DNA of 40,380 nt, taken from NCBI GenBank assembly GCA_030123765.1, contig JASJXX010000013.1, positions 1-40,380 of the forward strand, read 5' to 3'. The translations under genes were made by a program, and so were the position numbers. The DNA comes from Actinomycetota bacterium (GTDB lineage: Bacteria > Actinomycetota > Acidimicrobiia > Spongiisociales > UBA5794). This document shows positions 1-40,380 of this stretch, piece after piece. Under the pieces are notes generated by a model. It did not search any database and was not told the DNA's origin. It saw only the letters and a list, made by a program, of their open reading frames with translations. Within the stretch, counting starts at the first letter, position 1. The number at the start of each line of letters is the position of its first letter.

Positions 1-1406
1 TCGCCGAACGACGAGGACCCGTGAAAGTTCACTGAGATGACGACGTATCCGGCAGCCGCCATCACCTGGGTGTTCCACCGCCAGTGCCAGCTGTCCGTCA
101 CCCCGTTGTGGGGGCCACCGTGGACGTTCTGGATGAGGGGCCACTCCCTGTCGCTGTCGAACCCCGGCGGTTCAACGATGAACGCCTGGATCTGTGCGTT
201 GTTGGAGCCCACGAAGCGGATCTCCTCTGCCGGTCTCAGCGCGAGATCGGCGAGTGCTGACTCGTTGAAGTTCGACACGATCGTCGTGTGCCCGTTGCAT
301 GTGATGGCAATCTCGGGGGGCACGTGCATCGACTCATGCCGATGCCAGTAGCAGTCGATACCGGGGCGTGCTCCGTAGTTGGAGCGCGTTGAGGTCTGAG
401 GGAAGGGGTCTCCACCTTCGAGTTGTAGCGTGTAGATGCGGATATGTCCCTCGTCCTCCGCGTGAAAGACGATGCTGTCGTCGTCGATGAATTCCCACTC
501 GCTCGCCGACCTGTCCCAATGTTCGGTGACCACGTGCTCGGTGCCCGTGGCGAGGTGGTGCGACACGATCCGAACGTGGTCGGCATAGTAGTCAGGCTCG
601 TACTGGGCGCCGTAGACCAGCGTGGACCCGTCCGGAGAGACCCTGGGGCGGATCTGCTGGGCGGCATCACCTGTGGGGAGCGCAGCGATCTCACCACCGT
701 TCACCGGCACCGTGTGTATCGAGAACCGGATGCGTTCCCAGGGAGGATCCCCGGAGTCAAGCGTGAAGATCACGGTCTCTCCGTCAGGCATCACGATGAT
801 GGACTCGGATGGCTCATCCATGCAGATGAGCCGGTCCAGTCCGGGGGTGAGATCGGTGACGCTCCCGTCGGCGAGGTCAACGCGGAACAGGTGGTCGACG
901 TGGTGGCCCGCAAGCCACTTCTTCCAGTGCCGGTACACGCGGTCTTCTGTGACGATCGGACGCGGCCTGTCGCCACGCTCTTCGAGGGCTTCCCTGGTGG
1001 CATCAACCGAGGCGTGCTCTCGCATCACGGGAGCGGCGACGATCAGCGCGTCCGTGCCCGGCACCCACGTGACGTATCTGCAACCGAGCGGGAGGTCGGT
1101 GACGCTGTGGGCCTCTCCGCCGTCGAGCGCCATGACATGTACCTGTCGATCGTCGTGACCGGATTTGGCCAGGAACGCGACCCGGGTCCCGTCCGGTGAG
1201 GGTGCAGGGGCCGAAGCGTGACGCTGTGTTGACGTCAACTGTGTCGTGGCACCTTGACGGTCAACGATGTACAACACCGAGTGCGACTCGTTCTCCTCAT
1301 CGAATGTGAGAACGGGGACGACCACCTTCGTCGAACCGGGGATGTGTTCCGGCTGCCCGACCCTTCTGAGGTTCCACAGGTCCTGAGGGGTGATGGCACG
1401 CGGCAT
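1..1406 (-). CDS. S9 family peptidase (acylaminoacyl-peptidase / dipeptidyl aminopeptidase-like), 3' end outside window
   Basis: About 468 codons are visible; the gene runs off the left edge. The protein begins MPRAITPQDL and shows beta-propeller repeats of the TolB/WD40-like kind (for example APSPDGTRVAFLAKSG and RPRVSPDGSTLVYG), then the start of an alpha/beta-hydrolase domain: PLIQNVHGGPHNG followed by AAAGYVVISVNFHGSSSFG. That order is diagnostic of S9C-type prolyl oligopeptidase relatives, which are serine exopeptidases acting on short or N-acylated peptides. The catalytic Ser, Asp and His would lie beyond the window, so activity cannot be judged. The ATG at 1406 is chosen because AAGGAG lies 4 bases upstream. 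It is 50 bases downstream of cimA on the same strand and may be cotranscribed with it. No signal peptide is seen, so it is probably cytoplasmic. Confidence 0.9.
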   Translation of the reverse strand, partial: MPRAITPQDLWNLRRVGQPEHIPGSTKVVVPVLTFDEENESHSVLYIVDRQGATTQLTSTQRHASAPAPSPDGTRVAFLAKSGHDDRQVHVMALDGGEAHSVTDLPLGCRYVTWVPGTDALIVAAPVMREHASVDATREALEERGDRPRPIVTEDRVYRHWKKWLAGHHVDHLFRVDLADGSVTDLTPGLDRLICMDEPSESIIVMPDGETVIFTLDSGDPPWERIRFSIHTVPVNGGEIAALPTGDAAQQIRPRVSPDGSTLVYGAQYEPDYYADHVRIVSHHLATGTEHVVTEHWDRSASEWEFIDDDSIVFHAEDEGHIRIYTLQLEGGDPFPQTSTRSNYGARPGIDCYWHRHESMHVPPEIAITCNGHTTIVSNFNESALADLALRPAEEIRFVGSNNAQIQAFIVEPPGFDSDREWPLIQNVHGGPHNGVTDSWHWRWNTQVMAAAGYVVISVNFHGSSSFG

Positions 1407-1456
1407 GGGGCTCCTTGATCGCTCCACCAAGGATGCCACATCGTGAGCCGTGCGTG

Positions 1457-3037
1457 TCACGTGGCCTTGGCCCGCGTCTGTTCCCTGAGGAGGCCGACCA
1501 CGATTCCGTCGACGACTGCTGTCCACGACGCGTCGATGATGTTCGTGTGGACGCCTACCGACCCCCACGTCGATTCAACGTCCGTGTGCTCGGTGAGCAC
1601 GCGGACCCGTGCACTCGTACCCTCTGCGCTATCGAGATCGCGTACGCGGTAGTCGGTCAGCTTGATGTGGTCGACCGCGGGATGTGCATCAACGAGGGCG
1701 GCGCGGAGCGCGCCATCCATCGCAGCCACTGGCCCGTCTCCCTCACGGGTCGATACGATCCGCTCACCGGCGACGACGACCTTGACGGTTGCTTCCGCAG
1801 TGACCTCGCCACCCCTGTTCTCAACGAGGACGCGGTAGGAGTCGAGGGTGAAGAAGTCGTGGCTCCATCCGGTCACCTGTCGTGCGAGTAGTTCGAACGA
1901 TCCTCCTGCTGCTTCATACTGATAGCCGGCGTGCTCGCGTTCCTTGACCCTGTCAACGACAGCCTGGGCCTGGTCCGACGTCAGGTCGAATCCGGAGGCC
2001 CTCGCCTTGGCTAGTACCGTTGATCGTCCCGCGAGCTCCGAGACGACGACCTGGGTCGCGTTCCCGACACATGTCGGATCCATGTGTTCGTAGGCGTCGG
2101 GCCGACGTGCCAGAGCGGAGGTGTGGAGTCCGGCCTTGTGCGTGAACGCCGATGCCCCGACGTAGGGGAGGTGTGGGTCGAGCGTCAGATTCACGACATC
2201 GGCGATGTGGTGGGAGACTGTGGTCAAGCGCTCCATCCGGTCGGCGGGGATCGTCTCGATGCCCATCTTCAGGGAGAGGTTCGGGATCACCGAGCACAAG
2301 TCAGCGTTCCCGGTACGTTCGCCGTAGCCGTTGATGCACCCCTGGACCTGGAACACTCCGCTCTGGACGGCGGCGAGCGAATTCCCGACAGCCATCCCGG
2401 CGTCGTTGTGAAAGTGACAACCGAATGTGCCTTCAGGGACCTGCTCGGTGACTGCGCCGACGATGCGTTGAATCTCATCGCTCAAGAATCCGCCATTCGT
2501 GTCACAGAGCACCAGGCGAGACGCCCCGGCGTCGTAGGCGCCCCGGAGTGCAGCCACAGCGAACTCAGGATCGGACCGATAGCCGTCGAAGAAGTGTTCG
2601 GCGTCGAAGAACACGTGGCGGCCCTGCTCACACAGGTAGGCGACGGTGTCACTGATCATCGCGACGGCCTCATCAAGAGAGGTTCTCAGCGCATGCTCGA
2701 CGTGGTAGTCCCAGGTCTTGCCGACGAGGCACACCGTCCTGGTGCCGGCTTCAAGGAGTTTTCGGACCTGAGGGTCGTCCTCGACTCTGATACCGGCCTT
2801 ACGGGTAGCGCCGAAGGCGACCAGCTCTGCTGCTTTCAGATCGAGCTCGGTGGGTGCCCGCCTGAAGAACTCATCCTCCTTCGGATTCGCGCCGGGCCAG
2901 CCGCCCTCGATGTAGGCGACACCGAGATCGTCCAGCAGAGAGCAGATCGTGAGCTTGTCGCGTACGGTGAGCGAGATCCCGAACTGCTGGATGCCGTCGC
3001 GCAGCGTTGTGTCGTATATCTCAACGGTTCTCTTCAT
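1457..3037 (-). CDS. cimA: (R)-citramalate synthase
   Basis: This 526-residue protein begins MKRTVEIYDTTLRDGIQQFG, the DRE-TIM metallolyase signature (DTTLRDG) shared by citramalate, isopropylmalate and homocitrate synthases. Further family features are HFFDGYRSDP, the metal-binding HFHNDAGMAVGNSLAA, the NGYGERTGNADLCSV segment and a C-terminal LeuA-dimer-like regulatory domain (about residues 390-520). Length and the HFFDGYR motif fit CimA better than LeuA. CimA condenses pyruvate with acetyl-CoA to citramalate, giving a threonine-independent route to isoleucine. ATG 3037 has only a weak ribosome site. An in-frame TTG at 3052 has GGAGGG 8 bases upstream, inside hairpin 3059-3081, and is a serious alternative start. 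The upstream Ile/Thr leader peptide suggests feedback through aminoacyl-tRNA supply. Confidence 0.93.
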   Translation of the reverse strand: MKRTVEIYDTTLRDGIQQFGISLTVRDKLTICSLLDDLGVAYIEGGWPGANPKEDEFFRRAPTELDLKAAELVAFGATRKAGIRVEDDPQVRKLLEAGTRTVCLVGKTWDYHVEHALRTSLDEAVAMISDTVAYLCEQGRHVFFDAEHFFDGYRSDPEFAVAALRGAYDAGASRLVLCDTNGGFLSDEIQRIVGAVTEQVPEGTFGCHFHNDAGMAVGNSLAAVQSGVFQVQGCINGYGERTGNADLCSVIPNLSLKMGIETIPADRMERLTTVSHHIADVVNLTLDPHLPYVGASAFTHKAGLHTSALARRPDAYEHMDPTCVGNATQVVVSELAGRSTVLAKARASGFDLTSDQAQAVVDRVKEREHAGYQYEAAGGSFELLARQVTGWSHDFFTLDSYRVLVENRGGEVTAEATVKVVVAGERIVSTREGDGPVAAMDGALRAALVDAHPAVDHIKLTDYRVRDLDSAEGTSARVRVLTEHTDVESTWGSVGVHTNIIDASWTAVVDGIVVGLLREQTRAKAT

Positions 3038-3058
3038 TGTGGGTCCATTCAACGAGAG

Positions 3059-3081
3059 AACCCTCCGACTCGCGGAGGGTT
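3059..3081 (-). promoter_or_regulatory. Hairpin B of the cimA leader, containing a Shine-Dalgarno-like GGAGGG
   Basis: A perfect 9-bp stem with a 5-base loop. On the minus strand the arms are AACCCTCCG and CGGAGGGTT. No T-run follows, so it is not a textbook intrinsic terminator. The downstream arm holds GGAGGG, 8 bases before an in-frame TTG (3052) of cimA, so the hairpin could hide the ribosome binding site. That role is inferred; the stem itself is directly visible. Confidence 0.65.
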
Positions 3082-3086
3082 CGAGA

Positions 3087-3111
3087 GCGCACACGTCGAG
3101 GACGTGTGCGC
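3087..3111 (-). promoter_or_regulatory. Hairpin A of the cimA leader
   Basis: A perfect 11-bp stem with a 3-base loop. On the minus strand the arms are GCGCACACGTC and GACGTGTGCGC. The 5' arm starts with the last base of the leader-peptide stop codon, so a ribosome at or near the stop would melt it. This placement is typical of leader-peptide attenuators. I did not find an obvious strong alternative pairing between this stem and hairpin B. Confidence 0.6.
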
Positions 3112-3146
3112 TAGGTGATAATGATCGTTGTAGTCGTGATCTGCAT
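3111..3146 (-). CDS. Ile/Thr-rich leader peptide of cimA (MQITTTTIIIT)
   Basis: Eleven codons followed by TAG. Nine of the eleven residues are Ile (4) or Thr (5), in two blocks: one Ile and four Thr, then three Ile and one Thr. Such runs are the hallmark of ribosome-mediated attenuation, as in the thr and ilv leader peptides of enterobacteria. It lies immediately 5' of two strong hairpins and the gene for an isoleucine-pathway enzyme. No Shine-Dalgarno sequence precedes the ATG. The -10 box (CATACT) ends 9 bases upstream, so the message probably starts at or just before the ATG and is translated leaderless. In-frame GTG at 3164 overlaps that promoter and is unlikely to be the start. The peptide itself is presumably non-functional. 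Confidence 0.72.
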   Translation of the reverse strand: MQITTTTIIIT

Positions 3147-3155
3147 TGAGTGACG

Positions 3156-3184
3156 AGTATGCACGACAAAACGCGGTTGGTCAA
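3156..3184 (-). promoter_or_regulatory. Promoter of the cimA leader transcript
   Basis: On the minus strand TTGACC (3184-3179, 5 of 6 matches to TTGACA) is followed by a 17-base spacer and CATACT (3161-3156, 4 of 6 matches to TATAAT). The predicted start point falls about 1-3 bases before the leader-peptide ATG at 3146. Spacing is the sigma-70 optimum. Confidence 0.6.
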
Positions 3185-3208
3185 GGTGGCGACGGGGACG
3201 GATCCCGG

Positions 3209-3214
3209 TATGCT
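3209..3214 (+). promoter_or_regulatory. -10 box of leaderless trpS transcript
   Basis: TATGCT lies 6 bases before the trpS ATG at 3221. No Shine-Dalgarno sequence is present, so transcription probably starts at the start codon. No convincing -35 box is seen. Confidence 0.4.
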
Positions 3215-3220
3215 CGCCGG

Positions 3221-4204
3221 ATGCAGCATCGGATCTTCTCGGGTGTCCAGCCGACCGGCAACATTCACATCGGCAATTACCTCGGTGCGTTCCGCAACTG
3301 GGCGAGGCTCCAGGATGACTACGACACGATTTACTGCATCGTCGATCTGCACGCGATGACCGTCGACTACGACCCGGTAGCACTCGAGAAGGCCCGAGTC
3401 GACACGGCGAAGATTCTGCTGGCTCTCGGCGTCGACCCCGACAGGTCGCTGCTGTACACCCAGAGCCAGGTCCCGGGTCACGCCGAGCTCGCGTGGATCC
3501 TCGGCACGATGACACCGATGGGTGTCTTGGGCCGGATGACCCAGTTCAAGGAGAAGACGGCTGCCGGTGTCGCCTCGAATCTCGGCCTCTACTCCTACCC
3601 CGTCCTGATGGCTGCCGACATTCTGCTGTACCGGGCCGATCTCGTGCCGGTGGGAGATGATCAGCGTCAGCACATCGAGGTAACGAGGGATCTTGCGGAG
3701 CGCTTCAACAACCGGTTCGGCGATGTGTTCCCGATTCCAGAGGCGTACGTCCCGGAGACGTCTGCAAGGGTGATGTCGCTGACGGATCCAACGGCGAAGA
3801 TGTCCAAGTCCGATCCGCAGATGAAGAGCCGGATCTCACTCCTCGACGAACCTGACATGATCCGAAAGCGCATCCGATCCGCGGTGACTGACAGCGATCC
3901 CCAAGTGCGGTACGACACCGCGGCGAAGCCGGGGATCTCGAACCTGCTGGAGATCATGTCAGCCTGCACGGGCGAGCCGATCGAGAGCCTTGTCGACGAG
4001 TACGCGTCGGGCGGTTACGGGACCTTCAAAGATGCCGTCGCCGATGTAGTGATCGCGGAGATCGCGCCGGTCAGGGAGCGGTTCGAGGCGTTGGAGAACG
4101 GTGACGTACGAGAAGTGCTGCGGGTAGGCGGGGTTCGCGCGAATGAGATGGCAGGGACGTACCAGAGCGAAGTGCTGAGAGCAGTGGGCGTCGGGGCGTT
4201 CTGA
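3221..4204 (+). CDS. trpS: Tryptophanyl-tRNA synthetase
   Basis: A 327-residue class Ic aminoacyl-tRNA synthetase that charges tRNA-Trp with tryptophan in the cytoplasm. Directly visible are the HIGH-type motif in PTGNIHIGNYLGA (H16-N19), the VPVGDDQRQHIEVTRDLAERFN segment typical of bacterial TrpS, and the KMSKS loop (K193-S197). Length matches the usual 325-335 residues. An in-frame ATG exists at 3146, but the intervening 25 residues have no similarity to the family and overlap the divergent cimA promoter, so 3221 is chosen. The gene is divergent from cimA; the two promoters occupy adjacent, non-overlapping positions. Confidence 0.96.
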   Translation: MQHRIFSGVQPTGNIHIGNYLGAFRNWARLQDDYDTIYCIVDLHAMTVDYDPVALEKARVDTAKILLALGVDPDRSLLYTQSQVPGHAELAWILGTMTPMGVLGRMTQFKEKTAAGVASNLGLYSYPVLMAADILLYRADLVPVGDDQRQHIEVTRDLAERFNNRFGDVFPIPEAYVPETSARVMSLTDPTAKMSKSDPQMKSRISLLDEPDMIRKRIRSAVTDSDPQVRYDTAAKPGISNLLEIMSACTGEPIESLVDEYASGGYGTFKDAVADVVIAEIAPVRERFEALENGDVREVLRVGGVRANEMAGTYQSEVLRAVGVGAF

Positions 4205-4314
4205 GTGGGATCGCTCCGTGAATCTCCCGGTTGGCGTCGAGGAGACCCTGCGGGTGCCACCGAGGCAGTCAGGAGAATCCAGCTAGGCTACGCGGCCTGA
4301 GGAGAGGAATACCT

Positions 4315-4830
4315 GTGCATTACGGGCGGATTATTGCGATTGTCGGGTCCGTTCTCGCGGTCGTTGGATTTACCCCGAAATCGGCGACTTCGACAGCAGA
4401 GTACATCTTCCGAGGTCTAACCTCGATCAACCCGGGCTTCCCTGAGAGATTCGACTCTGTGTTTGTGTCGCTGTGGAGCGAGAGCGCCCCCGCGGCAGGC
4501 ATCCTCGTTCTCTCGTTGGTCGCGGTACTGGGTCTCTCGCTGACTCCCAAGGTCAAGAGCGCCCTGTCTCGGAGAAGATCGCTGATCGTGACGGTGCTCG
4601 GTGTCGTCATGTTGGCCATCGGTGGCATCGCCACGAAGGGCGCCTCGGAGAAGATGGACACCCTTGAGGCAGGCTTCGCCAGCGTCGCTGCGATCGGACT
4701 GATCAACGAGGGTCACACGGCCACGATCAGTTGGGGGTGGTACCTGTTGATGTGCGCCGGTGCACTCGTCGTGATCGGTGGGGTCGTACAGCTACTGGTG
4801 CGTCCGCAAGCAAGCACGCAGAACGAGTAG
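4315..4830 (+). CDS. Small integral membrane protein, unknown function
   Basis: The product has 171 residues and about four hydrophobic segments: residues 5-21, 62-80, 92-111 and 143-163. A polar loop follows the first segment and the tail is short and polar. I recognise no family. GTG 4315 is preceded by GGAGAGG with a 7-base gap, which fixes the start; the longer in-frame extension to 4231 is basic and low-complexity and lacks a ribosome site. It lies 110 bases after trpS and 123 bases before guaB3, so cotranscription with either is possible but not evident. Confidence 0.7.
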   Translation: MHYGRIIAIVGSVLAVVGFTPKSATSTAEYIFRGLTSINPGFPERFDSVFVSLWSESAPAAGILVLSLVAVLGLSLTPKVKSALSRRRSLIVTVLGVVMLAIGGIATKGASEKMDTLEAGFASVAAIGLINEGHTATISWGWYLLMCAGALVVIGGVVQLLVRPQASTQNE

Positions 4831-4953
4831 GGGCTCGGAACCAGGGGGTCGGCCACGCGTGACTCTGCTCATCGTTCCTCATCTCCCTCACCTATCTGGT
4901 ACCGGGGTGGCTACTACGCTCTCCTCATTGCTGGCGCTTAGTGGAGGTTCGCT

Positions 4954-6111
4954 GTGGAGATTGAGATCGGAAGAGGCAAATCCGGTCGTCGGGCCTGGGG
5001 GTTCGACGACATAGCGATCGTCCCTACACGCAGGACGCGCGATCCTGAGGATGTGGATCTCTCGTGGGAGCTCGACGCATTCACCTTCGACCTGCCCATG
5101 ATGGCGTCGGCGATGGACTCTGCCGTGAGTCCGCAGACCGCGATCGAGATCGGGCGTCTCGGAGGTCTCGCGACTCTGAACCTTGAAGGTCTCTGGACGA
5201 GGTATGAGGATCCGATTCCGATCTACGACGAGATCGCGACGCTTGAGGATGGAGAGGCAACTCGGCGCATGCAGGAGCTGTATGCCGCGCCGGTGAATCC
5301 CGACCTCATCACCGACCGGGTCAGGGAGATCAAGGACGCAGGCGTGGTCGTCTGCGGGAGCCTCACTCCACCGACCGTGTCGAAGTACGTCGATTACGCC
5401 AGGGCTGGTGGGCTCGACATCCTCGTTGTCCAGGGCACCGTCGTGTCCGCCGAGCACGTCTCGTCTCGTGAAGAGCCTCTCGACCTCAACAAGTTCATCC
5501 GTGAAGTCGAGATGCCGGTGATCATCGGTGGGACGGCCTCATACTCCGGCGCGCTGCACCTCATGCGCACCGGCGCTATCGGCATCCTCGTCGGCGTCGG
5601 GCCCGGTGCTGCTTGCACGACGCGAAGAGTTCTCGGCATCGGCGTCCCGCAGGCGACCGCGCTCGCTGACGCTGCGGCGGCACGCTCTGTGTACCTCGAG
5701 GACTCCGGGCGGTACGTCCACATCATCGCGGATGGCGGCATGCGCACAGGCGGTGACATCGCCAAGGCGATCGCAGTTGGTGCCGACGCCGTCATGATCG
5801 GGTCTCCGATGGCTTCGGCTTCCGAATCACCGTCCAAGGGGTACCACTGGGGGATGGCAACGTTCCATCCGACGCTGCCACGCGGATCACGCGTCCGGAC
5901 GGGGACGCTCGGCACTATCAAGGAGATCCTTCTCGGCCCCGCCCATGACAACGACGGCAGAATGAACCTCTTCGGAGGGTTGAGGGGAGCGATGGCGACG
6001 ACAGGTTATGCGTCCGTCAAGGAGTTCCAGAAAGCCGAAGTGATGATCGCTCCCGCCATCCAGACCGAGGGGAAGCAACTTCAGCGATCCCAGGGCGTCG
6101 GGATGGGCTGA
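4954..6111 (+). CDS. guaB3: GuaB3 family IMP dehydrogenase-related protein
   Basis: A 385-residue TIM-barrel protein of the IMP dehydrogenase/GMP reductase superfamily, without the CBS pair of full GuaB. Visible features are the N-terminal [35 protein letters not shown], the catalytic loop [20 protein letters not shown] with its Cys, and [31 protein letters not shown]. These match the GuaB3 branch common in Actinobacteria and Cyanobacteria. A cyanobacterial GuaB3 has been reported to act as a GMP reductase, so it may recycle GMP to IMP rather than make XMP; I cannot decide from sequence. GTG 4954 has GGAGG 6 bases upstream. Its stop overlaps the guaA start (TGATG), so the two are translationally coupled. 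Confidence 0.92.
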
Positions 6112-7679
6112 TGGGCGGGCCGTCGATCGCCGGCCACGCATCACAGGGCGACTTCGACCGGGTCGTTGTTGTTGATTTCGGTGCTCAGTACGCGCAGCTG
6201 ATCGCCCGGCGCGTCCGAGAAGCCAGGGTCTTCTCTGAGATCGTCCCGAGGGAGATCACGGCGGCCCAGATCCGGGCAAGGGAACCGGTCGGGATTATCC
6301 TGTCGGGTGGCCCTTCCTCTGTCTACGCGCAGGACGCCTACGCACTCGACCCGGAGATCTTCGATCTCGGAATTCCCATGCTCGGCATCTGTTACGGCCA
6401 TCAGGTGATGGCTCAGGCTCTCGGCGGCACGGTGGTCGCGACGGGTACGTCTGAGTTCGGTCCGGCCAGCCTCACAGTCATCGGCGACTCCCTGTTGCTC
6501 TCCGGTCATCCCGAAGGCTGCACTGTGTGGATGAGCCACAACGATGCCGTCTCGGACGCCCCTGCGGGATTCACGGTCACCGCGTCGACTCCAGAGGCAA
6601 CGGTCGCCGCGATGGAAGATGAGGAACGGCGCTTCTACGGGGTGCAGTTCCATCCTGAGGTGCATCACACCGAACACGGTCAGCGGATCCTTGAGCGCTT
6701 CCTGTGGGACGCCTGCAGGGCGAGACCCACATGGACCCGTTCCGGGATCATCGATCAGTCCGTCGACGCAATCAGGGAAGCTGTCGGTGACGGTGTTGCG
6801 ATCTGCGGCCTCTCCGGCGGTGTCGACTCATCCGTGGCCGCTGCGCTCGTCCACAGGGCGATCGGCGATCGTCTTGTCTGCGTCTTTGTGGATCACGGCC
6901 TCATGCGCCAGGGCGAAGGCGCACAGGTCGAACAGACATTCCGTGACACCTTCCACATGAACCTCATCCATGTGAGAGCTGAGGACCGGTTCCTTGCTGC
7001 CCTTGAGGGGGTTACCGACCCTGAGAAGAAGCGCAAGATCATCGGCGAGACCTTCATCAGGGTGTTCGAAGAGGTCGCGGCGGACATCAAAGGCGCCAAC
7101 CATCTCGTCCAGGGCACGTTGTACCCCGACGTGATCGAGTCGGGCACGAAGGACGCAGCGAAGATCAAGAGTCACCACAATGTCGGTGGGCTCCCTGACG
7201 ACATGCGCTTCGACCTCGTCGAGCCACTACGCGACCTGTTCAAAGACGAGGTCCGTGCCGTCGGGGAGGAGCTCGGGCTCCCCGACGAGATAGTGTGGCG
7301 TCAGCCGTTCCCGGGGCCGGGCCTCGCCGTGCGCATCATCGGGGCTGTCACCCGTGAGCGCCTCGACATCCTCAGAGCAGCGGACACGATCATACTGGAC
7401 GAGATCCGCAGAGCTGGCTTGTATCGCGAGATCTGGCAGGCGTTTGGCGTGCTCCCCGCGATCAAGACCGTTGGCGTGCAAGGCGACGAGCGCACCTACG
7501 CGTACCCGCTGATCGTGCGAGCCGTGACATCGCACGATGCCATGACGGCGGACTGGGCGCGACTCCCCTATGAGGTCCTCGCGAGGATCTCGTCGCGGGT
7601 CATCAACGAAGTGCCGGGCATCAACCGGGTTGCTTACGACATCTCCTCGAAACCCCCCGCCACGATAGAGTGGGAGTGA
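6111..7679 (+). CDS. guaA: GMP synthase (glutamine-hydrolysing)
   Basis: This 522-residue enzyme converts XMP, ATP and glutamine to GMP. Order of domains: class I glutamine amidotransferase (about residues 15-205) with [11 protein letters not shown] (nucleophile Cys) and [13 protein letters not shown]; an ATP-pyrophosphatase domain with the P-loop [15 protein letters not shown]; and the C-terminal dimerisation domain ending in [13 protein letters not shown], the conserved GuaA terminus. Length matches the family (510-525). The ATG overlaps the guaB3 stop by one base, indicating one operon for guanine nucleotide balance. Cytoplasmic homodimer. Confidence 0.97.
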
Positions 7680-7711
7680 ACGAGGCACCTGACTAGCCAT
7701 AGGCCTCAAGG

Positions 7712-7735
7712 CCCTCGGCGAGACCGCCGATAGGG
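7712..7735 (+). terminator. Possible terminator hairpin after guaA
   Basis: CCCT and CGGCG pair with CGCCG and AGGG around a 4-base loop, with a 2-base bulge. It begins 33 bases after the guaA stop. There is no T-run, only CTTGTGT, so efficiency is uncertain. Confidence 0.35.
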
Positions 7736-7772
7736 CTTGTGTGGATACATTTCTCTACCGCGCGGTGTGTTG

Positions 7773-10106
7773 ATGGACTGGCAGAACGATCCTGAACTCG
7801 CGAAGCTCTTCAAAGACGAGATGGACGAACGGTCCAGCAGTCTCGCCGAGGGTGCCGACGCGGTGCTCGCGGGCGAGATCACGGCAGAGATCTCCAGCCA
7901 GATGCTGCGCGAAGGCCACACCGTAAAGGGCACAGGCAGGGTCATGGGGTACGAAGGCATCGCCCGCGGGGGGGAGGCGTGCGAGTTGGTGTGGCGTTTC
8001 ATCCAGCAGGGAGACCTTCCGCTCTCTCCGATGCTCGGCCGGACGTTGGCGTTGCTCGCCGAGTCCATCCCCCACTCACTTCTCGGAGACGACGTACCGG
8101 TGTCAGAGGCTCTCGAGACGCTTCGAACGCTCATTGAGAACCCGGATCTGCTCGCGAAGCTTCCGAACCCTCTCACCCCGGAAGAGCCAGCCTCCCAGGC
8201 AGCGGCAGGTGGTGTCGAGTCTGAACAGGACGGCGTTGCGGGAGAGCCGCTTGTATTCGAACCTGGCCCGGATGGCAGACTCGCGACACCAACGATCACC
8301 TATGAGTTCGTCAGCGATTCGAAGACGGATGGCGGATCACCGGCGGGTGCCGATCCGTCGGCGATCGGCGGCGATGTGTCACCGCTCGACGAGCCGTCGG
8401 GACTCACGTATCTCGATGGGGAACGATCAGTTCTCGATCCGGAGAGACGTCAACGCTATGACCTCGGGGGACTCGTCGGTGCAGTTGAGATCTGGGCTTC
8501 CGAGGAGTCGGTGCCTGTGAACGCCGGGCGTCTCTTCCGTATGATCAATGATGCCGCAGCTGTCAGGATCGATCTTGATTCTGTCGTGCGCCAGGCATCC
8601 CAGGCACTTTCGAGGGAACAGAGAGGGGTGTCTGGCTCGACCTCCGAAGAGATTCTCGAGTCACTCGAAGCGGTGCGGCGCGCCTCTGTGCATCTCGAAT
8701 CTGCCGCTCTCGGCCTCACGCTGGTTCCTATCTCCAAGATCACCGCCACGCTGTCGCAACTCGTCAAGTACCTCTCGAGAAAGCTCGAAAAAGACGTCGA
8801 ACTCATCGTCGAGGGCGGCGAGACGGTGATCGACCGCCAGCTTCTTGATCGGATCGGTGAGGTGATCCGCCAGCTCGTCGTGAACGCGGTGACGCATGGC
8901 CTTGAGCCTTCGAGTGTTCGCGTCGCGGCAGGGAAGCCTGCAACGGGTACGTTGAGGGTCTCCGTGAGCAGGGACGACCAGCATCTCCAGCTCGTAATCT
9001 CCGATGACGGCGCCGGCATTGACTGGGCCGCGGTGCGTGACAAGGCGATCGAGTTGGGCCTCATCGAAGGAGATCCGAGCGCAGAGGAGCTTCGGTCGAT
9101 CCTGTTCACGAAGAGCTTCTCCGCGAACCCGGACTCCTCTGAATTCACCGGTGATGGATCCGGGCTTGCCCGGGTCACCGAGATCGTCAAAGAGGTATTC
9201 GGTGCGATGACTCTCGACTCGGCATTGGGTCGCGGGACGAGCTTCGTCATCACGATGCCAGCGCATCGCGCCTTGCAGCGAGCCTCGATGTTCATGGCGG
9301 GAGGTCGTACTTGGGGCATCCCCGCCGCTGCAGTCGTCGAGACGATGCCCATCGCTGACGTCACTATCTCGGTGACTGAGAAAGGGAGCTCGATCGGTTT
9401 CCAGAATGAGACGGTTCCCTACGCATCGTTCGCCTCGGTTGCCGGCCTTGATATGGAAGGCTTCCCGACAGAGGTGATGATCATCCGGAGTCCGACGGGT
9501 CTGATCGCTCTCGCCGTCGATGAGGTGCTCGAGGCGCATGAGGTCGCGACGAAGGATCTTGGGCCGCTCCTGAGTGGATCCTCTGTCGTGAGTGGTGTTG
9601 CTCTCCTTGGCGGAGATGACACGGTCATTCTGGTAGATGCCGGTCGCCTGGCCGATCGTATCCGGTCTGTAGAGGCCCGCCCCGAGGGGCCCGTTCACAC
9701 CGTTCTCGTCGTTGACGACAGTCAGGGTGTGCGCCAGGTCGTATCCGGCGTGCTCGCTTCTCACGGCTTCTCGACAGTCTCCGCGGGGAGTGTGTCCGAC
9801 GCGCTCGCTGTTCTGTCGAGGAGCGACGTCGACGCGCTCGTAGTCGATTTCTCGATGCCTCGGGCCGATGGTGTTGCGCTGATCCACATGGTCCGACAGC
9901 GCTATGGCAGTATCCCTGTCGTGATGCTGTCAGGAGTTGCATCGAGTGAGGATCGCTCCAGGGCGGAGCGTGCGGGCGTGGATGCATTCTTCGACAAAGC
10001 CGACTTCGCCAAGGGAGCCCTCGTCGAGAAACTGCGTGATCTGATCAGAGACGCGGCAGATCGGAACTTTCAGGAATCCTCCGAAGAGCCGGTCGTAGTC
10101 TCATAG
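7773..10106 (+). CDS. Orphan CheA-like hybrid histidine kinase (Hpt-ATPase-CheW-REC)
   Basis: The product has 777 residues. Domain order: Hpt domain with phospho-acceptor His49 (EGHTVKGTGRVMGYEG); a variable acidic linker (about 120-240); a CheA-type dimerisation/ATPase region with N-box LVVNAVTHGLEP (about 367), G1 box DDGAGI (about 411) and GDGSGLARVTEIV (about 460); a CheW-like domain (about 495-640); and a C-terminal receiver (about 642-765) with an acidic pair (VVDDSQ), phospho-acceptor Asp692 (VVDFSMP), MLSG and an FDKADF lysine. Such hybrids signal by His-Asp phosphorelay. No che, fla or pil genes accompany it, so its input and output are unknown. ATG 7773 is preferred over TTG 7737; neither has a clear ribosome site. 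The receiver may act as an internal phosphate sink. Confidence 0.88.
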   Translation: MDWQNDPELAKLFKDEMDERSSSLAEGADAVLAGEITAEISSQMLREGHTVKGTGRVMGYEGIARGGEACELVWRFIQQGDLPLSPMLGRTLALLAESIPHSLLGDDVPVSEALETLRTLIENPDLLAKLPNPLTPEEPASQAAAGGVESEQDGVAGEPLVFEPGPDGRLATPTITYEFVSDSKTDGGSPAGADPSAIGGDVSPLDEPSGLTYLDGERSVLDPERRQRYDLGGLVGAVEIWASEESVPVNAGRLFRMINDAAAVRIDLDSVVRQASQALSREQRGVSGSTSEEILESLEAVRRASVHLESAALGLTLVPISKITATLSQLVKYLSRKLEKDVELIVEGGETVIDRQLLDRIGEVIRQLVVNAVTHGLEPSSVRVAAGKPATGTLRVSVSRDDQHLQLVISDDGAGIDWAAVRDKAIELGLIEGDPSAEELRSILFTKSFSANPDSSEFTGDGSGLARVTEIVKEVFGAMTLDSALGRGTSFVITMPAHRALQRASMFMAGGRTWGIPAAAVVETMPIADVTISVTEKGSSIGFQNETVPYASFASVAGLDMEGFPTEVMIIRSPTGLIALAVDEVLEAHEVATKDLGPLLSGSSVVSGVALLGGDDTVILVDAGRLADRIRSVEARPEGPVHTVLVVDDSQGVRQVVSGVLASHGFSTVSAGSVSDALAVLSRSDVDALVVDFSMPRADGVALIHMVRQRYGSIPVVMLSGVASSEDRSRAERAGVDAFFDKADFAKGALVEKLRDLIRDAADRNFQESSEEPVVVS

Positions 10107-10201
10107 CGCTTCGTCTGGAAGGACTCCCTGCGTCGTGAGAGAGGGTGGTGCGGCGGGCATCACGCGTACGCCGTTCCCAGCGGTTTCGTTTCTAGCACGA
10201 G

Positions 10202-10236
10202 TATCATCGGGGGGTTCCCCTACCGCCTGAGTAGGG
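10202..10236 (+). promoter_or_regulatory. Promoter and structured 5' leader of the BMP lipoprotein gene
   Basis: TATCAT (10202-10207) matches 5 of 6 -10 bases; no good -35 is visible. Just downstream, GGGG (10209-10212) can pair with CCCC (10217-10220), while CCCTAC (10218-10223) can instead pair with GTAGGG (10231-10236). The two stems share bases and exclude each other. No known riboswitch class is recognised. Confidence 0.35.
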
Positions 10237-10268
10237 ATTGAAAAGATCGACTAATGAAAGGGTGCGTG

Positions 10269-11405
10269 ATGCGCTCAGAGCTCAAGCGTCGAGGACGGTT
10301 CCTCGCACTGCTGTTTGTGTTCGCTCTCGTTGCTGCTGCTTGCGGCAACGGTGGAGACGAGACGACGGCGACGACTGAAGCCTCGACGGCCGAAACAACG
10401 ACGACGACGACCGAAGCCTCGACGGCCGAAACAACGACGACGACGACTGAGGCTCCGAAGCCTGGCGAAGGCGTCAAGGTCGGTATGGCTTACGACATCG
10501 GTGGCCGCGGAGACAAATCCTTCAACGACTCGGCTGCTGCCGGTCTCGACCGTGCGGTTGCTGAACTTGGTGTCGACGCGACAGAGCTCGAGCCGACCGC
10601 TGGTGGAGAGGACCGTGAGGAGAACCTCCGTCTCCTCGCCGAAGACGGCAATGACGTGATCTTCGGTATCGGCTTCGCGTTCGCGGACAGCATCGCTGCT
10701 GCTGCGGCCGACTTCCCTGACACGAACTTCGCGATCATCGACTCCGTGGTCGACGCTCCGAACGTTGCGTCGCTGGTCTTCGCCGAGCATGAGGGATCCG
10801 CTCTCGTCGGTGCCGCAGCGGCGCTCAAGACACAGACGAACACGATTGGTTTCATCGGTGGTGTCGCTGGTCTCGGTCTCATCGAGAAGTTCCAGGCCGG
10901 CTACGAATTCGGTGCCAAGCAGGTCAACCCTGACGTCGAGATTCTCGTTCAGTACCTGACTGAGTTCCCTGACTTCGCCGGTTTCAACGACCCTGCGAAG
11001 GGTAAGGAAGCTGCTCTCGCGATGTACGAGGCAGGCGCTGACGTGGTGTACCACGCTGCAGGCGGCTCCGGCGCTGGACTCTTCGAGGCGGCCAAGGAGA
11101 CCTCTGAGAACACAGGTTCGAAGGTGTGGGCCATCGGTGTCGACTCCGACCAGTACAACACCGTCGGCGAAGAGGTAAGGGAGTACATCCTCACCTCGAT
11201 GCTCAAGCGTGTTGACGTCGCGGTCTTCTCGACCACGGAGAACTTCGTCCTCCACGGGCAGCAGTCCGGCATCGTCGTCTTCAACCTTGAGGTTGACGGC
11301 GTCGGCTACTCCACTTCAGGTGGATTCATCGATGACATCACGGACCAGCTCGAAGAGCTTCGTCTCAAGATCATCAGTGGCGAACTTGAGGTTCCGAGCG
11401 AATAG
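10269..11405 (+). CDS. BMP family lipoprotein, nucleoside-type ABC substrate-binding protein
   Basis: This 378-residue secreted lipoprotein has a lipoprotein signal (RSELKRRGR, a hydrophobic core, then VAAAC with lipidated Cys25), a Thr/Ala/Glu-rich linker containing two exact 12-residue repeats, and a BMP/Med-type periplasmic-binding domain (about residues 70-375). Typical BMP motifs are VGMAYDIGGRGDKSFNDSA, DVIFGIGFAF, GFIGGVAGLGLIEKFQAGYEFGA, YHAAGGSGAGLFEAA and AIGVDSDQYNT. Proteins of this family (PnrA, BmpA, RnsB) bind purine or other nucleosides. ATG 10269 is chosen because AAAGGG lies 7-8 bases upstream; ATG 10254 is possible. The following three genes supply the matching transporter. 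Confidence 0.9.
   Translation: MRSELKRRGRFLALLFVFALVAAACGNGGDETTATTEASTAETTTTTTEASTAETTTTTTEAPKPGEGVKVGMAYDIGGRGDKSFNDSAAAGLDRAVAELGVDATELEPTAGGEDREENLRLLAEDGNDVIFGIGFAFADSIAAAAADFPDTNFAIIDSVVDAPNVASLVFAEHEGSALVGAAAALKTQTNTIGFIGGVAGLGLIEKFQAGYEFGAKQVNPDVEILVQYLTEFPDFAGFNDPAKGKEAALAMYEAGADVVYHAAGGSGAGLFEAAKETSENTGSKVWAIGVDSDQYNTVGEEVREYILTSMLKRVDVAVFSTTENFVLHGQQSGIVVFNLEVDGVGYSTSGGFIDDITDQLEELRLKIISGELEVPSE
10377..10448 (+). repeat. Two 36-bp tandem repeats encoding the lipoprotein Thr-rich linker
   Basis: Copies at 10377-10412 and 10413-10448 begin GAAGCCTCGACGG and end in ACGACGACGAC plus C or T. Each encodes 12 residues rich in Thr, Glu and Ala. They lie just after the lipidated Cys and form a flexible tether; expansion or contraction by slippage would stay in frame. 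Confidence 0.85.
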
Positions 11406-11427
11406 TTCGCGGATCGAACCACTCTCA

Positions 11428-11469
11428 ATACAGCGAAGCCCGAGGCGCTAGCCTCGGGCTTCGCTGTAT
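11428..11469 (+). terminator. Strong hairpin between the lipoprotein and transporter genes
   Basis: A perfect 19-bp stem with loop GCTA, beginning 22 bases after the lipoprotein stop and ending 33 bases before the ATPase start. No T-run follows. Such intercistronic hairpins commonly stabilise or partially terminate the message, giving more binding protein than transporter. Confidence 0.7.
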
Positions 11470-11502
11470 GCACAACCTCTTGAGTGACGAAGGAGCCGCC
11501 AG

Positions 11503-13035
11503 GTGAACGAACGCCAGAGAGTCGTCGAACTCGTCGACATAACCAAGACGTTCCCCGGCGTGCTCGCCAACGACAACGCGCACCTCTCCGTCGGGCTCGC
11601 AGAGATTCATGCTGTCGTTGGAGAGAATGGTGCGGGAAAATCGACACTCGTGAAGATCCTGTACGGAATGCAGACACCCGACAGTGGAACGGTCCGGGTT
11701 AAGGGCAAAGACGTACACTTTCGCTCGCCGAAGGACGCCATCCGCAGCGGCATCGGCATGGTGCACCAGCACTTCATGCTTGCTGACAACCTCACCGTTC
11801 TTGAGAACATCATCCTCGGTGCGGAGCCAACGCGGGGAATCGCGCTCGATCTCAGGGGAGCGCGAGACAAGATCCTCTCTCTCTGCGACCAGTACGGTAT
11901 GAAGCTCGATCCGGATGTGCTTGTTGAAGAGTTGAGCATCGGTGAGCGGCAACGCATCGAGATCATGAAGGTTCTCTACCGCGGTGCGACGATTCTCATT
12001 CTCGACGAGCCGACTGCTGTGCTCGTACCACAGGAAGTGGACGACCTCTTTGTGTCCTTGCGGGAGCTCCAAGCCGAAGGCGTCACGATCATCTTCATCT
12101 CGCACAAGCTCGACGAGGTGCTCACGATCTCGGATGCCATCACCGTGATGCGAGCCGGCAGAACGGTTGCATCGGTGAAGCCTGGAGACATCACGGCTCG
12201 TGATCTCGCTGAGCTCATGGTGGGATCGGACCTCCCGACGCCTGATACCACGGTGTCAACGGTGACCGATGTCGTGGAGCTCCGCATCGTCGGGCTCACA
12301 AGTCTTCACACGGACGGTCGCGTCGCGATCGAGGACATCACGTTCGATATCCATCGAGGTGAGATCGTCGGAATTGCAGGTGTCGAAGGGAACGGACAGC
12401 CCCAGCTCGTGGACACGATCCTTGGCGTGCGAGACGCCGTGGCAGGTGCCTTGCATCTTGCGGGGAAGGATATCTCGGGGTTCGACACGAAGATGCGGAG
12501 GGACGAAGGCATCGGCATCATCCCGGAAGACCGTCATCGCCAGGGTCTGCTCCTCGACTCGCCCCTGTGGGAGAACGCGATGCTCGGCCATCAGTCGAAG
12601 AAGCCGTTCGCCAGGGGAATCTGGGTCGACAGAACAGGAGCACGTGACATCACCCGGGAGATCGTCGAACGTTTCGATGTGCGGACGCCGGGCGTCGACG
12701 TGAACGCCGTGGCTCTCTCGGGCGGGAACCAGCAGAAGCTGATCGTAGGGAAAGAGTTGATCCTCGACCCGTCAGTCCTCATCGCTGCTCACCCGACGCG
12801 AGGCATTGACGTCGGCGCGCAGGCAGCCGTCTGGGAGGAGCTCAGACAGGCCCGACGAGAGGGGATGGCGATACTGCTGATCTCTGCGGACCTCGAGGAG
12901 CTGATTGGCCTCTCCGACACCCTGCTGGTTCTCTTCGACGGACGGATCGTCGCGAAGCTCGATCCCGCGGATGTCACTCCGAAGACGCTCGGTTCACACA
13001 TGACGGGTGTCGCTGTTGAGGAGGAGGCGTTGTGA
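11503..13035 (+). CDS. Nucleoside-type ABC transporter ATP-binding protein (two NBDs)
   Basis: The 510-residue protein carries two fused nucleotide-binding domains, as in YufO/RnsA/RbsA-type importers. NBD1: Walker A GENGAGKST, signature LSIGERQR, Walker B ILILDEPTA and an H-loop in ISHKLDE. NBD2: GVEGNGQ in place of a full Walker A, intact signature LSGGNQQK, and VLIAAHPTRGIDVGA in place of the usual DE. This asymmetry is normal for the family. It powers uptake through the two permeases that follow. GTG 11503 has GAAGGAG 7 bases upstream. The stop overlaps the next start by 4 bases. Confidence 0.95.
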   Translation: MNERQRVVELVDITKTFPGVLANDNAHLSVGLAEIHAVVGENGAGKSTLVKILYGMQTPDSGTVRVKGKDVHFRSPKDAIRSGIGMVHQHFMLADNLTVLENIILGAEPTRGIALDLRGARDKILSLCDQYGMKLDPDVLVEELSIGERQRIEIMKVLYRGATILILDEPTAVLVPQEVDDLFVSLRELQAEGVTIIFISHKLDEVLTISDAITVMRAGRTVASVKPGDITARDLAELMVGSDLPTPDTTVSTVTDVVELRIVGLTSLHTDGRVAIEDITFDIHRGEIVGIAGVEGNGQPQLVDTILGVRDAVAGALHLAGKDISGFDTKMRRDEGIGIIPEDRHRQGLLLDSPLWENAMLGHQSKKPFARGIWVDRTGARDITREIVERFDVRTPGVDVNAVALSGGNQQKLIVGKELILDPSVLIAAHPTRGIDVGAQAAVWEELRQARREGMAILLISADLEELIGLSDTLLVLFDGRIVAKLDPADVTPKTLGSHMTGVAVEEEAL

Positions 13036-14150
13036 TCAAGAAGATCGGCCTCGCGATCGTCGCTCCCGTCGTCGCGTTCACGTTCGCCGTCGGCGTCGCT
13101 GTCCTCGCTCTCCTGGCAGTCGGCGTCAACCCGATCGAGGCGTTCGGACTCATGTGGGATTTCGCGTCGACACCCACGTCTGTCGCTTCAATCATCAACA
13201 GGTCTGTCCCGCTCTACGTCGCGGCGGTCGCCGTCGCTATCGGATTCCAGATGAAGCTCTTCAACATCGGCGTTGAGGGCCAGTATCTCGTTGCCGCGCT
13301 GTTTGCCGGCTGGGTCGGGGGAAGCATCGTGTTGTGGGCGCCGTTCCACGTTCTCGTCGTTGTTCTCGTCGCCGCCGGTGTTGGGGCCCTGTGGGCAGGC
13401 GTCGCTGGTCTTCTCAAGGTGACCCGAGGCGTCAACGAGGTCGTTGCGACGATCATGCTGAACTTCATCGGGTTCTCCGTGATCGGCTTCTTTCTCGGAA
13501 ACTTCTTCTCCGTCGACAGCGGTGCGCTCAACCAGTCGACCCCGCCACTGCCCCCCTCAGCGCAGATCCCGGGCCTCAACTGGATATTCACACTTTTCGG
13601 GTTCGCTGAGCCTCGGGGCACGGAGCTTCAGGGCTTCGTGATCATCGCCATCCTCATTGGAATCGGCTATCACCTACTCGTGTGGAAGACGCGGTTCGGC
13701 TTCGAGCTGCGGGCATCGGGCATGAACCCGGGCGCCGCCCGAATGGCGGGTGTGAACCCCAAGAAGATGATTCTCTACACGATGCTGATCTCGGGCGGCA
13801 TAGCCGGGATGGTCGGACTCTCAACGATGCTCGGCAAGTTGCACGCCTTCACGCAGGACTTCCCCCGAGGACTGGGTTTCGCAGGCATCGCCGTGGCCCT
13901 GCTCGGGCGAAACAACGCGATCGGGATGGCGCTCGGTGCGTTGCTGTTCGGCTTCATGGAGCGGTCCGCGTTGATTCTTGACCTCAACGACATCCCGAAG
14001 GAGGTCGTCCAGATCATCCAGGGTGTCGTGGTGCTCTCGGTCGTCATCGCGTATGAGGTTGTGGCGAGAATCGTGAAGAATCGCGAGATCAAGACGGCGA
14101 GCGACGCTACCCAGGCTTCCACGGCCGGACCGCAGGAGGTGACAGCGTGA
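13032..14150 (+). CDS. Nucleoside-type ABC transporter permease (first subunit)
   Basis: A 372-residue polytopic membrane protein of the branched-chain amino acid/ribose/nucleoside permease family (BPD_transp_2; YufP/RnsC type). Recognisable are the core FNIGVEGQYLVAALFAGWVG, TRGVNEVVATIMLNFIGF, and the cytoplasmic coupling region ASGMNPGAARMAGVNPKKM. About ten hydrophobic segments. GTG 13032 overlaps the ATPase stop (GTGA), and its own stop overlaps the next permease start in the same way, indicating coupled translation of a heterodimeric channel. Confidence 0.94.
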   Translation: MIKKIGLAIVAPVVAFTFAVGVAVLALLAVGVNPIEAFGLMWDFASTPTSVASIINRSVPLYVAAVAVAIGFQMKLFNIGVEGQYLVAALFAGWVGGSIVLWAPFHVLVVVLVAAGVGALWAGVAGLLKVTRGVNEVVATIMLNFIGFSVIGFFLGNFFSVDSGALNQSTPPLPPSAQIPGLNWIFTLFGFAEPRGTELQGFVIIAILIGIGYHLLVWKTRFGFELRASGMNPGAARMAGVNPKKMILYTMLISGGIAGMVGLSTMLGKLHAFTQDFPRGLGFAGIAVALLGRNNAIGMALGALLFGFMERSALILDLNDIPKEVVQIIQGVVVLSVVIAYEVVARIVKNREIKTASDATQASTAGPQEVTA

Positions 14151-15403
14151 CTGCCAAGATCACAAGCTTGGGTGCAGGGCTGATGGAACGAACCGGCCGG
14201 ATGTCGTCTGCGCGCAAGTACGCGCTGCTGTTCATCCTGGGACTGTTCGTCCTCTCCCTCGTTCAACTGATTGCTGGCACGAAACAGTTGACGGCGCCGG
14301 GCACATGGGGCGCCGCCTTGCGTCTCACGGTTCCCATCATGCTCGCCGCTCTCGGCGGCCTCTACTCGGAGCGATCAGGCGTCATCAACATCGGCCTGGA
14401 AGGCATGATGATCGCCGGTACCTGGTTCGGCGCTTGGGCAGGATGGCAGTACGGCCCCTGGGCGGGTATCGCCTTCGGACTCATAGGTGGCGCGCTCTTC
14501 GGCCTGATCCACGCAATAGCGACCGTGACGTTCGCTGTCGATCAGATCGTGTCGGGGGTCGCGATCAACATCCTCGCAGCCGGATCGATGCGTTTCCTCT
14601 CTTCTGCGTTGTACACCGCGGATACGGGCGGCGGCGCCACGCAGAGTCCCCGGATCCAGGGCTTCATTGGAACCTTCAATGTGCCGTTGGTGTCGGAGTG
14701 GTTAGGCGCGCTCTCTGACAGAGGCTGGTTCTTCATCTCTGACGTTGCAGGCATAGGTGCCGGAATGACGACACGTGTGTCGTGGTTCACGCTCTTAGCC
14801 CTCGTGTTGATTCCTGCGACGTGGTGGCTGCTGTGGCGCACGGTGTGGGGGTTGCGACTCAGATCGGCAGGGGAGAACCCGTGGGCTGCAGAGTCTCTCG
14901 GTGTGCCCGTGCTGCGCATGAAGTACTGGGGCGTCGTGATCTCAGGTGCTCTCGCCGGGATGGGCGGCTCCTATCTCGTCGTTGTCCAGGCAGGCATCTA
15001 CCGCGAAGGCATGACCGCGGGCCGGGGATTCATCGGTCTCGGCGCAATGATTTTCGGAAATTACAGCCCATTCGGGTTGCTTGCAGGCTCTGGGATCTTC
15101 GGGTACTCGGATGCTCTCCGCCTCCGGCAGGACTCGGTACACGCGATCCTGCTACTTCTCGCGATCGGCCTGATGATGTTCGGCACGTACTCCCTCTTCA
15201 AGAGGAACTACCAGGGATCAGCCACCCAGGGGGTGTTCGCGATGCTCTTCTTCATCTGGTGGTTCACGACCGACGACGTGCCAGGACAGATCGTCACAGC
15301 GACGCCGTACATCGTGACACTCCTCGTGCTCACGATTGCGAGTCAGCGGCTTCGGTTCCCTGCCGCCGACGGTGTCAAGTACCGCAGAGGCGAAGCACAC
15401 TAG
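14147..15403 (+). CDS. Nucleoside-type ABC transporter permease (second subunit)
   Basis: This 418-residue membrane protein is the partner of the preceding permease (YufQ/RnsD type). Family marks are LGGLYSERSGVINIGLEGMMIAGTWFGAW, the VDQIVSGVAINILAAG stretch, and the coupling motif SAGENPWAAESLGVPVLRMKYWGV. It is somewhat longer than usual owing to two extra C-terminal hydrophobic segments (about residues 365-405). GTG 14147 overlaps the previous stop. It ends the importer operon; a palindrome follows at 15413. Confidence 0.94.
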   Translation: MTAKITSLGAGLMERTGRMSSARKYALLFILGLFVLSLVQLIAGTKQLTAPGTWGAALRLTVPIMLAALGGLYSERSGVINIGLEGMMIAGTWFGAWAGWQYGPWAGIAFGLIGGALFGLIHAIATVTFAVDQIVSGVAINILAAGSMRFLSSALYTADTGGGATQSPRIQGFIGTFNVPLVSEWLGALSDRGWFFISDVAGIGAGMTTRVSWFTLLALVLIPATWWLLWRTVWGLRLRSAGENPWAAESLGVPVLRMKYWGVVISGALAGMGGSYLVVVQAGIYREGMTAGRGFIGLGAMIFGNYSPFGLLAGSGIFGYSDALRLRQDSVHAILLLLAIGLMMFGTYSLFKRNYQGSATQGVFAMLFFIWWFTTDDVPGQIVTATPYIVTLLVLTIASQRLRFPAADGVKYRRGEAH

Positions 15404-15412
15404 GAACTCGCA

Positions 15413-15432
15413 GAGTTCGGACGTCCGAACTC
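15413..15432. terminator. Palindrome between convergent genes, probable bidirectional terminator
   Basis: GAGTTCGGACGTCCGAACTC is a perfect 20-base palindrome lying 10 bases after the permease stop and overlapping the stop codon of the convergent membrane-protein gene. The left arm can also pair with GAACTC just upstream (15405-15410 region). Position between convergent genes suggests termination in both directions. Confidence 0.55.
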
Positions 15433-16105
15433 AGTGGTACCGCATCTCTCGCCTGTACTTCGCCCAGTCGGAGGACTTCGTTGACCAGGCAATGTCGGTG
15501 ATGATCTGCACGATGCCGAGAAGGATCAGGACGACGGGTACCCAACCGGGGATAGATGCCATGGCCAGAGCGGCGGGGAGTACGAGAAAAGGAATCGTCT
15601 TGGTGACGATCGCGCCCGACGCGTGCATCCACGCCCTTGAGCGGGGAGACGTGCGCAGGTACGTCGCGTAATCGGTCTTCACCCCGGGTTGGGGTCTGCC
15701 ACGACCCACGAACCAGGCGGTGAACCGGATGCCTGCGACGCGGCCGACGACGAGGTGCCCGAGCCCGTGTGTCGCCCCGATGAGAGTTCCTGTTCCCGCG
15801 AGGAACACCAGTCCGCTCCACGGGGCAGCGGATGGCGACAGTGCGATAAGTGCAACTCCGAGAGCCGCTGCGATCAGTGCGAGGGCCGTGCCGATCGAGA
15901 TCGGGATCAAGAGCCGGGCCCACGCGGTGAACGCAGCACCGTCGATTGCTCCGATTCGGTCGGCGAATCGATTGATGAGCGCGGGGTCACCCTTCACCGC
16001 GTGCACGGCTCTCCAAAATCCAACCGCCCTGAGATCCGCGACGGAACTCTCACCTATCTGATGCTCCGCGGCCGTCAGGACCGCGTCAATTTCTTCAGGA
16101 GTCAC
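15431..16105 (-). CDS. Polytopic membrane protein with a degenerate M50-like HGLGH motif
   Basis: The product has 224 residues: a soluble N-terminal helical part (1-60), then about five hydrophobic segments. One of them leads into ATHGLGHLVVGRVAGIRF, which resembles the HExxH zinc site of site-2 proteases but has Leu where the catalytic Glu should be (H113-G-L-G-H117). Later, IITDIAWS places an Asp (D204) in a membrane segment. It may be an inactive M50 relative or an unrelated conserved membrane family; I cannot name it. GTG 16105 has TATGTT 6 bases upstream, suggesting a leaderless message. Confidence 0.72.
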   Translation of the reverse strand: MTPEEIDAVLTAAEHQIGESSVADLRAVGFWRAVHAVKGDPALINRFADRIGAIDGAAFTAWARLLIPISIGTALALIAAALGVALIALSPSAAPWSGLVFLAGTGTLIGATHGLGHLVVGRVAGIRFTAWFVGRGRPQPGVKTDYATYLRTSPRSRAWMHASGAIVTKTIPFLVLPAALAMASIPGWVPVVLILLGIVQIITDIAWSTKSSDWAKYRREMRYH

Positions 16106-16150
16106 AAACCGAACATACCACGACGAGTGCGAGGTGGCGCGTCGTCCATC

Positions 16151-17071
16151 TCACTTCTCGACGCCGAAGAATCGGATGCCCTCAAGGGCGAGCTCGCTGA
16201 ACGGCGGGTCGTCGTCCACCGACTCCGCAGGGTGGGTCGTCGTGACCTCGATGCGGAGGAGGATTGTGTTGAGGCTCGCGATCTTGATCCGCTGGGGCTC
16301 GCTCGAGTTACGCAGTCGGCCGCTGATCGGCACGTTCAAGTCATCGACGGTGATCGTGTATCCCCTGATCTTGAAGTTACGGCGGAACTTCTCGTTGTCG
16401 GTCACGTTCTGAAGCTCGATCTCGGTGATCTGCACCGGTGTCGCGAACGTGAACTCGAGCCACGCGCCGACACCGCGCAGGCTGTTGTCGTTCCATCGCG
16501 TTGAAGAATCTCCGTCGATTAGGCTCTCCGCGCTGAACGCGTCGTTGATCTGAGAACTTGCCGTCGCGGACGTAGCGAAGAGCTCTGTGACGATGATGGG
16601 CTGTGTCGTGGTTGTAGCGGACGCCACCGTCTCGGGGGATGCAACGTCGCTCTCATCTCCCCGGAAGATGTTCGCCATGAGCGCGACGAGAGCCACGACG
16701 AGCACAACGCCAGAGAGCACGCCAAGGGCGCGACCGCCCGCCGTGGAACGTGCCGCGGGGGCAGCCGCAATCGGCATCGGGTCCTGGCTCAGGCGAGAGC
16801 CGCAGCGTTCACAGTGGTGGTTGAAGGAGGGATTACGAGCGCCACAGGACGGGCACGCGATCAGCTCACCGGATTCGGCTGCCGCCGTTGTCGCGTTCTG
16901 CTGGCTCGATCGTTCCCCGGTAGCGTCGGTCAGCGGCGCTACCGATGACGGTTCAACCGGGGGATCCGGGTCGGTGGACGGCGCCGCCGGATCCATTGAA
17001 GCGGGTACGTCGCCGAGCTCGAATGGCTCGAACAGGTCATCAAACTGGTCGTTGCGGTCGTCACCCGGCAT
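16151..17071 (-). CDS. Zinc-ribbon membrane protein with C-terminal discoidin-like domain
   Basis: The 306-residue protein has an acidic, Pro/Ser-rich N-terminus (1-65), a zinc ribbon with C73-x2-C76-x10-C87-x2-C90, and a single membrane span (about 112-132). An outer domain (about 155-305) reads SSQINDAFSAESLIDGDSSTRW, GVGAWLEFTF and ITEIELQN, typical of galactose-binding (F5/8 type C, NADase-type glycan-binding) beta-sandwiches. The zinc ribbon would be cytoplasmic and the beta-sandwich extracellular. A carbohydrate-binding role is inferred from fold only. ATG 17071 is preceded by GAGG; longer in-frame starts run into the divergent promoter region. It is divergent from the small ORF at 17140. 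Confidence 0.8.
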   Translation of the reverse strand: MPGDDRNDQFDDLFEPFELGDVPASMDPAAPSTDPDPPVEPSSVAPLTDATGERSSQQNATTAAAESGELIACPSCGARNPSFNHHCERCGSRLSQDPMPIAAAPAARSTAGGRALGVLSGVVLVVALVALMANIFRGDESDVASPETVASATTTTQPIIVTELFATSATASSQINDAFSAESLIDGDSSTRWNDNSLRGVGAWLEFTFATPVQITEIELQNVTDNEKFRRNFKIRGYTITVDDLNVPISGRLRNSSEPQRIKIASLNTILLRIEVTTTHPAESVDDDPPFSELALEGIRFFGVEK

Positions 17072-17139
17072 TTGGGATCCTCGTCTCCGCCCCCGCTGGA
17101 ACGGTGTGTCCTGGTCGCATTCGGGGTATTCTGCCACGA

Positions 17140-17259
17140 ATGCTGATCTTGTTGTCGATACGAGTCGTTGAAGTGTGGACGCCTCTCTCCGCGGCGACCC
17201 TGGCCGCAATCATCATCGCTCTGTCGATCTTCATCTATCTGCTCGTTCGCCGGTCGTGA
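17140..17259 (+). CDS. Predicted 39-residue single-span membrane protein
   Basis: The frame starts at ATG 17140, with TATTCT 7 bases upstream, and encodes a short N-terminus, one hydrophobic helix (about residues 17-35, LAAIIIALSIFIYLLV) and a basic tail RRS. The layout fits a leaderless small membrane protein with the positive tail inside. It lies between the divergent zinc-ribbon gene and radA, 31 bases before the radA start. Support is the promoter-like box and clean amphipathic design only; no family is recognised. Confidence 0.42.
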   Translation: MLILLSIRVVEVWTPLSAATLAAIIIALSIFIYLLVRRS

Positions 17260-17290
17260 TCTGTCACACCCGCGGTCTACATTCGATGTC

Positions 17291-18640
17291 ATGAAAGGTA
17301 GCGCAAGAGCAGAAGCACTCTCCTACGTCTGTCGGCAGTGCGGTCATCGCTCAGCGAAGTGGATGGGATTCTGCCCCCAGTGCAGAACTCAGACTGCGCT
17401 CTCAGAGGCCACTCTCTCTCGGTCGCATCGTGGGCGTCCGGCGGTGCAGGTCGTAAGCGCAACAGCGGAGCGATCCATGCTGCACGACCGGGTGCCTGTC
17501 GGCATCGGCGAAATTGATCGGGTACTCGGTGGTGGAATCGTTCCAGGGGCCACGATTCTCGTCGGAGGAGAGCCGGGTGTCGGTAAGTCAACGCTGCTCC
17601 TCGCGGCTGCCGACTCTCTGGCGGGATCCTTCGGGTCTGTCCTTATGGCCACAGCAGAGGAATCAACCCACCAGGTGCAGATGCGGTCGAGGCGCATCGG
17701 CGTGCAGTCAGATGGCGTTGCGATCGCTGCGGTCCGGGATGTCGATGACATCATCCGCCTTGCTGAGGAACTTCAGCCGGCCGCTGTCATCGTTGATTCG
17801 ATCCAGGCGATCTCCACCCGCGAGGTCTCCGGGAGTGCGGGTGGCACGACCCAGGTGCGGGAGTCGGCTGCACGTCTCATTGAGTTCTCGAAGCAGTCTG
17901 ACATCCCTGTGGTTCTTGTCGGGCACGTGACGAAGGACGGTTCAATCGCAGGTCCGCGAATCCTCGAGCACATGGTCGATGTCGTGCTCTATCTCGAAGG
18001 TGAGCTTGATCGGGGCCTCCGGTTTCTGAGGGGAATCAAGAATCGGTACGGGTCCGTGCACGAGGTCGGGGTGTTCGAGATGACTCAGACCGGCTTGTCG
18101 GAGGTGCCTGATCCGAGTGGACTGCTCGTAGCTGATCGGGACGAGTCAGCGTCTGGATCCGTGATGTTCCCGACCGTAGAGGGCAAACGGCCTCTCGTCG
18201 TCGAGATTCAAGCGCTCGTGGTTGCCTCGAACGCGCCACAGCCGAGACGGGCGGTGACCGGTCTCGTTCCTTCACGCGTCCATCAGATCCTGGGTGTGCT
18301 CGAGCGGCATCTCTCGATTCCGCTGCGCTGTCATGAGGTCTATGTCAGTGTGATGGGGGGAATGCGGATCTCAGAACCTGCCGCCGATCTACCTGTGGCA
18401 CTCGCGGTTGTGTCCGCGTACGCTGACATCGCACTGGGTCGAACCGCTGCGTGGGGTGAGCTTGGCCTCACGGGTGACGTTCGTCCGGTGCCGAACCCCG
18501 CCGTCAGAAGATCCGAAGCGGTGAGGATCGCCGCGGATCCCATCGTCGCTCCTGACGAGGGGGTGCGGCGGCTGGCTGACGCGCTCACTGCCTGTGAGAT
18601 GATCACGCCGCTGCGTGGATCGAGATCGTCAAGCGACTAG
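17291..18640 (+). CDS. radA: DNA repair protein RadA
   Basis: This 449-residue RecA-related ATPase promotes branch migration during recombinational repair. It has an N-terminal zinc finger (C14, C17, C28, C31), a RecA-like core with Walker A GGEPGVGKST (about 92-101), the RadA-specific KNRYG motif (usually KNRFG) and a C-terminal Lon-protease-like domain ending in GELGLTGDVRPVP. Length and order match the family. ATG 17291 has TACATT 7 bases upstream and no ribosome site, so it is probably leaderless. disA follows after 12 bases, an order widely conserved in Gram-positive bacteria. Confidence 0.96.
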   Translation: MKGSARAEALSYVCRQCGHRSAKWMGFCPQCRTQTALSEATLSRSHRGRPAVQVVSATAERSMLHDRVPVGIGEIDRVLGGGIVPGATILVGGEPGVGKSTLLLAAADSLAGSFGSVLMATAEESTHQVQMRSRRIGVQSDGVAIAAVRDVDDIIRLAEELQPAAVIVDSIQAISTREVSGSAGGTTQVRESAARLIEFSKQSDIPVVLVGHVTKDGSIAGPRILEHMVDVVLYLEGELDRGLRFLRGIKNRYGSVHEVGVFEMTQTGLSEVPDPSGLLVADRDESASGSVMFPTVEGKRPLVVEIQALVVASNAPQPRRAVTGLVPSRVHQILGVLERHLSIPLRCHEVYVSVMGGMRISEPAADLPVALAVVSAYADIALGRTAAWGELGLTGDVRPVPNPAVRRSEAVRIAADPIVAPDEGVRRLADALTACEMITPLRGSRSSSD

Positions 18641-18652
18641 TCTGGCGTATAG

Positions 18653-19717
18653 ATGCCACCGAATGTCTCTGCGCCGATCGACCTCCTGAAACGTTTCGCA
18701 CCAGGTACGGGGCTGCGCGACGCCGTTGAACTGGTCATGAACCAGGGATCCGGGGCTCTTGTTGTTCTCGGGGCTGGCCCGGTGGTCGACGATGTATGTA
18801 CCGGCGGCTTTGACCTCGTGGATCTCCCTTTTACGGCTCAACGGCTCGCCGAACTCGCGAAGATGGATGGGGGTATCGTCGTGGATGACGCTCTCGGCAC
18901 CATCACACGGGCGAACGTTCACTTCATTCCGGATCCAACAATTGCGACTTCCGAGACCGGGACGCGGTTCAGGACAGCCGAGCGTCTCGCCCGGCAGACG
19001 GGCCTTCCGGTCCTCGCTGTCTCCGAGGAGGGGCACCTGTTCGCTGTTGTCTTCTCAGGAGATGCGCGCTTCGCTCTCCAGTCCGTGACGAACCTTCTCG
19101 CCGAAGCGAACCAGCGGTTGCAGTCAATTGAGCGGTTGCGGAGGCAGTTCAATGATGCTGTGTTGACACTGAACCGTTACGAAGCGGACGATCTTGTCTC
19201 GATGCGCGACGTAGTCGGGGTCATTCAGCGCGCCGCGGTGATTCGGAAGCTTGCCCACGGTCTTGATACGGTCTCTGCTGAACTCGGTGACGCCGCGTCG
19301 TTGATCTCACTGCAGAGCTCTGATCTGACAGGTGGGGTGCACGCGATCGCTGAACTGGTGAACATCGATTACCAGAAGCGGAAGCCCCGCAAGGAGACAT
19401 CGGTGTTCACGCGGCTCGATCCACTCGGGGAGGACGACCTGTACGCCGCCGAGGTGGTTGCAGAGGTCCTCAATCTCGGACCACTCGATGAGCATGCGAA
19501 ACCACGAGGCGTGCGGGCGATCGCCAGAGTGCCGAGGCTCCCGGACACAGTTCGTGGCTTGATGATGCGAAAATTCACATCCTACGAGAAGCTGATGGGC
19601 GCTTCCGCAGATGATCTTGCCGAGGTTGAGGGCGTCGGGAAGGCCCGTGCCCGCACTATCCTGACGTATCTTCACCCGGTGAGTGGCCTCGGCTCGATCC
19701 CGACTGCGAACGACTAA
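18653..19717 (+). CDS. disA: DNA integrity scanning diadenylate cyclase DisA, altered catalytic motifs
   Basis: A 354-residue protein with an N-terminal DAC domain (about 1-150), a central helical spine and a C-terminal helix-hairpin-helix DNA-binding domain (EVEGVGKARARTI). DisA makes c-di-AMP from two ATP and halts at branched DNA. Two signature motifs differ from the norm: DGA is D72-G73-G74, and RHR is R105-F106-R107 (codon TTC). The metal-binding Asp is kept. The RHR His contacts ATP in known structures, so activity may be reduced. ATG 18653 follows radA by 12 bases. Confidence 0.93.
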   Translation: MPPNVSAPIDLLKRFAPGTGLRDAVELVMNQGSGALVVLGAGPVVDDVCTGGFDLVDLPFTAQRLAELAKMDGGIVVDDALGTITRANVHFIPDPTIATSETGTRFRTAERLARQTGLPVLAVSEEGHLFAVVFSGDARFALQSVTNLLAEANQRLQSIERLRRQFNDAVLTLNRYEADDLVSMRDVVGVIQRAAVIRKLAHGLDTVSAELGDAASLISLQSSDLTGGVHAIAELVNIDYQKRKPRKETSVFTRLDPLGEDDLYAAEVVAEVLNLGPLDEHAKPRGVRAIARVPRLPDTVRGLMMRKFTSYEKLMGASADDLAEVEGVGKARARTILTYLHPVSGLGSIPTAND

Positions 19718-19741
19718 CAGACGCGACCGATCCAAGGCCGG

Positions 19742-19747
19742 TACAAT
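19742..19747 (+). promoter_or_regulatory. -10 box upstream of carD
   Basis: TACAAT (5 of 6 matches to TATAAT) lies 28 bases before the carD GTG, leaving room for a short untranslated leader with the ribosome site GAGG. No clear -35 box was found. Confidence 0.45.
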
Positions 19748-19775
19748 CCCTGGTTCCAACAACTCGCGAGGTTCT

Positions 19776-20411
19776 GTGGCCACAAAGAAGACTGCTACGA
19801 AGAGAGCGACGACGACGAAGAAGTCGCCCGTAGCGAAGACGAAGACCGGGAAGGCTGCTGCGACGAAGACGACAGCAAAGGCCCCTGCGAAGAAGAAGCC
19901 AGCTGCGAAGTCGCCCTTCAAGGTTCGGGACAAGGTCGTGTATCCGCACCACGGTGCTGCGACGATCATCAAGCGCGAGAGGATCAACTTCGCCGGAGCG
20001 AAGCAGGACTACTACGTGCTCCAGGTCGCAACGGATCAGCTCACTCTGCGCGTCCCCGTTGAGAGCGCTATCGAGCGCGGTGTGCGCCCTGTCATCTCGA
20101 AAAACAAGGCCCGTCAGGTGTTCGCCACGTTCAAAGACGAACCACAGGAGGCCGGTGCGAACTGGAGCCGCTGGTACAAACTGCTCACGGAGAAGATCAA
20201 CTCGGGTGACATCTTCCAGGTCGCGGAGGTCGTGCGCGACCTCACCTACGCCCAACAGGTGAAAGGGATCTCCCCCGCACTCAAGCGAATGCTCGCCAAG
20301 GCGAGGCTCATCATCGTCTCCGAACTGCAGTTCTCCCTCAGCCTCTCCGAGGAGAAGACGATCGAGAAGCTCGACCGCGCCCTCCCCAAGGTTGAGCAGC
20401 TCGACGAGTGA
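19776..20411 (+). CDS. carD: CarD family RNA polymerase-binding regulator with basic N-terminal tail
   Basis: The 211-residue protein begins with a 46-residue Lys/Ala/Thr/Pro tail (14 Lys, no acidic residue) resembling histone H1 or HupB tails. From about residue 47 it is an ordinary CarD: FKVRDKVVYPHHGAATI (RNAP beta-lobe-binding domain), then the helical DNA-binding domain with NWSRWYK, the Trp that wedges into the -10 edge, and KRMLAKARLIIVSELQ. CarD stabilises open complexes at rRNA and many other promoters. Usual length is about 160 residues, so the tail accounts for the excess. GTG 19776 is preceded by GAGG. ispD follows after 22 bases. Confidence 0.93.
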   Translation: MATKKTATKRATTTKKSPVAKTKTGKAAATKTTAKAPAKKKPAAKSPFKVRDKVVYPHHGAATIIKRERINFAGAKQDYYVLQVATDQLTLRVPVESAIERGVRPVISKNKARQVFATFKDEPQEAGANWSRWYKLLTEKINSGDIFQVAEVVRDLTYAQQVKGISPALKRMLAKARLIIVSELQFSLSLSEEKTIEKLDRALPKVEQLDE

Positions 20412-20433
20412 TGCGTCCGGCGGCCGATCCACG

Positions 20434-21060
20434 ATGAAGGTCTGGGCGGTCGTTGTTGCCGGAGGTTCGGGGGTCCGATTCGGTGGCCCAAAACATGCGT
20501 GCACCCTCGGTGGCGTCGAGCTCTGGCGGCGGTGCGTCGATGTGTTCCACTCTGCTGGAGTCCAGGGCGTTGTCGTGGTCGGAGACGTCCCCGGGGGAGT
20601 CCCCGCCGGGGAGCGTCGAAGGGACTCCGTGGCGCGCGGTCTCCAAGAGATTCCCGACGACGCCGACTGGGTGCTGATCCACGACGCGGCGCGGCCACTG
20701 GTGACGCCGGAACTCATCAATCGAGTGCTTGAACGCGCGTCGAATGGAGATGTCGACGGCGTCGTCCCCGCTCTCTCTGTGACGGACACGCTCAAGCAGG
20801 TAGATGGAGACAGAATCGTCGCGACGGTTGACCGTGCCAACCTCGTCGCTGTGCAGACGCCACAGGCGTTCAGAGTCGCAGTGCTCAAGGCGGCCCATCT
20901 GATCGACAGCGACGACGCGACGGACGATGCTGCTCTTGTCGAGCGCACCGGCGGCGTCCTCGCACACGTGTTGGGCGAGCCATCCAATGTCAAGATCACC
21001 TTCGGTGAGGATCTCTCCGTTGCCCGGGCCTATCTCGCAAGGCGATCCGACAGTGGCTGA
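20434..21060 (+). CDS. ispD: 2-C-methyl-D-erythritol 4-phosphate cytidylyltransferase
   Basis: This 208-residue enzyme of the non-mevalonate (MEP) isoprenoid pathway couples MEP to CTP. Visible are the nucleotide-binding VVVAGGSGVRFGGPKH (with the conserved Lys), DWVLIHDAARPLVTP, TVDRANLVAVQTPQAF and TDDAALVERTGG. ATG 20434 is chosen because family members start at this point; an in-frame ATG at 20392 would lie inside carD. It is slightly short but complete. Its stop overlaps the ispF start by 8 bases, so the two successive pathway genes are probably coupled. Confidence 0.95.
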   Translation: MKVWAVVVAGGSGVRFGGPKHACTLGGVELWRRCVDVFHSAGVQGVVVVGDVPGGVPAGERRRDSVARGLQEIPDDADWVLIHDAARPLVTPELINRVLERASNGDVDGVVPALSVTDTLKQVDGDRIVATVDRANLVAVQTPQAFRVAVLKAAHLIDSDDATDDAALVERTGGVLAHVLGEPSNVKITFGEDLSVARAYLARRSDSG

Positions 21061-21532
21061 CGTGCGCACGGGCATCGGATTCGACGCACACCGATTCGGT
21101 GGGGACGGGCCCGTCATACTCGGCGGTGTCTCGATCGATCATCCAACGGGTGTAATCGGCACTTCCGACGGAGACGTCGCCAGCCACGCGATCTGCGACG
21201 CTCTCCTGGGAGCAGTTGCCGCGGGGGACCTCGGCTCCTATTTCCCGAGCGCAGACCCGGCATGGGAGGGGGCAGACTCCCTCGAGCTTCTTCGTTTCTG
21301 CGTCGAGCGAGTCGCGGATTCCGGCTACACCATCTCGTCGGTCGACGTCACGATCATCGTCGAGACTGTGCGCATCGAGCCTCACCGGGTTCTGATGCGG
21401 GAGCGTCTCGCTGGCGCCCTCGGCGTTGAGATAGGCCGAGTCTCGGTGAAGGCCACCACGACCGACGGCCTCGGGTGGGTCGGCGAGGGTGCAGGGATCG
21501 CAGTGCAGGCCATAGCGACCGTTCAGCGTTGA
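21053..21532 (+). CDS. ispF: 2-C-methyl-D-erythritol 2,4-cyclodiphosphate synthase
   Basis: The 159-residue product has all IspF marks: GIGFDAHRF with the metal-binding Asp11 and His13, SDGDVASHAICDALLGA with the third metal ligand His, DLGSYFPSADPAW, and the C-terminal VSVKATTTDGLGWVGEGAGIAVQA. IspF cyclises CDP-ME 2-phosphate. GTG 21053 gives the standard length and overlaps ispD by 8 bases; GTG 21062 is possible. The last 10 bases overlap the 3' end of the convergent gdpD gene. Confidence 0.95.
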   Translation: MADVRTGIGFDAHRFGGDGPVILGGVSIDHPTGVIGTSDGDVASHAICDALLGAVAAGDLGSYFPSADPAWEGADSLELLRFCVERVADSGYTISSVDVTIIVETVRIEPHRVLMRERLAGALGVEIGRVSVKATTTDGLGWVGEGAGIAVQAIATVQR

Positions 21533-22254
21533 CCGACGACCTCTCGGGCCATGCCCGGATCGTCTGTGATGATGGCATTGACCCCTGCTTCGGTGAGTAT
21601 CGCGACCGCCTCAGGGGAGTTGACGCCCCACACAACGGTTCGCAGAGTCGTCCCCTGGAGTGCTTGTGTTAGAACATCCGGGCCATCGCGCAAGTAGGAA
21701 AGTTCGGGGTGGATGCCATCCATGCCGAACTTCTGCGCAAGCCCGATGCCGACATCGAGCGTAACGGGGTTCACGATGAGCTGGCCCCGGAGGAACTCTG
21801 GCGCGACCTCCCCGGCACGTCGCATTGCGAGTGAGTCGAACGAAGACAGCAGTATCCGAGCCGGATCGTCATGTGCCCTGATCTCGGCGACGGCCTGGTC
21901 GACTATCAAGCGCTCCTCGTCGAATCCTGCCTGCCTCTTGTTGTTCTTGATCTCCACGTTGATGAACACGTTGCTGGGGATCGCATCGAGTGCCTCTCGA
22001 AGCGTCGGAATCTGCGGCGCAGCGTCTCGCAGGTCGTGTGAGGTCGTGGACGCGAACGTGCCAACGAGCGGGTCGTGGTCTTCGTGATGGAGGATGAGGA
22101 TGCCGTCCAGGGTTCGACGTACGTCAAGCTCGACGCCGTCCGCACCCGCTTCGATCGCGAGCAGGTACGCCTCCAAGGTGTTGTCCGGTGCGCGGGACCG
22201 ATCACCACGGTGCGCGTATATCAGGGGTCCGGAATCGAGAGGTGATGCGACCAT
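21523..22254 (-). CDS. Glycerophosphodiester phosphodiesterase family protein
   Basis: A 243-residue GDPD TIM barrel. Visible are AHRGDRSRAPDNTLEAY (usual form HRG...PENT; the metal-binding Glu is Asp here), GADGVELDVRRTLDG, LHHEDHDPLVGT and the late VVWGVNSPEAVAILTEAGVNAIITDDP. It likely hydrolyses glycerophosphodiesters to glycerol 3-phosphate and an alcohol. No signal peptide, so cytoplasmic. ATG 22254 is divergent from cysS with 56 bases between, and the 3' end is convergent with ispF, overlapping by 10 bases. The Glu to Asp change may be conservative. Confidence 0.9.
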   Translation of the reverse strand: MVASPLDSGPLIYAHRGDRSRAPDNTLEAYLLAIEAGADGVELDVRRTLDGILILHHEDHDPLVGTFASTTSHDLRDAAPQIPTLREALDAIPSNVFINVEIKNNKRQAGFDEERLIVDQAVAEIRAHDDPARILLSSFDSLAMRRAGEVAPEFLRGQLIVNPVTLDVGIGLAQKFGMDGIHPELSYLRDGPDVLTQALQGTTLRTVVWGVNSPEAVAILTEAGVNAIITDDPGMAREVVGQR

Positions 22255-22310
22255 GGGGTGCAGATCGCCTGCGGGTATGGTCGGCAGTGTCTCTTCGTTA
22301 CCATATCGGG

Positions 22311-23673
<1,363 letters not shown>

Positions 23674-23699
<26 letters not shown>

Positions 23700-24414
23700 T
23701 CTTGAGGGCATTCATGCCGTTGAAGCCGCGCTCAGGAGTGGACGGGTAACGGCGCTCTCCGTCGAGAAGCGCCGCACAGCGAACCCCGACATCGCTCGGA
23801 TACTTCAGCACGCGCAGTCACACGGAGTCACTGTCAGCCTCGTACCTGATGTGCGGCCGATGGCGTCCACCGGTGCGCCCCAAGGTATCGTCGCGCGGGC
23901 CCGGGCGATCGTGCCCATCTCCCTCAAGGCAGCGGTCAGGCTCGCGGACCCTGTAGCGCTGCTGGTGCTCGACCATGTCGAAGATCCACGCAATATCGGC
24001 GCGGCAGCACGTTCGGCCGTCGCTGCCGGAATCACTGCAATGGTCGTGTCGCAGCGTCGGAGCGCCCCCATCGGTGCAACGGCGTTCAAGGCTGCGGCCG
24101 GTGCCCTCGAGGTCCTCCCCCTCGTGGTCGTGTCCTCGATCGCAGATGCTTTGAAGCGGCTCGACCAGCTTGATGTCTGGAAGGTTGGCCTTGACGGCAG
24201 TGGGGATCGTTCCCTGCTCGGGCTCGATCTTCTCGGGCGCCCGGTCGCAGTCTGCGTCGGCGCTGAGGGCGAGGGCCTCTCGAGGCTCGTCGCTGAACGG
24301 TGTGACGTACTCGCCCACATTCCCATGGTGGGCGGAACCGAGAGTCTTAACGTCTCGGTGGCTTCCGCTCTCGCCTGTTACGAAGTTGCTCGCGTACGCG
24401 GCTGGGTATCCTGA
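23674..24414 (+). CDS. rlmB: 23S rRNA (guanosine-2'-O-)-methyltransferase, SpoU/TrmH family
   Basis: The 246-residue product has a short L30e-like RNA-binding domain (1-75) and a SPOUT methyltransferase domain. SpoU motifs are visible: motif 1 LVLDHVEDPRNIGAAARSA, motif 2 VCVGAEGEGLSRLV and motif 3 IPMVGGTESLNVSVASALACYE, which form the trefoil knot and the S-adenosylmethionine site. RlmB methylates G2251 in E. coli 23S rRNA; target here is inferred from family and synteny (cysS-rlmB is a classic pair). ATG 23674 lies inside the cysS end with GAGG 9 bases upstream. tRNA-Thr follows after 7 bases. Confidence 0.92.
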
Positions 24415-24421
24415 CACTTCT

Positions 24422-24495
24422 GCTGGCGTAGCTCAGTTGGCCAGAGCAGCCGCCTTGTAAGCGGCAGGTCATGGGTTCGAGTCCCATCGCCAGCT
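24422..24495 (+). tRNA. tRNA-Thr (anticodon UGU)
   Basis: Full cloverleaf, 74 bases: acceptor GCTGGCG with CGCCAGC, D-arm GCTC/GAGC, anticodon stem GCCGC/GCGGC around loop CTTGTAA (anticodon TGT), T-arm ATGGG/CCCAT around TTCGAGT, discriminator T. CCA is not encoded. It lies directly downstream of rlmB on the same strand. Confidence 0.96.
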
Positions 24496-24553
24496 CGGCA
24501 GCAACAGGGGAATGGCAGACGTGGAATCGCGGCCGCGCTTACACTCGTCGACG

Positions 24554-25756
24554 ATGGCGGAGAGTGACGTTGGTTCCATTATTCGCCGGGTCGGGATCTT
24601 CGCATGGTCCCTGATCGGCGTGATGCTGCTCGTCGGGGCGGCCTTTTACCTGTTGGTCGAAGGCAGGGTGATTCTCGCTCCGCTCCTCCTTGCCGTGGTG
24701 GTCGTATTCGTCCTCAATCCGTTGGTCGATTGGTTCGCTGAACGTCGGGTGCCACGGGTCATCGGGACGATCATCGGTTTCGTTGTCTTCTTCTCTGCTC
24801 TCTCCCTGCTCGTAGTGGTCCTCTTCCCCGACATCAGGTCCCAGGCCGAGGCCTTTATTGAGAGGTTCCCTTATCTCTATGACCAGACTGTTGCTGATCT
24901 GGATCGACTCTTGACAGCCGCGGGTTTCGCGAATCCTGCGATCATTGACTACGAACAACTCGTTGCCTACATCAATGATCCGGAGAATCGCAGCACACTG
25001 CTCGCGATACTGTTCGATCGCCTCGGCACTCTCACAACGGGCATCTTCGAGTTCATCCTCGTCTTTCTCGTCGGACCTGTTCTTGCGTTCTACTTCCTCA
25101 TCGACCTGCCTTCCGTGCAGAAGCGGCTCACCGCCATCTTCCCCGATGACTACAAGTCTGAGGCTGCGCACGTCGGGAGGCAGCTCAACACGGCGATCGG
25201 CGGGTTCCTCAAGGGTCAGCTTCTTGTTGCGGTCATTGTCGGCGTCATGCTGTCTTTCGGATATTGGGCTATCGGACTCGAGTTCTGGTTGCTCATCGGA
25301 CTCGTCGGTGGTCTGCTCAACATCGTGCCCTTCCTTGGCCCCTGGGTCGGCGGCATCCTCGGTGTCTTCGTGGCGGTGACCACAGCTGACGTTCCGACGG
25401 CGATCTGGGCGGTCGTGGTCGCGGTGATCGTGCAGCAGATCGACAACAATTTTGTCTCTCCCGCGGTGTTGCGTGCCACGGTGCGCCTGCATCCTGCTGT
25501 CACGCTGCTCTCTCTTCTCATGGGCGGCGCCTTCATGGGGATCTGGGGCATCCTGATCGCGGTCCCCCTCGTTGCATCGATCAAGATCCTCCTCGGCCAC
25601 TGGTGGAGAACCCGTGTGCTCGACCAGACATGGGAGGAGGCATCCGAGGCGATGTTTGAGGACCAGGAACCGTCGCGTCTGCTGCGCACCGGCGAGATCC
25701 CGATCGTGACCGACGAGGCCCCCGAACCGCCCGTCGTCGAAGACGAGAACGACTGA
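24554..25756 (+). CDS. AI-2E family (PerM/YdiK-like) transporter
   Basis: A 400-residue membrane protein with about eight spans. Family marks are the N-terminal LAPLLLAVVVVFVLNPLVDWF, a soluble middle segment (about 90-150), FLKGQLLVAVIVGVMLSFGYWAIGLEFWLLIGLVGGLLNIVPFLGPWVG abbreviated here to its core NIVPFLGPWVG, and NNFVSPAVLRATVRLHP near the end. Members export autoinducer-2 or act as Na+/H+ antiporters; the substrate is unknown here. The acidic C-tail (EAPEPPVVEDEND) is cytoplasmic. ATG 24554 has TACACT 8 bases upstream; ATG 24512 is an in-frame alternative with AGGGGA almost touching it. The next gene starts one base after the stop. Confidence 0.9.
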   Translation: MAESDVGSIIRRVGIFAWSLIGVMLLVGAAFYLLVEGRVILAPLLLAVVVVFVLNPLVDWFAERRVPRVIGTIIGFVVFFSALSLLVVVLFPDIRSQAEAFIERFPYLYDQTVADLDRLLTAAGFANPAIIDYEQLVAYINDPENRSTLLAILFDRLGTLTTGIFEFILVFLVGPVLAFYFLIDLPSVQKRLTAIFPDDYKSEAAHVGRQLNTAIGGFLKGQLLVAVIVGVMLSFGYWAIGLEFWLLIGLVGGLLNIVPFLGPWVGGILGVFVAVTTADVPTAIWAVVVAVIVQQIDNNFVSPAVLRATVRLHPAVTLLSLLMGGAFMGIWGILIAVPLVASIKILLGHWWRTRVLDQTWEEASEAMFEDQEPSRLLRTGEIPIVTDEAPEPPVVEDEND

Positions 25757-25757
25757 C

Positions 25758-26729
25758 GTGCAGACGTATGACCTGATTGTGGCGGCGATCTTCGTCGCGC
25801 TCATTGCCCGGGGCTGGGTTCGTGGCTTTGTGCGTGAGGCGGTGGAGGCCGGAGTGCTTGTGGTAGGTATCTTCCTCGTCTTCCGTCTCTCCCCGGTGGT
25901 GGGTTCGATCATCTCGGGGATGGCGAATGTGCCCGTGGAGGCTGCTCGCATCGCTGCAGGGGTTCTGCTCTTCCTAGTTCTTGTTCTCGGTGGCGCTCTG
26001 GTGGCGCGCGTGTTGTCGGCTGCCATGAAGATCGTGCCAGGGGCGACAGCCACGAACCGGATCGGTGGAGCAGTTGTAGGGGCAGGTTACGCGGCTCTCG
26101 TGGTCATCCTTGCAACAACCCTGGTGCTGGTCGCGCCGATGTCTGCGGGGTTGCGCGCCACCGTAGAGGAGGGAATCGCTGCGTCGTCTGTAGGCCGACG
26201 GATCGTTGAACCGGCCGGCGTCGTGCAACAGGCGGTATCAGTGGCGAGCGGTGAGCAGTTGTTCGGTGCCGTGATCGCACTTCAGGAAGCGGTCGGAGCG
26301 AGGTTTGTGGCGGGAACCCTCCCGATCCCCTTCCCCGACATCGGCGACGTTGACCTCCCCCCTTCTCAAGTCGCCGCACAACAAGTATTCGATTCACTCA
26401 ACCGGCTTCGGATAGGTGAGGGTCGCGGTCCGCTGGCGTGGTCGGCGGACCTCGCGGTCGTAGCGGTGTCGAGAGCTGAGACGGTCTATCGCTCGGGTGT
26501 GCTCTCACTCGACGACGACCTTGCGCTCGCTCTCCATGCACAGGGTGTTCCCGGAACGATCCACACCGACATGGTGGTGCTCGCGGCGACTTCGGAGGGT
26601 GTTCTAGAAGCGTTCACGAACGCGTCGAGTTATATGGACGCGATCTTCGACGGCCGATACCGCAAGGCCGGCATCGGTGTGATCGACGGTCCATATGGAC
26701 TCCTTGCCGTGATGGTGCTCGCGGGCTGA
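25758..26729 (+). CDS. CvpA family membrane protein fused to a CAP (SCP/YkwD-like) domain
   Basis: The 323-residue protein has a CvpA-type N-terminal half (about 1-165) with four hydrophobic segments and the typical RGWVRGFVREAVEAGVLVVGIF start. The extracytoplasmic C-terminal CAP domain (about 205-323) contains FDSLNRLRIGEGRGPLAWSADLAVVAVSRAETVYRSG and ends YRKAGIGVIDGPYGLLAVMVLAG. CvpA is linked to colicin V export and envelope stress; CAP domains bind lipids or peptidoglycan. The usual CAP HxxE histidines are not evident. GTG 25758 starts one base after the previous stop, so the two membrane proteins are coupled. Confidence 0.85.
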   Translation: MQTYDLIVAAIFVALIARGWVRGFVREAVEAGVLVVGIFLVFRLSPVVGSIISGMANVPVEAARIAAGVLLFLVLVLGGALVARVLSAAMKIVPGATATNRIGGAVVGAGYAALVVILATTLVLVAPMSAGLRATVEEGIAASSVGRRIVEPAGVVQQAVSVASGEQLFGAVIALQEAVGARFVAGTLPIPFPDIGDVDLPPSQVAAQQVFDSLNRLRIGEGRGPLAWSADLAVVAVSRAETVYRSGVLSLDDDLALALHAQGVPGTIHTDMVVLAATSEGVLEAFTNASSYMDAIFDGRYRKAGIGVIDGPYGLLAVMVLAG

Positions 26730-26771
26730 TCACCATCGAAGGTTCCGCCGCGTGTGCGATATGGTGGGAGG

Positions 26772-27485
26772 ATGACAGAGCCGGAACCATCGATTCGCTC
26801 AACCTTCGTAGCGTCCTATCCCCGGTACGTGGCCTCGCTGCTCAGCGAGCGCGGCGTCCAAGTTGACCAGATAATCGCTGACGGCATCGTCGAGGGTGTC
26901 GCCGTGCTCGACGGTCTGCTCACTTCGCTCGAGCGCACGGCACCCGCTCTCCAGCGCCACAGCCCCCTGGAGCTGTTCAGAGAGGCGCTGCGTCCTGTCG
27001 GGCACGCACTTGACGTCTCCGGTGTTTCACCACCCGCGCGTGACGATCAACAGCGTTCGCTCATCTCGTGGGACCGGTATGCCCTCTCGCCCGCCTCCCC
27101 CCAACTGCTCGGAGTTGAAGCCTACGAATCGCATCTTCGGTGGGGGGTGGCCAAGGCGCGAGCGCTCGTGCAGACCCCGACCGTCGGCCTCCTCTGCTCG
27201 GAGGCGGATGCAGAGATGCTCATCTCTGAGTTCTCCACGGTCGGTTACGGGGTTCTTCGGTTGCCCGCGCGCGAGCCGGTATCGGTCGCCGTCGTCGACA
27301 TTGCCCACAGCCTCGCCGACGACACGATCCGTGCACTCGCCGCAGCCGGGTCGCGAGTCATCGCCTTCGGACTCGACCCTGACGACATGGTCGAAGTGCG
27401 TACCAGAGCCCTGGGGGCGCACGCGATCGTGTCCCGAACCGCGTTCTTCAGTGACGTGTCGACGTACCTGCCGACGATTACCTAA
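26772..27485 (+). CDS. Unknown protein with receiver-like C-terminal domain
   Basis: The 237-residue product has a helical N-terminal half (about 1-110) and a C-terminal half with alternating strands and helices. VGLLCSEADAEMLISEFSTVGYGVLR, VSVAVVDIAHSLADDTIRALAAAGSRVIAFGLDPDD and the final GAHAIVSRTAFFSDVSTYLP resemble a response-regulator receiver with the phospho-site poorly kept. It may be a pseudo-receiver signalling protein; no family name is claimed. ATG 26772 has TATGGT 6 bases upstream, and GGGAGG touches the start, too close to serve as a ribosome site, so leaderless translation is likely. Confidence 0.78.
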   Translation: MTEPEPSIRSTFVASYPRYVASLLSERGVQVDQIIADGIVEGVAVLDGLLTSLERTAPALQRHSPLELFREALRPVGHALDVSGVSPPARDDQQRSLISWDRYALSPASPQLLGVEAYESHLRWGVAKARALVQTPTVGLLCSEADAEMLISEFSTVGYGVLRLPAREPVSVAVVDIAHSLADDTIRALAAAGSRVIAFGLDPDDMVEVRTRALGAHAIVSRTAFFSDVSTYLPTIT

Positions 27486-27539
27486 CGCTCTCTCGGCTCT
27501 CGGGCGGCGTCTCGCCTCGCTGGGCGAGGTGCGCGACCC

Positions 27540-27558
27540 CCCACCGCAGAACGGTGGG
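27540..27558. terminator. Hairpin between the receiver-like gene and the crotonase gene
   Basis: CCCACCG and CGGTGGG form a 7-bp stem with a 5-base loop. A second stem, CTCGCC/GGCGAG, lies just upstream near 27507-27526. No T-run follows either. They sit 55 bases after the preceding stop; terminator role is inferred. Confidence 0.4.
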
Positions 27559-27599
27559 CACTGTCTCGTAGCATGTCCCCAACCCGACACAGGAGTTGC

Positions 27600-28457
27600 A
27601 TGGAGTTCAAGAGCATCGAGTACACGGTTGCAGATCGCATCGCAACCATCACTCTCAGTCGTCCCGAGAAGCTGAACGCGATCGACGAGCATATGCCAGC
27701 GGAGATCGCAGCCGCGGTGAAGGACGCTGAGGAGCGCCCCGCTGTCCACGTCATCGTCGTGACAGGGGCCGGTCGGGCATTCAGTTCGGGTTACGATCTT
27801 GAGCTTTACGCTGAAGACCCCGACGCGCCCGGGCATCAAGCCATGCCATGGGATCCGATGATCGATTTCGCGTCCATGCGGTCGAACACGGCACACTTCT
27901 CCTCATTGTGGCGATGCGACAAGCCGACCATCGCCAAGATCCGCGGATACGCCGTTGCGGGGGGGAGCGATATCGCGCTCTCCTGCGATCTCGTCGTGAT
28001 GGCGGACGACGCTCAGATCGGGTACCCGCCTGCGCGCGTGTGGGGATGCCCGACGACGGCTATGTGGGTGTACCGGATCGGTGCCGAGCAGGCCAAGCGG
28101 ATGTTGTTCACCGGTGACCTGATCGACGGTGTCGAAGCGAAGCGCATCGGGCTCGTGCTTGACGCAGTACCTGAGACGAGACTCGATGAGCGGGTCGCAG
28201 ATTTGGCGGAGCGGATCGCCGGTGTCCCACAGAATCAGCTGATGATGCACAAGCTGATGGTGAACCAGGCGATCGACAGCATGGGCTTGCCGACGACACA
28301 GATGCTCGCAACCCTCTTTGACGGTGTTGCTCGCCACACTCCCGAAGGCGTGTGGTTCAAGCGTCGCGCCGAGGAGATCGGGTTCAGCGGGGCTATCGCC
28401 GAACGTGATTCGGGGGAGGCGATCCCACGGGCGGGTGGGGGAGCAGATACGCGGTGA
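27600..28457 (+). CDS. Enoyl-CoA hydratase/isomerase (crotonase) family protein
   Basis: A 285-residue crotonase fold: ITLSRPEKLNAIDEHM, the first oxyanion-hole segment AFSSGYDL (63-66), and the second in GYAVAGGSDIALSCDLVVMADDAQIG, then KRMLFTGDLIDGVEAKRIGLV. The two catalytic glutamates of classical hydratases are not kept: the GGCE position is D124 and the QPE position is Pro144. So the reaction is probably not simple crotonyl-CoA hydration; CoA-ester binding is still expected. ATG 27600 has AGGAG 4 bases upstream and TAGCAT (27569) as a possible -10 box. Substrate unknown. Confidence 0.88.
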   Translation: MEFKSIEYTVADRIATITLSRPEKLNAIDEHMPAEIAAAVKDAEERPAVHVIVVTGAGRAFSSGYDLELYAEDPDAPGHQAMPWDPMIDFASMRSNTAHFSSLWRCDKPTIAKIRGYAVAGGSDIALSCDLVVMADDAQIGYPPARVWGCPTTAMWVYRIGAEQAKRMLFTGDLIDGVEAKRIGLVLDAVPETRLDERVADLAERIAGVPQNQLMMHKLMVNQAIDSMGLPTTQMLATLFDGVARHTPEGVWFKRRAEEIGFSGAIAERDSGEAIPRAGGGADTR

Positions 28458-28479
28458 AGCGTTCGGCAGGCCCATCTCG

Positions 28480-28494
28480 CGGTCATAATGACCG
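28480..28494 (+). promoter_or_regulatory. Palindrome containing the -10 box of the rhomboid gene
   Basis: CGGTCATAATGACCG has perfect 7-base arms around one central base. CATAAT (28484-28489, 5 of 6 matches) lies inside it, and the ribosome site GAGGAGGG follows. A repressor bound here would block the promoter. The palindrome is seen; an operator role is inferred. Confidence 0.4.
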
Positions 28495-28507
28495 ATGAGG
28501 AGGGCCT

Positions 28508-29206
28508 GTGTTTCCGCTACGCGACATCAATCCGACCCGGATCACCCCCTGGGTGACGCTGTCGCTGATCGCTGCAAGCCTGGTGGTCTACTTCTTCGCG
28601 CAGCAGCAGGGCGGTTTCGAGGAGCAGCAGATTTTCCTCTACGAGAGGGCCACGATCGCTTGTGAGGTCACTACCGGTGCTCCCTTGAGCTTTGATGAGA
28701 TCTTCTCCGGGGAGTGCATGCCCGGTGCTCAGCCTCCAGCCGTACCGGAGAAGATCGTGCTCCTCTCCGTTCTCACTGCCATGTTTCTTCACGGCGGCCC
28801 CGCCCACGTTCTGTTCAACATGTGGTTTCTGTGGATCTTCGGCAACAACGTGGAGGACGCGTATGGCCACTTCTGGTACCTGGTCATGTACATGGTGGGT
28901 GGGGTCTTCGCCACTATGACCTACGTTCTGATGAACGCGGGCTCCACGATCCCTCTGGTGGGAGCATCCGGTGCCATCGCGGTCGCGCTCGGTGCCTACG
29001 GTGTCTTGTTCCCCAGACACAAGGTGCTGTCCCTGGTGGGATGGTTCGTGGTGCCGGTTCCGGCCGTGATCTTTCTCGCCGTCTGGTTCTTCATCCAGTT
29101 CGGGTTGGGCGGCACCGGGACCGCGTGGGAAGCCCACGTCGGCGGATTCGTCTTCGGGGCGGTTATCACCCTGGCGTTGCGGAGCCGTCTGCTGGCGCGG
29201 ATCTGA
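28508..29206 (+). CDS. Rhomboid family intramembrane serine protease
   Basis: The 232-residue protein has about seven hydrophobic segments. The rhomboid signature is intact: H100-x3-N104 in HGGPAHVLFNMWFLWIFGNNVEDAYG, the catalytic Ser154 in VGASGAIAVALGAY and the catalytic His210 in EAHVGGFVFG. It cleaves membrane helices; the substrate is unknown. An extended first loop (about residues 32-80) with Cys52 and Cys70 lies outside the membrane and could form a disulfide. GTG 28508 has GAGGAGGG 3 bases upstream. Confidence 0.94.
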   Translation: MFPLRDINPTRITPWVTLSLIAASLVVYFFAQQQGGFEEQQIFLYERATIACEVTTGAPLSFDEIFSGECMPGAQPPAVPEKIVLLSVLTAMFLHGGPAHVLFNMWFLWIFGNNVEDAYGHFWYLVMYMVGGVFATMTYVLMNAGSTIPLVGASGAIAVALGAYGVLFPRHKVLSLVGWFVVPVPAVIFLAVWFFIQFGLGGTGTAWEAHVGGFVFGAVITLALRSRLLARI

Positions 29207-29272
29207 GCGGGGAGGACATCTCTGCGGGTGCAGTCAACATCAGCGGCATGAGGCTTCGACTAGTGTTTGGCC

Positions 29273-32188
29273 ATGGAGAGCCAGAGCGGCGTCGCATTTC
29301 GTCTCCTCGGGCCGCTTGAGGTTGTGGTCGATGGTCAGACCGTGGATCCTGGCGGTCCCAAGCAGAGGGCGCTTCTTGCGTACCTCGTGCTCCATCTCGG
29401 CGTACCGGTCAGCACCGGCACCTTGATTGAGGCTGTGTGGGGCGACGGCCCACCTGATGGGGCGCTCCGCTCCCTCCGGACGTACGTCTCGAATCTGCGC
29501 CGTCTCCTCGGGTCGGGCGTCGAATTGCGGGGCGAGCAGGCGACCTACCGTCTCGACTTCCGAGCGATCGAGATCGACGTTGATCACTTTCGGTCGATGG
29601 TTGATGACGCTGCCGATGTGCAAGATCGTCGTGAACGCGCCGAGATGCTCGACGTGGCCCTCCGACTTTGGCGTGGCCCCTTTCTGGTCGATGTGGATCG
29701 TCCCTGGGTGCAGGAGGCGTCATCGACCCTCGAGTGGGAGCATCGACGAGCGATAGCGGCGTGGGCCGACGCCACCATCGCCGTCGGTCACCCCGCCCGC
29801 GTGATCTCTGTGATCGAGCGAGCGGTGACCGACGCCCCGCTCGACGAGCAGCTGTGTGGTCTGCTCATGCGCGCTCTGTACGGGTCTGGTCGCCAGGCTG
29901 ACGCCCTCGCCGTCTATCGGCGGTTGCGAGACATCCTGGCCCGGGACCTCGGCGTGGAACCGGGACCCGAGCTGCGCACCCTCGAGGAGCAGATTCTGGT
30001 CCACGAACAATCGATGGTCGGCGCCGAGCCCGAATGGCTGTTGCCTGTACCCGCAGCCAGCCTCGTTGGTCGCGCCGCCGAGATCGAAGATCTTCTCGCA
30101 CGGATCGAGCAGGTCCGGTTGTTGACACTCACCGGCCCCGGCGGGGTTGGAAAGACCCGGTTGGCGATCGAGGTGGGTCGTCGAATCGTCGAGCGCGGAG
30201 ATCAGGCTGTGTTCTTCGCTGACCTGTCCACCGTCTTTGACGAGTCTGCGACGGACGCGGTCCTCGCGGCGAGCGCCCGCGTCCAATCTCATCCAGACTC
30301 GGGACCGCTCGCCAGCCTGATTGAGTATCTTCGGCCCCGCGATGTACTCCTCATCGTCGACAACTGTGAGCACCTTGCCACAACTGTGGCTCGATCGATT
30401 GCGGCATTGATACGGAGCTGCCCACGGGTCACGGTGGTTGCTACGAGTAGGGCGCCGCTGCAGGTTGACGGCGAGCTCGAGTGGAGCACCCCGTCCCTGG
30501 CCCTCCCCGACCGCGCCGATACCTCCATCGAGGAACTCACTCGATCGCCGGCGGTGGAGCTGCTGTTGCAGAGGGCGTCCACTGCGTTCGTGGTGACCGA
30601 AGCGAACCGGGCCGACGTAGTTGAGCTCTGCAGCAGCCTGGACGGACTCCCTCTTGCCCTGGAACTTGCCGCTTCTCGAATGGGATCGATGACCCCCGCC
30701 GAGATAATCACGACGCTGGGTTCGCGCGTTCAGATCTTGGGAGGGGTCTCGTCAGATGATTCGCGGCATAAGACCCTCGACGCCACCATTGGATGGTCCT
30801 ACGAGCTGCTTACTGAGGAATCGCGGGGGTTGCTTCGTGGGCTCGGGGTGATGTCGGGGTGGTTCCTACTCGAGGATGTGCTCTCCGTCTGCGGATTCGA
30901 CTCTGTATCAGCGGACGAGGTGAGAGAGCGGCTCTCCACGCTGGTTGAGCAGTCCCTGGTGATGGCCGATACGTCGGGGCTCCGGACCCGATACCGACTC
31001 CTCGAGACGATCCGCAGGTTCGCTCTCGCAAGGCTCGGTGACGATGAGCCGGACACAAGGAGACGCCACGCATGGCACTTCGCGGCGCTGGCTGAACTCG
31101 AGGCGGCGAGGCTCCTCACCCGTGAGGAGGGTGATGCGGCTGCCGAGCTCTCTGCTGCATATGACAACCTCCGCAGCGCGGTCGGTTGGGCGATGGAGAC
31201 CGGGCACATCGAGACCGCCTCCCGCATTGTGGCTTCCGCTCCCGACTGGGCCTACTGGCGGTCGCGCAACGAGCTGGCCGGATGGGCACAGTGGGTGTGG
31301 GAGAACACCACACCGGCCGACCCACGGTGGAGAGCGGTGTGCGGGAGCGCCGCTCGGGGTGCGTGGGTTGAGGGCCGTTTTGACGAAGCGATCCAGTTTG
31401 GCAGCGCAGCTTCGGGCGCTGCGAACACCGTAAGTGCGCGATCTGGGCACCCTGACGACGTCATCGCAGACGTCGCTCTCTATCGCGGCGACGCGCAGGC
31501 GGCGTTGGATCACTACTCCCGAGTCGTGGCAGAGGCGAGTGAGAGCGGAGACATCACGAGGGAGATCTGGGCCACCTACTACGTCGCTGTCATCCACGCT
31601 GTGCTCCGGCACCCTGACGAAGCAGCCGAAGTTGCCACGACGGCGTTGGCCCGTGCCAGGGAGACGGGCAACCCGACGGCGTTGGCGTTCTCCCTGTACG
31701 CCAAGGGTCTCGCTTTGAAGCATGGGTCGCCGGAAGAGGCGGTAGCGATGTTCGAGGAGGCGGCGCGAATGGCCGACTCGGTGGGAAATGACTGGTTCAG
31801 CGGCATCGCCCGGATGGAGCTCGTCTCTACCAAGGCAGGCCACGGCGACCTGAGCGGGGCGTTCCGAGACTTCGCTGGCGTAATCGACCACTGGCACCGG
31901 GCTGGAGACGACACGCAGCTCCGCCTCGCGTGGCGTTACCTGGTGAGTGCATTGGACCACGTCGGACTCCCCGATGAGGCGGCTCTCCTCTCGGGTGCCC
32001 TCCTCGCGGACACGAAGTCGGTCCTGACGCTCCCACATCCACGTCTGATGGACCAGCTCCTCGGTGCGCTGGGCAAAGCCGAATACGCTCGTCTCATCGT
32101 CCGGGGCTCGGTCATGTCGGTTCCCGAACTGGTGGTCGTCAGCCTCGATGCCATCGACCGGGCACGGCACATGCCGCACGAGCCCTGA
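29273..32188 (+). CDS. AfsR/SARP-like regulator 1: wHTH-BTAD-NB-ARC-TPR
   Basis: This 971-residue protein has an OmpR-type winged helix (about 8-95; FRLLGPLEVVVDG, ALRSLRTYVSNLRRLLG), a bacterial transcriptional activation domain (about 96-245; ALRLWRGPFLVD, ALAVYRRLRDILARDLGVEPGPELR), an AP-ATPase/NB-ARC core with Walker A GPGGVGKT (288-295) and LLIVDNCEHL, and a long C-terminal TPR-like helical region (about 590-960). This is the AfsR plan: DNA-binding activator gated by an ATPase and ligand or partner sensing. ATG 29273 has TAGTGT 6 bases upstream, so probably leaderless. It is followed by the DUF1326-DUF2182 pair on the same strand, a likely target. Confidence 0.93.
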   Translation: MESQSGVAFRLLGPLEVVVDGQTVDPGGPKQRALLAYLVLHLGVPVSTGTLIEAVWGDGPPDGALRSLRTYVSNLRRLLGSGVELRGEQATYRLDFRAIEIDVDHFRSMVDDAADVQDRRERAEMLDVALRLWRGPFLVDVDRPWVQEASSTLEWEHRRAIAAWADATIAVGHPARVISVIERAVTDAPLDEQLCGLLMRALYGSGRQADALAVYRRLRDILARDLGVEPGPELRTLEEQILVHEQSMVGAEPEWLLPVPAASLVGRAAEIEDLLARIEQVRLLTLTGPGGVGKTRLAIEVGRRIVERGDQAVFFADLSTVFDESATDAVLAASARVQSHPDSGPLASLIEYLRPRDVLLIVDNCEHLATTVARSIAALIRSCPRVTVVATSRAPLQVDGELEWSTPSLALPDRADTSIEELTRSPAVELLLQRASTAFVVTEANRADVVELCSSLDGLPLALELAASRMGSMTPAEIITTLGSRVQILGGVSSDDSRHKTLDATIGWSYELLTEESRGLLRGLGVMSGWFLLEDVLSVCGFDSVSADEVRERLSTLVEQSLVMADTSGLRTRYRLLETIRRFALARLGDDEPDTRRRHAWHFAALAELEAARLLTREEGDAAAELSAAYDNLRSAVGWAMETGHIETASRIVASAPDWAYWRSRNELAGWAQWVWENTTPADPRWRAVCGSAARGAWVEGRFDEAIQFGSAASGAANTVSARSGHPDDVIADVALYRGDAQAALDHYSRVVAEASESGDITREIWATYYVAVIHAVLRHPDEAAEVATTALARARETGNPTALAFSLYAKGLALKHGSPEEAVAMFEEAARMADSVGNDWFSGIARMELVSTKAGHGDLSGAFRDFAGVIDHWHRAGDDTQLRLAWRYLVSALDHVGLPDEAALLSGALLADTKSVLTLPHPRLMDQLLGALGKAEYARLIVRGSVMSVPELVVVSLDAIDRARHMPHEP

Positions 32189-32202
32189 GGGTTGCCGAAC
32201 CC
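32189..32202 (+). terminator. Short hairpin after BTAD regulator 1
   Basis: GGGTT pairs with AACCC around GCCG, starting right after the stop codon. Only 5 bp and no T-run; weak. Confidence 0.2.
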
Positions 32203-32282
32203 GACCGGCCGTTGCAAGGTGGTCGATCCGTGGCTGACGGACTCCGTCGAGACTGGTTATGCCGCTTGACGTTGGTCAGAGG

Positions 32283-32311
32283 ATTGATCGTTCCTTGAAC
32301 TTCTCTTGAGG
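32283..32311 (+). promoter_or_regulatory. Three heptamer direct repeats upstream of the DUF1326 gene, candidate BTAD-regulator operator
   Basis: ATTGATC (32283), CTTGAAC (32294) and CTTGAGG (32305) are each separated by exactly 4 bases, an 11-bp period that places them on one face of the helix. SARP/AfsR activators bind such heptamers. They lie 52 bases upstream of the DUF1326 start. No good -10 box occurs 8 bp downstream; TATCGG at 32326 is the nearest candidate, so promoter details are uncertain. Confidence 0.45.
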
Positions 32312-32362
32312 TCGGTGTGTCACGGTATCGGCGTAATGGTACGTCGGACAAGGAGGAGAGCG

Positions 32363-32959
32363 ATGACCTGGAGCGTGAAGGGACAGTATTTCGAGGCATG
32401 CAACTGTGAAGCGGCCTGCCCATGCGTATTCCTGAGCCCGCCCACAGACGGCAACTGCACCGTGCTCGTTGGGTGGCACATCGAGGAAGGCGAATTCGAA
32501 GGAACAACACTTGACGGATTGAACGTATCCATGGCGGTCTACTCGCCCGGCCATATGGCAGAAGTGCAGTGGCAAGCCGCCCTCTACTTCGACGACCGTG
32601 CATCGGATGCTCAGAGCAGTGCTCTCGCTGCGATCTTCTCTGGGCAGGCCGGGGGGCATCCTGAGCGCCTGGCGAGCCACATTGGTGAGGTACTCGGTGC
32701 CGGACCGGCATCGATCGAGTTCGAGAAGAACGGCAAACGGAGGTCCATGAAGATTTCGGGCATCGCAGATGTGGCGATCACCGCTGAGGTCGGACAGGGG
32801 GAAGGAGACATCACGATCGAGGGTCACCCACTGGCGATCGTACCTGGAGTCCCCGTTGTCGTATCGCGCTCCGAGCACTTCACCTATGACGACCATGGGA
32901 TGCAATGGAACCTGACAGAGAAGAACGGGTTCTACTCGCCCTTCACGTACTCGGCGTGA
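32363..32959 (+). CDS. DUF1326 family protein
   Basis: The 198-residue protein starts MTWSVKGQYFEACNCEAACPC, the DUF1326 signature, with C13, C15, C19 and C21 in a CxC-x3-CxC cluster and C32 a little later. The rest is beta-rich, with no membrane segments, ending WNLTEKNGFYSPFTYSA. The cysteine cluster suggests metal binding, but this is inference; no biochemical role is established to my knowledge. ATG 32363 has GGAGG 6 bases upstream. It overlaps the DUF2182 gene, a pairing frequently seen in bacteria, and lies between two BTAD regulators. Confidence 0.88.
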   Translation: MTWSVKGQYFEACNCEAACPCVFLSPPTDGNCTVLVGWHIEEGEFEGTTLDGLNVSMAVYSPGHMAEVQWQAALYFDDRASDAQSSALAAIFSGQAGGHPERLASHIGEVLGAGPASIEFEKNGKRRSMKISGIADVAITAEVGQGEGDITIEGHPLAIVPGVPVVVSRSEHFTYDDHGMQWNLTEKNGFYSPFTYSA

Positions 32960-33720
32960 TCAGCGCGACGACGGTCGCACTTGGTCGGGTCCGAGGCGTA
33001 GTAGTCGTCGGCCTGGTCGGGTTCACAGCAGCCTCGTGGATGTACCTCCGGGTTGTGGCGACACGGATGGGCGACATGTCGTCGGTGTTGTCGATGCCAA
33101 TGACGGCTGCCTGGACGTTGGTCCAGGCAGCTCTGATGGTCGTGATGTGGGCGGTCATGATGGCTGCGATGATGTTGCCGTCCGCGGTTCCGATGGTGTT
33201 CGCGTACGACCGTATGGAGAGAGGATCACCCAACGACGTACGCGGTTCGACCCCTCTGTTCGTCGCCGGGTACATCATCGTGTGGGCGGCCTTCGCCGTG
33301 GTCGCCACGGCCCTCCAGTGGTCGCTACACGCCATGACACTCGTCAACGGCATGGGTGTCGTGACTCAGGCCTGGTTCTCTGGAGGGCTACTGATCGGAG
33401 CGGGGATCATCCAATTCACCCCGAGCAAGGCACGGAGTCTCGCGGCCTGTCGCACACCGATCGGATTCCTGACAACATCGTGGCGAGAGGGGAGCACGGG
33501 CGCGCTCGCGATGGGTCTGCATCATGGGAGGCTCTGCCTCGGCTGTTGCTGGTCGTTGATGATTCTCCTCTTCGTGCTTGGCGTGATGAACCTGGCCTGG
33601 GTAGCGGTGCTCGCCGTATTCGTCCTGCTTGAGAAAGTGGCTCGCCGGGGCGAGGCCATCTCGAGGTTCGGCGGGCTGTTTCTGATGGCGTGGGGGATTG
33701 CCGTATTCGTAGGCGGCTGA
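32905..33720 (+). CDS. DUF2182 family integral membrane protein
   Basis: A 271-residue membrane protein with about seven spans. The family core is visible: MWAVMMAAMMLPSAVPM (81-97), QFTPSKARSLAACRTP (170-185) and GLHHGRLCLGCCWSLM with H206, H207, C211, C214 and C215. Conserved His and Cys in or near membrane segments fit metal binding or transport, which is how the family is generally described. Start is uncertain: ATG 32905 overlaps DUF1326 by 55 bases, whereas GTG 32956 would overlap its stop as GTGA, the coupling style used elsewhere in this window. It likely works with the DUF1326 protein. Confidence 0.87.
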   Translation: MEPDREERVLLALHVLGVISATTVALGRVRGVVVVGLVGFTAASWMYLRVVATRMGDMSSVLSMPMTAAWTLVQAALMVVMWAVMMAAMMLPSAVPMVFAYDRMERGSPNDVRGSTPLFVAGYIIVWAAFAVVATALQWSLHAMTLVNGMGVVTQAWFSGGLLIGAGIIQFTPSKARSLAACRTPIGFLTTSWREGSTGALAMGLHHGRLCLGCCWSLMILLFVLGVMNLAWVAVLAVFVLLEKVARRGEAISRFGGLFLMAWGIAVFVGG

Positions 33721-33832
33721 CCTAGCTCGCGGAGTGAAGAGATACGCGTCTGAGAGCTCTGTCGTAGGTTCGTGCGCGGCCTTCTCGCAGAGTCGTGCTG
33801 AGGTTGTCTCCATCACCTGTCTGGCACATCAC

Positions 33833-33847
33833 GATGTACCGTACATC
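33833..33847. promoter_or_regulatory. Perfect palindrome, possible operator
   Basis: GATGTAC and GTACATC flank one central base, giving 7-base arms. It lies about 60 bases upstream of the weak gene candidate at 33910. Function unknown. Confidence 0.25.
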
Positions 33848-33909
33848 GGAAGGCAGTGCGCTCGGCTGGGGTCGAACCAGCGGGCCGGGTGTAAGGAGAC
33901 CATCCAAGG

Positions 33910-34194
33910 GTGCTGACGAGACGGGCGAAACGCGAGAGAGTCAGACGTAGCTTGAGTTTTGGTGCGTGGTGCTTCCGGTCGTTTCGCGGTGTGTCTCGCC
34001 TCCTCGCGGAGAATTTCGCGACGAAGCTGGTGATCGTCACCCTGATCCGCACGGCGCAACGATGGTCGAGGATCGCGGTCAGCGACCTGGAACGCCACCA
34101 ACTCCAGTCACTCCGTCAGGGACTCGGAATTGATCCGTCGCCAACCAGCAAGAAGAGGGAGGACACACCAACCGAAGTGACAGTCGCCGCATGA
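33910..34194 (+). CDS. Doubtful 94-residue ORF, possibly the C-terminal remnant of a transposase
   Basis: The frame begins at GTG 33910, with AAGGAG 11 bases upstream, and encodes a very basic N-terminal part followed by FATKLVIVTLIRTAQRWSR and SDLERHQLQSLRQGLGIDP, then a polar tail. The second half reads like the helical end of a larger DNA-acting protein; my impression of a transposase tail is recognition without alignment. The first 30 residues look like random translation of high-GC DNA. It could be a pseudogene fragment or not coding at all. Confidence 0.28.
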   Translation: MLTRRAKRERVRRSLSFGAWCFRSFRGVSRLLAENFATKLVIVTLIRTAQRWSRIAVSDLERHQLQSLRQGLGIDPSPTSKKREDTPTEVTVAA

Positions 34195-34386
34195 ACTCGC
34201 ACCACCTCGTTTACAGACGATTCGGGGCTTCACTGTCTTCCCTCAGGGTGCAAACCCCACTATCGGGCTGTTCACCGAAGCGGGTCAAGTCCGGGGACAC
34301 GGTTCAAGTCCCGCTCCGCTACGAAAGAGCAAGCCCGACGCGTCATCCCCCCTACACCGCATCCCTGGACGTGACCGGTACCGCTG

Positions 34387-37300
34387 CTAGCCCAGTCGAC
34401 CCCCGAAGCGTCGGGCTGTCTTCTGTGCCCGGGTGCGCAGCAGTTGCGTGCCGACGCGGGCGACCTCCTCGTACAGATCTCTCAACTCGGTCGTGCCGCT
34501 CTCGCGCTCACCGCTCTGGAGAAGAGCCTCCGCGAGCCGCCAGCGGGCGTAGAGCTGGTAGTAGGCGTAGTCGGCGATAGCCAGAGCGTCGGCCCAACGA
34601 TCGGGACTCGGCTCGGTGGCGCGCGTCATCTCGGCTTCGGCGAAGGCGAGATTCTGTGCATGCGTCATCACCGAGGTCCAGGAGGCGACTCGAGGCGGAT
34701 GATCTTCAAGGATGCGATTCATCTGGGTGAGGGTCTGTTGTGCCCGCTCCACGTGCTCCTCCGAGCCGGTATCGAGGGCTGCATCGATTTCGGCACGTAC
34801 CAAGGGATTGAGCACACCCAGCTTGGCTGCCTCACCTGTTGGGTGGACTGCCATTGCAAGATAGGTCTGGGCGATCCGTGTCACATCGTCGAGTCGCCCC
34901 AGGTCGGCGGCGACCTCAGCGGCCAGCGGGTAGTAGGTGTGGGCCCATCGTGGACTCACACCTCTCGACTCCAATTCTTCGACATCCTTCCACGCCTCTC
35001 TCAGGTTCCCCCTCATCCAGGAGAGACTCGAACGGGCCATCAGAAAGATGGTCCGGTTGTAGCCTTCGAGTGTTCGGCTCCCCATCCGGGCGACGGACTC
35101 GTTGGCACGGTCGAAGTCCCCGACCTGCATGTAGACCCAAGGAAGCCAGTCCGTCGCGGTCGACGCCCAGGTGGCGGCGTCCAGAGATACGAGTGACATC
35201 CAGTCTTCGGTGACCCGGAGCGGCTCTGTGCGCCGGGCCACCGGATCGAGCATGTAGTTGTAGATGGAGAGGCCATAGATCTGGTTTATCGTCGTCACGT
35301 CCCCAGAGGCGGCGGCCTGGTCCAGAGCGATTCGTTGTTGTTCGAGACCGTCCTCCGTACGGCCGTTCCAGCAGTAGGCATCGGCCATGAGCTGCCTAGC
35401 GAGGATCTCGGCGAAGATATCGCCCTTGTTCAGGGCGATATCTTCCACCTCCGCGGCGAGCGGCAACATCAACTCCGGATCGGACTCCACGCCCATGAAG
35501 TGGCACAATTGTACCGTGGAGATGACCCACGTCTTGGTGAGCGGCGTGTCGAGACTGGCCAGCAGCTGGTGTGCCGAGTCGGCTTCGGAGACTGCTCCCT
35601 CGATGTCCTCGGAGTAGGCGAGGCATCGAGCGAGCAGCGCCCGAATCAGTGCTACGTCACGTTCATCCTCGGCGACCACCAGTGCGGATCGCAGCGTCGT
35701 GGCGGCGTTGCCGAGGTGTCCCGTGAAGTACCAGTGCCACCCTAGAGCCTGAGAGAGCACGACCACAGCCGGGTGGTCGCTCGCTGTTCTCGACCAGTCG
35801 AGGGCGGCACGGAGATTGTCGCTCTCCGACTCCAGCGCCTCGGTGAGGTCGCTCTGTCCAGTGCCCACCGCTCGCTCCCACAGATCGTTGATGAGGGCGA
35901 GGCACCACCGCTGGTGTTGACGGTAGATGGTCGTCGTGTCCGCGGTCTCCTCAAACCGGTGGCTGGCATACTGGCGGACGGATTCGAGCAGGCGGTACCT
36001 CGTTCCAAGGCGGGTCTCGTAGGTGGTGAGTAGTGATTTGTCGACGAGGTTCGCGACGACGGGTATGACCTGTCTCGGGGCGATTCCTGCGCCCGAGACG
36101 ACCTGCTCTGCGGCCTCGAGTGGGAAGCCCCCTCGGAAAACACTGAGCTGGTTGAGGATCGCCTTCTCGGTACGATCGAGGAGCCGGTAGCTCCATTCAA
36201 TGGTCGCGTGAAGCGTTTGTTGACGTGGCGGTGCCGTTGACAGCCCGCTTGTGAGCAGCTGTAGATGATCGTCGAGGCGATCGGCGATGGTCTCGACGGT
36301 CAGTGATCGGGTACGCGCCGCGGCTAGTTCTATAGCGAGCGGCATTCCGTCGAGCCGCGAGCAGATGCTTGCTACTGCACGGACGTTCAGATCGTCGATT
36401 CCGAACGAGGGGTCGGCTTGCGTTGCCCGTCGCTCGAACAACTGGATGGCCTCGTACTTCAGCGCCTCTCCAGGCTCCGATGGGTCGTTGCTGGGGAACC
36501 TCATTCCCGCGATCTTGTAGACCGACTCACCTGGCACACGGAGTGGCTCGCGGCTGGTGGCGAGGATCTTCAACTTGGGCGAGGACTGCAGCAGCCGCTG
36601 GGTGGTGGCGGCACAACCCTCGAGGAGGTGTTCGCAGTTGTCGAGGAGGATGAGGATCTTCTCCCCGGTAGTCGCCTCGGCTATGACTTCGAGCACATCG
36701 TCGCCTTTTGGCTTGAGACCCACCACTCGGGCTATCTCGGTTGCAACCATGTCGGGGTCCCGGGTGGCGGCGAGCTCCACCAGCCAGACGCCGTCGGGGA
36801 AGCGGTGGAGCATGCGTCTGGCCACCTGGATGGCGAGGCGGGTCTTCCCCGACCCGCCGGCGCCGGTCAGGGTCACGAGCCGGTGTTCAGAGAGTAATTT
36901 GCTGGTCTGGTTCATCTCCTCTTCCCGCCCTATGAAGTTGCTCAATTCGAGAGGCAGGTTGTGTGGGGTCTGGGTCAGTGTCTTGTCATGGAGGAGAATC
37001 CGATCTTCGAGACGACGGAGGCGTCCACCGGGCTCCAGGCCGATCTCGGCCAGATGTTGCGATACCTCTTGGTATGCACGAAGCGCCTCGGCGTGTCGGC
37101 CGAGGCGGTAACGGGCAGTCATCAGGTGCTCCCAGAGGTGCTCCCGAAGGGGGTGCTCAATGACCAGGCTCTCGAGATCGGGGAGAACGTCGGCGGGACG
37201 GCCCAGCCCGAGGAGGGCCTCGGCCCGGATCTCGACGAGTTGCAGATGGAGTTCCTCGAGTTTGGCGATAGCTGGTTGGGCGAAGTCATCGTCCATCAGT

Positions 37301-37710
37301 TCGCTGAACGGCCGACCCCGCCACAGATGGAGGGCATCTTCTGCAGTGGATAGAGCCGAGTCCCAGTCTCGCCGATCCGCCCTGCCTTTACTCTCCTCAC
37401 CCAGTCGCAGAAACTCAGACGCGTCCAGACTCGTGGCGTTGACGTCGAGTCGATAGCCGTGACCCTCGGTAACGATCGCGCCATTACCCAGAATCTTCCG
37501 CAGAGCGGACACGTGAGTCTGGAGGGCCGCCTTCGCTGTAGGCGGCGGGCGATCGGGCCAGAAGCGGTCGATCAACACGTCGGTACTTATGCGCCGACCG
37601 GCGTCCAGGGCGAGAATCGCAAGCAGGCGGCGGTGCGACGGTCGATTTACGTCGATCTCGGTCCCCTCTCGCGCCCGAAGGGGACCCAGCACCTCGAACT
37701 GCACGCTCAC
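34387..37710 (-). CDS. AfsR/SARP-like regulator 2: wHTH-BTAD-NB-ARC-TPR
   Basis: The product has 1107 residues. Order: winged helix (about 3-92; FEVLGPLRAREG, ALQTHVSALRKILG, TEGHGYRLDV), BTAD (about 98-245; ALHLWRGRPFSEL, ALRAYQEVSQHLAEIGLEPGGRLR), a second segment NLPLELSNFIGREEE leading to an NB-ARC ATPase with Walker A GAGGSGKT (283-290) and ILILLDNCEHLL, and a long TPR-like C-terminus (about 640-1095). The N-terminal part is that of SARP transcriptional activators. GTG 37710 has AAGGAGGGG upstream, a strong ribosome site. It is divergent from the FAD oxidase across a 463-base gap carrying heptamer repeats. It is a distant paralogue of the regulator at 29273. Confidence 0.94.
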   Translation of the reverse strand: MSVQFEVLGPLRAREGTEIDVNRPSHRRLLAILALDAGRRISTDVLIDRFWPDRPPPTAKAALQTHVSALRKILGNGAIVTEGHGYRLDVNATSLDASEFLRLGEESKGRADRRDWDSALSTAEDALHLWRGRPFSELMDDDFAQPAIAKLEELHLQLVEIRAEALLGLGRPADVLPDLESLVIEHPLREHLWEHLMTARYRLGRHAEALRAYQEVSQHLAEIGLEPGGRLRRLEDRILLHDKTLTQTPHNLPLELSNFIGREEEMNQTSKLLSEHRLVTLTGAGGSGKTRLAIQVARRMLHRFPDGVWLVELAATRDPDMVATEIARVVGLKPKGDDVLEVIAEATTGEKILILLDNCEHLLEGCAATTQRLLQSSPKLKILATSREPLRVPGESVYKIAGMRFPSNDPSEPGEALKYEAIQLFERRATQADPSFGIDDLNVRAVASICSRLDGMPLAIELAAARTRSLTVETIADRLDDHLQLLTSGLSTAPPRQQTLHATIEWSYRLLDRTEKAILNQLSVFRGGFPLEAAEQVVSGAGIAPRQVIPVVANLVDKSLLTTYETRLGTRYRLLESVRQYASHRFEETADTTTIYRQHQRWCLALINDLWERAVGTGQSDLTEALESESDNLRAALDWSRTASDHPAVVVLSQALGWHWYFTGHLGNAATTLRSALVVAEDERDVALIRALLARCLAYSEDIEGAVSEADSAHQLLASLDTPLTKTWVISTVQLCHFMGVESDPELMLPLAAEVEDIALNKGDIFAEILARQLMADAYCWNGRTEDGLEQQRIALDQAAASGDVTTINQIYGLSIYNYMLDPVARRTEPLRVTEDWMSLVSLDAATWASTATDWLPWVYMQVGDFDRANESVARMGSRTLEGYNRTIFLMARSSLSWMRGNLREAWKDVEELESRGVSPRWAHTYYPLAAEVAADLGRLDDVTRIAQTYLAMAVHPTGEAAKLGVLNPLVRAEIDAALDTGSEEHVERAQQTLTQMNRILEDHPPRVASWTSVMTHAQNLAFAEAEMTRATEPSPDRWADALAIADYAYYQLYARWRLAEALLQSGERESGTTELRDLYEEVARVGTQLLRTRAQKTARRFGGRLG

Positions 37711-38173
37711 TGCCCCTCCTTGGTCAAGCGCTCACTCTGGCGGCGTCCTGCTGAGCGTCGGATGTGCGGGGTGACTCTCAGCGGCTCCTTCCGATGTTAG
37801 GCGACGCGGAGTCGGGTACCTGCACCATTCTGCCGAATGGGTGTTGAGCAATGGTCGGCCACCGTTCAGCGTGCGTTTAGCGGTGTCCTGTCTAATTGTT
37901 GGGAGAGACAGAGCCGGCGAGAGGAGAGAGCCAGATACACAGAGTTCGTACCGTGCCTGTGACGACTGCTGCGCTGGTTCCGGCGAAGGCAGTGCATCTC
38001 TGACAATCGCCCAGCACGCGATCCGCTCCCTGTCAGCTTCACTGTGCTCGCCCCTGGAGTGTTGCCCTGCGGCATGTCAAACTCTAGGAGACATCTTTGA
38101 ACCGGAGGACCCAGATGGATCTCAAGTATGTAGTTTCTTCGCATCCCAACAGCGAGTGATGGAGGGGAATATC
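37711..38173. other. Long regulatory gap between regulator 2 and the FAD oxidase
   Basis: No convincing gene. It holds heptamer repeats and a -10-like box near 37865-37896 directed at the oxidase, further similar heptamers (CTCAGCG at 37777, TTGAGCA at 37844), and TAACAT on the minus strand about 90 bases upstream of regulator 2. The transcript leader of the oxidase would be about 270 bases long. Confidence 0.5.
37865..37896 (+). promoter_or_regulatory. SARP-type promoter upstream of the FAD oxidase
   Basis: TTCAGCG (37865-37871) and TTTAGCG (37876-37882) are direct heptamers with a 4-base spacer. The second ends exactly 8 bases before TCTAAT (37891-37896), a 5-of-6 -10 box. Heptamers at an 11-bp period with the last one 8 bp from the -10 is the arrangement known for SARP/AfsR activators; there is no -35 consensus, as expected. 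Confidence 0.55.
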
Positions 38174-39532
38174 GTGGACATTTCCAAACTGAGATCCGTA
38201 GTGGGTCGGGTGCTCGAGTCGGGTGATGCCGGGTTCGATGAGGCTCGGGCTCTCTGGAATGCGAGGTTCGATCGTCGACCCGACCTCATCGTCCGGTGCG
38301 CGAGCGCCAGCGATGTCAAGGCTTCGATCGATTACGCGCGTGAACACGAGTTGCGATTGTCCGTAAAGGGCGGAGGCCACTCGTACGCCGCCAATAGCGT
38401 CGCCGATGGTGGTCTGCTCATCGATCTATCACCGATGAAAGCAGTTCGTATGGACGCCGAAGCAAGAACTGTGACGGTCGAGGGAGGAGTCACGTGCGCA
38501 GAACTTGATGCCGCTACGCAAGAGCAGGGTCTCGCCACTCCTACGCCGACGGTCTCATCAGTTGGGGTGATCGGCGCGGCGCTGGGTGGTGGTAGTGGGT
38601 ACCTCTCCCGCAAGTACGGCCTGATGATCGACAATGTGATCTCAGCGGAGGTGGTGACTGCAGACGGACGACGGCTCCGAGCAGCATCTGATGAGAATGC
38701 CGACCTCTTCTGGGCTCTGCGAGGTGGAGGCGGGAACTTCGGCGTAGTCACGAGCCTCGAGCTTCGATTGCACAAGGTAGGTCCTCAGGTGCTTTCCGGG
38801 CAGATCATGTATCCATTCGACGACGCGGGCGACCACCTTCGCTTCTTCAGGGACTTCATGGCTGAGGCCCCCGACGAGTTCCAGTGCTATCCGTTCTGCT
38901 TCCGCGTCCCACCGATCGATGTCTTTCCGGAAGAGAGTCATGGGAAACCGGTTCTCGTCTTCGTTCTCTATCACGAAGACCCCGAAGCAGCTGAATTCGT
39001 GCAACCTCTCCGGGAGCTGGGAGAACCGATTCTCGAGGAGGCGCGTCTCGGCCGTTACGTCGACGCTCAGACGGGCTTCGACGCCAACATGCCCAAAGGT
39101 CAGCGGTATGTCTCGAAGGCACACGACCTCAGCGGGCTCTCGGACGGGGCCATCGACACAATGGTCGAGTTCGTACCTCGAATGGTCGGTCCTCTGACTG
39201 CCGCCTACTTCGACCCACTCGGCGGGGCAGTCGGTCGGGTAGATCCGTCGGCAACACCCTACGGAGGCAGGAGCGCGAGATACGGGTTCCACGTCATCGC
39301 TGGTTGGATGGACGCCGCCGAGGAGGAGTCAGTACTGGCGTGGGCTTCGGAGTTCCACAGTGCGATGGCAGCCCACGCCACCGGAGGCGTCTATGTCAAC
39401 CTCATCGCCGATGACGAGACCGACCGCGTATCCGCGGCATACGGCGCCAACTACGCACGGCTGGTCGAACTGAAGCAACAGTGGGACCCGACGAACCTCT
39501 TTAGCAGCAACTTCAACATCCCACCGAGCTGA
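38174..39532 (+). CDS. FAD-linked oxidase (BBE-like, PCMH-type FAD-binding)
   Basis: This 452-residue flavoprotein has a PCMH FAD domain (about 30-205), a substrate domain and the C-terminal BBE segment ending LKQQWDPTNLFSSNFNIPP. SVKGGGHSYAAN contains His69, the usual covalent FAD attachment residue. The second attachment Cys of bicovalent members (normally in a CPTVG context) is absent: the region reads TPTPTVSSVGVIGAALGGGSGYLSRKYG. Family members oxidise sugars, alkaloids or antibiotic intermediates with O2. GTG 38174 has GGAGGGG 6 bases upstream; ATG 38159 is an in-frame alternative. Divergent from regulator 2, its likely activator. No signal peptide. Confidence 0.92.
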   Translation: MDISKLRSVVGRVLESGDAGFDEARALWNARFDRRPDLIVRCASASDVKASIDYAREHELRLSVKGGGHSYAANSVADGGLLIDLSPMKAVRMDAEARTVTVEGGVTCAELDAATQEQGLATPTPTVSSVGVIGAALGGGSGYLSRKYGLMIDNVISAEVVTADGRRLRAASDENADLFWALRGGGGNFGVVTSLELRLHKVGPQVLSGQIMYPFDDAGDHLRFFRDFMAEAPDEFQCYPFCFRVPPIDVFPEESHGKPVLVFVLYHEDPEAAEFVQPLRELGEPILEEARLGRYVDAQTGFDANMPKGQRYVSKAHDLSGLSDGAIDTMVEFVPRMVGPLTAAYFDPLGGAVGRVDPSATPYGGRSARYGFHVIAGWMDAAEEESVLAWASEFHSAMAAHATGGVYVNLIADDETDRVSAAYGANYARLVELKQQWDPTNLFSSNFNIPPS

Positions 39533-39550
39533 AGTGATGGTGCCTCCACT

Positions 39551-39575
39551 CGGTGGACACTCTGGGGTGTCACCG
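39551..39575 (+). terminator. Hairpin after the FAD oxidase
   Basis: CGGTG/ACCG and GACAC/GTGTC form a 9-bp stem with one bulged base and a 6-base loop, beginning 18 bases after the stop. No T-run. The stretch from here to 39790 shows no convincing gene. Confidence 0.45.
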
Positions 39576-39790
39576 CGACGCTCGACGATCCGCACTTCTC
39601 GGTCGTGCGTCCTCGCCACATCGCCGGTTTCGATCTCCTTCGCTGACGAGCGCAAGCACGAATCGGTGCTGCCGGTCACGATTTCGAGGTCTATCCGTTG
39701 TCTGTCTCGCCGAAGGTGATCGTGGCGAGGAGTTCGTCGACGACTTTTCGTAGCTCTATTCTCTCAAAGTCTGGAGTCTCCACGAAACGC

Positions 39791-40354
39791 CTATGGCAGG
39801 AGGACGCCCCGTCCGATGATCCGGATAGCTGTGCGGTCGTCGACGAGTCCCGCGACTATCTCCACCGTTTCTCGGTCAGCGACTGCGACGCCGATTTCTA
39901 TCCGCCCGCCGGCGCCGGTGCTCACCGTGACAGTGAAGATGTCGGAGTGTCCTTTGAGTCCTGACAGGACCGCATCGAGGAGCCTGCGCTGTTCGGCCTT
40001 GCTGCGGGAGACCTCGATCACGCAGGCCTCGCGGCCCTCCGATGCGAGCGCTTCACGATGCGCCTGCGGGTCCCCGACCACCTGTAGCACGAGGACACCG
40101 TTGTTCGCCAGGTAGACATCACCCGAGACGTCGCCCAGCGTCTGTTCGTACGCGTGGATCTTCTCGATGCCCACGTATGACTCTATCGCCGCGCACTCTG
40201 CGGGTAGCTCCGTCGGTGGGAACACATAGTCTTGGAGGAATAGCGCCTCGGACTCTTGAAGGAGTTGAACGTGGCCGTCGACCGGTGGCCACGAGACGAC
40301 AACGGTTCGTTCACCCCAGCGGACTCCTTGTGCCTCCTCGGACCAGTCGCCCAT
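39791..40354 (-). CDS. Unknown protein, N-terminus uncertain at window edge
   Basis: The frame gives 187 residues from ATG 40354, but it stays open to the window edge (residues GPIADGLE upstream), so the true start may lie outside. The product has no membrane segment or signal and ends IIGRGVLLP. It looks like an alternating alpha/beta domain (YLANNGVLVLQVVGD, FTVTVSTGAGGRIEIGVAVADRETVEIVAGLVDD). I recognise no family or catalytic motif. The ATG has only a weak GAG upstream. Convergent with the FAD oxidase. Confidence 0.65.
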   Translation of the reverse strand: MGDWSEEAQGVRWGERTVVVSWPPVDGHVQLLQESEALFLQDYVFPPTELPAECAAIESYVGIEKIHAYEQTLGDVSGDVYLANNGVLVLQVVGDPQAHREALASEGREACVIEVSRSKAEQRRLLDAVLSGLKGHSDIFTVTVSTGAGGRIEIGVAVADRETVEIVAGLVDDRTAIRIIGRGVLLP

Positions 40355-40380
40355 CTCAAGTCCGTCAGCGATCGGGCCAC

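Follow-up and report, generated by a model that had tools for sequence, protein, structure and literature searches.

In the window, by which is meant the whole stretch of 40,380 nucleotides of DNA analyzed here, the gene for (R)-citramalate synthase, cimA, is preceded by a compact element that is best understood as an Ile-tRNA-controlled, ribosome-mediated transcription attenuator, a predicted role to which a probability of roughly 0.8 can be assigned. CimA catalyzes the committed step in the citramalate route to isoleucine, and the candidate attenuator consists of a promoter, a short leader ORF ending in isoleucine codons and two abutting hairpins (Table 1). It is conserved across a class of bacteria, most of them uncultured, and seems to represent a known kind of attenuator, apparently without the competing fold of the textbook cases. 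The sequence-only reading of this DNA had claimed leader-peptide control of cimA from the same parts; the promoter, the leader ORF, the two hairpins, and the ATG of cimA all lie on the minus strand where it had put them, and the conserved promoter-leader units and covarying stems described below support its central claim.

Table 1. Features of the cimA leader region and of cimA, in coordinates of the window
Feature	Position	Strand	Remarks
Promoter TTGACC-17 nt-CATACT	3156..3184	-	TTGACC 3184-3179, CATACT 3161-3156
Leader ORF MQITTTTIIIT, predicted leaderless	3111..3146	-	ATG at 3146, stop TAG 3113-3111
Control codons ATC-ATT-ATC (Ile-Ile-Ile)	3117..3125	-	End one codon ahead of stop
Hairpin 1, stall-sensing stem (proposed role)	3086..3112	-	From fold; 5' arm begins inside stop codon
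Hairpin 2, intrinsic-terminator-like stem (AACCCTCCG...CGGAGGGTT)	3058..3082	-	From fold; 3' arm with GGAGGG
Imperfect U-tract after hairpin 2, UUCUCUCG	3050..3059	-	Good U-tract in most relatives
cimA, (R)-citramalate synthase	1457..3037	-	ATG start at 3037; TIGR00977 citramal_synth 642 bits, cut-off 450

The identity of CimA was established with the NCBIfam equivalog model TIGR00977, and its start is the ATG at 3037 rather than a TTG at 3052, in agreement with relatives that carry their own ribosome site downstream of hairpin 2. On the minus strand the region upstream of the gene folds with an energy of -51.3 kcal/mol, whereas shuffled sequences average -32.7 (z = -5.1) and 0 of 200 shuffles did as well. 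The divergent neighbor of cimA is trpS, for which a TATGCT box is apparently placed 6 nt ahead of the ATG (3209-3221 on the plus strand, noted by eye only), and which may hence be leaderless as well. Elsewhere in the window, two large proteins with BTAD transcriptional activator domains are coded near each other (29267-32188, plus strand; 34387-37710, minus strand), and the genes at 10254-14150 (plus strand), for a Bmp-type substrate-binding protein, an ABC ATPase with two matched stretches and a BPD_transp_2 permease, likely specify a nucleoside-type importer.

Of 60 related genomes, 58 gave CimA-type matches, though in some only distant ones of the 2-isopropylmalate-synthase kind with ~30% identity. 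The regions upstream of cimA were read at 47 loci, the window's own included; 45 have the element, which in the window's order lies directly ahead of cimA, and two (L004 and L047) are without it. The latter locus appears foreign to its genome. The former, from the window's own genus, displays a repeated GC-rich unit upstream of cimA in place of the attenuator. In all 45 leader-bearing regions the promoter, the isoleucine codons, and both stems recur, which raises the element above chance. In 45/45, a -35 box TTGAC(N) is separated by 16-17 nt from a -10 box that is a TA-box variant, and a scan of the window returned one promoter where 0.2 were expected, bearing out the consensus-spaced promoter of the sequence-only reading. 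Transcripts usually start about 6-8 nt after the -10 box. The leader start codon is found 6-11 nt after it in each of the 45 loci; in the window the distance is 9 nt, i.e., at or within ~3 nt of the expected transcript start. As this is where transcripts normally begin, the leader ORF can be read as essentially leaderless, as had been suspected. The leader peptides range from 7 to 14 residues across these loci, with the window's being coded by ATG CAG ATC ACG ACT ACA ACG ATC ATT ATC ACC TAG.

Both isoleucine and threonine had been put forward as the amino acids sensed, and the relatives retain the former part of the codon run but not the latter. Counting back from the stop codon, isoleucine occupies position -2 in 44/45, -3 in 39/45, and -4 in 39/45 of the order-level leaders, always as ATC or ATT, and most of these peptides terminate in Ile-Ile-Ile-X. 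Class-wide, position -2 is isoleucine in 39 of 40 leaders, with -3 and -4 being mostly isoleucine or valine. The fixed isoleucines at -4 to -2 support isoleucine as the sensed amino acid, and with codons for the end product of the pathway in the leader and CimA coded downstream, the arrangement is that expected of an attenuator in the broad sense. Threonine constitutes 26% of the leader prefix versus 24 +/- 1.6% in a codon-position-preserving shuffle and is fixed nowhere, reaching at most 23/45 at any position. Since its share matches the shuffle and no position is fixed, co-sensing of tRNA-Thr is unsupported and was dropped.

Both hairpins also emerge from unconstrained single-sequence folds. 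Their covariance model, R2, was built from 43 order-level sequences and superseded a first model, R1, which had only 4 pairs in hairpin 1. In an alignment of 85 loci, 96.2% of cells are paired across both stems, and pair-keeping changes on both sides are seen in 16 of the 17 base pairs, namely, 10/10 in hairpin 1 and 6/7 in hairpin 2, where 99.3% of cells are paired; conservation of the stems with compensatory changes in relatives, a test set beforehand, was thus observed. The covariation score is 0.473 as opposed to 0.177 +/- 0.009 for shuffled alignments and at most 0.094 for slid controls, and while fitting the alignment to the model favors the structure somewhat, the margin over the controls is very large. 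The geometry is likewise constrained: measured in 85 loci from the first base of the stop codon, hairpin 1 starts at -1 to +3 nt and its 5' arm, spanning about +0 to +12, ends at +9 to +16, while the gap to hairpin 2 is 0-5 nt (median 3) in 85/85. A search of Rfam with 10 loci yielded no gathering-level match, and only chance-level matches for the window region; this is an RNA element without an Rfam family, with no membership in the T-box or any other Rfam family.

The earlier remark that neither hairpin has a T-run is accurate for the window, where TTCTCTCG follows hairpin 2 and where the U-tract is weak as in the rest of its genus, but does not extend to the family, in which the 8 nt after the hairpin-2 core contain a mean of 5.6 U (85 loci). 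In many relatives hairpin 2 is a textbook terminator (e.g., CCCTTCGCCATGCGAAGGGTTTTTTG in L030), such that a covarying GC stem with a U-tract stands between the leader ORF and the gene. On account of this U-tract, and of cimA's own ribosome site lying downstream, hairpin 2 looks like an intrinsic terminator rather than a mask over a ribosome site. The U-tract in relatives likewise favors transcription attenuation of the two mechanisms that had been offered.

Under the proposed mechanism, transcription would begin at or next to the leader AUG, and a 70S ribosome would start on the leaderless message. When the stop codon occupies the A site, the ribosome shields a further ~13 nt. For a comparable leader, a 26-nt ribosome footprint centered on the codon was used (PMC13236596). 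Given that the 5' arm of hairpin 1 ends at the distances stated above, a ribosome at the stop codon would cover this arm, and one at the isoleucine codons mostly would not, making hairpin 1 a putative stall sensor, placed like the antiterminator in the model for Mycobacterium tuberculosis ilvB1. With ample isoleucine, the ribosome would reach the stop codon with its footprint over that arm; hairpin 2 would then fold as an intrinsic terminator and RNA polymerase would halt before cimA. With scarce isoleucine, the ribosome would wait at the isoleucine codons just ahead of the last sense codon, so that hairpin 1 could fold; once folded, it would hinder the terminator either in forming or in entering the RNA exit channel, resulting in readthrough into cimA. 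Lying next to the terminator, it would keep the terminator base from closing inside that channel. We infer the transcript start, the isoleucine response, and termination from sequence; the steric step, by which hairpin 1 would counteract hairpin 2, is put forward more tentatively, at somewhat under even odds, because no antiterminator was found while the adjacency of 0-5 nt is kept throughout.

As to such an antiterminator, neither covariation nor a fixed-register search of the 85-locus alignment recovered a conserved alternative helix, and the few non-native column pairs that covary are isolated, forming no helix. The 3' arm of hairpin 1 and the 5' arm of hairpin 2 fold together at -3.3 kcal/mol versus -4.5 for shuffles, i.e., less well; partition functions have both hairpins coexisting, whether or not a ribosome is stalled (P about 0.93 and 0.99); and in folding of the nascent RNA, hairpin 1 takes bases of hairpin 2 in 0/85 loci. 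Neither an antiterminator that excludes the terminator, as in classical trp-type systems, nor boundary bases common to both hairpins, as in the Corynebacterium 'fast' attenuator or ilvB-II (0/85), were thus found, and the expectation that the mechanism would differ from the enterobacterial model holds in that no competing antiterminator is apparent.

These results bear on two alternatives that would replace the steric step alone. In the first, attenuation would be of the classical three-segment type, with an antiterminator pairing sequences of hairpins 1 and 2 in a register too variable among species or too short to be seen. It has precedent in the order of elements and abutting hairpins of the Corynebacterium 'fast' attenuator (PMC11857589) and in the mutually exclusive antiterminator proposed for M. 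tuberculosis ilvB1 (PMC13236596), and it is modeled on C. glutamicum ilvBNC, in which 3 nt swap at the boundary; nevertheless, with the missing conserved helix, the isolated covarying columns, the poor pairing of the cross-hairpin arms, and the lack of overlap at every locus, it is unlikely, at perhaps one chance in four. In the second, which is a little less likely again, hairpin 1 would be a polymerase pause hairpin awaiting 70S loading, with regulation occurring via the coupling of ribosome and polymerase at hairpin 2. Pause hairpins of this sort occur in the leaders of the trp and his attenuators. A pausing role has also been proposed for the first C. glutamicum hairpin (PMC11857589), but pausing alone does not explain readthrough on starvation and leaves the abutment of the hairpins in 85/85 without an explanation.

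Control at the level of translation is improbable. Here, the ribosome site of cimA or of the TTG at 3052 would be hidden by hairpin 2, to be freed by a leader ribosome stalled as in the mycobacterial polycysteine leaders. Those leaders, the subject of work by Canestrari in 2020, are leaderless ORFs that reportedly act on translation by hiding the ribosome site, and they are similar to the cimA leader, itself predicted to be leaderless, in the short ORF with end-product codons and in the order of the stems. The window itself offers a GGAGGG in hairpin 2 located 8 nt from the TTG and a weak ribosome site ahead of the cimA ATG. However, in 37 of 44 relatives a good GGAG-type site immediately precedes the cimA ATG, lying outside hairpin 2 on its downstream side rather than inside the leader structure as in the polycysteine type; this disposes of the TTG start with a hidden ribosome site that had been suggested as an option, and has the GGAGGG read as belonging to a terminator-like stem, as its 3' arm. 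Furthermore, a stalled ribosome leaves hairpin 2 free, hairpin 2 bears a U-tract, and the TTG does not share the cimA frame in, e.g., L005. In contrast to the polycysteine leaders, cimA has a terminator-like hairpin 2 and a free ribosome site. That an ordinary constitutive promoter merely happens to be followed by a fortuitous short ORF and a hairpin pair with no regulatory role, as the deduction of regulation from sequence and the genus member without the element might allow, is scarcely credible in the face of class-wide conservation, fixed codons, and compensatory changes.

Transcription attenuation in response to isoleucine also accords with the wider distribution of the element. A sample of 296 genomes of the class gave R2 matches in 198, and one of 396 genomes of the phylum in 59. 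At 40 further loci from the class matches, mostly outside the order, the next gene is a leuB homologue in most and cimA in the rest; in L096 leuB is directly followed by cimA, and in L148 and L180 an ilvE-like aminotransferase (judged from sequence likeness by eye) precedes cimA, the genes of these two loci being placed by their coordinates on the contigs that also carry the leuB attenuators of G113 and G116. Among 20 sampled matches outside the class, 16 are ahead of ilvB with leucine, valine, and isoleucine codons and two ahead of cimA (L229, L230); in the stretch read for the other two (L228, L235) no reference gene was found. The sampled targets are genes of BCAA synthesis: cimA, leuB(-ilvE)-cimA, and ilvB operons. 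With isoleucine leaders before cimA and Leu/Val/Ile leaders before ilvB, the coded amino acid of the leader appears to track the pathway of the downstream gene. In Candidatus Actinomarina, at 31-33% GC (31-32% in the stretch), MKKIIIII* is followed by two abutting stems, U9, and then cimA in a very compact form, with the cimA start coming shortly after U9 (L158:810-905, L168:810-905); the arrangement is kept there although the sequence differs.

Related elements also occur in the window's own genome, ahead of ilvB-ilvN-ilvC-leuA operons and with the leaders MTIRHGLVLILR and MAGRLGLVLLL. Two such operons are present, on contig 111 (L083, L050) and contig 99 (L082, L049), each with a related attenuator. 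The contig-99 copy resembles a contig of the sister genome G003 (L085), and because of this same-looking contig, contig 99 may be a stray in the bin. Its leader ATG (L049:1396-1440) is ~37 nt after the -10 box and so not leaderless, with the hairpins and the stop-codon geometry unchanged. A further R2 match in this genome, on contig 19 (E = 0.2), was judged to be due to chance. The ilvB leaders of other actinobacterial classes (L216-L227, L235) share a nearly invariant nucleotide run, CTCGTACTTAT (Leu-Val-Leu-Ile), before the stop codon, a degree of conservation for which codon choice by itself does not seem to account. One record labeled Armatimonadetes (ATM 393; L128) has a CimA 77% identical to that of the window and the same attenuator, and is probably a mislabeled Acidimicrobiia bin.

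The E. coli trp, his, and ilv attenuators have a ribosome site on the leader and overlapping 1:2, 2:3, and 3:4 segments, with the sensor stem sharing bases with the terminator. The logic of leader codon, ribosome position, and terminator is alike at cimA, yet there is no 2:3 pairing and the leader seems to be without a ribosome site. Leader peptides, many of them leaderless, have been described in Streptomyces (PMC8079986) and other Actinobacteria (PMC1262725), and relatives with experimental support are known in ilvBNC of Corynebacterium (PMC11857589, PMC10272879) and in ilvB1NC of M. tuberculosis, the latter having LVVI codons (PMC13236596). Corynebacterium ilvBNC and ilvB-II (PMC11857589, PMC10272879) share with it a short BCAA-codon leader ORF (leaderless in C. 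glutamicum), adjacent hairpins, an intrinsic terminator, and a BCAA operon downstream. They differ in that the antiterminator and terminator of ilvBNC overlap at a boundary trinucleotide and an anti-antiterminator is present (PMC11857589), as against cimA stems that overlap in 0/85, a cimA target, and codons for isoleucine only. M. tuberculosis ilvB1NC likewise has control codons before the stop, a terminator following them, and a first hairpin masked by a ribosome at the stop codon, with a reporter response demonstrated (PMC13236596); its leader is, however, long, with multi-BCAA codons and structures mutually exclusive according to the authors, whereas the cimA stems can coexist. The Streptomyces lividans leaders (ilvL, trpL1, leuL, and others; PMC8079986) are comparable short ORFs, leaderless as is predicted for cimA and in some cases with two hairpins and a U-stretch after them, but belong to other genes, with no cimA leader among them and no covariation analysis of an abutting pair. 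Counting against an isoleucine attenuator, replacing the putative control codons of the ilvB leader in S. coelicolor reportedly had no effect, as cited in PMC1262725. The literature searched yielded no leader control of cimA, the nearest described systems being concerned with other genes, and those of its papers that deal with upstream hairpins and readthrough of terminators gave no information on abutting stems.

To our knowledge, this would be the first leader control described for citramalate synthase. More broadly, a compact, covariance-supported RNA element marks genes of isoleucine and BCAA synthesis across Acidimicrobiia and reaches other Actinomycetota. That it stands for widespread actinobacterial BCAA attenuators lacking any antiterminator, in which an abutting stem would block the terminator sterically at the RNA exit channel, is more doubtful than the steric step at cimA itself, perhaps a one-in-three prospect. 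If the steric model is true, removal of the leader start codon would lead to readthrough, the opposite of what trp displays for untranslated leaders. The abutting, non-overlapping stems would provide a direct test of the assumption that attenuators need a competing antiterminator.
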